Origin: Verrucomicrobiia bacterium
GTDB taxonomy: Bacteria > Zixibacteria > MSB-5A5 > DSPP01
Assembly: GCA_035574275.1 (NCBI GenBank)
Contig: DATLYY010000006.1
Span: 1 to 54,998, forward strand
Length of the DNA: 54,998 bases
Direction of reading: 5' to 3'
In this document: piece after piece, positions 1 to 54,998 of the stretch
How the letters are laid out: each line of letters opens with the position of its first letter
Position numbering within the stretch: position 1 is the stretch's first letter
Program-made: the position numbers and the translations under genes
Notes under the pieces: model-generated
Databases searched by the model: none
What the model saw: the letters and a program-made list of their open reading frames with translations, nothing else
Told to the model about the DNA's origin: nothing

Positions 1-836
1 AAGACGTCGAGGCCTTCCTCGCCTCCGGCAAGAACGCGCCGGCCATGGCGCCATCGACTCCCGGCAAGGCACCTGCCGCACCTTCCGGTCCCAGGCAGCC
101 GATACCTTCCGCCCCGAGCGCCCATCCTTCCGGCCCCAGGGAGGAGGTTGTGCCGTATGCCGGCGTGCGCAAGGTTATCGGCGACCATATGGTAAAGTCC
201 AAACAGACCGCGATGCACTACACCACCTTTGATGATTGCGATTTTACCTCGCTGGTGGAACTGCGCACCCGCCTCAAGGGACAAATTCAGGAGAAATACG
301 GGGTCAATTTGACCTATTTGCCCTTCATCATCAAAGCGGCCTGCTTCGCCTTGAAGGATTTTCCGGTCATCAACGCCTCCCTTACGGGGGACAAAATCGT
401 TTACAAGAAATACTACAACATCGGCGTCGCCGTGGGGCGGGATTCCGGCTTGATCGTGCCGGTCATCAAGGATGCCGATACCAAAAACGTTTTGCAACTG
501 GCCGCCGAAATTGCCGAGCTTTCCAAAAAGGCCCACGCCGACAAGCTGACCTTGGGCGACATTCAAGGGGGCACTTTTTCGGTCACCAACGCCGGCATGT
601 TCGGGGCTGTCGCCTCCACGCCGATAATCAATCATCCGGAGGTGGCCATTTTGGGGGTGCATATGATTCAAAAACGGCCGGTTGTGCGCAACGACCAGAT
701 TGTCATCCGGGACATGATGACCTTTTCACTCTCGCTCGATCACCGGCTGGTGGACGGCCACATCGGCGTCCGGTTTCTGCGCCGTCTCATCACCTACCTC
801 GAAAGCCCCTGGGAATGGATGATGACGAATGTTTGA
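1..836 (+). CDS. 2-oxoacid dehydrogenase E2 acyltransferase, C-terminal part
   Basis: Acyltransferase core of a pyruvate or branched-chain 2-oxoacid dehydrogenase complex; it moves the acyl group from lipoyl-lysine to CoA. The frame is open from base 3, so the gene starts before the window and the lipoyl domain is not seen. What is present is the tail of a probable peripheral subunit-binding domain, a Pro/Ala-rich linker (about bases 50-150) and the catalytic domain, with the active-site motif HRLVDG at 741-758. Which 2-oxoacid it serves cannot be told from this part. lipB follows on the same strand, which fits because E2 must be lipoylated. Confidence 0.93.
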   Translation, partial: DVEAFLASGKNAPAMAPSTPGKAPAAPSGPRQPIPSAPSAHPSGPREEVVPYAGVRKVIGDHMVKSKQTAMHYTTFDDCDFTSLVELRTRLKGQIQEKYGVNLTYLPFIIKAACFALKDFPVINASLTGDKIVYKKYYNIGVAVGRDSGLIVPVIKDADTKNVLQLAAEIAELSKKAHADKLTLGDIQGGTFSVTNAGMFGAVASTPIINHPEVAILGVHMIQKRPVVRNDQIVIRDMMTFSLSLDHRLVDGHIGVRFLRRLITYLESPWEWMMTNV

Positions 837-859
837 GGGGTCCGATTTAGTTTGACTTT

Positions 860-889
860 GGGAGGGGCTGAACCTATTCGGCCCCTGCA
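860..889. repeat. short palindromic repeat, copy 1
   Basis: Imperfect hairpin between the E2 gene and lipB, with arms GGGGCTGAA and TTCGGCCCC around a short loop, ending CTGCA. A clearly related hairpin lies at 54310-54338, where the arms are GGGTTGAAT and ATTCAACCC; paired bases changed together in both arms. There is no T-tract, so it is not an ordinary terminator. Confidence 0.5.
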
Positions 890-906
890 TTTTTCAATGC
901 AGTTTT

Positions 907-1608
907 ATGCCTAACGAATTAACCGTCATCGACTGGGGTCGTTTGGCCTACGGGGCCGCCCTCGCCCGGCAGGAAGAGGCGGTGCGGCTGCGCGCCGAAG
1001 GGAAAATCAGCGACCGTTTGTTTTTGGTTGAACATCCGCCGGTCATCACCTTCGGCCGCGGGGGGAAATCCGAACACCTTTTGGCCTCCGAGGAGGAACT
1101 GGCCCACCGGGGGGTCGAACTGTTCAACATCACACGCGGCGGGGACGTCACTTTTCACGGCCCGGGGCAGCTGGTGGCCTACTTGCTTGCCGATTTGACC
1201 GGGCGCGGGCGGGATTTGCACAAGTTTCTGCGCGAGCTTGAAGAGTCGGTCATCCATTTTCTGTCTAAATATCATTTGAAGGGTGAGCGGATTGCAGGGA
1301 AAACCGGCGTTTGGGTCGAAGGCCGGAAAATCTGCGCCCTGGGGGTGGCGGTGCGCAGCTGGGTCACCTTCCACGGGCTGGCCTTGAACGTTTCGACAAC
1401 GCTTGATTATTTCTCCCTCATCGTTCCCTGCGGGCTTTCCGACCCGGTCACCAACATGGAGCTGGAGTTGAAGAAAAAGGTTGATTTTGAGAAAGCAAAG
1501 GAACATTTGGCTGCATCCATTGCGGCTGTTTTTGGGTACGAGACGGTTCAGAAAAAAGAGACGACCAATACCTCCCCGCTTTCCCGCCCGTTGATACCGG
1601 CAAAGTAG
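907..1608 (+). CDS. lipB: Octanoyl-[ACP]:protein N-octanoyltransferase LipB
   Basis: Transfers octanoate from acyl carrier protein to the lipoyl domains of E2 and GcvH, the first step of lipoate synthesis in the cytoplasm. The 233 residues match the family length. The signature RGGDVTFHGPGQ is at residues 77-88, the catalytic lysine at 141 (GRKICALG) and the catalytic cysteine at 175 (VPCGL). The E2 gene ends 70 bases upstream, so substrate and modifying enzyme are neighbours. No clear ribosome-binding site precedes the ATG. The C-terminal 20 residues are low complexity. No lipA is seen in the window. Confidence 0.95.
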   Translation: MPNELTVIDWGRLAYGAALARQEEAVRLRAEGKISDRLFLVEHPPVITFGRGGKSEHLLASEEELAHRGVELFNITRGGDVTFHGPGQLVAYLLADLTGRGRDLHKFLRELEESVIHFLSKYHLKGERIAGKTGVWVEGRKICALGVAVRSWVTFHGLALNVSTTLDYFSLIVPCGLSDPVTNMELELKKKVDFEKAKEHLAASIAAVFGYETVQKKETTNTSPLSRPLIPAK

Positions 1609-1620
1609 CCCGCTTTTTTC

Positions 1621-1648
1621 TTGACTTCATTTTGGTTATCTTTAAACT
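1621..1648 (+). promoter_or_regulatory. Putative tRNA promoter
   Basis: TTGACT at 1621-1626, a 16-base spacer and TAAACT at 1643-1648, placing transcription start about 40 bases before the tRNA. Found by eye only. Confidence 0.35.
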
Positions 1649-1694
1649 TGTTCGGTCGTTTGCAAAAAAATGTTTTTTGTGCGGCACGAAGTTT

Positions 1695-1771
1695 GGCGGA
1701 GTAGCTCAGTTGGTTAGAGCAGCGGAATCATAATCCGCGTGTCGGGGGTTCGAATCCCTCCTCCGCTACCA
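1695..1771 (+). tRNA. tRNA with anticodon CAU (probably elongator Met)
   Basis: A full cloverleaf can be drawn: acceptor GGCGGAG/CTCCGCT with a G-U pair at 1-72, T8-A9, D-arm GCTC/GAGC, anticodon stem GCGGA/TCCGC around loop ATCATAA (anticodon CAT), five-base variable loop, T-arm with TTCGAAT loop, A73, and an encoded CCA at 1769-1771. CAU is also read as Ile when C34 is modified to lysidine; the overall sequence looks more like elongator Met, but I cannot settle this by eye. Confidence 0.95.
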
Positions 1772-1810
1772 ATACCGAAATTGGAGGCCGGAGATGAGAG
1801 ATTGGTCAAA

Positions 1811-2560
1811 CTACTCCGCCAATTTCTTCAGACGGGGCAAATCGGAAATCAGGATATGTTTGGATTCGGTGGAAAGAATTTTTTCCTTTTGAAAACGGGA
1901 AAGGGTCCGGATGGTGGTTTCCACCGTGGTGCCGACGGCGTCGGCGATGTCCCGGCGGGTCAGCGGAATGTTGATGCGGACCCCTTTCGGGTTCGGACTG
2001 CCGTGGTGCTCGGCCAGCTTTAAAAGTACGGAGGCGATGCGGGTTTCCACCTTGGAGGTCACCAGACTGGTTATCGTGTCGTGGGCCGATTTTAAGCGGT
2101 TCCCCAGGTATTCAATCACCGATCTGGCCACCTCCGGCGTGGAGTAAACGATTTTCTCCAGCTCCGCCCGGCGCAGGCCCAAAGCGGCGGTCGCCGTTTC
2201 CGCCACGGCGGAGGCCAGATGGGCGGGGGAGTAAATGACCGATGTGCCGCAAACCTGTCCCGGCGCCACCAGCTCGATGGCCGTTTCCTTCCCACGGGAG
2301 GAGGATTTGACCAGTTTCACCTTCCCCTCCGTGATTACATACAGCCACTCCGAGGGATCCCCTTCCCAGAACAAGTATTCCCCGCGGGCGATTTTCCGTT
2401 CCACCAAAAGCCCGGCGATTTTTTTTGCGTCCGGATCGGACAGGGCGGCAAAAAAGGGGATTTTGCGCACGAGGGCGACTTTATCCAGAACCGCGGCGGC
2501 CGCTTTCATAGACCGTTTAGATACCGAAAAAGGGTTCGGTTTGTCAATGGTTTGCCGCAT
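1811..2560 (-). CDS. CRP/FNR-family transcription regulator
   Basis: Cyclic-nucleotide-binding-type sensor domain (RGEYLFWEGDPSEWLYVITEG) followed by a winged helix with recognition-helix region RRDIADAVGTTVETTIRTL. The cysteine cluster that lets FNR sense oxygen is absent, so it is a CRP/Dnr-like member with unknown signal. The frame stays open to an ATG at 2650, but that overlaps the divergent hydrolase gene; I take the ATG at 2560, and one at 2509 is also possible. No start has a convincing Shine-Dalgarno sequence. The divergent neighbour at 2624 is a possible target. Confidence 0.88.
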   Translation of the reverse strand: MRQTIDKPNPFSVSKRSMKAAAAVLDKVALVRKIPFFAALSDPDAKKIAGLLVERKIARGEYLFWEGDPSEWLYVITEGKVKLVKSSSRGKETAIELVAPGQVCGTSVIYSPAHLASAVAETATAALGLRRAELEKIVYSTPEVARSVIEYLGNRLKSAHDTITSLVTSKVETRIASVLLKLAEHHGSPNPKGVRINIPLTRRDIADAVGTTVETTIRTLSRFQKEKILSTESKHILISDLPRLKKLAE

Positions 2561-2623
2561 ATCCGGCCGATAAAGATAATGGCTGGAAAGACCGGCGGGC
2601 GAAGCTAATTTTGGGCGGAATCG

Positions 2624-3619
2624 GTGAGCGAAGAGAAAAGAAAAAAACATTGGTTGAAGCGGCCCTTTGGCCTCCTTCTCCGAATCGCCCTAATCTACTT
2701 CCTTTTGGGGTTGGTGCTGGCCGTCCCTTTTTCCAACCTTCTTTTCCATCCGCCCGCCCATCGAAAAATGATTGACTCCCTTACCCAGCCCGGCGCGGAG
2801 AAGATTCCTTCACTTTGGAAAGAGAGATACGGCGTCAACGTTGACGTTCTTTCCGTCACCTCCACGGCCGGGCCGAAGCCGGTTCAACTTTCCGCCTGGT
2901 GGGTCTGTCGGGATTCGACACGCAACAAGCCGACAGTCGCATTTCTGGCGGGCAATGCGGGTTTAAACCCGGCCGCCTTCGAGGATGAAATCCGGCTTTG
3001 CTGCGAAATGGGTTTCAACTGTCTGCTTATGGACTGGCGGGGCTACGGCGCTTCCGCCGGGGCACTTTTAACCTACGGCTGGTACGACCGCGGTGACTTT
3101 GACGCCGTCCTTGACACCTTGGTTGGCCGCTACGGCATCGACACGTTGCAAATCGGCATCTGGGGATACTCGATGGGGGCTTCCAACGTGGTGGCCATTG
3201 CCGCCGAACGGCCGGAAATAAAAGCCCTTTTGCTCTACGCCCCTTGGTCCGACCCCTTGCCGATGGCCGTGCATTATGTCTGGCGAAGCTATTCCGTCCC
3301 CAAGTTTCTGCTCTATTTTCCCGTCTGGACGGCCATCAAAATCGGCACCTGGCGCAATAAGGGAGGCGTTTTGGACCCGGCGGAAGAGGCCAAAAAAGTC
3401 CGCTGTCCCGTGATGGTCGTCCACGGCGACATCGATGACATCGTCCCGCCGGAGCTGACCCGCCGGCTTTTTAATTCCCTCTCCGGGCCGAAGGAACTGG
3501 TGGTCATCCCCGGCGCCCAGCACAACGATTTGTTCCAAGTCATCGGGCAGGAACGGTATTTGGGGCAAATGAAGAATTTCTTTCTGCCGCTGCTTGCAAA
3601 CAAAAACCAGCCGCATTGA
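2624..3619 (+). CDS. Membrane-anchored alpha/beta hydrolase
   Basis: 331 residues. One N-terminal membrane helix (about residues 17-38) anchors a hydrolase domain outside the inner membrane. The nucleophile elbow is GYSMG at 181-185 (Ser183); the acid is probably Asp272 in HGDIDDIVP and the base His300 in GAQHND. The layout resembles the BEM46/YqiA-like serine hydrolases, whose substrates are mostly unknown; esterase, thioesterase or peptidase activity cannot be told apart here. The start is GTG, preceded by GGCGGA. It is divergent from the CRP/FNR-type gene. Confidence 0.8.
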   Translation: MSEEKRKKHWLKRPFGLLLRIALIYFLLGLVLAVPFSNLLFHPPAHRKMIDSLTQPGAEKIPSLWKERYGVNVDVLSVTSTAGPKPVQLSAWWVCRDSTRNKPTVAFLAGNAGLNPAAFEDEIRLCCEMGFNCLLMDWRGYGASAGALLTYGWYDRGDFDAVLDTLVGRYGIDTLQIGIWGYSMGASNVVAIAAERPEIKALLLYAPWSDPLPMAVHYVWRSYSVPKFLLYFPVWTAIKIGTWRNKGGVLDPAEEAKKVRCPVMVVHGDIDDIVPPELTRRLFNSLSGPKELVVIPGAQHNDLFQVIGQERYLGQMKNFFLPLLANKNQPH

Positions 3620-3693
3620 CATAGACCCCAATGAAACCTAACTTTCGGGCTGATTTAGCCAGATTATCTGGCTGAAAAAAACCGGAGGTTGTC

Positions 3694-5895
3694 ATGATTT
3701 CGCGGCATTTTAATTCCGGGAGCAAAGTTGTTCTTTTGGCTACCGGTTTATCTCTTTGTTCGATTCCCCTGTTGCATCCAGCCGAAGCGCCGGCCCCGCC
3801 TGCGACTCCCAAAAAGCCGGTGACGGACGAGTATCAAGACGTGAAGGTCACCGACGATTACCGCTGGCTGGAGGATTACAAAGATCCGGAAGTCCGTAAA
3901 TGGAGCGAAGCGCAGAATGCGCGCACCCGGGCCTTTTTGGACCAGTTGCCCGGGCGGGAACAGATTCAAAAACGGCTGAAAGAGCTCTACGGCTCCCGTT
4001 CTTCCAGTTACTTTGGTTTGCAATATCGTGGGGGAACGCTTTTTGCCCTGAAATTTCAGCCCCCCAAAGAGCAGCCCTTTCTGGTCACTTTGAAATCAGC
4101 CGATGATCTGGGTTCCGAGCAGGTGGTGATTGATCCGAGCGTTCTGAATGCCAAAGGGACCACGTCGATTGATTTTTACTCCCCGTCCCTCGACGGGAAG
4201 CTTGTCGCCGTTTGCCTTTCCGAGGGAGGAAGCGAGGACGGCACCGTCCACATCTACGATGTAGCCGCGGGCAAGGAGCTCTCGGATGTAATTCCACGCG
4301 TCAATTATCCCACCGCCGGCGGGAGCGTTGCCTGGAAGGCGGACGGCAGTGGTTTTTACTACACCCGCTATCCGCAAGGAAGCGAGCGCCCAAAGGAAGA
4401 CATAAATTTCTATCAACAGATATGGTACCACAAACTCGGTACCCCGGCTGGTGAGGACGTTTACGCCATCGGGAAAGAGTTCCCGCGCATTGCGGAAATC
4501 GAAATGGAAACCACAGACGACGGGCGTTTTCTTTTGGCCACGGTCTCCAATGGGGATGGCGGGGAGTATGCCCATTATCTTTTGGATCCCTCCGGCAAAT
4601 GGACGCAGATAACCCGGTTCGAGGACCGGATTACCAAAGCGGAACTGGGACCGGATGGAGCACTGTATCTGCTTTCGCTTAAAAATTCCCTTCGCGGCAA
4701 AATTTTACGCCTGCCGCTGGAAAATCCGGTTCTGGAAAAGGCCGCCGTTTTTGTGCCGGAAGATGCCGAACTGGTCATCCAGAGTTTCGTTCCCACCGCC
4801 AGCCGGCTTTACCTTGTGGATCAAGTGGGCGGCCCTTCGCAAATGCGGGTTTTCGACCTAAAGGGAAAGCTTTTGCCTTCCGTGGAGTTGCCGCCGGTCT
4901 CTTCCGTCGGGCAGGTTGTGCGGGTGGAAGGGGATGAAGTTTTGTTTTCCAGTTCCAGCTATCTTACCCCGAACGCCTGGTATCGCTATGACCCCGCGGC
5001 GGGAACGACCGAGCGTACGGCCCTTTTTGAGACCTCCCCGGCCGATTTCTCCGACTGCGAGGTGGTGCGGGAGTTTGCCACCTCCAAGGACGGCACCAAA
5101 GTCCCGGTAAACATCATCCGTCTCAAGGGAACCAAGCTGAACGGCAAAAATCCCACCCTTTTGACCGGCTACGGCGGGTACGGCATCAGCCAGCGGCCGA
5201 ACTTCAGCGATTCCCGGCGGGTCTGGTTGGAGCAGGGGGGAATCTGGGCGGTAGCCAACATACGCGGGGGAGGCGAATATGGCGAGGCGTGGCACCTGGC
5301 CGGCAATTTGACCAAGAAGCAGAACGTTTTCGATGATTTTGCCGCCTGCGCCCAGCATCTAATCAAGGCGGGCTACACCAATCCTTCCAAGCTGGTCATC
5401 GAAGGGGGGTCAAACGGCGGGCTTTTGATGGGGGCGGCGCTGACCCAGCACCCCGATTTATTTGCCGCCGTGGTGACCCACGTGGGGATTTACGATATGC
5501 TGCGGGTGGAACTGGACCCCAATGGGGCCTTCAATGTCACCGAGTTCGGCACGGTCAAAGACCCGGAGCAGTTTAAGGCACTTTATGCCTACTCCCCCTA
5601 CCATCACGTAAAAGACAAAACGGCCTATCCGGCGGTTTTCATTTTGACCGGGGAGAACGACGGCCGGGTGAATCCTTTGCATTCCCGCAAAATGGCGGCC
5701 CGGTTGCAGGCGGCCAGCGGCTCAAAAAAGCCGGTTTTGCTCTGGACTTCCCGTTCCGGCCACGGTATCGGCAGTTCGTTATCGGAAAGGATTTCCCGCA
5801 GCGCGGACGTTTATACTTTTATGTTCGACCAGTTGGGCGTGCCGTATCTGGACAAGAAAACCCATCTCCAATCGACCGAAGTTGAAATAAAGTGA
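3694..5895 (+). CDS. Prolyl oligopeptidase (family S9A), exported
   Basis: Cleaves short peptides after proline. The 733-residue length is normal for S9A: an N-terminal part, a beta-propeller (about residues 90-440) that gates access, and a C-terminal alpha/beta-hydrolase domain with Ser573 (GGSNGGLL), Asp656 (ENDGRVNP) and His690 (SRSGHGIG). A hydrophobic stretch at residues 10-30 ending near AEA looks like a signal peptide, so it probably acts in the periplasm. GGAGGTTGTC precedes the ATG. It is followed by a strong hairpin terminator and seems to be a single-gene unit. Confidence 0.95.
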   Translation: MISRHFNSGSKVVLLATGLSLCSIPLLHPAEAPAPPATPKKPVTDEYQDVKVTDDYRWLEDYKDPEVRKWSEAQNARTRAFLDQLPGREQIQKRLKELYGSRSSSYFGLQYRGGTLFALKFQPPKEQPFLVTLKSADDLGSEQVVIDPSVLNAKGTTSIDFYSPSLDGKLVAVCLSEGGSEDGTVHIYDVAAGKELSDVIPRVNYPTAGGSVAWKADGSGFYYTRYPQGSERPKEDINFYQQIWYHKLGTPAGEDVYAIGKEFPRIAEIEMETTDDGRFLLATVSNGDGGEYAHYLLDPSGKWTQITRFEDRITKAELGPDGALYLLSLKNSLRGKILRLPLENPVLEKAAVFVPEDAELVIQSFVPTASRLYLVDQVGGPSQMRVFDLKGKLLPSVELPPVSSVGQVVRVEGDEVLFSSSSYLTPNAWYRYDPAAGTTERTALFETSPADFSDCEVVREFATSKDGTKVPVNIIRLKGTKLNGKNPTLLTGYGGYGISQRPNFSDSRRVWLEQGGIWAVANIRGGGEYGEAWHLAGNLTKKQNVFDDFAACAQHLIKAGYTNPSKLVIEGGSNGGLLMGAALTQHPDLFAAVVTHVGIYDMLRVELDPNGAFNVTEFGTVKDPEQFKALYAYSPYHHVKDKTAYPAVFILTGENDGRVNPLHSRKMAARLQAASGSKKPVLLWTSRSGHGIGSSLSERISRSADVYTFMFDQLGVPYLDKKTHLQSTEVEIK

Positions 5896-5920
5896 GCCGC
5901 TAAACCTGCGGCAGGCACCA

Positions 5921-5948
5921 AGGGCGGCCTTGGGCCGCCCTTTTGTTT
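5921..5948 (+). terminator. Intrinsic terminator of the prolyl oligopeptidase gene
   Basis: Perfect stem GGGCGGCC/GGCCGCCC (5922-5929 and 5933-5940) with a 3-base loop, followed by TTTTGTTTTT. Confidence 0.85.
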
Positions 5949-5989
5949 TTCAGTGTTTATTTTTTTTTTGAATCAGTATCTTCCGCCCA

Positions 5990-6715
5990 ATGTTTGACGG
6001 CGGAGCCATTTCCATCCTCGGCCTCGGATTCTTTTTGGGTTTAAAACATGCCCTCGATGCCGACCATCTGGTGGCCGTTTCCACCATCATCTCCGAACGG
6101 AAGGGTTTCTGGAATTCATCCCTTGTCGGCGCAATGTGGGGATTGGGGCACACCGCCTCGCTTCTTGCCGTCGGGCTTTTGGTCATCGCCTTCAATTTCC
6201 AAATACCACCCAAAATTGCTTTGGGAGTGGAATTCGCCGTCGCCATAATGCTCGTGGCTTTGGGCGGCAACGTTCTCTGGAAGATTTTCCGCGGTGCGAC
6301 TTTTCATATCCATACCCACAGCCACGAAGGGCATCTGCATATCCATCCTCATTTTCATAAACCGGTGGAGCATCGGTCGGGCGAGCATACTGCTCACCAC
6401 CATCCCGTCCCTATCGGCAAAACGCCCTTTTTCGTTGGAGCACTTCACGGCTTGGCAGGCAGCGCCGCTTTGATGCTTTTGGTTCTGGCCACCATCTCCT
6501 CCCGGCCGCTGGCCTTGGCCTATATAGGCATTTTCGGCATCGGCTCGGTCGGTGGAATGTTTTTAATGAGCGCCCTAATCGGCCTGCCCTTTTCTTTCAC
6601 CTCAAAATATGAGCGGGCCAACAAAATCATCCGCACCACCGCCGGGGCGGTCAGCGTTTGCTTTGGCCTCTTTCTTGGCTATCAGATTTGGTTTGTGGAG
6701 GGGTTGTTTTTGTGA
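5990..6715 (+). CDS. NiCoT/UreH-like metal transporter
   Basis: 241 residues with about six membrane helices. The first carries HALDADH (residues 20-26), the HX4DH signature of nickel/cobalt permeases and related UreH/NicO proteins; a second conserved patch, HGLAGSAALM, follows the central loop. That loop (about residues 103-140) is very rich in histidine (HIHTHSHEGHLHIH) and is probably a metal-binding cytoplasmic segment. Ni2+ or Co2+ is likely from the family, but selectivity cannot be read off. No urease, hydrogenase or cobalamin genes are nearby. There is no Shine-Dalgarno sequence before the ATG. Confidence 0.82.
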   Translation: MFDGGAISILGLGFFLGLKHALDADHLVAVSTIISERKGFWNSSLVGAMWGLGHTASLLAVGLLVIAFNFQIPPKIALGVEFAVAIMLVALGGNVLWKIFRGATFHIHTHSHEGHLHIHPHFHKPVEHRSGEHTAHHHPVPIGKTPFFVGALHGLAGSAALMLLVLATISSRPLALAYIGIFGIGSVGGMFLMSALIGLPFSFTSKYERANKIIRTTAGAVSVCFGLFLGYQIWFVEGLFL

Positions 6716-6763
6716 TTCAAGAATTAATACTATCCGTTTTTTGAGAAAAAGTTTGTAAAAAGT

Positions 6764-8266
6764 ATGACCTGGGAACAAATAGACCTAGATGAGGAGTCGT
6801 TAAATTCTTTTTTTAATGATTCTTTCTTGGGAATCAGTGATGTTTGGAGTAAAATACAATATCGAATACTCGCAGTACCTGACCCACTCACAAAACAGTT
6901 GACAGACAGTAAAGTATTGATTCCACTTGGTGTAGCTCTTTATCTACTTCCAGAAAATGAAAAAACTGTATTACCTTTGCCTAAGCCGCTGATTATTGAA
7001 CCTTTTGAATTCTTAGATGGCCATATACCTTTCACCAAAGAAGCTTTTATGCAGCTTATTCACCAATTTGTGCAACCCCCTAATAATGAATTTCACCTCG
7101 ATTCAGATTTTGTTCTTTGGGGAGAGCCATCTAATATTATTTACTATCAACATTTTTATGAACCAAACGAAAAGGGACCCTATCCTTTAGCTTTTCCGAT
7201 TACGATCAAAAGGACGATTAAACGAACAGAGATCGACCTCTTCCGAATTTATTTTGATTCAGTTGAGAGTAGGATTAAGCGACAAATCGGGGACCGTTTG
7301 GAAAATATCGTTAGAAAATGGCTAGGGCCAACTACAAATTTTTACCAACCCAATGACCCACAAAATGAAGGAATTTTCTTAACAATTCACGCTCCTAGTT
7401 GGATAAAATTTTCGGATTTACTACTGTATGCAGATAATCTTGAGTTTTCGATTTTAGCACCTCCAAATTTAAGGCCAAAAAAAGTTAAGGTTGTCATTGA
7501 TTCAAATGGGGGTGAACAATTGTTGGAACAAAGCGTTAAAGAAATTGAATTTCCAATAAAATCAAAATGGAAACTTCCAACGACCCCCAAAAAAATTGAG
7601 ATTCGATTACTTTGCAATGATTTTATTTTAGAAAAAAGACAGATCCATAATAAAGGAGTATTGAATTCCCGCTTTAAGCTTTTGGAAAGAATGAGGAATT
7701 TGGATATTGATAAACAAATACTGAATATTCAGAAAAAAGTAAAGGAAAGAGAAAAAGTTAATTTGGGATCGCCAAATCATCTCGAACAATTGGTATTAGA
7801 CCTGTTTACCACTTTGGGTTTCACCTGCTTTTTTACGGGAACACAAAATGACATGGCCGACTTAGTTGCTTTTAGAGAAAACGAAAAAGGAATAGCTGAA
7901 TGTTACGTGATTGAATGTTCTGAAATACCCAAAGGAAGTAAAGAGCTCACCGCTTTTTTTGCGAGGACAAAAAGCTTGGGTCGAGAAATAGGGTGTGAGG
8001 TGCAGCCTATTTTCATTACAAGCGTGAAAAGGGAAGATATTAAAAACCAAAAAGATTTTGCCAAAATTGCGCTTCTAACAAGTGAAGATATTGTTGAACT
8101 GAATAACATGTCTAAGCGAAATGAACCTTTATCTAATACGATTAGATATATCGACCTTCAAATTGTACCACCCAGAGAGTACAGGATTGATCCAATTCTT
8201 GCTCAACACCCAGACATAGTGATATCAGTTTATTTAGAATATGAACGGCTTGTTGAGGATTCCTAA
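6764..8266 (+). CDS. Unknown 500-residue protein with nuclease-like C-terminal domain
   Basis: I do not recognise a family for the whole protein. The gene is conspicuously AT-rich (about one third G+C in the line I counted) beside GC-rich neighbours, suggesting transfer. Residues 1-320 are mixed alpha/beta without known motifs. About residues 338-450 resemble the Mrr-type restriction endonuclease fold: a helix with LEQLVLDLF, an Asp in DMADLVAF, then a strand ending IECSE where Mrr-type enzymes have an E/Q-x-K motif, then PIFITS. The usual lysine is replaced by serine, so activity is doubtful. Its stop codon overlaps by two bases the start of a duplicated gyrB tail. Confidence 0.6.
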   Translation: MTWEQIDLDEESLNSFFNDSFLGISDVWSKIQYRILAVPDPLTKQLTDSKVLIPLGVALYLLPENEKTVLPLPKPLIIEPFEFLDGHIPFTKEAFMQLIHQFVQPPNNEFHLDSDFVLWGEPSNIIYYQHFYEPNEKGPYPLAFPITIKRTIKRTEIDLFRIYFDSVESRIKRQIGDRLENIVRKWLGPTTNFYQPNDPQNEGIFLTIHAPSWIKFSDLLLYADNLEFSILAPPNLRPKKVKVVIDSNGGEQLLEQSVKEIEFPIKSKWKLPTTPKKIEIRLLCNDFILEKRQIHNKGVLNSRFKLLERMRNLDIDKQILNIQKKVKEREKVNLGSPNHLEQLVLDLFTTLGFTCFFTGTQNDMADLVAFRENEKGIAECYVIECSEIPKGSKELTAFFARTKSLGREIGCEVQPIFITSVKREDIKNQKDFAKIALLTSEDIVELNNMSKRNEPLSNTIRYIDLQIVPPREYRIDPILAQHPDIVISVYLEYERLVEDS

Positions 8267-8323
8267 ATATCCAAATTCCTCACGTACTTGGCGTTTTCTT
8301 CGATGAACTTGCGGCGGGGTTCC
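8265..8323. repeat. Second copy of the gyrB 3' end (59-bp direct repeat)
   Basis: Matches the end of gyrB at 9028-9086 in 58 of 59 positions and in the same orientation. On the minus strand it encodes the GyrB ending [19 protein letters not shown] followed by TAG (gyrB itself uses TGA). The one internal difference is a silent Tyr codon change (TAC for TAT). Beyond the repeat the copy reads DNPA before EPRR where gyrB has DQV, as if it came from another GyrB. It lies in frame directly after the hepT stop codon. The two copies bracket mntA-hepT. Confidence 0.9.
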
Positions 8324-8334
8324 GCCGGGTTGTC

Positions 8335-8679
8335 TTATTTCCCGGTCTGCTTGAGAAGATTGTCGATTTGGCTCTGTAGGATTTTCAATTCCTTTTGTAG
8401 CAGATTCCACAGCAGGTTAAGGTCAACCGAAAAATACTTGTGAATCAAAACGTCCCTCATTCCGGCTATTTTCTTCCACGGAATTTCGGGATGGCGCGAT
8501 TTGAATTCGTCCGGGATACTTTTCGCCGCCTCGCCAATAATCTCCAGCCGCCGGACTACGGCATCCTGCACTTGCGGCGATTGGTTGAACTCGTCCTGTG
8601 TCAGTTTGCCCGTGTATTGCTCAATTGCGCCAATGCTTTCGGCGATGTGCGTAAGGAAGATGCGCGGGTCTTTGGTCAC
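8335..8679 (-). CDS. hepT: HEPN-domain toxin, HepT type (DUF86)
   Basis: 114 residues, all helical. It carries the HEPN active-site motif RX4HXY as RDVLIHKY (residues 75-82: Arg75, His80, Tyr82). HepT proteins are ribonuclease-type toxins; the partner MntA is known to silence them by transferring AMP to the Tyr of this motif, which is present here. It overlaps mntA by 4 bp (ATGA), so the two are translationally coupled. Both lie on the same strand as gyrB and right behind it. All key residues are kept, so the toxin looks functional. Confidence 0.9.
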
Positions 8680-9020
8680 AAGGAAACGGCTTCTTTAAGA
8701 ACCCGCTCTTTGAGCAGGGGATGGAGCGAGCGGTACGTCACCACGTCCACTTTTCTTCGCAAGGCCTTGGCGAGTTCCTGCTCCAACCCCGCCAAATCCA
8801 GCAAGGTGCTTCCATCAGGAAACTCGACCAAGAAATCGATGTCGCTCGACCGCCTAACTTCGCCGCGAACGACGGAGCCGAACAGGGCTTTCCGGACTAT
8901 ACCGTAGCGCTCAAGAATAGGCGCGGCGGTTTTGCGGATTTGCTCCACGGTGACGCCCCCATTCCCCAATTTTTTTTGCCTGTGCCGCTTCGGCCTTGAC
9001 GTCGATTTTCGCTTTACCAT
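8676..9020 (-). CDS. mntA: Nucleotidyltransferase antitoxin, MntA type
   Basis: 114 residues from the ATG at 9020. The minimal nucleotidyltransferase signature GSX10DXD is intact: Gly48-Ser49 and Asp60/Asp62 in [10 protein letters not shown]. It is the antitoxin of the MntA/HepT pair and adds AMP to the toxin. The frame stays open upstream inside gyrB, but the start is set by the gyrB stop (9026-9028), which lies 5 bases before this ATG. The first 18 residues are strongly basic. Transcription from the dciA-gyrB promoter would include it. Confidence 0.9.
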
Positions 9021-9025
9021 CCGCT

Positions 9026-11340
<2,315 letters not shown>

Positions 11341-11504
11341 GCGTTTTTAAGTTAATAAATATCAATGAGTTTGGCAAGGAAAATGACTTAAAAACCAATT
11401 CCCAACAATTAATTTAACCCCTTGTGTTTTAACGGCTTGCAGGAAAGAGGGAGCGGGCCGGTCGGATTTTAAAAATTCTCACCGAAAAACGGGCAAATTT
11501 GTGT

Positions 11505-12095
11505 TCAAAAATCCACTTTTATTTTGACCAAAAGTGTTTGTTTTTCCGCATCCGGCTCCAAGAAAATATTGCCAAGTTGCGGCACCCCTACGCCCGTGTC
11601 CTGCGACAAATGGGCGTCCACGTAGGCATCCAATATCGAAACCACCGTGGCCGCGGCGTAAAGCCATAAAAGCATGTTTCGATTATTGGTATGGAGACGG
11701 TAATCTTCAAGCCGTTGGAAGGACGACAAGCTCGTGTCGTTTTTGGCGTCAGAGGCCCGCTTCCACTCCGCGATCGCCGACCCCAGCAAAACACCCTGCC
11801 CGCCGGCCACGATTATCGCCTTGAAATATTTTTTGTTGTACACCTGACCCCAGCCCGGAATCGCCAGCGAACGCAGAAGCGCGCCGGTGGGGGAGCGAAG
11901 ATTGGATTTTTTCCCCGGCATTAAAGTGTCAGCTATCAGCGCGCGAGTGGGCGTGTCTGTTCCCTTGACGATGACGGTGTCGGTTTTCACCGGAGAATGC
12001 AGCGAATCGGTCAGAACGGTGTCCGGCTTGATCATCTGGGCGGAAGAGCCGGCGGCCAATCCGGAAAAAAGCAATAACAGAAACAGCCGGCTCAT
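11505..12095 (-). CDS. DUF5683 membrane protein
   Basis: 196 residues from the ATG at 12095, which opens with a signal-peptide-like stretch (MSRLFLLLLFSGLAAGSSAQ) and overlaps the stop of the lipid kinase gene by 4 bp. An ATG at 12134 is in frame but lies inside that gene. After a Thr/Asp-rich segment comes the DUF5683 core SPTGALLRSLAIPGWGQVYN (glycine-rich, ending in GWGQxYN), followed by two membrane segments. Function is unknown; the family is common in Bacteroidetes-related genomes. Coupling to the lipid kinase hints at an envelope role. Confidence 0.75.
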   Translation of the reverse strand: MSRLFLLLLFSGLAAGSSAQMIKPDTVLTDSLHSPVKTDTVIVKGTDTPTRALIADTLMPGKKSNLRSPTGALLRSLAIPGWGQVYNKKYFKAIIVAGGQGVLLGSAIAEWKRASDAKNDTSLSSFQRLEDYRLHTNNRNMLLWLYAAATVVSILDAYVDAHLSQDTGVGVPQLGNIFLEPDAEKQTLLVKIKVDF

Positions 12096-12976
12096 TGCCG
12101 CACCAAAAAGGGAAGTTTTTGCGGGGCGATGCAAATCGTTATCGGAAAGTTCATCTGCACCGGATCCCCGTCGATATGCAGAGGCGTTCCGGCGGGGGCC
12201 TTGATGGCGATGTTTTTGGCGCGGTAAATCTTGGTGAATTCCAGCCGGGTGTGTTTTCCCTTGAACAATTTGGGAAAATTCCAGAGTATCTGCTTTCTAC
12301 TCACCCCTTCGACCAGGCAGAGGTCCAAAATCCCGTCATCCGGAACCGCATCCGGCGTCAGGAAAAACCCACCCCCTACGCGGGGCCCGTTTCCGACTGA
12401 AAGGGAAGTGGCCTTGACCGTGCGGGAGAGGGATTCGAATTTCAACTCGAGGTCAAAAGGGGTAAGCTGCTTGGATTCCGAAAGCAAAGCCCGCACATAG
12501 CGCAGTTTCCCCGGCCAGTTTTTGAACTTGTCGCTGGCGGCGGCCACCTGGGCGTCGAATCCCACGCCAAAGGAGTTGAAAAAGTACCGTCCGTCCGCCA
12601 GCCCCACATCCAGTTTGATTTCCCGCGCCCGGATGTATTCGGCGGCGAAGCTTTTCGGGTTGGTTGGAAATTTCGACAGATGACAGATGTCGTTCCCGGC
12701 GCCGGCGGGGTAGAGGTTCACCGGGATGTTTTTCCCCAAAAAATAGGGCGCGATTCTCGCAAATGTTCCGTCTCCCCCGACAATGAGAACCCGGCTCCAG
12801 CGCAGCTCGGCGCTTCTCCACCAGCGGTTCAAATCCTCCAAATTGGGGCACAGGTAGTTCCCCACTTCGAAATTTTCGGACAGGGCCTGGGTCAAAGCCG
12901 AAATCAGCTCCTTGGCCTTGCCGCTGCCGGCCTCCGGGTTGCCCCACAAAAGCAGTTTCGGTTTCAAAGCCGCCAT
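12092..12976 (-). CDS. Diacylglycerol/sphingosine kinase-type lipid kinase
   Basis: 294 residues of the DAGK catalytic family (YegS/DgkB-like), which phosphorylates diacylglycerol or related lipids with ATP at the inner face of the membrane. The nucleotide motif is GGDG at residues 67-70, followed by PAGAGNDI at 90-97, where this family usually has GTxND. A C-terminal beta-sandwich lobe carries GVGFDAQVAA and DDGILDLCLVEG. The lipid substrate cannot be told from sequence. It is translationally coupled to the DUF5683 gene. Confidence 0.85.
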   Translation of the reverse strand: MAALKPKLLLWGNPEAGSGKAKELISALTQALSENFEVGNYLCPNLEDLNRWWRSAELRWSRVLIVGGDGTFARIAPYFLGKNIPVNLYPAGAGNDICHLSKFPTNPKSFAAEYIRAREIKLDVGLADGRYFFNSFGVGFDAQVAAASDKFKNWPGKLRYVRALLSESKQLTPFDLELKFESLSRTVKATSLSVGNGPRVGGGFFLTPDAVPDDGILDLCLVEGVSRKQILWNFPKLFKGKHTRLEFTKIYRAKNIAIKAPAGTPLHIDGDPVQMNFPITICIAPQKLPFLVRQ

Positions 12977-13099
12977 AGCCGACTATAATATCCAAAAAAG
13001 CCAATGTCGCCAAGTTTTTTGTTGGCTTTGTCCCCTGCGGTCAAGGGGTATGGATAATGCCTTGCCCGTCAAATGGTTAACATATAAGTAAAAAATCCC

Positions 13100-13222
13100 T
13101 TGACAAGTTAAGGTCCGGTTGTTTTATTGCTAACAATACGAGTGGGGTGACTCACTCCACTAAGCTACTGTCTACTTAGCGAAGCAAGCCGCTCCCCCGA
13201 AGGAAGAGGACTTTTTGTTTTA
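13100..13222 (+). promoter_or_regulatory. Promoter and structured leader of the Asp-box protein gene
   Basis: The 374-base gap between the lipid kinase and the Asp-box gene contains no other gene. TTGACA lies at 13100-13105, with only a weak -10 (TTTATT, 13123-13128). Then come a near-perfect hairpin at 13141-13161 (AGTGG.GTGA/TCAC.CCACT), a second hairpin CTAAG/CTTAG at 13160-13179, a GC-rich stretch and a T-rich run at 13211-13222, like an attenuator. I could not match it to a known riboswitch. Confidence 0.35.
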
Positions 13223-13350
13223 TGATTGGACTGTTGCAGCGTTTTTCCGAACCCCCGGTGCTTCGTTGTGAAGAGAAAAAAGCCAAAAATTCGGTTGACA
13301 ATCCCCTGTTGTGCCTCATCTTACAGGCAGGACAAAACAGGGAGGTTGTT

Positions 13351-14757
13351 ATGAATACATTGTCGATCTCTGCCGGGCTCTTCCTCTTCGCTTTTACATC
13401 CTTAGCTTTTTCTCAACCCGCCAATATCTATTATTTCTCCGGCGATGTGGACTTGGGGGTGGATTTTACCCTGTTTCAAAGTTCTGGCCAGCATTATATC
13501 GGGGCAAAGGGGGACACGGTTTACGTGGTAACTTCCAATGGCTGGACGTGGTGTTCAAAATCCACGGATGGGGGCCGAACCTTTGGCTGGCCACCGGTGC
13601 GGGTGAATTCCACTGCGGAGGCCTACAACCCCTCAATGCGGGTGGACACGGCGGGGGTTGTCTATGTGGCCTATCAGGATGAGTATGCGGACATCCGCTT
13701 TACCAAGTCGACCGACGGGGGGGTGAGTTTTACTCCGGGCATTAAAGTGAACGATGACACCATTCCCGAAACTGGCCAAGAAATGCCAGTTATTAATATA
13801 AACAATAAGGGACAGATATTTGTCGCATGGCAGGACCAGCGGAATATTCCTCGACCTGGGAGGACAGTTTTTACTGCAACAAGCTTTGATGGAGGACTAA
13901 GCTTCACGCCCAACGTTCAAGTGAGCGAGCCTGGTACAACCGCCGGCGGACCGGATATTGCCGCTGACGATAGCGGTAAAGTCTACGCCATCTATGTAGG
14001 AACTACCAGCGGGCAGCGAGGAATAGTCTTTGCTCGAAGTAACGATTCAGGGCAAAGTTATAGCCATTATACGCTAGCAAATGACCCGCCATGGTCAGGC
14101 GGTTCTCCCAGTTTGGCCATATTTCCTCCCCACATAGGCGTTGTTTGGCCGGCGAGTCGTGTGGTGGGTGACAGTCTCGAAATTACGATTCGTTTTTCTA
14201 CGAGTGGCGATTACGGTCAAACTTTCTTCCCCAGCGTGCGGGTGGATGACGATACCACCGCTGATTTTAAGTTGTCGGTACTGCAAGCATCCCTCTTTAT
14301 TCATAGGGATACTTTTTTTGTCAGTTGGACTGAAGAGCGTTTGGGCCGATTTCGTGACGTACTTTTTAGCTACAGCGCCGATACCGGGCGAACTTTCGCT
14401 CCCAGCAAGCAGGCCAATTCGGACACACTAACCGTTGCTGGTTCCCCGTCGCTGGCTTTAAACGAGGGAGGTAAGGCCTTTGTGGTGTGGCTTGACCCTC
14501 GGCGCGACCCCTTGTTCGGAGAGAATTGGCACCCTTTTGTGTCTGTCGGGTACCCGTTCCATTTGAAAGGGGACTTAAACTTGGACTGGCTGCTTTCGGC
14601 TACGGACGTTGTTACCCTAATAAACGCCGTTTTTCTGAACTTACCCTTTCCGGCTCCCTTTGAGAATGCGGACGCTAATTGCGACGGAATACTACGGCCC
14701 GCCGATGTGGTCTTGGAATTGCTGGCAGTATTTTTGTATGAACCTTTCCCTTGTTAA
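13351..14757 (+). CDS. Secreted Asp-box (BNR-like) protein with dockerin-like end
   Basis: 468 residues from the ATG at 13351, chosen because GGGAGGTTGTT precedes it and a signal peptide follows (MNTLSISAGLFLFAFTSLAF). At least five Asp-box-like repeats (STDGGRTFGWPPVRVN, STDGGVSFTPGIKVN, SFDGGLSFTPNVQVS, SNDSGQSY, SADTGRTFAP) indicate a sialidase-type beta-propeller. I see no sialidase arginine triad, so it may bind rather than cleave glycans. The last 65 residues form a dockerin-like module; its first calcium loop is degenerate (GDLNLDWLLSATD) and the second better (DANCDGILRPAD). An earlier in-frame ATG at 13222 would hide the signal peptide. Confidence 0.75.
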   Translation: MNTLSISAGLFLFAFTSLAFSQPANIYYFSGDVDLGVDFTLFQSSGQHYIGAKGDTVYVVTSNGWTWCSKSTDGGRTFGWPPVRVNSTAEAYNPSMRVDTAGVVYVAYQDEYADIRFTKSTDGGVSFTPGIKVNDDTIPETGQEMPVININNKGQIFVAWQDQRNIPRPGRTVFTATSFDGGLSFTPNVQVSEPGTTAGGPDIAADDSGKVYAIYVGTTSGQRGIVFARSNDSGQSYSHYTLANDPPWSGGSPSLAIFPPHIGVVWPASRVVGDSLEITIRFSTSGDYGQTFFPSVRVDDDTTADFKLSVLQASLFIHRDTFFVSWTEERLGRFRDVLFSYSADTGRTFAPSKQANSDTLTVAGSPSLALNEGGKAFVVWLDPRRDPLFGENWHPFVSVGYPFHLKGDLNLDWLLSATDVVTLINAVFLNLPFPAPFENADANCDGILRPADVVLELLAVFLYEPFPC

Positions 14758-14898
14758 GAATGCCTGATTATGAGTCACTTTCCAAAGTGGCATCCGTTCA
14801 ATTGTAGACCTCCTCCAATACGAGGCAGTCGTTCAGCTTTTTTGAAACCAGAAGTTACTTTGTTACGATTTTTGACCCAATTGCAAATGGGAGGATTT

Positions 14899-17880
14899 AT
14901 GAAAGTGATAGGAATTATATTCGGAGCGCTGGTCCTGGCAATTGGCCTCTTTGCTCCGGGAAAGAGTCTGGAGCAAATTCCCGGTCGCCTCTATGTAATT
15001 TTCAAACCGGATAGGGCCACTCCCTATCGGCAGCCCAGCGGTTTCATTTCCAGCGGGATTTCCCGCATCGACTCAATCAACTTGGCCAATGGAATGCGGT
15101 CGTTCACGAGCATGGCGTCGGGCTGCGCACCTTGTTCTTCGCTTGTTCGAAACGACTACCTCGTGGTTTTTCCGGACACCGCCAACATTTCGGCCATAGC
15201 CAGCGCGTACTTGGCGGATACGAACGTCCGCTGGGCCAGCCCACGGTATTACACCGATTTTTCTTTTACTCCCAACGATTCGTTTTTCGCCAAGCCCTCT
15301 CCCTCCGCAACTTTTTCCAGCTACCAGTGGCCGCTGGATTCCACGCACTTGCAAATGGAAAAGGCCTGGGACATTACCAAAGGGGATACAAGCGTGGTTA
15401 TCGCGATCTTGGACAGTTGGCATGCTTGGCGGCACCCGGATTTGGAGACGACCGCTTGGATAAACTCCGGCGAAGACAGGAACGGAAATGGCCGTTTCGA
15501 CGCCGTTGCCTATCCAACCGGCGACTTGGACAACGTGGACAATGACACCGACGGCTATATTGACAACGTGCTTGGTTATCACTTTGATTATTACAGCGAT
15601 GAGACGGGGGAGTGGATTGCGGGCAATCCCAATCCGGAACCGATGTTGAATTCCATCTGGGATACTATTAATTTTTGGGGTGGTAGCCCCCCTCCAAATT
15701 ATTTCCTTTTTAACCATGGTTCCCGGACTTGGGGTAATGTCGCCGCAAAAGCCAACAACAATCGGGGAGTGGCCGGGTCCGCCTTCAACTGCCGCGCCAT
15801 GCCAGTCGGATTCGACCGTGAGGTTTGGCCGGTCGTATCTCCTCTTTGTTTCACACTTCAGATGAAGCTTAAGCACGGAGTACCCCACGTCGTGAATATG
15901 AGTTTCGCCACGGACGCCACACCAACGGACAGCGTCATTCTGGACTCTCTTTATCGACTGGGAGTCGTCTTGGTAGCGGCCGCAGGTAATGGCTTACCAG
16001 TCACAGATACCGCAAAGTATCCAGCCCGTCATCCTAAAGTGCTCTCCGTAGCAGCCACAGACAGCAACGACTACCGGGCAGATTTCTCGAACGTCAATTC
16101 CACCGTTGACCTCTCAGCTCCCGGATTCAATTATATGGTCTTCCACGGCTTTGATGCGGATAGCAACAAATCGGTGGGGTATCGATACGCCTCTGTAGAT
16201 AGTATCAGCTCGTATACTCCGTATGTTATGTCGGGTACCTCCTTTTCTTCACCGCAAACTGCGGGAGTGGCTGTCTTGTTGCGCTCACTTTTCCCCTCTT
16301 GGGGACCAGACCAGATTATAGCCAAGTTGAGAAGCTCAACGGACACGATCCGATGTTGTCGGGCGGGCTCAAACCCACAACAGGAATCTACATTCATTAC
16401 TTCTGGAAAACTTGGTACCGGGCGGCTGAATGCCTTTAAAGCGGTGACGTTTTACGACACCATCCCCAAAGCTCAAACGGATACAACTCTCTCTGGAACA
16501 ATCTATGTTTCCGGTGACCTTCTAATTCCGGCAGGAAAGACGGTAACGTTGAATCCGGGGACGGTTTTGAAATTCTACCCGGGTGATATTTTTAACAAAG
16601 GTTCGGCTGCCAAACGGGGAGAAATAATCGTGAAGGGGACGTTGGTGGCGATCGGGAATCAAAACGATTCAATAAAATTCATCTCCTACCGTGCTACCCC
16701 GCAGGATACGGACTGGTACGCGGTGCGGGTTGACTCCGGCGGTTCTTTCAATGCGGTATACTGCCAGTTCAAGAACGCATATGCGGGAATCGATTATAAA
16801 AATTCGGCCTCCGATTCGGTAAAGTACTGTCTGTTCGAGAAAAACTATATGTACGGGATTATAAGTAAAAATCCCAAGCTGAAAATTCTCAACAGCAGCT
16901 TTATTGACCAGCGCAACTATGCCGTCTATTTGGATCAAGCCGATGACACAGTGAGCGGCTGTTATTTCAAGAATAATCAGTACGGCATCAATGCCTACAA
17001 ATCCTACGGCAAGGTTTCCAACAACACCATCATCGCCAAGGATTACACCGGCACGTTCGGTTTTCGGGCCGAAGGGTACCAAGCCGGGGAGACCCGGATA
17101 TTGGACTTTACCAACAATCTGGACAGCGGGCAATTCTTCGATGCGGCAGTAGTGGCCAACAATCGGGTGAAAGTGCAGTGCTCCCGCATACGCATCGTCC
17201 GGCAGGCGATTTTCCCGGTGCCCGACCCGCCGCCTTCAAATATTGGTATTCTCAATGAAGCTGAACACCCCGTTACCGTGCGAACCACCGTGATGCGGGT
17301 GGGGGGCTACACCAGCAATGCCGCCCCCAACGTGCAGGTGGACGGGGGAACGCCCATCGATTTGGGACAAACCGGCGCAGATGCCGGAAACAACTCCATA
17401 GTGCCGGGAACGGGAGGAAAAGCCGTTTTGAATAACACCGGCAATATGGTCTTGGCGCAAAATAACTGGTGGGGAACGGCCAGTCCCCCTCCTTCATATT
17501 TCTCCGGATCGGTCACTCATTCCCCCGACCTCGGTTCGGAACCGACCCCTTGTTCCCCCGTTCCACGGATTACGCCCGGCGGTGAAACCGGGAATTTGCC
17601 CTTGGCCTTTTCGCTGGGGCAAAATTATCCCAACCCATTCAATCCCACCACGACCATAAGTTTCTCGCTACCCTTGGCCGAAAAGGTAGTTCTGACGATT
17701 TACAACATCTTGGGACAAAAAGTCAGAACGCTCGCGGATGGTGAAAAACCGGCAGGCACGCATCGACTGATTTGGGACGGCAAGGATGGGAGCGGAAGGG
17801 TTGTTTCGAGTGGGCTTTACCTTTACAAGCTTGAGACGGTTAGTTTCAGAGAAGTAAAACGGATGATATTCCTGAAGTGA
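14899..17880 (+). CDS. Subtilisin-like protease with beta-helix and type IX-like sorting domain
   Basis: 993 residues from the ATG at 14899, preceded by GGGAGGATTT and followed by a signal peptide; an in-frame ATG at 14770 is less likely. The S8 triad is Asp172 (AILDSWHAWRHPDL), His273 (FNHGSRTWG) and Ser448 (MSGTSFSSPQTAGVAV), with the oxyanion Asn in AAAGNG. The Asp and His motifs depart from the usual DTG and HGT. Residues of about 550-860 form a right-handed beta-helix of the pectate-lyase type. The last 85 residues are a FlgD-like module (NYPNPFNPTTTISF, YNILGQKVRTL, SSGLYLYKLE) that serves as a type IX sorting signal in Bacteroidetes. Probably exported and surface-attached. Confidence 0.88.
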   Translation: MKVIGIIFGALVLAIGLFAPGKSLEQIPGRLYVIFKPDRATPYRQPSGFISSGISRIDSINLANGMRSFTSMASGCAPCSSLVRNDYLVVFPDTANISAIASAYLADTNVRWASPRYYTDFSFTPNDSFFAKPSPSATFSSYQWPLDSTHLQMEKAWDITKGDTSVVIAILDSWHAWRHPDLETTAWINSGEDRNGNGRFDAVAYPTGDLDNVDNDTDGYIDNVLGYHFDYYSDETGEWIAGNPNPEPMLNSIWDTINFWGGSPPPNYFLFNHGSRTWGNVAAKANNNRGVAGSAFNCRAMPVGFDREVWPVVSPLCFTLQMKLKHGVPHVVNMSFATDATPTDSVILDSLYRLGVVLVAAAGNGLPVTDTAKYPARHPKVLSVAATDSNDYRADFSNVNSTVDLSAPGFNYMVFHGFDADSNKSVGYRYASVDSISSYTPYVMSGTSFSSPQTAGVAVLLRSLFPSWGPDQIIAKLRSSTDTIRCCRAGSNPQQESTFITSGKLGTGRLNAFKAVTFYDTIPKAQTDTTLSGTIYVSGDLLIPAGKTVTLNPGTVLKFYPGDIFNKGSAAKRGEIIVKGTLVAIGNQNDSIKFISYRATPQDTDWYAVRVDSGGSFNAVYCQFKNAYAGIDYKNSASDSVKYCLFEKNYMYGIISKNPKLKILNSSFIDQRNYAVYLDQADDTVSGCYFKNNQYGINAYKSYGKVSNNTIIAKDYTGTFGFRAEGYQAGETRILDFTNNLDSGQFFDAAVVANNRVKVQCSRIRIVRQAIFPVPDPPPSNIGILNEAEHPVTVRTTVMRVGGYTSNAAPNVQVDGGTPIDLGQTGADAGNNSIVPGTGGKAVLNNTGNMVLAQNNWWGTASPPPSYFSGSVTHSPDLGSEPTPCSPVPRITPGGETGNLPLAFSLGQNYPNPFNPTTTISFSLPLAEKVVLTIYNILGQKVRTLADGEKPAGTHRLIWDGKDGSGRVVSSGLYLYKLETVSFREVKRMIFLK

Positions 17881-17913
17881 TGGTTCGAAAACTCAAATTC
17901 GGTCTTGCCCTGC

Positions 17914-17952
17914 TCCCCTCTCCATTCTATGGAGAGGGGCCGGGGGTGAGGT
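17914..17952. repeat. Dispersed CCCCTCTCC hairpin element
   Basis: CCCCTCTCC (17915-17923), a 7-base loop and GGAGAGGGG (17931-17939), followed by CCGGGGGTGAGG. Elements of this type (CCCTCTCC...GGAGAGGG plus a GGGGTGAGG tail) are widely scattered in intergenic regions of many bacteria. There is no T-tract, so terminator function is doubtful. Confidence 0.6.
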
Positions 17953-17969
17953 GAAAATAGGAGGAAAAA

Positions 17970-18497
17970 ATGAAAAAATTATATCTGGCATTCGCGATAG
18001 CCCTGATGTTTTCAGGTTCGGTCTGGGCGGACAGTATAAAATTGACCACCACCACCTCGGCCTCGGCCGATAAAGTGGGGGATGTGACAAGACCGGGGCT
18101 GCTTTTCAAATTTGAACTTCCTGCTGAATTGGAAAACGCCCGGATTGACTTGGCCTATCTGCGATTCAAAGTCGAAGCGGATACGGCCGGGCAGGCCATC
18201 GGCTTGCTCGTCCGGCCAATGCTGGAATCCTGGACTTCCGGCTCGAAGCTATTTGCCCTTTCCGATTCCACCGCTTCCCCCTACCATGTCAATTATGGCC
18301 GGCTTTCGCTCAAGAACGGCTCGGGAAAAATAGAAATGACCCAGACGGTGAAGGCATGGCAAACCGGCGAACTAAGCAATCTTGGGCTCTTGGTTTACCC
18401 GGATGAGGCAAAGGAGGGCTCTTTCCAGTTGCAAAATCTGCCCGGTGGTGGCGTGGCGGAATTGGAAATCTTCTACACGGCTCCGGCGAAAGAGTAA
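17970..18497 (+). CDS. Secreted DNRLRE-like protein
   Basis: 175 residues: a signal peptide (about 1-20, ending VWA) then one beta-rich domain. The pattern ARIDLAYLRFKV, MLESWTSGS, VKAWQTGELSNLGLLVYP and a final ELEIFYT resembles DNRLRE domains, beta-sandwiches found in exported surface proteins of FCB-type bacteria and thought to bind carbohydrate. There is no sorting or dockerin module, so it may be periplasmic or carried by a partner. GGAGG stands about 6 bases before the ATG. A strong terminator follows. Confidence 0.6.
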   Translation: MKKLYLAFAIALMFSGSVWADSIKLTTTTSASADKVGDVTRPGLLFKFELPAELENARIDLAYLRFKVEADTAGQAIGLLVRPMLESWTSGSKLFALSDSTASPYHVNYGRLSLKNGSGKIEMTQTVKAWQTGELSNLGLLVYPDEAKEGSFQLQNLPGGGVAELEIFYTAPAKE

Positions 18498-18516
18498 CGG
18501 AGAAACTCCGAAGAAA

Positions 18517-18550
18517 AGCCCCCGACAAAAATCGGGGGCTTTTTGTTTGT
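18517..18550 (+). terminator. Intrinsic terminator
   Basis: AGCCCCCGA (18517-18525) pairs with TCGGGGGCT (18532-18540), loop CAAAAA, followed by TTTTTGTTTG. It ends the DNRLRE-like gene before the SRP RNA. Confidence 0.9.
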
Positions 18551-18584
18551 TGCTAAGTTTCTGCTTTCGGGCTATCTTCCTTTC

Positions 18585-18681
18585 GGCCAGGTCCGGCGCA
18601 CAGAAGGAGTGTCAAACCCCGCCAGGGCCGGAAGGCAGCAACGGTAGATAACGACTTTTGGTGCCGCCGGGCCACCTGGCC
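18585..18681 (+). ncRNA. ffs: Signal recognition particle RNA, small bacterial type (4.5S)
   Basis: 97 nt closed by a perfect 8-bp stem GGCCAGGT/ACCTGGCC (18585-18592 and 18674-18681). The tip carries the SRP signature GGCCGGAAGGCAGCAAC: a GGAA tetraloop flanked by the symmetric internal loop bound by the Ffh M domain. It binds Ffh (gene at 52771-54096) and directs ribosomes making membrane proteins to FtsY. It lies directly before dnaX, a common arrangement in bacteria. A T-rich stretch follows the stem. Confidence 0.95.
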
Positions 18682-18687
18682 TTTCTT

Positions 18688-18724
18688 AAAACAGGGATTA
18701 GGGATCAGGGATTAGTGATTAGTA
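18688..18724. repeat. GGGATTAG-type dispersed repeat, copy 1
   Basis: AAACAGGGATTAGGGATCAG followed by GGATTAGTGATTAG, a run of near-heptamers. A related copy in opposite orientation lies at 44183-44221. Both sit in intergenic spaces. Confidence 0.5.
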
Positions 18725-18765
18725 AAGACGCAAAGAGCGCTTATCTCATTTTCGGAAGACGGTAA

Positions 18766-20526
18766 ATGTCCTATTTGGTTTTAGCGCGGAAGTACCGGCC
18801 GGCGACCTTTGACGAGGTCGCGGCGCAGGATTTGGTCGTCTCCACCCTTAAATCTGCCATTGAAAAGGGGAAGGTCTCCCACGCCTATTTGTTCACCGGC
18901 CCGCGCGGCTCGGGAAAAACCACCGTCGCCCGCATCCTTGCCAAAGCGTTGAATTGCGAAAAAGGGCCGACTGCCAAACCCTGCAACGTTTGCCCCCGCT
19001 GCAAGGATATCACCGCCGGGGTCAGTTTGGATGTGATTGAAATCGACGGGGCCTCGCACAATTCGGTCGATGACGTCCGGGAACTGAACGAAAACGTCCG
19101 CTACGCCACGGCCGGCGGGCATCGCATCTACATCATCGATGAAGTGCACATGCTTTCCGGGGCGGCCTTCAACGCCCTTTTGAAAACGCTCGAAGAGCCG
19201 CCATCCCACGCCGCTTTCGTTCTGGCCACCACCGAGGTCTCAAAAATTCCCGCTACCATCCTTTCCCGCTGCCAGCGCTTCGATTTTCGCCGCATTCCGC
19301 CGCCGGCTTTGTCAACCACCCTGCAAAACATCTGCAACAAGGAGGGAATCGAAATCGAGCCGGAGGCCCTGGCCATCCTCGTGCGCAAGGCGGACGGGTC
19401 ACTCCGGGATGGACTTTCACTTCTGGATCAAGTTTGGACGCTCTCCGGCGGAAAAATCTCCAAGGATTCGGTGGAACAGGCCCTCGGACTAATCGGGCTG
19501 GAGATATTTTTTGATTTGACGGATGCCTTTGCCCAAAAAGACGCCGCCAAAACACTCTCTGTTTTCGACCGTGTGGTTGAAAAGGGGGCGGATATCGAGG
19601 ATTTTTTGGACCAACTGCTTTACCACTTACGCAATCTGTTGATTGCCCGGTTAAAGTCACATTCCGAGGAACTCTTGGGGCTTTCAGAAACGGAAAGACA
19701 GGAATACTCAAAGCGGGCCGGGCAGTTGTCGGAAGGGGATCTCCTGAGGATGATGAAGGTAGTTTCCGATTTGAAACTGAATTTGAGCCGGCTGGCCGAC
19801 CCGAAAATTCTGGTTGAGGCCGAGCTGGTCAAGCTCGCCTGGCTTGATTCCACCGTCGATTTGAAAGAGGTTTTGGAAAATCTGGAAAGCGGGGGGAGCG
19901 GTTCGGCTTCGTTAAGCCACGGCTCAAAGGCCGGTTCTTCAACCGGCATTTCCGGCTCGTATTCCGCCGCCGGCGTTGCACCTACGGGGACACCCGTGCG
20001 CACCTCCAATTTTGCCTCCAGTCCATCGAACGCCCAAAGGCCGCAGAATCTTGGAGATCTCCCGCCCGCTGCAGTGGCTTCCGTTCCCCCAACGGTTTCG
20101 ATTGCTTCCGGCAAGGAAGTAGATGGCGCCGTCTGGAAACAAGTTTTGGACCGGTTGCGCAAAGAAAACCAGAACCCGGTCGCCGTCTCGCTGCTGGAAC
20201 AGTGTCAGCCTTACTTTGTAAAGGAGAACGAATTAGTATTGCCCTTCGGCCGCTCGTATGAAGGAATGGCCAAGCTGAAATTCGGCGGGCGGGGCAACGG
20301 ACGGACAATTTTAGACGAAGTATTGGCGGAGATTTTCGGCCGCAAAGTAGCTCTGAAACTCGAATTCGTCGCCAACGGCCCTACTGCTCCTCCAATTGCC
20401 CCGGTTCCGGCCTCAACCCGCATTTCCGTTGATGACTTTCTTGAAAAATATCCGGATTGGAAGGAAATCCGGGAGAAATTACAATTGGAAGCCATCGAGC
20501 GAAAACCCAACCCCCCTTCAAGCTGA
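18766..20526 (+). CDS. dnaX: DNA polymerase III subunit gamma/tau
   Basis: Clamp-loader ATPase of the replisome, 586 residues. Seen are Walker A GPRGSGKTT (about residues 45-53), the zinc motif CEKGPTAKPCNVCPRC, Walker B/DEVH (IIDEVHMLSG) and sensor SRCQRFDFRRI. A Ser/Gly/Pro-rich linker (about residues 375-440) leads to a C-terminal tau-type domain. I saw no obvious slippery A-run for a programmed frameshift to gamma. The order ffs-dnaX-ybaB is the common one. Confidence 0.97.
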   Translation: MSYLVLARKYRPATFDEVAAQDLVVSTLKSAIEKGKVSHAYLFTGPRGSGKTTVARILAKALNCEKGPTAKPCNVCPRCKDITAGVSLDVIEIDGASHNSVDDVRELNENVRYATAGGHRIYIIDEVHMLSGAAFNALLKTLEEPPSHAAFVLATTEVSKIPATILSRCQRFDFRRIPPPALSTTLQNICNKEGIEIEPEALAILVRKADGSLRDGLSLLDQVWTLSGGKISKDSVEQALGLIGLEIFFDLTDAFAQKDAAKTLSVFDRVVEKGADIEDFLDQLLYHLRNLLIARLKSHSEELLGLSETERQEYSKRAGQLSEGDLLRMMKVVSDLKLNLSRLADPKILVEAELVKLAWLDSTVDLKEVLENLESGGSGSASLSHGSKAGSSTGISGSYSAAGVAPTGTPVRTSNFASSPSNAQRPQNLGDLPPAAVASVPPTVSIASGKEVDGAVWKQVLDRLRKENQNPVAVSLLEQCQPYFVKENELVLPFGRSYEGMAKLKFGGRGNGRTILDEVLAEIFGRKVALKLEFVANGPTAPPIAPVPASTRISVDDFLEKYPDWKEIREKLQLEAIERKPNPPSS

Positions 20527-20543
20527 TTCACCCGGGAGAATAA

Positions 20544-20867
20544 ATGAAAGGTTTTGGGGACATTTTCAAGCAGGCCCAGCAGTTTCAGGAAAAACTGGCC
20601 AAAATTCAAGCCGAACTGGAGCAGGCCCGGGTGGAAGGCAGCTCCGGCGGGGGAATGGTTCGCGTCATCGCCAACGGCAAGCAGGAAATCATCGAGCTTA
20701 AAATCGAAAAAGAGGTGGTCAACCCCGAAGAGGTCGAGATGCTCCAGGACTTGATTCTGGCGGCCTTGGCTCAAGCCCGCGAGAAGGCCTCCACGCTTCA
20801 GCAGGAAAAGATGGCGGCCCTGACCGGCGGGCTCAAAATCCCCGGCCTGTCGGGGCTTGGAATGTAG
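20544..20867 (+). CDS. ybaB: Nucleoid-associated protein, YbaB/EbfC family
   Basis: 107 residues: an N-terminal helix (FGDIFKQAQQFQEKLAKIQA), a short sheet around GMVRVIANGKQEIIELKI and a C-terminal helix, the dimeric YbaB fold that binds DNA like tweezers. It is 17 bases downstream of dnaX, as in most bacteria. The usual next gene, recR, is missing; a secreted-protein gene follows after a promoter region instead. Confidence 0.95.
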   Translation: MKGFGDIFKQAQQFQEKLAKIQAELEQARVEGSSGGGMVRVIANGKQEIIELKIEKEVVNPEEVEMLQDLILAALAQAREKASTLQQEKMAALTGGLKIPGLSGLGM

Positions 20868-20944
20868 CCGGCCGATTTGATCGGCAACCCAAGTATTTGC
20901 CCTGCTTAAACTTGCGTTTTCCCTTTGTATCCGTAAAATTTTCC

Positions 20945-20974
20945 TTGACACGCCCCCCGTCAAAATGCTATTTT
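20945..20974 (+). promoter_or_regulatory. Putative promoter of the clostripain-like gene
   Basis: TTGACA at 20945-20950, 18-base spacer, TATTTT at 20969-20974. It would give a leader of about 95 bases. The 207-base gap between ybaB and the next gene holds nothing else I recognise. Confidence 0.5.
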
Positions 20975-21074
20975 TTGTTTGCGTTTAAGTCGCCGACACA
21001 GCTTTTGGGCAGGTTTATTGGAGGCTTGAGAAAGCTTTTTAACTCTTAACACATAACTTTTTTGGGGAGGCTTT

Positions 21075-24000
21075 ATGAAGCGGTTTTCGCTTTGGTTTGC
21101 CGTTGCGTTCGTTCTGTTTTCCTTTCAAGGGGGATTTTCCAGACCAACTAAGTCGCAGCTCGATTCCCTAAATCAGATCTTGGCACCATCCATTCCGGTA
21201 AAGGACACTATAAACTACGACTCTGTGGACGTTTCACCTTATCATGGAGAGCCAGGTTATGATGCAACTAATTATTTGGTAGCCCAACGATTCGTTCCTG
21301 CACGCTCTTTTACTCTTAAGTCAATCTATTTTCAAGTGGATAATTCACTGGTCAACACTGATTCCTCCTGTTACATTCGGGTTTTTCCCAACGCGGGAGG
21401 TTATCCTGATACTCTTTCTCTCATTACCCAAGATACGGTACCCGCCCCTCTTCCAAGTGTACTCTGGGCACATCGTTTTTCAGACAGCACCAAACAATTT
21501 GCTGCAGGCGATACGTTCTGGATTGTGCTTGGTCCGGTTCCCGGAGGACCCCACCCAGATAGTGCAGATATTGGCGATGGTTGGTGGATGGTTCACTCGA
21601 CGAACAACCCTCAATCACACAGTTACATTTTGAACCCTACGGATACGCTTTGGGTGGGTCCGATGAGCATTAATTGGGTCTTGCGGGCAGGCGGGGAGTA
21701 TAGGACTGTCAACGTGGTTGTTAACGAAGTAATGTTCAATGCTGATACCTTATCCAGTGATTCCTCACGAAACCATGAGTGGGTAGAACTTTACAATAAA
21801 GGGAGTGTGCAAACCACCGCCGGGTGGAGATTGATGAGGGACACATCGGACAATGATCCGCTTGTATTGGAAACCGTTACATTTCCAACAAATACTTATC
21901 TTGTTGTACATATCACTCGTGACACAAGCTTCGTTGACGCCGATTTTGGCGACGGACGAGGCGATATTTATATTAAAAGAAGTTCAAAATTTTTTAACAA
22001 TCGAAAAGGGCTGTGCCTTCTTTCAGCACCTCCAGATGCGCCTACTGCAGACCAAGTAGGCTGGAATTTTAAGAACTTAAGCTTGGATGAAGATAGCGCT
22101 AATCAGGATAATCCGAGTGAACTTATCCGGATTCAGCCGCAAGATGGGCTCGGCCCCCTTTTGACGGCCACGGCGGGTATTTCCCTGGGGCGGGATAAGG
22201 TCGGTTGTGACAGCGCTTCCTGTCAAACGGGTAAACTCGTTCATTTCGTCGGCGGGCCCGATGCAGCCGGTCCCACGATGGGAAGAAGCAATGATCTGCC
22301 TATGACCTTCAATACTTCAAGCATACTGCCTTCTCCTTCAGGCCTCGCCGACTGGACCTTGATGCTTTATATGGCCGCCGATTATGGGGACGTATTGACA
22401 TCTCCCGATAAGTGGTATTACGACTTGTTGAACCAAATCGAGCGGGTAATGCCGGTGGGTGCGGATAGCGCAAATGCCAATGTGGACAGCGTGAACGTAG
22501 TAGTGCTCATTGATTCTCGCCGTACCCGTTTGACGGGAGAGACAGTATCACAACCGAACAGTCAAACGTTTGAGGGTGCCCTGCGGTGGGATACATCGGG
22601 AGTTGTTCGCAATCTCGTGCTTAGTCCGACCAGTGTGAACACAGGCTTAGACACAACCTTATCAGGTTTTATATCTCGGGCAAAGACCAATTATCCAGCC
22701 GCTCGCTATGCGTTGGCGTTGAAGGGAGACGGAGCGGGTTGGCAGGGAATCTGTGGCGATGCCACGAGCGGTGACCGGTTGGAAATGGGAGAATTAAAAT
22801 CGGGTTTGCAGACGGGATTAGGTGCTACGAAATTGGATCTCCTGATATTTGACGCGCCCTTGATGAGTCAACTTGAAGTTGCCGCGCAGATAAAGGATTT
22901 TGCCAAAGTTATGGTCGCTTCGCCGGAAATGACTGGACCGGCCGATTTTAATTACGCACGGCTCGTAAAATCTCTCAAGGGCGGTCCGGATCTGCCCGCC
23001 TTGGTCGATACGCTCGATGAACGTACCTTGGATTCACTTTTAAGGGAACGTGTTGCGGAAGATCCGCATGCGGTTTGGGCGGCTGTCAAATTGGATGGCT
23101 TGGATACATTATTGGCATTGGTGGACACCTTGGCCGTCAACTTGAAAAAGGGGGTGGAAGACCGTTGCGCTTTTGGTGTATCAAGTGATAATTATCAGCT
23201 AAAAATTCGTTCGGCTCTGCGGGGATTTACGACTGAACATTACGGCACACAAGCCCAAGGAATGGCGGATTTTGTTGATTTGAGACGCTTGACGCTTATC
23301 GTAGATCAGATAACGGATGTACCCTGTCAAACGGGTCATGATAGCTGTGCTGCTAGAATTGCAAGCCGTTTGGTCAAAAAAGGCCCGGTGATTGTTGGGT
23401 TAGAGGGTGGTGGGTTAAGCCTTTCCATTCCCGGCAGACATCGCAACAATCCTGCCGGGCTTTCAATCTATTTTCCTTCAGCAAGGCAGCGGGAAATACC
23501 GCTCACGGGAACGGGGAAGCTTTTTAGAGCTTATGCTAACCGAAGCGATCATCCTTTCGACAGCACTGGACTCGAATCGGAAGGAGGAGTTTCTCAAAGC
23601 AGGCGGGTTTATGCTCCAGATTTGACAGCGTGCTATCCTCACGCAGGCGTAGGGTGTTCGACAAGTGATTCCAACATGGCTCGAAATTATCCTTATCCTC
23701 CAGTTGCCGATTTTAATTTTGTTGATAGTACCCACTGGGATGAATTTTTATTCCGCTATTACAAGCCTGTCGCTGACGTGGAAAGCACTTTTTATATCAA
23801 AAACATAAATCAACCCTTCTTTTTGAAGGGAACGGGAACTTCCGATCCGGACTCGGATTCACTCACATACTTTTGGGACCTTGATACCCTTCGAGATTCC
23901 AATTGGCCCTGCGACAGTATTTACCTGGAAGACGTGGACAAGAACTGCTATGACGACAGCACCGATGACGGGGATATACGGGGCGGCCAAAATATTAATT

Positions 24001-25022
24001 TTGTTGGTTTTTCAATCGCCGGCGACCACATCCTTTGGCTCAACGTGTGGGATGATTACCACTTGTACTCGGCCAATTCCCGCTTCCAAACCGACAGGAT
24101 AAAGGACAGCGTGACCGTGCAGATTGAGTTTGAAGGCGTAAAACTAGCCTATGAGGACGATAACTTGGACGAAACCTATCGCAACATAATAAACGCGCTC
24201 AATCCGGCGCCTTCCATTGACAACGTGGACTTGAGACAAGTGGGTGCGCGGACGGGAATGGCTCCTAACCGGCTTACCGAGGATTATCAGGGTGAGCCGC
24301 ACGTGCTATGGACAACCGGAGCAATATCCAGCAATACCTTCCCAACCGCCTGTCAGACGGCCTTGAACAACGCTATGGCCAATGACAGTCAGGGTGTCTG
24401 GATATGCGGGCCACTTGTGGGGTTGGATAACACGGCCAAAACGTACTTTGGAACGACATGGGGTTTTGCCATAGATACAACCCGTGACACGACGAGCTAC
24501 GTAGTGCCGTATCCCGGCTTGGAACATTTCCTGAGTGACTTAGATACTTTGCTGCTGGTTCCTGGCTCCAGCTTGGAACGGCTGAATCCTTTGACCTGCC
24601 CCTCATTTCCACTTTTAATTAACAGTAGTGGCGATATAGTAGCAGCCGCTCGAGTTTTGGGAGGTCAGCGGGGCATCATATTCTCCACTTTTGGTTTGGA
24701 ACACGTAGCGAATTTTAACAGAGGAAAAGAACTTCTGACCCAGGTTCTAAGCTGGATGTCTCTTCCGCAAACATCCGATAGCTGTTCGATATGCCCAGCT
24801 GCAAAAGGAGATTTGAATGGAGATGGTAACTGGTCTCCAGCCGATGTTACCTTGATGCTCAACTGCGTCTTTCTTGCAAATGGAGCGGGCACAGTGGGAG
24901 GAGATTGCAACCTTTGTTATTCTGACGTTAACTGTAGCGGAGGGCTGTCTCCTATTGACGTAACACTTGAACTTTTTAAGGTTTATAGTGGCCTGACTGA
25001 TCCGCCTTGGTGTGGGCCGTAA
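21075..25022 (+). CDS. Giant secreted clostripain-like (C11) protein, catalytic residues lost
   Basis: 1315 residues. Order: signal peptide (1-23); beta-rich region (about 45-205); lamin-tail-like domain (about 210-290, VVVNEVMFNADT and NHEWVELYN); clostripain-type domain (about 428-830); PKD-like segment (about 915-1010); a further alpha/beta part; and a C-terminal dockerin-like module with two calcium loops (GDLNGDGNWSPAD, SDVNCSGGLSPID). The C11 domain aligns through DWTLMLYMAAD, GAGWQGIC, GDRLEMGEL and DLLIFDA, but the catalytic His of the usual HGxGW is Asp552 (KGDGAGW) and the catalytic Cys of the usual DACLMG is Pro595 (DAPLMS). It is probably a non-catalytic relative. GGGGAGGC precedes the ATG. 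Confidence 0.8.
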   Translation: MKRFSLWFAVAFVLFSFQGGFSRPTKSQLDSLNQILAPSIPVKDTINYDSVDVSPYHGEPGYDATNYLVAQRFVPARSFTLKSIYFQVDNSLVNTDSSCYIRVFPNAGGYPDTLSLITQDTVPAPLPSVLWAHRFSDSTKQFAAGDTFWIVLGPVPGGPHPDSADIGDGWWMVHSTNNPQSHSYILNPTDTLWVGPMSINWVLRAGGEYRTVNVVVNEVMFNADTLSSDSSRNHEWVELYNKGSVQTTAGWRLMRDTSDNDPLVLETVTFPTNTYLVVHITRDTSFVDADFGDGRGDIYIKRSSKFFNNRKGLCLLSAPPDAPTADQVGWNFKNLSLDEDSANQDNPSELIRIQPQDGLGPLLTATAGISLGRDKVGCDSASCQTGKLVHFVGGPDAAGPTMGRSNDLPMTFNTSSILPSPSGLADWTLMLYMAADYGDVLTSPDKWYYDLLNQIERVMPVGADSANANVDSVNVVVLIDSRRTRLTGETVSQPNSQTFEGALRWDTSGVVRNLVLSPTSVNTGLDTTLSGFISRAKTNYPAARYALALKGDGAGWQGICGDATSGDRLEMGELKSGLQTGLGATKLDLLIFDAPLMSQLEVAAQIKDFAKVMVASPEMTGPADFNYARLVKSLKGGPDLPALVDTLDERTLDSLLRERVAEDPHAVWAAVKLDGLDTLLALVDTLAVNLKKGVEDRCAFGVSSDNYQLKIRSALRGFTTEHYGTQAQGMADFVDLRRLTLIVDQITDVPCQTGHDSCAARIASRLVKKGPVIVGLEGGGLSLSIPGRHRNNPAGLSIYFPSARQREIPLTGTGKLFRAYANRSDHPFDSTGLESEGGVSQSRRVYAPDLTACYPHAGVGCSTSDSNMARNYPYPPVADFNFVDSTHWDEFLFRYYKPVADVESTFYIKNINQPFFLKGTGTSDPDSDSLTYFWDLDTLRDSNWPCDSIYLEDVDKNCYDDSTDDGDIRGGQNINFVGFSIAGDHILWLNVWDDYHLYSANSRFQTDRIKDSVTVQIEFEGVKLAYEDDNLDETYRNIINALNPAPSIDNVDLRQVGARTGMAPNRLTEDYQGEPHVLWTTGAISSNTFPTACQTALNNAMANDSQGVWICGPLVGLDNTAKTYFGTTWGFAIDTTRDTTSYVVPYPGLEHFLSDLDTLLLVPGSSLERLNPLTCPSFPLLINSSGDIVAAARVLGGQRGIIFSTFGLEHVANFNRGKELLTQVLSWMSLPQTSDSCSICPAAKGDLNGDGNWSPADVTLMLNCVFLANGAGTVGGDCNLCYSDVNCSGGLSPIDVTLELFKVYSGLTDPPWCGP

Positions 25023-25048
25023 GGACTGCCATTGGATCGCGCAGTTTG

Positions 25049-25079
25049 AGGGCGGGTATAACCCGCCCTCTTTTTTTGT
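25049..25079 (+). terminator. Intrinsic terminator of the clostripain-like gene
   Basis: GAGGGCGGGT (25049-25058) pairs with ACCCGCCCTC (25062-25071), followed by TTTTTTT. Confidence 0.92.
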
Positions 25080-25254
25080 CCAAAGCAAGCACTTCTCCTT
25101 GCAAAGAAACTAAAAAACCGGCTTTTAAACGCCGATACCTCTGAATAGAGGGTGTGAAGGAGTGGTTGCGGTGCGGCACCAGGCCGGTTTTGGAGCTTTT
25201 TTCCGGCTGGCTTCCAAGGGGTTAGCCGGGGGAGGGGTGGGGCAAAAAAAAGAC

Positions 25255-25284
25255 TTGACAAATCGACTTTTGGGTGCGTATTTA
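25255..25284 (+). promoter_or_regulatory. Putative promoter of the cohesin-like gene
   Basis: TTGACA at 25255-25260, 18-base spacer, TATTTA at 25279-25284, much like the promoter at 20945. The leader to the gene at 25479 would be about 190 bases. It includes an imperfect GTGG/CCAC hairpin near 25288-25309 and a small open frame at 25366. The space from 25080 to 25254 holds nothing I can identify. Confidence 0.5.
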
Positions 25285-25365
25285 TATGTGGAAAAACGGA
25301 GTTCCCCACACTGAGCCGTAAGGAACACCGACTACCAACTGGAGGTATTTTAGGGCGGGGGGAGG

Positions 25366-25482
25366 ATGAACAAAAAAGTTGTTAGGAAGCGCCCGGACCA
25401 ACCTTTTGCGAAAAAGGGGATGGGTCATAAAATGTCAGGTTTAGTAAAATGTATAACCCAAACGATGGGAGGTTTAGAATGA
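25366..25482 (+). CDS. Possible 38-residue leader peptide
   Basis: An uninterrupted frame of 38 codons plus TGA, beginning MNKKVVRKRPDQPFAKKG. It is basic (about nine Lys/Arg) and ends in an ATGA overlap with the start codon of the cohesin-like gene. A strong GGGGGGAGG lies before the ATG but with almost no spacing. I recognise no family. It could be a coupled leader peptide or chance in a long leader. Confidence 0.25.
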   Translation: MNKKVVRKRPDQPFAKKGMGHKMSGLVKCITQTMGGLE

Positions 25483-26342
25483 AGCGCACACTGACGCTTG
25501 CCGTCTTGGTGGCCTTCTTAGTGCCGGCCCTTGCTTTGGCGGCCCGCGATCCGGGGAATGTCGATAAAATTTATTTCGGCACCCACGAATACGATGCGGC
25601 CACGGGCAAGTTGGTCGTGCCCATCATGATTAAAAATGATGAGCCGATTACGGCCATCGACATTCCCTTGAAATTCGGGAATGCCGGTGATGGTATCGTA
25701 TTAGACCAAGTGCAGTTCATAGAAGACAGCCGGATTGGCGGGTTTGATTTTCAGTTCAAGAAAATCGACAACCAGGCCAAAACGGTCTTAATCGGGCTCG
25801 TTTCCTCCGCCTATGATCTAAAAGCCGATATGGCGCCGGGAGACGAAAAGATCGCCTATCTGCACTTCACGGTAACCGACGCCAACCTGAATAAGGTGGT
25901 GTTGGATGAGGATAAGTCCCGCGCCCCCCAGCACACGATGCTTCTAATTGAGAATCGGGTGGTGGATGAGGGTCAGGGCCGCGAGGTCATCGACTTCGTG
26001 CCGTATTTCGACAAGAAGAGCGGAATCATTGCTCTTAACGCGGCCGGCGCAAGCCAGCTGCCCAAGGAATACGCCCTTCGGGGGAACTACCCGAACCCGT
26101 TCAACGCCAAAACCATCATCTCCTTCGCCCTTCCGCAGGAATCCAAGGTCACCCTGGACATTTACAACATCCTGGGCCAGAAGGTGAAGACCCTGGTGGA
26201 TGGCGCCATGCCGGCCGGGTATCACAACCTCGAATGGAACGGCACGGACCACAACGGTCTGGGAGTTTCTTCCGGCGTTTATCTCTACAAGCTGAAAGCC
26301 GACAACTTCACCCGGGTCAACAGAATGACCTTCTTGAAGTAG
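25479..26342 (+). CDS. Secreted cohesin-like protein with type IX-like sorting domain
   Basis: 287 residues from the ATG at 25479 (GGGAGGTTTAGA before it; an ATG 30 bases earlier is in frame but would displace the signal peptide). After the signal peptide (cleaved near ALAA) comes a beta-sandwich of cohesin-like pattern, about residues 28-175: GKLVVPIMIKNDEPITAIDI, a segment with IGLVSSAYDLKADMAPG and then KIAYLHFTV. The last 85 residues are the FlgD-like sorting module (GNYPNPFNAKTIISF, YNILGQKVKTL, SSGVYLYKLK). The protein is likely exported and fixed to the surface, where it could bind dockerin-tailed proteins. The cohesin call is by pattern only. Confidence 0.65.
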   Translation: MKRTLTLAVLVAFLVPALALAARDPGNVDKIYFGTHEYDAATGKLVVPIMIKNDEPITAIDIPLKFGNAGDGIVLDQVQFIEDSRIGGFDFQFKKIDNQAKTVLIGLVSSAYDLKADMAPGDEKIAYLHFTVTDANLNKVVLDEDKSRAPQHTMLLIENRVVDEGQGREVIDFVPYFDKKSGIIALNAAGASQLPKEYALRGNYPNPFNAKTIISFALPQESKVTLDIYNILGQKVKTLVDGAMPAGYHNLEWNGTDHNGLGVSSGVYLYKLKADNFTRVNRMTFLK

Positions 26343-26362
26343 CCGGGCCAGCCTTGGAAAAA

Positions 26363-26389
26363 AGCCCCCGTACGGGGGCTTTTTTTTTG
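26363..26389 (+). terminator. Intrinsic terminator
   Basis: AGCCCCCG (26363-26370) and CGGGGGCT (26373-26380) form a tight hairpin followed by eight T. Confidence 0.92.
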
Positions 26390-26441
26390 CCCAAAAAACC
26401 CGCCGTTTGACTTTTCCGCCGGATTTCGGGATTTTGGACCC

Positions 26442-26876
26442 GTGAAGGAAATCGTCAAATACGCCGGCTGTTTTGTCTGCGGAGACGAAAACCCTATCGG
26501 CTTGGGGGTGAAATTTTACGAAAAAGAGGGGGGCGCGGCGGCCGAATTTGTTCCCCGCGAGGTTTTGGAAGGGTACAAGGGGCTTTTGCACGGCGGGATT
26601 CTTTGCTCCTTGATGGACGAGGTGATGATCAAGGCGGTTTTGGTCAAAAACGTCTACTGCGTTACGGCGGAACTGTCGGTACGCTACAAAAAACCGGTCG
26701 AAATTGCCGATAAACTTTCCCTTTTCGGTTACATCGAAAAGGAGAACGGCCGGGTCTATATCACCAAGGGCTGGGCCAAAAACCAGAGAGGGGAAACGGT
26801 GGCGGAGGCGGAGGGGAAATTCTTTGTCCCCAGGCCTTCCGAAATCGACAAGCTGAAAGAAAGCCTGGCCATATAA
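26442..26876 (+). CDS. PaaI-type hotdog thioesterase
   Basis: 144 residues of the hotdog fold with the acyl-CoA thioesterase motif LLHGGILCSLMDEVM (about residues 48-62), typical of PaaI/YbgC-like enzymes that hydrolyse aryl- or acyl-CoA. An N-terminal CFVCGDENPIGLG segment is frequent in this subgroup. The substrate is unknown. The start is GTG with no Shine-Dalgarno sequence; TTGACT at 26407 suggests transcription begins at or very near the start codon. Confidence 0.85.
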   Translation: MKEIVKYAGCFVCGDENPIGLGVKFYEKEGGAAAEFVPREVLEGYKGLLHGGILCSLMDEVMIKAVLVKNVYCVTAELSVRYKKPVEIADKLSLFGYIEKENGRVYITKGWAKNQRGETVAEAEGKFFVPRPSEIDKLKESLAI

Positions 26877-27038
26877 CTTTTTTTCCGGCAGGATGCTGCT
26901 GAATTCCACTGCCTAAAATTTATTTTAGAAAGCAACATTTAGTAATTTCTTTCTATAAACCTCATTCCCCGTTACGGCATTTTGTTGTCCCACAATGAAT
27001 TATGAGCGGTTGAATGTGATATCCAAAAGGCATGAGGA

Positions 27039-27587
27039 TTGCTGGGTAAGTCCGAGGTGAAATTGTATTTTTACGGCTCCAACCGACTGGAGCGGCGGGA
27101 AGAAAGCGGGGTTGGAATCATCGCTTTTGCCGTGCCGGATTTTGGGTTTCTTTTTCGTTCCGCTCACCGCGGAAGTGCCTTGGAATGCGAGCTTTATGCC
27201 CTTTTGACTTTGTGCCAGTTCGTAGAGGCCAATTCGGAACTGCTCAAGGGACAGAAATTGGAGTTTCTGGGGGATTCCGCCGCCGCGATCTATCAGGCCA
27301 GCCAGCCGGAGGGGTCGTTTCATTCCGTTGACCATTCCCTTCGGTCCGCCTCCGTCAGTCCGGCTCACGCCTCCGGCAACCCCTCCGCCCGGCTTTTTGA
27401 GCGGCTGCGGGCTTTCCGAAAAAAACTTGGTTTTTCACTTCTCTGGGTGCCGGTTTCCGAGAACCGGGCGGCAACGGAAGCCGTCTCTCATCCCACCATC
27501 AAAAACTCTCCCCTCGTTGGAAAACTGAACACTTCTTTTTTAGAATCTTTCAAAAGGAATCCCGGCCCGGGTCCTTCCACCTTTTGA
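27039..27587 (+). CDS. RNase H-like protein with incomplete active site
   Basis: 182 residues. The first 145 resemble RNase HI: LYFYGSN then GVGIIAFAV (strands 1-2), ALECELYALL (helix with the active-site Glu), LEFLGDSAAAI (Asp of strand 4) and LLWVPVSENRAATEA near the end. The first catalytic Asp is Tyr (FYGS instead of TDGS) and the last is lost (NRAATEA instead of NxxAD). The tail is low complexity. The start is uncertain: TTG at 27039 or GTG at 27057. It overlaps the region holding the promoter of the next gene. Function unknown. Confidence 0.5.
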   Translation: MLGKSEVKLYFYGSNRLERREESGVGIIAFAVPDFGFLFRSAHRGSALECELYALLTLCQFVEANSELLKGQKLEFLGDSAAAIYQASQPEGSFHSVDHSLRSASVSPAHASGNPSARLFERLRAFRKKLGFSLLWVPVSENRAATEAVSHPTIKNSPLVGKLNTSFLESFKRNPGPGPSTF

Positions 27588-27616
27588 TTGATTTTTTCTC
27601 GGCGCGGTGGTATAAT
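27588..27616 (+). promoter_or_regulatory. Strong promoter next to a start codon (leaderless)
   Basis: TTGATT at 27588-27593, exactly 17 bases, TATAAT at 27611-27616 preceded by TGG (extended -10). The expected transcription start is at about 27623, only 2-4 bases before the ATG at 27626. Confidence 0.75.
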
Positions 27617-27625
27617 GCCATTGTC

Positions 27626-30031
27626 ATGCGGGGTTTGACCGGATTTCTTGCCTTTTTTCTGGCCCTTGGGAGTATATCCTCTTTTGCCGCGCCGCGTCCC
27701 AAGTTTCTACCGGCCGCTCAATTGGCTCAATCCGGCCGCGACAGCATAAAAGCGTGGGTTTTTTTCCGGGATAAAGGCTCCTTCGGTTTTGAGGCCGTTG
27801 CCCAGCGGGCCGCTTTGCGCATCGCCCGCAAGGGAAATTCGGCCATTTCCACGGAAGCGGAAAGGCCGGTTTCCGCCGACTATGTCCGACGGCTCGAAGA
27901 TCTTGGGGCCCGGGTCTGGCAGACCAGCCGCTGGCTGAACGCCGTTTCGGTTTGGATTTCACCCCAAAAACTACAAGCCATTGAACGGTTGCCTTTTGTG
28001 GCCGGTTTGCGGCCGGTAGCCAAGTTTAAGCGAAAGCCGCTTCCGGAGCCGCTGGAATCTGCGGTCGAACTTCCCCCCCAACAAGTAACGGAAACCGCCT
28101 ACGCCGATTCCTACGGCCCGGCAATTACACAGTTGGACTCCCTCAACATCCCGCTCGTGCACACTCTGGGTCGCCGGGGAGATAGTGTTTTAGTGGCAAT
28201 GCTGGATGACGGCTATAGGAAAAATCATTCCACCTTCAGTACTCTTTACGCGAATGGTCAAGTTTTGGCTGAATATGACTTTATTCAAAAGGATTTCGAT
28301 ACGGCTCCGGATGCCGGAGAACTCGCGATTGGTCAGGGGTTTCACGGAACGTCCACTTGGTCGGTCGTGGGGGGAACGGCCCCCGGTAGCTTTCTGGGAG
28401 GGGCTTACAAGGCCCATTTCATATTGGCAAAAACGGAGTATATACCTGCCGAAAACCAGTGGGAGGAAGATAACTGGGTGGCGGCCTTGGAATGGGCCGA
28501 CAGCATCGGCGCTGATGTGGTTTCCAGTTCTTTGGCTTACCTCGACTTTGACGATAGTTGTATGTGTGATTATTCCTTTGCTGACTTGGATGGAATGTCT
28601 ACCATCGTTTCGACCGCCGCTTCCATGGCCGCCGACATGGGAATTTTGGTCTGCAACGCCGCCGGCAACAACGGCCCTCCCGACAGTTCGATTTGGGCCC
28701 CGGCGGATGCCTTCGACGTTCTGGCCTGCGGTTCGGTGGACAGTTTTGGCGTATTAAGTTCCTTTTCTTCCCAAGGACCGATTGCCGACAGTCGGATTAA
28801 ACCGGAACTGGTAGCACAGGGGTCACGGACGTACTTGGCGGACCCAGCAAATCTGGCGGGCTACAGGCGCTCCAACGGGACCTCCTTTTCCACCCCTTTA
28901 ATTGCATCCGCCACCGCCGTTTTGATGTCCGTGCACCCGGACTGGGCGCCGCGGCAGATTCGGGAGGCGTTGATGCTTACTGCCAACAATGCCGCTTCCC
29001 CCAACATGCAGAAAGGATGGGGGGTGCCGGACGTCTACAAAGCGGCCCTCTTCCGTCCGGACAGCACGGTCACGCTGGAAATCGTTAATGAGGGAACCAT
29101 TGCCAATGTTCCCATCGGAGTCTCATCCCATCCCGTGAAGGTGGTGGTGCACAATCCCCGCGGTTTCCCGGTAAATTCGCCGCAATTGTTCTTTAAGGAA
29201 ATTTCCGCGTCGGGTTTTTCTTCCGTGGCTTTGACGCCGGCCGCCGGCGACACCCTTTCGGCTTCCATACCTATTGCTTCCTCCGATTTGGAAATCGTTT
29301 ATTATGCATCCGCCAACGGCGGCGTGGTGAAAGACCCGGTGTTTGCCCCCATCTGGCTCCGTCATTTGATTCTTCGTCCCTGGTTCAAAGATCATGCGGA
29401 TTCGGGGAGTTATGACTGGCGGGCCTCGGGCACGAATCAAAGCTGGGGGCCTTCCGGGCGCCAGGCCAATTCCGGTTATTTTTCTTTTGCCGACTCCCCG
29501 CGGGGAAATTACCGCAACAGCGTGGACGAGCGCTGGGAAATGAACCGGGGGATACGTTTGGATACCACCACCAACTACTTTCTGCGCTATTTAGAGCGGT
29601 ATGCCTTGGTGCCGGGGGATTCCATCATGGTGCAAATCTCCACGGATGGCGGGGTCAACTGGTCCACGCTGGCCGGAACGGTAAAAACCACCGGCACGCT
29701 TTCAACCTGGACGGAACGAATCGTCACCTTGGGAGCGTACTACCAATCCCCCGATTTCCGGGTGCGTTTCCGGTTGAAAAGCGACCTTTCCGGCACTGCG
29801 GACGGCTGGTTCGTAGACGACGTTTCCCTGTTGCTCCGGGGGGACTTGAACGGGGACGGGGTTTTGACCCCGGCGGACATCGTGCTTGAACTTCTCTTCC
29901 TGTTTTCCGGTTCGCTCCCGCCGATGCCCCTGGCGGCCGCCGATTTGAACGGTGATTTGGCCTACCTGCCGTCCGATGCGGTTTGTCTTTTGAGCACGGT
30001 GTTCAGCTCTACTCCCTGTTCGACTCCCTGA
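27626..30031 (+). CDS. Secreted subtilisin-like protease with dockerin-like end
   Basis: 801 residues from the ATG at 27626, chosen because a signal peptide starts there (MRGLTGFLAFFLALG) and the promoter -10 box lies 9 bases before it; the in-frame ATG at 27584 precedes the promoter. The S8 triad is Asp194 (AMLDDG), His240 (GQGFHGTSTW) and Ser420 (NGTSFSTPLIASA), with Asn in NAAGNNGP. About residues 30-150 look like an inhibitor-type propeptide. After the protease come beta-rich domains and a dockerin-like end (GDLNGDGVLTPADIVLELL; second loop DLNGDLAYLPSD). Probably an extracellular protease attached through the dockerin. Confidence 0.88.
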   Translation: MRGLTGFLAFFLALGSISSFAAPRPKFLPAAQLAQSGRDSIKAWVFFRDKGSFGFEAVAQRAALRIARKGNSAISTEAERPVSADYVRRLEDLGARVWQTSRWLNAVSVWISPQKLQAIERLPFVAGLRPVAKFKRKPLPEPLESAVELPPQQVTETAYADSYGPAITQLDSLNIPLVHTLGRRGDSVLVAMLDDGYRKNHSTFSTLYANGQVLAEYDFIQKDFDTAPDAGELAIGQGFHGTSTWSVVGGTAPGSFLGGAYKAHFILAKTEYIPAENQWEEDNWVAALEWADSIGADVVSSSLAYLDFDDSCMCDYSFADLDGMSTIVSTAASMAADMGILVCNAAGNNGPPDSSIWAPADAFDVLACGSVDSFGVLSSFSSQGPIADSRIKPELVAQGSRTYLADPANLAGYRRSNGTSFSTPLIASATAVLMSVHPDWAPRQIREALMLTANNAASPNMQKGWGVPDVYKAALFRPDSTVTLEIVNEGTIANVPIGVSSHPVKVVVHNPRGFPVNSPQLFFKEISASGFSSVALTPAAGDTLSASIPIASSDLEIVYYASANGGVVKDPVFAPIWLRHLILRPWFKDHADSGSYDWRASGTNQSWGPSGRQANSGYFSFADSPRGNYRNSVDERWEMNRGIRLDTTTNYFLRYLERYALVPGDSIMVQISTDGGVNWSTLAGTVKTTGTLSTWTERIVTLGAYYQSPDFRVRFRLKSDLSGTADGWFVDDVSLLLRGDLNGDGVLTPADIVLELLFLFSGSLPPMPLAAADLNGDLAYLPSDAVCLLSTVFSSTPCSTP

Positions 30032-30069
30032 TTTTGGTTTAACTCGGTATTCCTTTTCCCTATTATTGC

Positions 30070-30098
30070 TTGACATTTTCAGGCCGCCAGAATAGCTT
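30070..30098 (+). promoter_or_regulatory. Putative promoter of the yceD-fab operon
   Basis: TTGACA at 30070-30075, 17-base spacer, TAGCTT at 30093-30098. The yceD ATG is 9 bases further on, so the transcript would be nearly leaderless. The -10 match is only moderate. Confidence 0.5.
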
Positions 30099-30107
30099 AC
30101 TGTTCCT

Positions 30108-30614
30108 ATGAAAATCGAGCTTTTTCCCGGACGCAAGGAAATATCCGAGCAGGATTGGAAGTTCGAATTCGGCGAACTGGATTTGAAAAATTTTTTAGTC
30201 GGGTTCTACGAGTCGGGCCGTCTGCGCCTCACCGCGCAGGCATCCGGCAGGGATTACCAGATGTCCGGCGAACTGTTTGCCCCGGCGGTGCTGGAGTGCA
30301 GCCGCTGCCTGGAGCCCTTCCGGCTGCCCCTGCTTTTGCCTTTGGGCTGGTTTGTGCGCCGGGTGGAGGCGTTAACCCCCGAGGATGAGCTGCCGGACGG
30401 GGAGTTTGAAATCCTGCCGGAAACCCAGGAGTTGGATTTTACCGGCCGCGTTCGGGAAACCATCATTTTCAACCTCCCGGCCAAGCCCCTCTGCCGTTCC
30501 GACTGCCGGGGGCTTTGTCCGGTATGCGGGCAGAATTTGAACAACCGGGAATGCGACTGCCGGCGCGAGGCGGCCGATCCCCGTTGGGACGGTTTGCGCC
30601 GGCTTATGCAGTAA
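30108..30614 (+). CDS. yceD: YceD/DUF177 protein
   Basis: 168 residues. YceD proteins are linked to 23S rRNA accumulation and are nearly always upstream of rpmF, as here. Visible are the conserved ECSRCLEPF, the strand after DFTGRVRETI, and a C-terminal cysteine set (CRSDCRGLCPVCG, then CDC) that may bind zinc. No Shine-Dalgarno sequence precedes the ATG. It is the first gene of the ribosome/fatty-acid operon. Confidence 0.9.
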   Translation: MKIELFPGRKEISEQDWKFEFGELDLKNFLVGFYESGRLRLTAQASGRDYQMSGELFAPAVLECSRCLEPFRLPLLLPLGWFVRRVEALTPEDELPDGEFEILPETQELDFTGRVRETIIFNLPAKPLCRSDCRGLCPVCGQNLNNRECDCRREAADPRWDGLRRLMQ

Positions 30615-30664
30615 GCCCGGCGGGCCGGTTTACTTGTTAAACGTATAAGAAAAGCGAGGTATTT

Positions 30665-30847
30665 GTGCCGTTACCGAAACGAAGACATTCCAAAACCCGC
30701 GGCAAAAAACGCCGCACCCACTGGAAACTTTCCGCGCCGGCCTTGGTGGAATGCCGCCAGTGCCATCAAAAGCACCGGGCCCACCACGTCTGCCCCCACT
30801 GCGGGTACTACGCCGGAAAGCCGGTTACCGAGCCCGAGGAAGTTTAA
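30665..30847 (+). CDS. rpmF: 50S ribosomal protein L32
   Basis: 60 residues starting at GTG, with GCGAGG about 8 bases before it. It begins MPLPKRRHSKTRGKKRRTHW, normal for L32, and has the zinc-binding pairs CRQC and CPHC (the zinc-containing paralogue). yceD ends 50 bases upstream and plsX starts 3 bases after its stop. Confidence 0.96.
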   Translation: MPLPKRRHSKTRGKKRRTHWKLSAPALVECRQCHQKHRAHHVCPHCGYYAGKPVTEPEEV

Positions 30848-30850
30848 GGT

Positions 30851-31879
30851 TTGAACGAAACGAAAGCTCCGATCCGGGTGGCCGTCGATGCCATGGGATC
30901 GGATTTCGGCCCCCGGCCCGTGGTGGCCGGCGCCTTGGAGCTTTTGGCCGAAGATGCCGGGAAGGAGTACCGGCTTCTTTTGGTCGGGGACCCAAAAAAA
31001 ATCGAGGCCGAACTGGCCCGGCACCGGGCGCACAACGGGGAGCTGGAAATTGTCGCCGCTTCCGAGAAAGTGGAAATGGGGGAACCCCCCAGCGAGGCGG
31101 TCAAGAAGAAGGATTCCTCGATTGCCGTCGCCGCCCGTCTGGTCAAAGAAGGCCGGGCGGATGCCTGGCTTTCGGGCGGCAACACGGGCGCGGTCATGGC
31201 TTCCGCCCTTTTAACACTCGGGCGGCTGGAGGGGGTTTCCCGTCCGGCCATTGCCATTGTTTTTCCCACCGTAAAAGCGCCGGCCATGCTTCTGGATGTC
31301 GGGGCGAACGCCGAATGCAAACCCCTCCACCTCGAGCAGTTCGCCTTGATGGGGTCCATTTATTACAGCTACGTTTTCAACCATACCGAACCCAAAGTGG
31401 GGCTTCTGTCCATCGGGGAGGAGCCGACCAAGGGGAACGAGCTGGTCTTGGCCAGCCACCGGCTTCTGGCCGAAAGCGGGCTGAACTTTCAAGGCAACGT
31501 GGAGGGGCGGGACGTGATGGAAGGGGGCTGCCAGGTGATCGTCACGGACGGGTTTACCGGCAACGTGATTTTGAAGTTTGCCGAGGGGCTCTACGGATTT
31601 TTGGGCAAAAAATTCCGCCACCAAATCTCCACCAACATCTTTTCCCGCTTTGCCGTTTTTCTCTTGGCCCCGTTTCTGCGCCGCTTGAAGAAAAGCCTGG
31701 ACTACGCCGAGTACGGCGGCGCCCCGCTTCTGGGGGTGAATGGCGTCACGATTATCTGCCACGGCGGCTCGTCGGCGCGGGCCATCAAAAACGGCATCAA
31801 GGCGGCCGCCGGAATGTTCCGGGCGCGGGTCAACGAGCATATTCAGGAGAAGCTGGCTGGATGGAAGGAAACCGATTGA
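30851..31879 (+). CDS. plsX: Phosphate acyltransferase PlsX
   Basis: Makes acyl-phosphate from acyl-ACP, feeding PlsY in phospholipid synthesis. 342 residues; it opens IRVAVDAMGSDFGPRPVVAG and shows GNTGAVMA, LLDVGAN and DGFTGNV motifs of the family. The start is TTG, 3 bases after the rpmF stop. Its stop overlaps the likely TTG start of fabH. Confidence 0.96.
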   Translation: MNETKAPIRVAVDAMGSDFGPRPVVAGALELLAEDAGKEYRLLLVGDPKKIEAELARHRAHNGELEIVAASEKVEMGEPPSEAVKKKDSSIAVAARLVKEGRADAWLSGGNTGAVMASALLTLGRLEGVSRPAIAIVFPTVKAPAMLLDVGANAECKPLHLEQFALMGSIYYSYVFNHTEPKVGLLSIGEEPTKGNELVLASHRLLAESGLNFQGNVEGRDVMEGGCQVIVTDGFTGNVILKFAEGLYGFLGKKFRHQISTNIFSRFAVFLLAPFLRRLKKSLDYAEYGGAPLLGVNGVTIICHGGSSARAIKNGIKAAAGMFRARVNEHIQEKLAGWKETD

Positions 31880-32862
31880 AGAAGGCCGTTCTTGTCGGCG
31901 TGGGGGCCGCCACGCCGGAGCGGGTTTTGACCAACTACGATTTCGAAAAGATGGTCGAGACCTCGGATGAGTGGATTGTCACCCGCACCGGCATCCGGGA
32001 GCGGCACGTGGTGGAAAACGGGACGGTTGGAACGGATTTGGCCCTGGAGGCCTCCCGGAAGGCCTTGCAGGAAGCGGGGCTTTCCCCCGAAGAAGTGGAT
32101 TTGATTCTTTTGGGGACGGTTACGCCGGACTACCTCGTTCCCTCCTCCGCCTGCATTTTGCAGCAAAAGCTGGGGGCCGCGAAAGCGGCGGCGATGGACG
32201 TGGTGGCGGGCTGCACCGGATTTATTTACGGCCTGGCCACCGCCAACGCCTTCGTTCAATCCGGCATGTACAAAAACGTTCTGGTCATCGGCGTGGAGGT
32301 GCTTTCCAAACTCACCAACTATAAAGACCGGAACACCTGTGTTTTGTTTGGCGATGCCGCGGGAGCAGTAGTCGTACAGGCGGCCCCCCCGGACGAACGG
32401 CGCGGCATCTTATCCACCTTCCTGGCCGCTGACGGCGGTCTGGCCGATTTGTTGTACGTCCCAATCGGGGGGACGGTGGAGCCCTTGACGCCGGAAAACT
32501 ATGAGAAGCGGGGGCACTACATCAAAATGGCGGGCAACGAGGTCTTCAAGTCGGCCGTGCGGGAAATGGGGGAGGCAGCCGCCATCGCTTTGGAAAAAGC
32601 GGGCTGTTCTTCCGACGAACTCTCATTATTAATCCCCCACCAGGCCAACATCCGCATCATCGAGGCGACCGCCAAGCGGGTGGGGCTGCCGATGGAAAAA
32701 GTGTACGTAAACATTGACCGCTACGGAAACACCTCGTCCGCCTCCGTCCCGCTGGCGCTCTGGGAGGCGCGCCAAAACGGCAGGGTTAAGAAGGGGGACT
32801 TGGTGCTCATGGTCGCCTTCGGCGCCGGGTTCACCTGGGGCTCCGTTTTGGTGCGGTTATGA
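31876..32862 (+). CDS. fabH: 3-oxoacyl-[ACP] synthase III
   Basis: Starts fatty-acid synthesis by joining acetyl-CoA (or a branched primer) with malonyl-ACP. From the TTG at 31876 it has 328 residues, with Cys113 (VVAGCTGF), His in LLIPHQANIRI and Asn in IDRYGNTSSAS. AGGAA lies 6 bases before the TTG, whose TTGA overlaps the plsX stop; an ATG at 31861 is the alternative. The frame is open far upstream through plsX and rpmF, but that extension is an out-of-frame reading of those genes. Confidence 0.96.
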   Translation: MKKAVLVGVGAATPERVLTNYDFEKMVETSDEWIVTRTGIRERHVVENGTVGTDLALEASRKALQEAGLSPEEVDLILLGTVTPDYLVPSSACILQQKLGAAKAAAMDVVAGCTGFIYGLATANAFVQSGMYKNVLVIGVEVLSKLTNYKDRNTCVLFGDAAGAVVVQAAPPDERRGILSTFLAADGGLADLLYVPIGGTVEPLTPENYEKRGHYIKMAGNEVFKSAVREMGEAAAIALEKAGCSSDELSLLIPHQANIRIIEATAKRVGLPMEKVYVNIDRYGNTSSASVPLALWEARQNGRVKKGDLVLMVAFGAGFTWGSVLVRL

Positions 32863-33782
32863 AGCGCGCCCTGCTCTTTCCCGGACAAGGGTCGCAAAAA
32901 GTGGGGATGGGAAAAGAGCTGTACCACACGTTCTCCGAGGCACGCGAGGTTTTCGACCGGGCGGACGGGGTGTTGAAGTATTCGCTGTCGGGCATCTGCT
33001 TTGACGGGCCGGAGGAGAAACTGGTACAGACGGCGTACACCCAGCCGGCGGTTTTCGTCACCTCCATCGCGGCTTGGAGGATTTTGCAAAAGCAGAACGA
33101 AAAGTTTGACTTCACGGCCGGGCACTCGCTCGGCGAATACACGGCCCTGGCGGCCGCCGGGGTTTTGAAATTTGAAGAGGCGCTTTTGGCCGTGGCCGCC
33201 CGGGCGCGATTCATGCAGGAGGCCTGCGACCAAAACCCGGGGACAATGGCGGCCCTGATAGGCGTTACGCCCGCGGAGGCGGAAGAAATTTGCCGAGAAG
33301 CCTCTTCGGCAGGCGTGGTCGTGCCGGCCAATTTCAATTCCCCCGGGCAGGTGGCCGTTTCGGGAGAGCGCGCGGCTGTGGAAAAGGCGGTTGAAACGGC
33401 GAAGGCGGGCGGCAAAAAGGGGATGCTTTTGCCCGTGGGGGGGGCCTTCCATTCCCCCCTGATGGAACCGGCAAAAAAGAAACTTGCGGAATTTCTGGAT
33501 TCGATTACTTTTTCCCCCGCTCAAATCCCGGTGGTGGCCAATGTCACCGCGCGGGAGGAGACCCGGCCGGAGGAGTTTCGCCGGCTGTTGAAGGAGCAAA
33601 TCACATCCCCCGTGCGCTGGGAGGAAACGCTCATCCGGCTTGCAAGCCTGGGGGTGGAGGAGTTCGTGGAAGCGGGGCCGGGGAAGGTATTGGCCGGATT
33701 GGTCAAAAGAACCTTGAAGGGCGCACAGACCCGAAATTTCGAAACACCGGCGGACTTTGCGGCCCGCCCGGCGGCGGTTTGA
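32859..33782 (+). CDS. fabD: Malonyl-CoA:ACP transacylase
   Basis: 307 residues. Loads malonate on ACP. The nucleophile motif GHSLGEY spans residues 88-94 (Ser90); the opening FPGQGSQKVGMG and GGAFHSPLM (catalytic His) are also present. It overlaps fabH by 4 bp (ATGA), indicating coupled translation. Confidence 0.97.
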   Translation: MKRALLFPGQGSQKVGMGKELYHTFSEAREVFDRADGVLKYSLSGICFDGPEEKLVQTAYTQPAVFVTSIAAWRILQKQNEKFDFTAGHSLGEYTALAAAGVLKFEEALLAVAARARFMQEACDQNPGTMAALIGVTPAEAEEICREASSAGVVVPANFNSPGQVAVSGERAAVEKAVETAKAGGKKGMLLPVGGAFHSPLMEPAKKKLAEFLDSITFSPAQIPVVANVTAREETRPEEFRRLLKEQITSPVRWEETLIRLASLGVEEFVEAGPGKVLAGLVKRTLKGAQTRNFETPADFAARPAAV

Positions 33783-33787
33783 TTTCG

Positions 33788-34567
33788 ATGCAAACGGAGA
33801 CCGGCGTTTTGGATGAAACGATTCACAAAGATTTGACCGGCCGTGCGGCGTTGGTCACCGGGGCGGCCCGGGGCATCGGCCGGTCCATTGCCCGCAGATT
33901 GGCGGCGCGCGGCGCTTCGGTGGTCATCTCCGATTTACTGGCAGATGCCGCAGGGACCACGGCGGAAGAGTTCAAATCGGCCGGATTTACGGCTCTCGCT
34001 TTGGCCGGCGACGTTTCCTCCGCCGGCTCGGTCGAGGAAACGGTAGCCAAAACGGTGGAGGCGTTCGGCTCGCTGGATATTTTGGTCAACAATGCGGGTA
34101 TCACCAAAGACGGGCTTTTGTTCCGGATGAACGAAACGGACTGGGACAAGGTTATGGCGGTGAATTTAAAAGGGGTTTTTCTGGTCACCAAGGCGGCCTC
34201 CCGGGTGATGGCCCAAAAGCGCTGGGGACGGATTGTCAACATCAGCTCGGTGGTCGGCTTGATGGGGAACGCCGGACAGGCCAACTACGCCGCCTCCAAG
34301 GCGGGTGTGGTCGGATTCACCAAGGCCTGTGCCAAGGAGCTGGCGGGGCGGAACATAACCGTCAACGCCGTAGCCCCCGGCTACATCCAGACCGAAATGA
34401 CCGAAAAGCTGCCGGAACGGGCCAAAGAGGCGTTTCTGGCGGCGATTCCCCTGGGGCGGGCCGGCACGGCGGAGGAGGTGGCCGCGGCGGTCGGTTTTTT
34501 GGTTTCGGAGGAGGCCGGATACATCACCGGCCAGGTTTTGCAAATAGACGGCGGACTGTTAATGTAA
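33788..34567 (+). CDS. fabG: 3-oxoacyl-[ACP] reductase
   Basis: NADPH-dependent short-chain reductase of fatty-acid elongation. It shows the Rossmann motif [17 protein letters not shown] in [11 protein letters not shown], Ser in [11 protein letters not shown], and YAASK with Tyr and Lys. From the ATG at 33788 it has 259 residues, slightly long because of about 15 extra N-terminal residues. A TTG at 33779 overlapping the fabD stop is an alternative start. Confidence 0.96.
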
Positions 34568-34611
34568 CAACTTGCCCCGGAGATGGGGAGAGAACAAAAG
34601 GAGGAGAATAC

Positions 34612-34866
34612 ATGGCATCGCAAATCGAGCAAAAAGTGCGTGAAATCATCGTCGAGCAGCTGGGGGTCGACCCCGAGCAGGTGACCCAGGAAGCATCCTT
34701 CGTGGATGATCTGGGGGCCGACTCGCTGGACACCGTCGAACTGGTGATGGCCTTGGAAGAGGAATTCGATCTGGAAATCCCGGACGAGGACGCCGAGAAA
34801 ATCACCACCGTCGGGGAGGCGATTGAGTACATCGAGAGGAACATGGAAAAAGAAGAAGCGGAATGA
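34612..34866 (+). CDS. acpP: Acyl carrier protein
   Basis: 84 residues, acidic and helical. The phosphopantetheine site is Ser38 in [28 protein letters not shown] before the ATG is the best ribosome-binding site of the operon, fitting the high amount of ACP needed. It overlaps fabF by 4 bp. Confidence 0.98.
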
Positions 34867-36104
34867 AGCGCGTAGTGGTGACCGGTCTGGGGGTTTTGAC
34901 TCCCGTCGGTCACACCATAAAAGAGTTCTGGGATAATCTCACCGCCGGTCGCTCCGGCGTGGGGAGAATCAGCCGCTTCGACGTTTCCGCCTACGACTGC
35001 CAGATTGCCGGGGAGGTAAAGGGGTTCGATCCCTCCAAGGTGCTGGACAAAAAGGAGGCCCGGCGGGCGGACCTTTTTGAGCAGTATGCCCTGGCGGCCA
35101 CCAGCCAGGCCTTGGCGGAAGCCGGTCTCGATTCCACAAAAATAAATCCGGAACGGGTTGGAGTCGTGCTGGGTTCCGGCATCGGCGGCATCGACACCTT
35201 CGAACGGCAGCATCAGGCCCTGCTTTCCGGCGGGCCGGGCCGGGTTTCCCCCTTCTTTATCCCGATGATGATTATCGATATGGGCCCCGGGTTGGTTTCC
35301 ATGCGCTACGGGTTGAAGGGCCCCAACTACGCCACGGTATCGGCCTGCGCCTCCTCGGCGCATGCCATCGGCGATGCTTTTCACATCATCCAGCGCGGGG
35401 AAGCGGAGGCGATGGTCACCGGCGGTTGCGAAGCGACCATCACCCCCACCTCCCTAGCCGGATTCTGCTCCGCCCGGGCGCTCTCCACCCGGAACGACGA
35501 GCCGGAGCGGGCCTCCCGCCCTTTCGACAAGGACCGGGACGGATTCGTGATGGGGGAAGGAGGAGGGATTCTCGTTCTGGAAGAGCTGGAGCATGCCAAA
35601 AAAAGGGGCGCCAAGATTTACGCCGAGCTTTTGGGTTTTGGTATGACCGGCGACGCCTACCATATGACCTCCCCGGCCCCCAAAGGGGAAGGAGCGGCCC
35701 GTGCGATGCGCGAGGCATTGCGTTCCGCCCGATTAAACCCCGAGCAGATTGATTACATCAACGCCCATGGCACCTCCACCGATTTGGGGGATGTGGCCGA
35801 AACGGAGGCGGTCAAGACGGTTTTTGGAGAATACGCCTACAAAGTTCCGATTTCCTCCACCAAATCAATGACCGGCCACCTTCTGGGGGCGGCGGGGGCG
35901 ACCGAACTGATCGCTTCCATACTCACCATAGATTCCGGCGTTATGCATCCCACTATTAATTTGGACGAGCCGGACCCGGCCTGCGACTTGGACTACATTC
36001 CGAAACAGGCCCGCGAAAAAAAGGTGAATCATGTTCTATCCAACTCCTTCGGCTTTGGCGGGCACAACGTTTCCATCTTAGCCGGCCGCTTTAACGGGAG
36101 GTAA
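34863..36104 (+). CDS. fabF: 3-oxoacyl-[ACP] synthase II
   Basis: Condensing enzyme for elongation, 413 residues. The triad is Cys162 ([13 protein letters not shown]), His in [12 protein letters not shown] and His in [12 protein letters not shown]. It is coupled to acpP (ATGA) and followed immediately by rnc. Confidence 0.97.
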
Positions 36105-36105
36105 T

Positions 36106-36894
36106 GTGCCCCGCCGGGCGGTCTCCCAGCTTCGCAAACTGCTTCAGGGGCTTTTCGGCGCCCATCCGTATGAGGAGCGGGAGCTCGCGGAGCTCTTGGA
36201 CTACCGTTTTCACGACCGGGAGCTTTTGGAGCAAGCGTTGACCCACCGCTCGGCGGCCCGGCTTTCCGGAAAAAAGACCGCCTACTTTTCGGCCAACGAG
36301 CGGCTGGAGTTTTTGGGGGACGCCGTCTTGGGCCTGATCACCAGCCGGTTTCTTTTTGAGCATTTTCCGGAAAAAGACGAAGGGGAGCTTTCCAAACTGA
36401 AGGCCGCCCTGGTCAACAAGGTCACCCTCTCCCGCGTGGCCCGGGAAATCGGGCTGGGAAAATTCTTAAAACTCTCCCCGGAGGAGGAACGGATGGGGGG
36501 GCGCCACCGCCATTCCATCATCGCCGACGCCTACGAAGCGCTTCTGGGAGCCGTTTACCTGGACGGCGGGCTGGAGGCCGCCGCGGAGATGATCGAAACG
36601 CAGGTGCTTTCGCGGATGGGGGAGTTGGTTTCGGACCGGGCCCACTACAATTACAAAGGGGAATTGCTGGAATATTTGCAGGGTCGCGGCATGGGGGCGC
36701 CGCGCTACGTTCTGGAAACGGAGGAGGGGCCGGATCACAGCAAAAACTTCACCATGGCGGTGATGATTTTGGGAACCAAGCTCGCCGTGGGGGCGGGTCC
36801 CTCCAAAAAAGAGGCGGAGCAAAAAGCGGCCCGGCTTGCGCTTTTGGCCCTGCGCCAAAAAGAAAACCAGCTTCCAAAACCGGTGGAAAGTTAG
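36106..36894 (+). CDS. rnc: Ribonuclease III
   Basis: Cleaves double-stranded RNA, including rRNA precursors. 262 residues: the catalytic domain has NERLEFLGDAVLGL and HSIIADAYEALLGAVYLDGG; the C-terminal dsRNA-binding domain begins at NYKGELLEYLQGRG and ends KKEAEQKAARLAL. The start is GTG, one base after the fabF stop. fabF-rnc linkage is common. Confidence 0.96.
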   Translation: MPRRAVSQLRKLLQGLFGAHPYEERELAELLDYRFHDRELLEQALTHRSAARLSGKKTAYFSANERLEFLGDAVLGLITSRFLFEHFPEKDEGELSKLKAALVNKVTLSRVAREIGLGKFLKLSPEEERMGGRHRHSIIADAYEALLGAVYLDGGLEAAAEMIETQVLSRMGELVSDRAHYNYKGELLEYLQGRGMGAPRYVLETEEGPDHSKNFTMAVMILGTKLAVGAGPSKKEAEQKAARLALLALRQKENQLPKPVES

Positions 36895-36902
36895 GAGGAA
36901 AT

Positions 36903-37688
36903 TTGCATACCATTGTTTGCGTAAAACAGGTGCCGGAAATCGCGGGCATAAAAGTTTCCCCCGACGGAAGCGGCGTCGTTCCCCCTCCCGGAGCGGGGAT
37001 GGTCAACCCGTTCGATGTCTACGCCGTTGAAGAGGGAATTCGCATCAAGGAAAAAACTTCCGGCAAACTCTCCGTAGTCACTTCCGGCGGCCCTGCCGCG
37101 GAGGGGGCTTTGCGCGAAGCTTTGGCTCTCGGCGCCGACGAGGCGTATCTGCTCTCCGACCCGTTGTTTGCCACCGCCGATCCCTTGCATACGGCTCTCA
37201 TTCTTTCGGCCGGCATCAAAAAAATAGGCGCCTTTGATTTGGTGCTCTGCGGCAAGCAGGCCGTGGATGACGACAGTTCCGCCGTTCCCGCCGCCCTGGC
37301 CGCTTACCTTGAACTGCCGCAGGTGATTTTCGTGAAAAAATTCGAGCAGTTGGAACCGGGAAAAGCGAAAGTTTTCCGGATGGCGGATGACGGCTACGAA
37401 GTGATCGAAACGCCCCTGCCCGCGGTGGTGGGGGTGGTGAAAGAAATAAACGAGCCGCGGCTCCCCTCGCTCAAGGGAAAAATGCGGGCCAAATCGGCCA
37501 AAATCACCACCTGGAGCGCCGCCGATTTGGGGCTGGACGCTTCGGCTCTGAACCCCGCCAATTTCGGCTACAAAGTGGAACAGTTTTCCCCGCCGTCGCC
37601 CCGTCCCAAAGGGGAGATGCTCTCCGGCACGCCGGAGGAAATCGCCGAAAAGCTTTTCCAAAAACTGCGCGAAGCGCAGGTGATTTGA
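36903..37688 (+). CDS. etfB: Electron transfer flavoprotein beta subunit
   Basis: 261 residues: TIVCVKQVPEI at the start, NPFDVYAVEEGIRIKEK, GADEAYLLSD, GKQAVDDDSSAVPAALAAYL (the AMP/FAD-loop region) and LPAVVGVVKEINEPRLPSL near the end. EtfB binds AMP and works with EtfA to carry electrons from acyl-CoA dehydrogenases to the quinone pool. The start is TTG with AGGAGGAAA in front. etfA does not follow, which is unusual because etfB and etfA are generally adjacent; the partner must lie elsewhere. It sits 8 bases after rnc. Confidence 0.93.
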   Translation: MHTIVCVKQVPEIAGIKVSPDGSGVVPPPGAGMVNPFDVYAVEEGIRIKEKTSGKLSVVTSGGPAAEGALREALALGADEAYLLSDPLFATADPLHTALILSAGIKKIGAFDLVLCGKQAVDDDSSAVPAALAAYLELPQVIFVKKFEQLEPGKAKVFRMADDGYEVIETPLPAVVGVVKEINEPRLPSLKGKMRAKSAKITTWSAADLGLDASALNPANFGYKVEQFSPPSPRPKGEMLSGTPEEIAEKLFQKLREAQVI

Positions 37689-37798
37689 ATCGGGTTGTTG
37701 GCAAGCAGAGCGGGGACGGTTCAAGCTGCTCCTCTTTGCTGCTTTGGCGCTGCGATATTCCTTTGCTTCCCAAAAACCGCTGATGTATTTTCCAACCC

Positions 37799-38569
37799 GT
37801 GGATAGACCCACCGTAACGATCCACCCGCAGGCCGCCGGCCGGGCGCGCAAATTCTTCTTTCTGCTCGTGGCCCTCGGCATGGCCTTCATGATTTCCATT
37901 GTCCTCTTCGACAAAATCTTCATGCCCGCGGCCGTGCGCCACGACGACGACCGGCTGGTCCCCTCCGTGGTCGGTTTTTCGGTCGATTCGGCCGGCGCCG
38001 TTCTGCAGTCGGTCGATTTGGGGATCGCCGTGGTCGGCGAGGAATTCTCTTCGGCCTATCCGGCCGGCATCATCATCTCCCAGCTTCCGCCGCCGGGGAT
38101 GCGGGTGCGGGAGGGGCGCTTGATAAAGGTCTCCGTCTCCAAGGGGAACCAGCGTCTGGTCGTTCCCAACGTGGTCGGCATGGGGCGGCGGCAGGCAGAG
38201 CTTCTGCTTTTGGATTACGGCCTCTACGTCGGCGAAATCGTGGAGGTGGATACCTCCGGCGTGGAAAAGGGGATGGTTCTGGCCAGTTTTCCCTCTCCCG
38301 GGGCCGGGGTTGCCCCGCAGAGCCGGGTCACTTTGACCATCGCCGCCGGCGGGGTGGAGCCGGATTCCACCTGGGTGCCGAACTTGGTGGGGCGCAGCTT
38401 GGAAGAGGCCAAAAAGCGGATTGCCGCCTCCGGCTTGGAATTGAAGGACTTGGACTACGAAGACAACGAGCTGGTGCTCCCCGGAACGGTTTTGAAGCAG
38501 GAGCCGCCCGGCGGGCTGGCCGTGCGCCGCGGCGAAAAAGTCAAGCTTTGGGTGGCCCGCTCGGAGTGA
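37799..38569 (+). CDS. Membrane protein with three PASTA domains
   Basis: 256 residues. After a short cytoplasmic segment there is one membrane helix (about 18-40), then three PASTA repeats outside (about 52-115, 118-187 and 190-254) with VPSVVGFS, VPNVVGMGRRQAELLL and VPNLVGRSLEEAKKRI. PASTA domains bind peptidoglycan fragments; they are usually fused to Ser/Thr kinases or penicillin-binding proteins, but no kinase or transpeptidase domain is present here. The start is GTG. The 110 bases upstream hold nothing I recognise. It is close to rpe, a pairing seen with stkP-like genes elsewhere. Confidence 0.88.
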   Translation: MDRPTVTIHPQAAGRARKFFFLLVALGMAFMISIVLFDKIFMPAAVRHDDDRLVPSVVGFSVDSAGAVLQSVDLGIAVVGEEFSSAYPAGIIISQLPPPGMRVREGRLIKVSVSKGNQRLVVPNVVGMGRRQAELLLLDYGLYVGEIVEVDTSGVEKGMVLASFPSPGAGVAPQSRVTLTIAAGGVEPDSTWVPNLVGRSLEEAKKRIAASGLELKDLDYEDNELVLPGTVLKQEPPGGLAVRRGEKVKLWVARSE

Positions 38570-38571
38570 GA

Positions 38572-39231
38572 ATGGCCGCCAAGTCACCGCTCATCTCCGC
38601 TTCGATTATCGCCGCCGGTTTTCATCAACTGGAAAAAGAAATTTCCCGCGTCACGGCCGCCGGGGCGGACTGGCTGCATGTGGACGTGATGGACGGGCAT
38701 TTCGTTCCCAATCTCACCTTCGGCCCTATGATTACGGCCGCCTTGAACAAGCTCTGGAAGAAAACCTTGGACGTGCATTTGATGATTTCCAACCCGGAAA
38801 AATATCTGGAAGCGTACCGCAAATCCGGCGCGGATATCATCTCCATCCACTACGAAGTCATCGGTCCCTCCCCCACGCTATTGGATGAAATCCGCCGTTT
38901 GGGGGCCAAGGCCGGGCTGGCCATCAATCCCTCCACCCCCTTGGACGTGGTCGACTCGCTGCTCGGCCATTTCGATTTGCTTTTGATAATGTCGGTCGTT
39001 CCCGGGTTTGCCGGGCAAAAGTTCATCCCGGAGGTCTCGGCCAAAATCAAGGAAGCTGCCGCAATGAAAAAACGTCTTGGCGCCAAATTTTTGATAGAAG
39101 TGGATGGCGGCATCTCCAAGCAAAATTCCGCCGCCATCAGCCGCTCCGGTGCCGAGGTCTTGGTCGCCGGCAAGGGCATCTTCGGCGAGCGGGATTACCG
39201 CGTGGCGGTTAAACGGCTGAAACGCTCCTAA
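38572..39231 (+). CDS. rpe: Ribulose-phosphate 3-epimerase
   Basis: 219 residues, TIM barrel of the pentose phosphate pathway converting ribulose-5-P to xylulose-5-P. Motifs: HVDVMDGHFVPNLTFGP, DVHLMISNPEKYLEAY, MSVVPGFAGQKFIPEV and EVDGGISKQN, which give the metal-binding His/Asp residues. The start is ATG, 2 bases after the PASTA gene stop; an earlier in-frame start at 38548 overlaps that gene. Confidence 0.96.
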   Translation: MAAKSPLISASIIAAGFHQLEKEISRVTAAGADWLHVDVMDGHFVPNLTFGPMITAALNKLWKKTLDVHLMISNPEKYLEAYRKSGADIISIHYEVIGPSPTLLDEIRRLGAKAGLAINPSTPLDVVDSLLGHFDLLLIMSVVPGFAGQKFIPEVSAKIKEAAAMKKRLGAKFLIEVDGGISKQNSAAISRSGAEVLVAGKGIFGERDYRVAVKRLKRS

Positions 39232-39324
39232 TCCGACCAGCCTACCTGCCAAATCTATTGCTCCAAAAAGGACTTGCTATCCCCATTTTAGCGTATTAGC
39301 TTTCTTTTAAAGCCAGGAGGCGGT

Positions 39325-41670
39325 ATGGCTAAAAAGCTTTGGTTTTCGGCGCTCTTCATCCTTCTAATCCCCACCCTTCTTTTTGCCTTTCAGCCGCTTT
39401 TTGATACGTGGCTAAGCCATGACGTTGGGTGGCTGCCGAATTCGGTGATTGCTGCGGATTTGGACGGGGATGGAAAACTTGATTTGATTGCTGTCAACGG
39501 TCCAAACAACACCGTTTCGGTTTTGAAAAACGGCGGGGATGGAGCTTTTGCCGCCAGGGTTGACTACACTGCTGGCAACTATCCTTATTCTGTTTTTGCC
39601 GCTGATTTGGACGGCGATGGAAAGCCGGATCTGGCAGTGGCCAATCTCTTTGGCCCCACCGTTTCGGTCTTGAAGAACAACGGTGATGGCACTTTTGCCA
39701 CCCACATTGAATACGTAACAGGAAGTCGTCCTTACTCAGTTTTTGCCGCGGATTTTGACGGGGATGGAAAATCGGATCTGGCGGTGGCGAATTTTTCTGA
39801 TACCACGGTTTCGGTGTTGAAGAACAACGGGGATGGGACTTTTGCCGCCAAGGTGGATTACGAAACAGGAGCCTATCCTCGCTCCGTTTTTGCCGCCGAT
39901 TTGGATGGGGATGGAAAGCCGGATCTGGCCGTAGCCAATAGTTACGACTCCAGCATTTCGATTTTAAAGAACAACGGGGATGGGACTTTTGCCGCCAAGG
40001 TGGACTACGAAACAGGAGCCTATCCTCACTCCGTTTTTGCCGCCGATGTGGATGGCGATGGGAAGTCAGATTTAGCCGTGGCAAATTTTATAGCCAAAAC
40101 CGTCTCAATCTTGAAGAACAACGGGGACGGAACCTTTGCGGCCAAGATTGACTACGCTACAGAGGGCAATCCTTACGCTGTTTTTGTCGCTGATTTGGAT
40201 GGGGATGGAAAGCCCGATTTGGCAGCGGTCAATGACTATCACAATAGCGTTTCGGTTTTGAAGAACAACGGAGATGGAACTTTTGCCGCTAAAATTGACT
40301 ATCCAACTGGTTCTCGCCCCTGGTCTGTGTATGCCGCTGATTTGGACGGGGATGGGAAACCGGATTTAGCCATAGGTAGTGTTCTTGCCCACGCTGTTTC
40401 GCTTCTGATAAACAAGGGAGATGGAACCTTTCCGGCTATCACTAAGGTTGACTACGCCGCCGGATACCGTCCCTACTCTGTTTTTGCCGCCGATTTTGAT
40501 GGAGATGGGAAGCCGGATGTGGTTACAGCTAATGTTGATAGCCACACCGTATCGGTCTTGAAAAACAATGGAGATGGCACTCTTGCCGCCAAGATGGACT
40601 ACGCAACTGGAAGCAGTCCTTACTCAGTATTTGCCGCCGATTTCGACGGGAATGGAAAACCGGATCTGGCGGTGGCCAATTATTATGGCTACTCCGTTTC
40701 GGTCTTTAAGAACAATGGAGACGGGACTTTTGCTACCAGAGTTGACTATGGCGCGGGACGTCATCCTTGTTCTGTATTTGCGGGCGATTTGGACGGGGAT
40801 GGCGATCCGGATTTGGCTGTGGCTAATGACGGTAGCAACGCCGTTTCGATTTTAAAAAATAATGGGGACGGAACATTTGCTGCCAAAGTGGACTACGCGA
40901 CCGGAATCTACCCTCGCTCAGTTTTTGCCGCCGATTTGGATGGGGATGGGAAGCCGGATTTAGCGGTGGCCAATGGTCAAAGCAACACCGTTTCGGTCTT
41001 GAAAAACAACGGGGACGGAACCTTCGCCCCCAAGGTGGACTATGGTACGGGGAGCTTTCCCCTCTCGGTTTTTGCCGCTGATTTGAACGAAGATGGGATA
41101 CCGGATTTGGCCGTGGCGAATGACAGCAGCAACACTGTTTCGGTCTTGAAGAACAATGGGGACGGCACTTTTGCCGCCAAAGTGGACTACAGTACGGGAG
41201 TTTATCCTCACTCTGTTTTTTCCGCAGATTTGGATGGAGATGGAAAGCCGGATTTAGTGTTGGCCAATGCTTATGGCAATGCCGTTTCGTTCTTAAAGAA
41301 CAATGGAGATGACACTTTTGCCCCCAAGGTGAACTACGGTACAGGAGGTTTTCCTTCCTCTGTGGTTGTCGCGGATTTTGACGGGGATGGGGATAAGGAT
41401 TTGGCCACGGCCAATTATGGGGACAACACCGTCTCAATATTGAGAAATTTGTCAATTCCTCTGAATTGTGCCGCCGTCAAAGGAGATTTAAATGGTGATG
41501 GAATCATAACGGTTTTTGACGTTGTATTGATATTGAACTGCACTTTCTTAAATGAAGGGAGTTGTAGCGACTGTTTCGCTGATGTGAATTGCAGCGGCAG
41601 TTTAACCCCTGTCGATGTAGTCCTCGAACTTTTTGCGGTTTATTTGAATCAACCTTTTCCCTGCTCGTAA
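39325..41670 (+). CDS. Secreted FG-GAP/VCBS repeat protein with dockerin-like end
   Basis: 781 residues: signal peptide (1-22), 14 tandem repeats of about 49 residues, then a dockerin-like module. Each repeat reads roughly SVFAADLDGDGKPDLAVAN then SVLKNNGDGTFAAKVDY. DxDGDGxxD is a calcium-binding loop, and such FG-GAP repeats fold as propeller blades; 14 would make two seven-bladed propellers. The end has two good EF-hand loops (GDLNGDGIITVFD, ADVNCSGSLTPVD). It probably mediates binding or adhesion; no enzyme motif is seen. GGAGGCGG lies before the ATG. Confidence 0.88.
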   Translation: MAKKLWFSALFILLIPTLLFAFQPLFDTWLSHDVGWLPNSVIAADLDGDGKLDLIAVNGPNNTVSVLKNGGDGAFAARVDYTAGNYPYSVFAADLDGDGKPDLAVANLFGPTVSVLKNNGDGTFATHIEYVTGSRPYSVFAADFDGDGKSDLAVANFSDTTVSVLKNNGDGTFAAKVDYETGAYPRSVFAADLDGDGKPDLAVANSYDSSISILKNNGDGTFAAKVDYETGAYPHSVFAADVDGDGKSDLAVANFIAKTVSILKNNGDGTFAAKIDYATEGNPYAVFVADLDGDGKPDLAAVNDYHNSVSVLKNNGDGTFAAKIDYPTGSRPWSVYAADLDGDGKPDLAIGSVLAHAVSLLINKGDGTFPAITKVDYAAGYRPYSVFAADFDGDGKPDVVTANVDSHTVSVLKNNGDGTLAAKMDYATGSSPYSVFAADFDGNGKPDLAVANYYGYSVSVFKNNGDGTFATRVDYGAGRHPCSVFAGDLDGDGDPDLAVANDGSNAVSILKNNGDGTFAAKVDYATGIYPRSVFAADLDGDGKPDLAVANGQSNTVSVLKNNGDGTFAPKVDYGTGSFPLSVFAADLNEDGIPDLAVANDSSNTVSVLKNNGDGTFAAKVDYSTGVYPHSVFSADLDGDGKPDLVLANAYGNAVSFLKNNGDDTFAPKVNYGTGGFPSSVVVADFDGDGDKDLATANYGDNTVSILRNLSIPLNCAAVKGDLNGDGIITVFDVVLILNCTFLNEGSCSDCFADVNCSGSLTPVDVVLELFAVYLNQPFPCS

Positions 41671-41695
41671 ATAAAAAGAGCGAAAAAGATTTTTT

Positions 41696-41718
41696 GTAGA
41701 GGCGGGGTCACCCCGCCC
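41696..41718. repeat. GTAGRGGCGGGGT palindromic element, copy 1
   Basis: Stem GGCGGGG/CCCCGCC (41701-41707, 41711-41717) with a 3-base loop, preceded by GTAGA. The 23 bases match the reverse complement of 54213-54235 at 21 positions. It could act as a weak terminator of the FG-GAP gene but lacks a good T-tract. Confidence 0.55.
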
Positions 41719-41746
41719 GCTCTTATCTTTGATTCCCAACAACTTA

Positions 41747-41754
41747 AAAAATTT
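41747..41754. repeat. Target site duplication, left copy
   Basis: AAAAATTT, identical to 44009-44016. Eight-base, AT-rich duplications are characteristic of IS1595-family insertion. Confidence 0.85.
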
Positions 41755-41778
41755 GGTAATTATATACTTGACACACCC
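41755..41778. repeat. Left terminal inverted repeat
   Basis: 24 bp beginning GGTAATTATATAC and ending CACACCC. It differs from the right end at positions 13, 16 and 19. Confidence 0.9.
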
Positions 41779-41796
41779 GTTTTTATGTATTATATT
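41768..41796 (+). promoter_or_regulatory. Transposon promoter overlapping the left inverted repeat
   Basis: TTGACA at 41768-41773 (inside the repeat), 17 bases, TATATT at 41791-41796. A near-consensus promoter for the three-gene transposon operon; transcription would start about 20 bases before the transposase ATG. Confidence 0.75.
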
Positions 41797-41824
41797 GGGT
41801 GCGTAGAGTAAATAAGGAGGATTG

Positions 41825-42745
41825 ATGACATACAATAGTTTGTTGGAATTAACCGAGGCGTTTCCGACCGAACAAAGCTGTATCCGGCATCTTGAAAAAC
41901 TACGCTGGCCAGAAGGGGTAGTTTGTCCGAATTGCCAAGCCAGTCGGAAAATCGGCGAAATTAAAACCCGGAACCTTTACAAGTGTGGCGATTGCAAAAA
42001 GCAGTTTAGCGTTCGCATCGGAACGATTTTCGAGGAAAGCCGTATTTCCTTGCGAAAATGGTTTATGGCCATTTGGCTAATTAGCTCTCATAAAAAGGGA
42101 ATTTCGAGTTGCCAGCTTGCCAAAGATATTCGGGTTACGCAAAAAACCGCTTGGTTTATGTTGCATCGCATTCGAGAAATTTCCAGCAAGATAAATGGCG
42201 GCACTTCGCACTTGACAGGGTTGGTAGAAATTGATGATACTTACATCGGCGGAAAGGAGCGAAACAAGCATAAGGACAAACGCCTCACCGGAACGCAAGG
42301 CCGGAGTATAAAAGGCAAAACTCCCGTTTTCGGAATGATGCAAAGAGGCGGCAATATCAAAACCTTCAAAGTGAAAAACCTACAGGGAGTAACGGTTAAT
42401 GTCATTGTGCGGGAAAATGTCGCTCCCAAAGCGAGGGTCATCACCGATGAATATACCGGCTATCAATTTGAACCGCTCGGCCTTGACCAACAACGGGTAA
42501 ATCATTCCCGGCGGGAGTATGTAATCGGCCAACTCCATACCAACAACATTGAGGGGGCTTGGTCTTTGCTGAAACGTGGCATTTTGGGCATCTATCACCA
42601 CGTCAGCGATAAGCACCTGCAACGCTACCTTGACGAATTTGTTTCCAAGTTTAATAGCCGGAAAACAAAAGACCCAATCCGGGTTGACAATTTTTTGGCC
42701 GGTTCGGAGGGTTTGCGCCTCACCTATGAGGGGTTGACTTCGTGA
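41825..42745 (+). CDS. IS1595-family (ISXO2-like) transposase
   Basis: 306 residues. An N-terminal zinc ribbon has Cys34/Cys37 and Cys54/Cys57 (CPNC, CGDC). A helix-turn-helix-like region follows (KGISSCQLAKDIRVTQKTAW). The catalytic domain offers Asp137 (VEIDDTYIGG), Asp208 (VITDEYTGY) and, near the end, HTNNIEGAWSLLKRGILG with Asn240 and Glu243. GGAGG precedes the ATG at 41825; a TTG three bases earlier is less likely. Its stop overlaps the GTG start of the methyltransferase (GTGA), so the two are coupled. The gene is intact. Confidence 0.95.
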   Translation: MTYNSLLELTEAFPTEQSCIRHLEKLRWPEGVVCPNCQASRKIGEIKTRNLYKCGDCKKQFSVRIGTIFEESRISLRKWFMAIWLISSHKKGISSCQLAKDIRVTQKTAWFMLHRIREISSKINGGTSHLTGLVEIDDTYIGGKERNKHKDKRLTGTQGRSIKGKTPVFGMMQRGGNIKTFKVKNLQGVTVNVIVRENVAPKARVITDEYTGYQFEPLGLDQQRVNHSRREYVIGQLHTNNIEGAWSLLKRGILGIYHHVSDKHLQRYLDEFVSKFNSRKTKDPIRVDNFLAGSEGLRLTYEGLTS

Positions 42746-43704
42746 AAAATTCTTTCAATGATTTACTTGGTCAATTAGTTCGCCCGAAATCGGCAAAACC
42801 GGAACCGTTTGTCGAACTTATTCACGGCGATTGCCTGGTCAAAATGAAGGACATTCCCAACAACTCCATTCACTTGGTTTTGACCGACCCGCCTTATTTC
42901 CTCGATTGTTTAAGTGATGAATGGGATACGGAGAAAATCAACAAAAGGAAAAAGCGGGCGGGAATTGTAGGTGGTTTGCCCGTTGGAATGAAGTTTGACC
43001 CTCAACAAGGAGTGGAACTGCAAAAATTTTTCGAGTCAGTATCGAAAGAAGTTTTACGCATCCTTGTTCCCGGTGCATTTTTTATTTCGTTTAGCCAGCC
43101 CCGTCTTTCCCATAGAATGATTATCGGAGCGGAAAATTCCGGTTTTGAAATTCGGGATTTGCTGGCGTGGCACTATCGAAACAAGGCACAATTTAAGGCG
43201 TTTTCTCAAGACCATTTTGTCAGGAAAATGAACATTTCCAATCTTGAGAAAAAAGACCTTATTCGGCAAATGCAGGGAAGAAAAACGCCTCAATTAAGAC
43301 CGCAGTTTGAAACAATGATGTTGGCACAAAAACCGAAAGAGGGAACTTTCGTTGAAAATTGGAAAAAGTGGAAAGCTGGCCTTATAGATGCGACCCGCAC
43401 TTTGAACGGAACAAAAAGTCCCTCCACTTTGATGACTGTCGATAAGCCCATCCGGGAAAAATATAATTTGCATTTAACCGTAAAGCCGGTTCATCTTCTA
43501 AAACATTTGATTGAACTTTTTACAATCGGCGGCCAAGTTGTATGCGACCCCTTCCTCGGAAGCGGTTCAACTGCTCTTGCCGCAATTCAGGCGGAACCGG
43601 AACCGAGAAGCTGTATCGGTATTGAAATCAACAAGGAATTTTTGAAAATAGCGCAAGAAAGGTTACGGGACTTTAACGTCATACAAGGAGCGAAAAATGC
43701 TTAG
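42742..43704 (+). CDS. DNA (adenine-N6 or cytosine-N4) methyltransferase, transposon passenger
   Basis: 320 residues. Motif IV is DPPY at residues 49-52 and the AdoMet motif I is DPFLGSGSTALAA near residues 269-281, so the order is that of beta-class enzymes; the middle (about 100-240) is the target-recognition region. DPPY favours adenine methylation. No restriction enzyme is recognisable beside it, so it looks like an orphan methylase carried by the transposon. The GTG start overlaps the transposase stop, and the end overlaps the next gene by 8 bp. The target sequence cannot be predicted. Confidence 0.92.
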   Translation: MKNSFNDLLGQLVRPKSAKPEPFVELIHGDCLVKMKDIPNNSIHLVLTDPPYFLDCLSDEWDTEKINKRKKRAGIVGGLPVGMKFDPQQGVELQKFFESVSKEVLRILVPGAFFISFSQPRLSHRMIIGAENSGFEIRDLLAWHYRNKAQFKAFSQDHFVRKMNISNLEKKDLIRQMQGRKTPQLRPQFETMMLAQKPKEGTFVENWKKWKAGLIDATRTLNGTKSPSTLMTVDKPIREKYNLHLTVKPVHLLKHLIELFTIGGQVVCDPFLGSGSTALAAIQAEPEPRSCIGIEINKEFLKIAQERLRDFNVIQGAKNA

Positions 43705-43990
43705 ACCAAGACAACTTGCCCGCATCGGCACGTTCCATATGCACGAGGCCATTTTGGATGTGCTGGAAGAACATTATGAGGAAGGACACGGACTCGGAGC
43801 CGCCGAAATTAGCAGGCGATTAGGCGTTTGGCGCATAGGCCCGCCCTTAAATGACGCAATCGTAACGGGCTACTTGCTTGAACTCGAATCGCAAAAAAGA
43901 GCTGAGCGGGTTCCCCAGGCCGATAATAGGGGCGGCTGGCGTTTGACTGCCGAAGAACACGAGCGCAGACGGGATGATATTGCGGGGTGA
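43697..43990 (+). CDS. Small winged-helix-like protein, transposon passenger
   Basis: 97 residues, unknown family. A helical segment AILDVLEEHYEEGHGLGAAE is followed by ISRRLGVWRIGPPLNDAIV, then TGYLLELESQKRAERV and GGWRLT, a layout like a winged helix that binds DNA. It overlaps the methyltransferase end by 8 bp, with AAGGAG before the ATG. Its TGA (43988-43990) lies inside the right inverted repeat. It could control the operon or assist the methylase; this is inference. Confidence 0.6.
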   Translation: MLRPRQLARIGTFHMHEAILDVLEEHYEEGHGLGAAEISRRLGVWRIGPPLNDAIVTGYLLELESQKRAERVPQADNRGGWRLTAEEHERRRDDIAG

Positions 43991-44008
43991 GTTAAATATA
44001 TAATTACC
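43985..44008. repeat. Right terminal inverted repeat
   Basis: Starts GGGTGAGTTAAATATATAAT and ends TACC; its reverse complement matches the left end in 21 of 24 positions. Confidence 0.9.
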
Positions 44009-44016
44009 AAAAATTT
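44009..44016. repeat. Target site duplication, right copy
   Basis: AAAAATTT, identical to 41747-41754. Confidence 0.85.
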
Positions 44017-44182
44017 TTAGAAAATTTTTTTCTTCTTAAGATCGCAGGTTTTATCAAAATTCCCATCTTTTTCGCCTCCAACCTGCTCTCGGCCAACGGC
44101 TTCGCAAAATCACAACAACTTCGGAGTGAATAATGGGTGGTGGGCCTATAGTAGAGGGACGTGGTGCGGGGTTTTTGGATTT

Positions 44183-44221
44183 TCACTAATCCCTAATCCC
44201 CAATCCCTGCTCCCTGTTTTA
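44183..44221. repeat. GGGATTAG-type dispersed repeat, copy 2
   Basis: Reads CACTAATCCCTAATCCCCAA then TCCCTGCTCCCTGTTTT on the plus strand, the reverse complement of the type at 18688-18724 (AAAACAGGG...GGGATTAGTG). The surrounding gap 44017-44245 has no gene that I can see. Confidence 0.5.
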
Positions 44222-44245
44222 TTTCCCCGCCCTTGCAAAATCGAT

Positions 44246-45442
44246 TTACAATTCATTCGCCAATAAATGCAAAAACAGCCCCACGTCCGTCACCACCCCC
44301 CAGGCCTGGGAGGAGCCGCGGTCGGAGAGCTTGGTGACCACCGCCGGGTTGATGTCCACGCAGATGGTCTTGACCCAGGAAGGGAGCATGTTGCCTGTGG
44401 CGATGGAATGGAGCATCGAGGAGAGCATCAAAACCACGGTGGCGTTCTTCAAATATTTCCCATAGGCCGCTTGCGCTTCGATAAAGTCGGTAATCACCTC
44501 CGGCAGGGGGCCGTCGTCCCGCAGCGAACCGGCCAAAACAAACGGGATTTTCGATTTCACGCATTGATGCATTATCCCCGATTTCAAAACCCCCTTGCGC
44601 ACGGCTGAAGGAATATCCCCCGCCAAACGAATGGCGTTGATGGCCCGCATATGGTGCTGGTGGCCGTGCTCAATCGGCTGGCCGGTTTTGGTGTCCACCC
44701 CCAGTGAAGTGCCGTAAAGCGCCTCTTCAATGTCGTGAACCGCCAGCGCGTTGCCGGCCAAAAGGGCTTTTACGTATCCCTTCCGCAGTAATTTGCACAA
44801 AGCCGGCCCGCCGCCGGTATGCACCACCACCGGCCCGGCCACAACTACGAGCCGCTCGTTTTTATCCTTCAGCAGTTTGGCGATTTTCTTGACCGCCAGC
44901 TCCACTTTCCGTTCGGAGGAGACCTCGTTGGACATAAAGGAAAACTCCGATCGGTCGCGCGACTTGGCTTCCGGCACAATGCGGATTCCTTCGTGCCCCA
45001 TTACGACTAAATCTCCTTTTCTCAAATCCCGCAGCTTGCAGCAGAATGCTTTCTTGCCTTTCACCACGATGCTGGCATCCATCCGTTGCTCGCCCACTTT
45101 AGTCCAGTTGCCGTCCAGCCGCACCCAGGTTTCGTGGTTGGTGGTGGAGTAAAATCCCTCCGGCGCCGCCCCATCCTTGGGGGCCTTTTTCAGAATAATG
45201 GAGGCCTCTTCCGCCGGGCGGCAGCCCAAATCGGAAAGTTCGGAGAGAATAAATTCCAGTTTTTTCTCATTTGGGGCGAAAACCTTCAGCCGGGCGGTGC
45301 TCTCCTCCTCGTTGGTTTTTCCCATCCGGAAGGAAAGGATTTCAAAATTCCCGCCGGAGGTGACGATGCGGTCCAAAATCGTTGACATTATTCCTGAATC
45401 GACCAGATGCCCCTTGGCAATTATCTCTTTTTGCGTTCGCAT
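44246..45442 (-). CDS. TIGR00300 (LOR/SDH-domain) protein, possible ornithine cyclodeaminase
   Basis: 398 residues. An N-terminal half with the LOR/SDH-type domain (GHLVDSGIMSTILDRIV, FEILSFRMGKTNEEESTARL) and a C-terminal NAD-binding-like half (VVVAGPVVVHTGGGPALCKL, AGNALAVHDIEEALYGTSLG, GHQHHMRAINAIRLAGDI). Relatives include the archaeal-type ornithine cyclodeaminase and the C-terminal part of cyanobacterial AgrE/ArgZ, which make proline from ornithine; that function is inferred. It follows tolC by 6 bases on the same strand. No arginine pathway genes are nearby. Confidence 0.75.
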   Translation of the reverse strand: MRTQKEIIAKGHLVDSGIMSTILDRIVTSGGNFEILSFRMGKTNEEESTARLKVFAPNEKKLEFILSELSDLGCRPAEEASIILKKAPKDGAAPEGFYSTTNHETWVRLDGNWTKVGEQRMDASIVVKGKKAFCCKLRDLRKGDLVVMGHEGIRIVPEAKSRDRSEFSFMSNEVSSERKVELAVKKIAKLLKDKNERLVVVAGPVVVHTGGGPALCKLLRKGYVKALLAGNALAVHDIEEALYGTSLGVDTKTGQPIEHGHQHHMRAINAIRLAGDIPSAVRKGVLKSGIMHQCVKSKIPFVLAGSLRDDGPLPEVITDFIEAQAAYGKYLKNATVVLMLSSMLHSIATGNMLPSWVKTICVDINPAVVTKLSDRGSSQAWGVVTDVGLFLHLLANEL

Positions 45443-45448
45443 ACGCTC

Positions 45449-46744
45449 CTATTCAATTTTCTGCCCGGCCGCTTTTTCCAGGCGGGCCTTGGCGATAAGA
45501 TAGTTGGAAACGGCGGCAAAGTAAGCGGTCTGGGCGGAGAGGGCCGAAAGCTCGGCATCCAGTTCTTCCAGATTGGTTATTACTCCCGCTTCGTACTGCA
45601 CCTTGGCAATCTCGAGCGCTTTTTGCGCCAGCGCAATGTTGGCCTTCAAGGCGACAGAATTTTCCAGGGCCACCCCCAGTTCATAATACGCCTGACGAAC
45701 TTCCTGCTCGATTTGCGCCTCGGTTTCCTTGATGGTCAAGTCCAAGGCCTTTTTCTGATTTTCTATTTCTTCCACTTTGTAGCGGGAATGAAAGCCGGAA
45801 AAGAGGGGGAAGATGATTCCCGCGCCGGCGTTCCAGTCCAGCTTCCAGACCTGCCGGGCGTTGAAGGGGTTTTTGTATTCGAGGTTGGAAAAAACCGAAA
45901 GGGAGGGGCGGTTTTCCACGGCCGCCAGCGCCAGCGCCCGGCGCAAAACCTGTTTTTCAACCGCCAGCGATTTCAATTCGGGGCGGTTGATTTTAGCTCT
46001 CGCAGTTGCTTCGTCAAGGTTTATCTCGACCGATTTAAATTCGAGTCCGCCCCCGAGTTCCAATGGATCGTCAATTGAAAGACCCAACAGATTGCGCAGC
46101 CGGTCATAAAGCGTCTTCAACCGCGCTTCGGCTTCCTTGATGGGCACTCTGGCGTTGGCCAGCTCTACTTTGGCGCGGAGCTCTTCAAAATTGGTCGCCT
46201 GCCCCACGGCCAGTTTGTTTTCCACCGTTTTCAAATGCCGTTCCAAGCTCTCCGCCGATTTTTTGCGGACCTCCAGATTCTTTTCCAAAGCCAAAGCCGA
46301 CCAGAAAAGCTCGGTTGTTGCCAGCTTGATTTCCTCCTCCGACTGGGCCAGTTTCAAGCTTTCGGCAATAACCCGTTCCTTTTCGATGCGATACGGCTGG
46401 GCAATTTTTCCCCAAGTGAAAAGCGGGGCGTTTGCCGAAAGCCGGGCCAGATAATTATCCTCAAAGCCGGTGGTGATTTGCCGCTCGGCAGGAATTAGGG
46501 GAGGCATCGCCGGAATGAGGGCGCCCGGCGCATTGCCGAGCCGTGTGTAGGTGGCGGAGAGGCCGAGCGTCGGGTAAAAGGCCGAACGGGCCTGCCCGGC
46601 CTTGGAACGTTGCGCTTTCACCCGGCTTTTGGCCGCCTGCAAGAGCCGGTTTTGGGAAAGCGCCTGTTGGATGCATTCTTCCAGCGTAAGGGCGTGGGAA
46701 TCGGCCGTCCAGAGAAGAATTGCGAAAGTCCAGAATTTTTTCAT
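45449..46744 (-). CDS. TolC-family outer membrane efflux protein
   Basis: 431 residues: signal peptide (MKKFWTFAILLWTADSHA), then LTLEECIQQALSQNRLLQAA typical of the mature TolC start, two long helical hairpin repeats (for example AQSEEEIKLATTELFWSALA and AQIEQEVRQAYYELGVALEN). It forms a channel across outer membrane and periplasm. No inner-membrane pump or adaptor gene adjoins it, so its substrate is unknown; it could also serve type I secretion. The terminator at 46758-46793 separates it from the OmpA-type gene upstream. Confidence 0.92.
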   Translation of the reverse strand: MKKFWTFAILLWTADSHALTLEECIQQALSQNRLLQAAKSRVKAQRSKAGQARSAFYPTLGLSATYTRLGNAPGALIPAMPPLIPAERQITTGFEDNYLARLSANAPLFTWGKIAQPYRIEKERVIAESLKLAQSEEEIKLATTELFWSALALEKNLEVRKKSAESLERHLKTVENKLAVGQATNFEELRAKVELANARVPIKEAEARLKTLYDRLRNLLGLSIDDPLELGGGLEFKSVEINLDEATARAKINRPELKSLAVEKQVLRRALALAAVENRPSLSVFSNLEYKNPFNARQVWKLDWNAGAGIIFPLFSGFHSRYKVEEIENQKKALDLTIKETEAQIEQEVRQAYYELGVALENSVALKANIALAQKALEIAKVQYEAGVITNLEELDAELSALSAQTAYFAAVSNYLIAKARLEKAAGQKIE

Positions 46745-46757
46745 CCGTTCACCAATA

Positions 46758-46793
46758 AAAAAAGCCCCGAAAAATAACTTTCGGGGCTCAAAA
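46758..46793 (-). terminator. Hairpin terminator of the OmpA-type gene, probably bidirectional
   Basis: AGCCCCGAAA (46763-46772) pairs with TTTCGGGGCT (46779-46788). An A-run on the left gives a T-tract for minus-strand transcripts, and TCAAAAAA on the right is also A-rich rather than T-rich, so it ends mainly the minus-strand gene at 46811-47443. Confidence 0.85.
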
Positions 46794-46810
46794 AAGCTAC
46801 TGCGCGAAAA

Positions 46811-47443
46811 TTACGGGTAAACCTGCTGGGTCTGTTCCGGGGCGGAAGCGGTCGGAGGCCCCAAAACGCGCAAAACCACCCGCCGGTTGGCGGCGTTCCC
46901 CCCGCCCGTTTCGGAAGCGGTTTTCAAATTGCTTTCCCCAAAACTTATCGAATACATCCGGAAGGCGGGGATCTGATAATTGGCCATCAAATACAACTGC
47001 ACAGCCTGGGCGCGGTGCTGCCCCAAGGTCAAATTGTACTTTTCCGAGCCGATCGGATCGCAGTACCCCTCCACTTCCATGATGAGACTTTTGTCTTCCT
47101 TCATCCGCGGGCCGATTTCGTCCAGCACGTTTTTGGTGATGTCGGAGAGGGCGAAGCTGTCAAAGCGGAAATTCACTTCCTTTTCCATAATCACGGTGTA
47201 ATCGGCAAAGGCGGCCCGCATCGCGGCGGCCCGGCTGGCCTCGTCCTTGGCCTCGGAGGCCACCCGCATCGCCTCCGCCAGCCGCGCCTCGTGGGACGAT
47301 TCCACCGAGGAAATTTTTTCGGCGTTGGCCCGGTCGGCCTCCTCCAGCACTTTCACCTTTTTGTTTACGTAGCCGGTGGTGGCGCAGCCGAAAACAAAAA
47401 GCGTTACCCCCAGCGCTCCGGCGGTTGTTTTTATAACACCCAT
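46811..47443 (-). CDS. OmpA-family lipoprotein
   Basis: 210 residues from the ATG at 47443, which has AGGAGG at the right distance; an earlier ATG (47467) adds 8 residues without a site. A lipoprotein signal ends LFVFGC. A charged coiled-coil segment (about residues 27-75) is followed by an OmpA-type peptidoglycan-binding domain (VEGYCDPIGSEKYNLTLGQH, RAQAVQLYLM). It is Pal-like: a lipid-anchored protein tying the outer membrane to the wall. No tol genes are seen. Confidence 0.9.
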   Translation of the reverse strand: MGVIKTTAGALGVTLFVFGCATTGYVNKKVKVLEEADRANAEKISSVESSHEARLAEAMRVASEAKDEASRAAAMRAAFADYTVIMEKEVNFRFDSFALSDITKNVLDEIGPRMKEDKSLIMEVEGYCDPIGSEKYNLTLGQHRAQAVQLYLMANYQIPAFRMYSISFGESNLKTASETGGGNAANRRVVLRVLGPPTASAPEQTQQVYP

Positions 47444-47515
47444 AAAACCTCCTTTCATTGATGCCATTTATACCACCAAGCATCAAAAAAAGATGACTTT
47501 GCGGCTGAAAATTTT

Positions 47516-48079
47516 TTAGCGCCGGGAGGGTTTTACGTAGAAGGTGTTGCCGACAACCCGCACGATTTCCACGGGGGTGTTCTTGGCCAGTTCCAGATTG
47601 TCCAGCGAGCGGGCCGGGGCGGTAAAGCGGCTCCCCTTGGAGACGTACACGATTTCCCCCACGACATCCTTGCCGATGGGGGTAATCACTTCCGCTTGCG
47701 TGCCGACCAGAGTGGCAACTTCCACTTCGGAGGAGGATTGCGTGGCGGAATACACTTTGCGAAAAATCAAAAAAGCGAGCGCCCCGAAACCGAGGCCGGA
47801 GGCGGTCGCCACCGTCACGGCCGGGATTACCGTCATTCCCATCCCCTTGGCGGCGGCCAGGCCGCCGGCGCCGAAGGTGGTTACGAACGTGGCGATGATC
47901 ATCGGGCTCATCGGGGAAAAATGCACTTCCCCGGAAACGCCGTGGCCGGTGCCGCCGGCGTCCGTGGCGGAAGTGTCATGTCCGCCGGTAAACGAACCCA
48001 AAAAAACGGTAATGATGGCGTAGAAAAGCCCGGCCAGAAGACAGAGCAGAAAGAACCCGGACAGCGCCATGGCTATCAT
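47516..48079 (-). CDS. NfeD/YuaF-like membrane protein
   Basis: 187 residues. N-terminal membrane segment (about 5-30), a Gly/His-rich loop, two further hydrophobic segments (about 56-105), then a soluble OB-like domain (VGTQAEVITPIGKDVVGEIV, PVEIVRVVGNTFYVKP) as in NfeD/YuaF proteins, which act with flotillin-like proteins in membrane microdomains. No flotillin gene is beside it, so the partner is unknown. The family call is by pattern. Confidence 0.6.
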   Translation of the reverse strand: MIAMALSGFFLLCLLAGLFYAIITVFLGSFTGGHDTSATDAGGTGHGVSGEVHFSPMSPMIIATFVTTFGAGGLAAAKGMGMTVIPAVTVATASGLGFGALAFLIFRKVYSATQSSSEVEVATLVGTQAEVITPIGKDVVGEIVYVSKGSRFTAPARSLDNLELAKNTPVEIVRVVGNTFYVKPSRR

Positions 48080-48155
48080 TAAGCGGGGAAGTTAGGGGGT
48101 CAAAAGAGAAGTGTCAAACGGTTCAATAAGAAAAACGTGTCCTGTAGAAGAAGAT

Positions 48156-49265
48156 CTATACGGGAATCGACTCCGGGACGGCGGCGGGCTTCCCTTCCGC
48201 CAAAAAGGAATGCACCTCTTGCATCAAGGCGTCGAAAATCTCCTCCTCCTTCACCTTTTTAACCACCTTGTCCCCGCGGTAAATAAGCCCGATACCCCTG
48301 CCGCCCGCCACCCCCACGTCCGCCACGGCCGCCTCGCCGGGGCCGTTCACCACGCACCCCATCACGGAGACGCGGATGGGTGCCGAGATTTTGGCCATTT
48401 CGACCTCCACCCGTTTCAACAGCGAAAACATGTCGATTTCGCACCGCCCGCAGGTGGGGCAGGCGATGATAACCGGGCCGCGCTGGCGCAGGCCCAACGA
48501 TTTCAAAATTTCGAAGGCCACTTTGACCTCCTCGGTGGGGTCGTCCGCCAGCGAAACCCGTATCGTGTCGCCGATTCCTTCCGCCAAGAGCGTTCCAATT
48601 CCCACCGCTGACTTGATGGAGCCGGCAAAGGCCGAGCCGGCCTCGGTGATGCCCAAATGCAAAGGATAAATCGATTTTTCAGCAAAGAGCCGGTAGGCCG
48701 CCAACGCCTCGTTCACATCCGAGGATTTGAGCGAAACGACCACTGAATTGTATCCCATATCTTCGAGAATCCCGCAGTGGCGTAGCGCGGCCTCCACAAT
48801 CGCTTCCGGTTTGGGGCCGCCGTGTTTTTCCCACAAATCCTTGGGGAGCGAGCCGGTGTTGACGCCGATTCTGATGGGGATGTTTCTTTCCGCCGCCGCC
48901 TTCACCACCTCGCGGGTTTTCCATTCCGCGCCGATGTTGCCGGGATTGATGCGCAGCTTGTCGGCTCCGCCCTGAATGGCCAGAAGGGCCAGCTTGTAAT
49001 CAAAATGAATGTCGCAGACCAGCGGCAGGTTTATCCTCTTTTTGATTTCCGGCACCGCCAAGGCGGCTTTTTCGTCCAGAACCGCCACCCGCACGATTTC
49101 GCAGCCGACCTCCTCCAACCGCTTAATCTGCGCGACGGTGGCTTCAATGTCCCGGGTGTCGGTTGTGGTCATCGACTGCACCACAATCGGCGCCCCGCCG
49201 CCAATGATAACCTTCCCGGCCACCGTAACCGGCCGGGATTTGCGCCTTGGAAAAGTTGGATTCAT
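48156..49265 (-). CDS. ispG: 4-hydroxy-3-methylbut-2-enyl diphosphate synthase
   Basis: Seventh step of the MEP isoprenoid pathway; a [4Fe-4S] enzyme in the cytoplasm. 369 residues: TIM-barrel part with PIVVQSMTTTDTRDIEATVA and LRINPGNIG, then the cluster-binding end with CPTCGRCE and GCVVNGPGEAA. It is the shorter two-domain bacterial form. TGGTATAAT lies 9 bases before the ATG and there is no Shine-Dalgarno sequence, so its mRNA may be leaderless. Confidence 0.96.
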   Translation of the reverse strand: MNPTFPRRKSRPVTVAGKVIIGGGAPIVVQSMTTTDTRDIEATVAQIKRLEEVGCEIVRVAVLDEKAALAVPEIKKRINLPLVCDIHFDYKLALLAIQGGADKLRINPGNIGAEWKTREVVKAAAERNIPIRIGVNTGSLPKDLWEKHGGPKPEAIVEAALRHCGILEDMGYNSVVVSLKSSDVNEALAAYRLFAEKSIYPLHLGITEAGSAFAGSIKSAVGIGTLLAEGIGDTIRVSLADDPTEEVKVAFEILKSLGLRQRGPVIIACPTCGRCEIDMFSLLKRVEVEMAKISAPIRVSVMGCVVNGPGEAAVADVGVAGGRGIGLIYRGDKVVKKVKEEEIFDALMQEVHSFLAEGKPAAVPESIPV

Positions 49266-49274
49266 AGCCCGTTA

Positions 49275-49302
49275 ATTATACCATTTGAGAGGTCATTTGC
49301 AA
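49275..49302 (-). promoter_or_regulatory. Promoter next to the ispG start codon
   Basis: On the minus strand TTGCAA (49302-49297), a 16-base spacer, then extended -10 TGGTATAAT with TATAAT at 49280-49275. Nine bases separate it from the ATG at 49265. Confidence 0.6.
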
Positions 49303-49314
49303 GGGAAGTTTTGC

Positions 49315-49827
49315 TTAGTGCCTATGCTCGTGATGGCCGCGATGGGATGGTTCGTCCTCTTGCGATGGGGATGCGCCGTGGTGATGGTGGTGCAAAACGG
49401 CGTGTCCCCGCCCGCGGACAATCAGCCAGCGGTTGGCGGGAAAAGCGGCCAGTCCGGCCAGAATAAGGGAGAAGAGCAAACTGCCCCAGAAAAGCGGCTG
49501 GTCAAGCCCCGCTTCCATCGCCCCCGGTATAACTAACATCACGGTGTTGTCTACGATTTCCATTATGGTGATGGAAAGGGTATCGGAGGCGAAAGCCAGC
49601 CCCAAGGCAGTTAAAGGCGGCAGCTTGGCACGGAAAAGGGGGAGGAGGGTCAGCGAGTAGCCGAAAATGAAGGCCAGAATGATTGAAAGAACAACCGTAG
49701 CCCAATTACCCCAACCGAACGCCGTACCCAGCACCATCCCCAAAACCTCCCCGATGGAACAGCCGGTAAGACAGTGCACTGTGGCGCTGAAAGCGAGACG
49801 ATTTATGGATTGGTTTTTATGTTCCAT
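49315..49827 (-). CDS. DUF4396 membrane protein with His-rich tail
   Basis: 170 residues, about four membrane helices. The first carries ATVHCLTGCSIGEVLGMVLG, the conserved DUF4396 patch with HCxxGC, which could bind metal. The C-terminus is very rich in histidine (VLHHHHHGASPSQ, HRGHHEHRH). Function unknown; metal handling is a reasonable guess from the His/Cys content. It lies upstream of ispG on the same strand with a separate promoter between them. Confidence 0.75.
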   Translation of the reverse strand: MEHKNQSINRLAFSATVHCLTGCSIGEVLGMVLGTAFGWGNWATVVLSIILAFIFGYSLTLLPLFRAKLPPLTALGLAFASDTLSITIMEIVDNTVMLVIPGAMEAGLDQPLFWGSLLFSLILAGLAAFPANRWLIVRGRGHAVLHHHHHGASPSQEDEPSHRGHHEHRH

Positions 49828-49915
49828 TTTGCTTGCTTTAAATTCGCATATACCATGAACTATGGCAAGGGGCTTTCTTCTTGACAGCCCCCCTTTAAAT
49901 CTTTACGCTTGCCCC

Positions 49916-50257
49916 GTGCCGGAAAATGCGTCCCGCCGAAGATTGTACCTGCTTGTTGCGCTGCTTGCCATTGTCTCGGTCTTTTTCCTGCGGGATACGT
50001 ACCGGCAGACCGCCTTGACGGAAGGGGATTTTGTCCGGTTGTACGTGGAGGTGGTCAATTTGCAAACCCGACTGGCGGATCAGCCGCTGAAAGCCCGGAT
50101 GGAAACGGAACAAATTTTGGACAGCGCGGGGGTTACAGAAGAACAGTTGAACCGATTCATTGCGGAAATCAATAAAAAGCCGGAAAAGTGGGTCGGGATT
50201 TGGGAAAAAATCAATAAAGAGCTGGAAAAGGACTCTATTCTTCCAAAAAATCGGTGA
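49916..50257 (+). CDS. Small single-pass membrane protein, unknown function
   Basis: 113 residues from the GTG at 49916 (or 131 from an ATG at 49862). Residues 10-26 form a membrane helix (LYLLVALLAIVSVFFL), followed by a soluble helical part with VRLYVEVVNLQTRLAD, a pattern reminiscent of small DUF4296-like proteins. TTGACA at 49881 would place transcription start near the GTG. The end overlaps the convergent yraN gene by 23 bases. Confidence 0.55.
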   Translation: MPENASRRRLYLLVALLAIVSVFFLRDTYRQTALTEGDFVRLYVEVVNLQTRLADQPLKARMETEQILDSAGVTEEQLNRFIAEINKKPEKWVGIWEKINKELEKDSILPKNR

Positions 50258-50594
50258 TGTAGATGAATTCCGGCGGCTTTTGGGAAAAATCGATGCCGAC
50301 AAAATCCCAGCGGAAGGAGGCCTCCGGCATTTTGGCACGCTCCAGATAATCGTAAGCCGCCTCAATTAATTTTTTCTTTTTGGCCGCCGTCACCCGCTCC
50401 TCCGGATGCCCGAAGGAGCGTTCCCAGATTGCCTTGACCTCCACAAACACCAGTTGTTCGCCATCTTTGGCCAATAAATCAATTTCCTTGTGCCCCGCGC
50501 GCAGGCGGCGGCCGATGATTTGAAATCCCTTTTGAATTAAAAACCTCTCCGCCGCCTTCTCGCCGGCTTCCCCTTTTTTGGCGATGGAGCTCAC
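50235..50594 (-). CDS. yraN: YraN/UPF0102 family protein
   Basis: 119 residues, endonuclease-like fold: KKGEAGEKAAERFLIQKGFQ, then IGRRLRAGHKEIDLLAKDG and VFVEVK, giving the E-x-D...E-x-K pattern of Holliday-junction-resolvase relatives. Its exact role is unknown. The ATG overlaps the rnhB stop by 4 bp, the usual neighbour. Confidence 0.92.
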   Translation of the reverse strand: MSSIAKKGEAGEKAAERFLIQKGFQIIGRRLRAGHKEIDLLAKDGEQLVFVEVKAIWERSFGHPEERVTAAKKKKLIEAAYDYLERAKMPEASFRWDFVGIDFSQKPPEFIYITDFLEE

Positions 50595-51214
50595 TTGCTA
50601 AAGAGAGTGGGGGCGGTGATATGGTCGCAGAAAGTTTTGCGGTGGATTTCGGAAACCCCTTTTTCGACCACAAACGCTTTATGTTCCGGCGTGGGGTACC
50701 CCTTGTTTTGGGCCAGATTCCAGCCGGGATACTGTTCATCCAATTCCTGCATCATCCGGTCGCGGGTGACTTTGGCCACAATGGAAGCGGCCGCCACCGA
50801 GGCGGAAAGCCGGTCACCTTTTACTATTGCCTTTTGAGGGAAGGTCATCCTGGGGATTTCGAATTTGCCGTCCACCAAGACAATTTCCGGCATAATCTTG
50901 AGTTTCTCAATGGCGCGGCGCATCGCCAGAAAAGAGGCGTGATGAATGTTGAATTCGTCGATTTCGGTATGGGAAGCGACTCCGGTTGCAACATCCAGCG
51001 CCTTTTCAAAAATAAGGCCGAAAAGCTCTTCGCGCTTTTCGGCCGTCAACAGTTTGCAATCGTTGACCGGCAGGCCGGTGAATCCGGCGGGGAAAATCAC
51101 CGCTCCTGCCACCACCGGCCCGGCCAAGGGGCCGCGGCCGGCCTCATCCACGCCGCAAATCAGGGAAAGCCCGTTCTTCCATAGTCCCCGCTCGGTGGCG
51201 TAGATTTTGGCCAA
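50591..51214 (-). CDS. rnhB: Ribonuclease HII
   Basis: 207 residues; removes ribonucleotides from DNA. It shows CGVDEAGRGPLAGPVVAGAV (the DE of the active site) and, later, VLVDGKF and AAASIVAKVTRDRMM. It starts right after rplS and is coupled to yraN. Confidence 0.96.
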   Translation of the reverse strand: MAKIYATERGLWKNGLSLICGVDEAGRGPLAGPVVAGAVIFPAGFTGLPVNDCKLLTAEKREELFGLIFEKALDVATGVASHTEIDEFNIHHASFLAMRRAIEKLKIMPEIVLVDGKFEIPRMTFPQKAIVKGDRLSASVAAASIVAKVTRDRMMQELDEQYPGWNLAQNKGYPTPEHKAFVVEKGVSEIHRKTFCDHITAPTLFSK

Positions 51215-51215
51215 G

Positions 51216-51605
51216 TTATTCGTTCTCGGCGGTTGCTCCCGGACCGGAGGCCTCTTCCAGTTCCTTCATCTTTTCCTCAATCCGGGCCGATTTTCCTTTC
51301 AGGTTGCGCAAATAGTACAGCTTTCCGCGGCGAACATCGCCGGTTTTGACCAGTTCAATTTTGGCCACGGACGGGGAGAAAAGGGGAAAAACCCGCTCCA
51401 CCCCCACGCCACTGGAGATTTTGCGCACGGTGAAGCTTTCGCGGGCGCCGCGCCCGCCGCGGGCAATCACGGTTCCCTGAAAGATCTGAATCCGCTCCTT
51501 GTCCCCTTCTTTTATTTTGACGTGCACTTTCACCGTGTCGCCGGGGCCGAAATCGGGCCGTTTGGCCTTCATCTGGCGGGCTTCAATCATCTGTATCAAG
51601 TTCAT
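51216..51605 (-). CDS. rplS: 50S ribosomal protein L19
   Basis: 129 residues. Typical L19 pattern: [33 protein letters not shown] and [20 protein letters not shown]. The last ~15 residues are an acidic tail. It lies between trmD and rnhB as in most bacteria, with AAGGAGG before the ATG. Confidence 0.97.
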
Positions 51606-51614
51606 ACGGCCTCC

Positions 51615-52328
51615 TTAGCTTTCCAGCAATTTTTGATCTTCTTTGGTCAGTTTAAATCTTTCAAACAAATCGGGACGCAAAGTTTTTGTGCGTAAAAGCG
51701 ACTCCCGCCTTCGCCAGCGCTCCACTTCGGCATGGTTGCCGGAGGTCAAGACTTTGGGGACGGAAAGCCCCATAAACTCCTCCGGGCGGGTGTAGTTGGG
51801 ATATTCCAAAAGCCCGGAAGTAAAGGAATCGGCCCGCACACAATCCTCGTTTCCCACCACGCCGGGAATCAATCGCACCACCGCTTCCGTTATCACCATC
51901 GCCGGAACTTCGCCGCCGCCCAGAACATAATCCCCGATGGAGACGCAGTCCGTGACTACAAGCTGCCGGACGCGCTCATCCACGCCCCGATAGCGCCCGC
52001 AGATGATAATCAACTGGTCTTCGTTCGCAAACTCTTGCGCCAGCTTTTGGTTGAACAGCTTTCCCTGCGGGGTGGTCAGAATCACGCGCGGGTGGCGGCC
52101 ATTTTTCAAACTTTCCACGGCCTTCACCAAAGGGGCCGGCAGCATCACCATCCCGCCCCCGCCGCCGTACGGGGTGTCGTCTGTGGTTGAGTGTTTGTCC
52201 TCCGCAAAGCGGCGCAGGTCGGTCACAGAAATATCGACCAACTTGCGCGCGACCGCTTTGCCGAGCACGGATTCGGACAAAAACGGCTCAAAAAGGCGCG
52301 GAAAAATGGAAATAATGTCGATTTTCAT
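51615..52328 (-). CDS. trmD: tRNA (guanine-37-N1)-methyltransferase
   Basis: 237 residues of the SPOUT knot family; methylates G37 of tRNAs with a G36. Motifs [25 protein letters not shown] and [16 protein letters not shown] are all present. It follows rpsP by 25 bases; rimM, usually between them, is not there. Confidence 0.97.
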
Positions 52329-52353
52329 CGATGCTTAAATCCCAAACCGATTG

Positions 52354-52737
52354 TTATTCGGCTTTTTTCTCTTCCCCTTTGGGGGTTTCTTCTTTTTTGC
52401 CCTTCTTGCCGATTTTTTTGGCTTTGGCGGCTTCCTTGATGGTGCTTTTCAAAACCACGCCGGAGACATCCTTGCCGGCCTTTTTAAACGACAATTTCTG
52501 GGTTAAACCGGTGTGTTTAAAGAGGGCTTTGACCGTATCAGAGGGCTGGGCGCCCACCGCCAACCAGTAGCCAATCCGCTCCTCGTTCAAATCCACCACG
52601 GCCGGTTTAACCTTCGGGTTATAGGTGCCCAAAGTTTCCAAAAAGCGCCCATCCGTGGGCCGGCGGGAATCCGCGGCCACCAGCCGGAAGAACGGTTTTT
52701 TCTTGGCCCCTACGCGGCGCAGACGCAAAACTACCAT
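52354..52737 (-). CDS. rpsP: 30S ribosomal protein S16
   Basis: 127 residues, longer than usual (about 80-90). The core is normal (VVLRLRRVGAKKKPFFRLVA, LGTYNP, ERIGYWLAVGAQPSDTVKAL); the extra about 40 residues are a Lys/Glu-rich tail (AKKIGKKGKKEETPKGEEKK), seen in some FCB-type bacteria. It follows ffh by 33 bases. Confidence 0.96.
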   Translation of the reverse strand: MVVLRLRRVGAKKKPFFRLVAADSRRPTDGRFLETLGTYNPKVKPAVVDLNEERIGYWLAVGAQPSDTVKALFKHTGLTQKLSFKKAGKDVSGVVLKSTIKEAAKAKKIGKKGKKEETPKGEEKKAE

Positions 52738-52770
52738 AAATCCTCCATCGTTTCTGTTTTCATCCGTTTG

Positions 52771-54096
52771 TTAAAATCTACCCAACCGGCCCAGCAGGTC
52801 GGCTTTGAATTTACCCATTTTTGAAACCGATTTCATCATTTTGGCCACCTGCTCGAACTGCCTAAGCAATTGGTTCACCTCCTGCACGGTCGTTCCCGAA
52901 CCCCGGGCAATACGCCTGCGGCGGGAGCCGTCGAGTATCTGCGGGCGCTCCCGCTCCAGGGGGGTCATGGAAGATAAGATCGCCTCCGTATGTTTCAAAC
53001 CGTTTTCATCGAAGCCGGCTTCCATTCCCCTGCTCAAGGCGGCCGGGAGCTTGCCGGCCAGGGTATCGAGGGGGCCCATTTTTTTCACTTCCAAAAGCTG
53101 CTGGCGGAAATCCTCCAGCGTGAAACTTTTTTTCCGCAGCCGCTCGGCCAGTTCATCGGCCCCCTTCTGGGAGAAGGCCTCCTGGGCCTTTTCCACCAGC
53201 CCGACGATATCCCCCATTCCCAGAATGCGGGAGGCCATCCGGTCGGGATAAAACGGCTCCAGGTCGGCCAGTTTTTCGCCGACGCCGACCAGCTTGATGG
53301 GAATACCGGTCACTTTTCTGACGGAAAGGGCGGCGCCGCCGCGGGCGTCGCCATCCAGCTTGGTCAGAATCAACCCATCCAAGCCCAATTTTTGGTGAAA
53401 TTGCTCAGCCACGTTGACAGCGTCCTGACCGGTCATGGCATCCAGTACCAGCAAAATTTCGGTCGGCTTGAGCTTGGGCTTCATTTTGGCCAGCTCGTTC
53501 ATCAGCTCCTCGTCGATATGCAGGCGGCCGGCGGTGTCCACAATCAAAAAGTCGGCGCCGTCTTCCAGCGCATTCTGGCGGGCTTCCAAGGCCCCGGCGA
53601 CGGCATCGTCCCCCGCCAAATGAGTTTTGACCCCAATCGAATCCCCCAAGACCTTCAACTGCTCGCGGGCGGCCGGGCGCTGGGTGTCGCAGGCCGCCAG
53701 CCAGACCCGCTTCCCTTTGTTTTTGTATTGAAGCGCCAATTTGCCGCAGAAAGTGGTTTTGCCGGAGCCCTGCAGGCCGACGGCCATAATCACGGTCGGC
53801 GGGGCGCCGGCCGTCTTGACGAGTTCGGCTTTCCTGCCTAAAAGCTCGACTAACGAATCGTAAACGATTTTGACAAAAAGCTGACCCGGTTGAATGGAGG
53901 AAAGCACTTCCGCGCCAAGGGCTTTGGCCTCCACTTCGGCCAGAAACTCCTTGACTACTTTGTAATTTACGTCCGCTTCCAAAAGGGCCCGGCGGACTTC
54001 GGAAAGCGCTTCGCGGACGTTTTCCTCCGACAGTTTTCCCTTGCCGGAAAGCTTTTTGAAAATCGCGCCGAATTTTTCAGTCAGCTGATTGAACAT
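52771..54096 (-). CDS. ffh: Signal recognition particle protein Ffh
   Basis: 441 residues: N domain, GTPase domain (P-loop GLQGSGKTT at residues 107-115, DTAGR, TKLDGDARGG) and methionine-rich M domain that binds 4.5S RNA and signal peptides (VAKMMKSVSKMGKFKADLLG at the end). It acts with the RNA at 18585-18681. First gene of ffh-rpsP-trmD-rplS-rnhB-yraN. Confidence 0.98.
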   Translation of the reverse strand: MFNQLTEKFGAIFKKLSGKGKLSEENVREALSEVRRALLEADVNYKVVKEFLAEVEAKALGAEVLSSIQPGQLFVKIVYDSLVELLGRKAELVKTAGAPPTVIMAVGLQGSGKTTFCGKLALQYKNKGKRVWLAACDTQRPAAREQLKVLGDSIGVKTHLAGDDAVAGALEARQNALEDGADFLIVDTAGRLHIDEELMNELAKMKPKLKPTEILLVLDAMTGQDAVNVAEQFHQKLGLDGLILTKLDGDARGGAALSVRKVTGIPIKLVGVGEKLADLEPFYPDRMASRILGMGDIVGLVEKAQEAFSQKGADELAERLRKKSFTLEDFRQQLLEVKKMGPLDTLAGKLPAALSRGMEAGFDENGLKHTEAILSSMTPLERERPQILDGSRRRRIARGSGTTVQEVNQLLRQFEQVAKMMKSVSKMGKFKADLLGRLGRF

Positions 54097-54140
54097 AATT
54101 TTACCGTTTTTGCGAAATTTCAGTCTTTACGCAAACCCAA

Positions 54141-54149
54141 ATTATACCA
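54141..54149 (-). promoter_or_regulatory. Extended -10 element of the ffh operon
   Basis: On the minus strand TGGTATAAT (54149-54141), about 45 bases before the ffh ATG; the -35 (TTGGTT) is poor. The same extended -10 occurs before ispG and the subtilisin gene at 27626. Confidence 0.55.
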
Positions 54150-54192
54150 AATTTTTCCCCAAAAACCAATGGTTTTTTGGGGCGGTTTCGCA

Positions 54193-54236
54193 GGGGCGAG
54201 GTTCCCTCGCCCGGGCGGGGAGACCCCGCCCCTACA
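54193..54236. repeat. Double hairpin repeat, copy 2 of the GTAGRGGCGGGGT element
   Basis: Two adjacent hairpins: GGGCGAGG/CCTCGCCC (54194-54201 and 54205-54212) and GGGCGGGG/CCCCGCCC (54213-54220 and 54224-54231), ending CTAC. The second is the reverse complement of the 41696-41718 element with two differences. The gap 54097-54363 has no gene; it also has a CCCCAAAAACC/GGTTTTTTGGGG inverted repeat at 54157-54182. Confidence 0.6.
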
Positions 54237-54309
54237 AGGACAAAATTCCTTTTCTTTTTTGAAATTTGGTTGTATAAACCTGTGTTAACGAAAGCGGCCT
54301 TGGGCCGGT

Positions 54310-54338
54310 GGGAGGGTTGAATGTATTCAACCCCTGCA
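54310..54338. repeat. Short palindromic repeat, copy 2
   Basis: GGGTTGAAT/ATTCAACCC hairpin ending CTGCA, related to 860-889. It lies about 25 bases before the thioredoxin-like gene. Confidence 0.5.
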
Positions 54339-54363
54339 AAAAACGAATAGAAAGGAGCGGGAA

Positions 54364-54975
54364 ATGCGTTTGCGTCATTTCGGGATGGTACTGGCTTCGA
54401 TATTGGCCTTGGGCGCTTTTGTACAGGCGGATGAATTGCCCATCGGCGAGACGGGGCCGGCGTTTTCGCTTTTGGGAACGGACGGCAAGACCCATTCCTT
54501 GGCCGATTACAAGGATAAAAAAGGGGTGGCGGTGATTTTCACCTGCAACGCCTGCCCCTACGCCAAGGCGTTTGAGGACCGCATCAACAAACTGGCCAAG
54601 GAATTTTCGCCGAAGGGAATCGCCTTCGTGGCCATCAACCCGAACGACCCGGGGCGGGTGCCGGAGGACAGCTATGACAACATGGTGAAGCGGGCCAAGG
54701 AGAAGGGATTCGTTTTCCCGTACGTTTACGATTCCACTTCCGAAGTGGCGGCGGCCTACGGCGCGAAGGTGACGCCGCATGTCTTTCTTTTGGATGCCGA
54801 TTCCAAGCTGGTGTATCGGGGACGGATTGAGGACGAGACGGACGCCAAAAAGGTGAAAAGCCGGGATTTGAAGGAGGCCTTGAACGCGCTTTTGGCGGGG
54901 AAGCCGATAAAAATGGCCGAAACCAAGGCGTTCGGCTGTTCCATCAAGTGGCGCAAGCCGGCGTCCACCAATTAA
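54364..54975 (+). CDS. Exported thioredoxin-like (AhpC/TSA-type) protein
   Basis: 203 residues: signal peptide (1-22, ending VQA), then a redoxin domain (PIGETGPAFSLLGTDGKTHS, VAVIFTCNACPYAKAFEDRI). The active-site-like CNAC has Cys61 and Cys64; the cis-Pro is in GAKVTPHVFLLD. Probable periplasmic thiol-disulfide or peroxide handling; a DUF-type relative of TlpA cannot be excluded. The C-terminal tail (about residues 180-203) is extra and includes another Cys. AAAGGAG precedes the ATG. Confidence 0.85.
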   Translation: MRLRHFGMVLASILALGAFVQADELPIGETGPAFSLLGTDGKTHSLADYKDKKGVAVIFTCNACPYAKAFEDRINKLAKEFSPKGIAFVAINPNDPGRVPEDSYDNMVKRAKEKGFVFPYVYDSTSEVAAAYGAKVTPHVFLLDADSKLVYRGRIEDETDAKKVKSRDLKEALNALLAGKPIKMAETKAFGCSIKWRKPASTN

Positions 54976-54998
54976 TTCCTTAGCTTATCTGTTTGCGG

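Follow-up and report, generated by a model that had tools for sequence, protein, structure and literature searches.

A complete IS1595-family transporter element carrying a DNA methylase and a winged-helix gene, and the methylase and restriction-modification cargo of its relatives

Results

The element and its insertion site

The window analyzed in this study, a 54,998-nucleotide stretch of contig DATLYY010000006.1 from a Verrucomicrobiia bacterium, contains a complete, intact IS1595-family element at 41755-44008 that was inserted with an 8-bp duplication (Table 1). The element harbors three co-directional genes with intact frames, which encode a transposase, a DNA methylase and a small winged-helix protein; the transposase gene overlaps the methylase gene by 4 nt, and the latter overlaps the winged-helix gene by 8 nt. 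The coordinates agree with the initial annotation, which had described three overlapping genes, transposase first, the last of which has its stop codon within the right repeat. The 24-bp repeats (21/24 identical) and the 8-bp duplication that it had reported were also recovered by direct reading and by repeat search, and they were the only hit of a whole-window scan that required, at two sites separated by 0.7-6 kb, an exact 8-bp duplication together with terminal repeats matching at 18/24 or better. When the same scan was applied to 40 shuffled windows, the best terminal-repeat match was only 16/24.

Table 1. Positions of the element's features in the window
Feature	Positions	Strand	Evidence
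Left 8-bp target duplication, AAAAATTT	41747..41754	none	read from sequence; window scan
Left terminal inverted repeat, GGTAATTATATACTTGACACACCC, 24 bp	41755..41778	+	repeat search
Promoter-like TTGACA-17-TATATT	41768..41796	+	consensus match, 11/12 positions
IS1595-family DDE transposase, 306 aa, CPNC/CGDC zinc ribbon	41825..42745	+	Pfam, NCBIfam
Beta-class N6/N4 amino DNA methylase, 320 aa	42742..43704	+	PF01555; motifs TDPPY and FLGSGS intact
Winged-helix protein, 97 aa	43697..43990	+	AlphaFold model; adjoins methylase in six other loci
Right terminal inverted repeat, reverse complement GGTAATTATATATTTAACTCACCC	43985..44008	-	repeat search; holds winged-helix stop codon
Right 8-bp target duplication, AAAAATTT	44009..44016	none	read from sequence; window scan

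A search of the host genome for further copies, as the initial annotation had proposed, showed that the element is present once in the 2.51-Mb assembly. An empty insertion site was sought in a congener and was not found, and the left flank there was not syntenic. The insertion point lies just downstream of a long gene (39325-41670) with FG-GAP/VCBS-like repeats and a dockerin-like C-terminus. Just to the right of the element, an intergenic interspersed repeat (44104-44225) recurs in the host genome, with 25 matches that are complete or partial, and has several matches in the congener G001.

Transposase, promoter and passenger arrangement

The transposase scored above the curated cut-offs for PF12762 (DDE_Tnp_IS1595, 5e-42), PF12760 (3e-14) and the NCBIfam IS1595 model (NF033547, 2e-60), which upheld the earlier assignment to an IS1595-type transposon. 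Translation more likely starts at the ATG (41825) that follows AAGGAGG than at the TTG (41822) of the ORF list. The single transposase and single pair of ends ruled out a composite transposon. The element is a transporter IS (tIS), a single IS whose ends enclose passenger genes that transposition does not need: the methylase and winged-helix genes lie between the repeats, and relatives combine similar ends with other passengers.

By consensus match, a candidate sigma-70-like promoter starts in the left repeat, with its -35 box inside that repeat. In 28 IS1595 elements, mismatches between left and right repeats clustered at positions 13-19, over the promoter TTGAC, and positions 1-2 and 11-12 showed no left-right difference in any element. 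Because the mismatches cluster over the -35 positions, the right repeat appears to have been freed of an inward-reading -35 box.

Methylase and winged-helix protein

The methylase, which starts with GTG, matched PF01555 (N6_N4_Mtase, 2e-29) and has the beta-class motif order, in which motif IV (DPPY; TDPPYF at 48) precedes motif I (FxGxG; DPFLGSGST at 269). In structure searches, its predicted structure resembled CcrM and other beta-class enzymes. It shares the Pfam family, motif order and predicted fold with CcrM, M.RsrI, M1.HpyAVI and M.BceJIV; unlike these enzymes, to which it is approximately 20% identical, it has a winged-helix partner gene. Methylases of Thermus plasmids (approximately 40% identical) were considered as a possible home and rejected, being located in other operons or solitary, with no IS1595.

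The winged-helix gene starts at an ATG (43697) preceded by AAGGAG and ends with a TGA (43988-43990). Its product gave no family or sequence match above threshold in Pfam, NCBIfam or the PDB, and no match in plasmids or phages. In its AlphaFold model (mean pLDDT 80), the protein folds as a winged helix that resembles, with weak scores, MarR, SmtB and Z-alpha domains. The likeness to these proteins is one of predicted fold; unlike them, or the controllers of restriction-modification (R-M) systems, the protein has no sequence membership in a known regulator family. Structure searches with the methylase and winged-helix models returned classes and no specificity. It is possible that the third gene is a regulator, as had been suggested earlier.

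The methylase/winged-helix pair in other genomes

Relatives of the pair were located by scans with a methylase alignment, and a winged-helix gene lay directly 3' of the methylase in six other loci. Close methylase relatives (63-67%), at L069/L014 and L070/L056, were in genome G023, Zixiibacteriota bacterium B22T1B11, which belongs to another family of the same class. Outside the window, the pair was found with IS1595 sequence twice, so that the three-gene order for which a search had been proposed recurs complete in one locus (L078) and decayed in another (L069). In the decayed copy (L069/L014), an IS1595 transposase remnant with an internal deletion is followed by an intact methylase, a winged-helix gene 62% identical to that of the window and a right-repeat-like sequence, GGGTGTGGCAATTATATAATTGCC. 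L070/L056 has a truncated winged-helix gene, and its methylase is joined to a piece of a recombinase-like frame. In L056, a close methylase relative fused behind a tyrosine-recombinase-like N-terminus is clustered with two further recombinase-like genes (3525-4841, 5762-7087 and 7293-8546).

The pair was also present in distant phyla, with loci in Elusimicrobiota (L071), Dadabacteria (L074), Poribacteria (L076 and L080) and a gammaproteobacterium (L078). The last is the second complete element, with repeats identical at 22/24 positions that enclose a transposase, a methylase, a winged-helix gene and a second winged-helix gene. The second winged-helix gene encodes a C-terminal HNH nuclease domain (PF01844, 35.4 bits; cut-off 21.4). 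As a query against plasmids and phages, the winged-helix-HNH protein gave matches to its HNH part only. No matching target duplication was found at the ends of L078. The absence of a restriction enzyme noted in the initial annotation therefore holds for the window copy and does not hold for L078 or for many IS1595 relatives, which carry clear restriction enzymes.

No IS1595 transposase was found near the pair in L071, L074, L076 or L080, and many methylases of the window clade are solitary chromosomal genes. Since such IS1595-free pairs and solitary methylases exist, the methylase and winged-helix pair is an independent module picked up by IS1595. The annotation had reasoned that its interpretation would fail if the passengers were found routinely without the transposase, and this is partly so: methylase homologues are common alone, and the pairs are IS1595-free in those four loci.

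The solitary methylases, the presence of the orphan enzyme CcrM among the nearest solved folds, and the nuclease-free pairs of L071, L074 and L076 would all fit an orphan epigenetic switch, in which the methylase and winged-helix protein alter host gene expression and have no restriction ancestry. We consider this explanation unlikely, as a winged-helix-HNH nuclease adjoins the pair in L078 and whole R-M systems are present on sister IS1595 elements.

Cargo of related IS1595 elements

A transposase-only scan of IMG/VR gave 79 loci, to which genome searches added more; the limits of related elements were set from their 24-bp repeats and 8-bp duplications, and their cargo was checked by Pfam or PADLOC (Table 2). 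Ten of the 33 end-delimited IS1595 elements in a hand-compiled list carried a methylase; these elements were found by the transposase alone, and the transposase loci are the best matches to the window transposase rather than a random sample. Six of the ten also have a nuclease, as a gene or as a domain, or else a type IIG-like enzyme. As a control, methylases were counted around the transposase in 58 IMG/VR loci that extend for 2 kb to either side, and they occurred downstream in 8/58 and upstream in 1/58 (p = 0.02).

Table 2. Methylase and R-M cargo of IS1595 relatives
Loci	Cargo
L169, L170, L172	N4/N6 methylase + MvaI/BcnI endonuclease
L174, L180/L181, L216	D12 methylase + PDDEXK_11 nuclease; ends not found for L216
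L175	methylase with Mrr domain
L183	type IIG-like methylase + S subunit
L187	HsdM-S-like
L171, L179, L279, L280	methylase, no recognized nuclease
L284-L286	methylase-HNH fusion

Further relatives carry DUF3800, P63C or genes of no assigned family. DUF3800-like passengers, mostly on the opposite strand, were seen in the IS1595 elements of L003/L057 (999-2988), L192, L228, L235, L237 and L243, and the L057 element has the exact duplication TTAGCAAA. A P63C-domain passenger lies immediately 3' of the transposase in the elements of L004, L185, L186, L188 and L219. In L176, L177, L178 and L190, this position is occupied by a small helix-turn-helix-like gene (76-90 aa), and their transposase clade is related to the methylase carrier L171. 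Repeats enclosing nothing besides the transposase, the other finding that would have weighed against the annotation, are not usual, and delimited relatives mostly hold extra DNA and other cargo.

Genome G322 has three copies of a 2.53-kb methylase-HNH element (L284, L285 and L286), each at its own site and flanked by its own exact 8-bp duplication (TTTAATTT, TAAATTTT and TAAAATAA); the first two copies are identical base for base. These three copies with different duplications are therefore strong evidence that such elements move. Their fusion gene is read convergently to the transposase.

In methylase-carrying elements, the cargo usually overlaps the transposase gene or lies within 14 bp of it. 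In the R-M operons, the methylase is directly 3' of the transposase; if the nuclease has a gene of its own, that gene is last. The last cargo stop codon lies within the right repeat or at its edge in the window element, L169, L170, L172, L173, L174, L181 and L078, where it is the stop of the winged-helix-HNH gene. The same packing thus recurs in relatives with unrelated cargo, which bears out the earlier view of a compact selected unit and not a random capture. It is very improbable that the passengers are inert hitch-hikers trapped between the ends by chance with no selected role. The decay of related copies, namely the truncated winged-helix gene of L070/L056 and the gutted transposase of L069, would suit that explanation; against it stand the overlapping intact frames with ribosome-binding sites in the window element, the passengers of L069 that are still open despite the decayed transposase, and the recurrence of the same architecture with repeated capture.

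The varied cargo also bears on a self-tuning explanation, according to which the methylase would act on the element itself: by methylating sites in the repeats, the promoter or their vicinity, it would limit or time transposition, and the winged-helix protein would be a co-regulator. Its model is IS10, whose transposition is limited or timed by Dam methylation. The location of the methylase in the transposase operon, the -35 box within the left repeat and the copy number of one are all consistent with such tuning. However, related elements with similar ends carry unrelated methylases, nucleases, DUF3800 or P63C proteins, and therefore no one methylase is needed for such transposition. This explanation is accordingly regarded as quite improbable.

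Ancestry of elements and cargo

In the transposase tree, the window transposase groups (support 88/91) with those of L180, which carries D12 and PDDEXK genes, and of L175 and L179, which carry two different methylases. Clade tests rejected a single origin of the transposases of all methylase or R-M carriers (p = 1e-53) and a single origin of the IS1595-linked window-type methylases (p = 3e-5), and gave p = 0.108 for the window and L078 transposases as sisters. Since single origins were rejected, the cargo was captured repeatedly.

Discussion

The window element is a tIS that probably carries the modification half of a compact R-M module, because a protein of the sister element L078 joins the same winged-helix domain to a nuclease and relatives carry whole R-M systems. 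A complete R-M system in the window copy was ruled out: no nuclease family is present, no cognate endonuclease gene was found in the element, the third protein has no nuclease family and, of these two complete elements, only L078 has the HNH domain. Lacking a nuclease, the window copy cannot at present serve in defence. The copy number of one, the failure to find an empty site that would show recent movement, the lack of a matching duplication in L078 and the IS1595-free pairs in four genomes count against the modification-half explanation.

If this explanation is correct, the promoter with its -35 box in the left repeat would read a coupled transposase-methylase-winged-helix operon, as the anatomy suggests. 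The methylase, judging from its family and DPPY motif, would modify a short motif of the host chromosome, with N6 of adenine as the most likely position. The winged-helix protein, considering its constant linkage and its fold, may be the DNA-binding partner of the methylase or a regulator of the operon. The pair may have descended from an R-M module, and the IS1595 group would capture such modules repeatedly. The benefit would be that of R-M cargo, in that methylated host and element DNA may be safe from nucleases of the same specificity; where a nuclease is present, defence or addiction may be served.

A more specific reading, which we regard as rather unlikely, is an R-M type not described before, with the winged-helix protein as its DNA-recognition subunit, in which the separate partner targets the methylase, the fused copy targets the HNH nuclease, and IS1595 spreads full and nuclease-free versions. 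If so, one recognition fold would set both methylase and nuclease activities.

R-M systems are known to move, and their vehicle is often unclear. Because transposase relatives of the window element repeatedly carry methylases, and even whole R-M systems, the small IS1595 transposons look like a recurrent vehicle that spreads DNA-methylation and DNA-cutting systems between bacteria. Elements that measure 2-4 kb and combine a single transposase and an R-M operon with 24-bp ends and an 8-bp duplication are a simple and testable vehicle, and they raise the question of how a nuclease-carrying transposon settles in an unmethylated genome.

In the openly licensed literature, covered mostly as titles and abstracts, no report was found of single IS1595 elements recurrently carrying whole R-M systems. 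The founding paper on IS1595-family tIS is reportedly that of Siguier, Gagnevin and Chandler in 2009. That IS1595 elements can carry passengers, and that IS of other families can carry methylases, is already known from the literature. IS1595 tIS such as ISNha5, tISCpe8 and MTnSag1/tISSag10 (PMC11891212, PMC5704250, PMC8496243, PMC3129680) are described there with an IS1595 DDE transposase, terminal inverted repeats of approximately 25 bp, an A+T-rich target and passengers between the ends, as in the present element. Their passengers, in the same excerpts, are transcription regulators or antibiotic resistance genes, whereas the window element carries the methylase and winged-helix pair and its relatives carry whole R-M systems. 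The tIS IS220 is likewise a single IS with a methyltransferase passenger; unlike the present element, it has a transposase of another family (IS1380), and the passages available from PMC11891212 mention no nuclease partner for it. R-M systems have also been described on composite or transposon-like structures moved by IS activity (PMC3031569 and works cited there). In the sections of that source that were available, the R-M genes have complete IS copies on either side or travel with a plasmid, whereas the IS1595 cargo lies inside one element, beside its own transposase.
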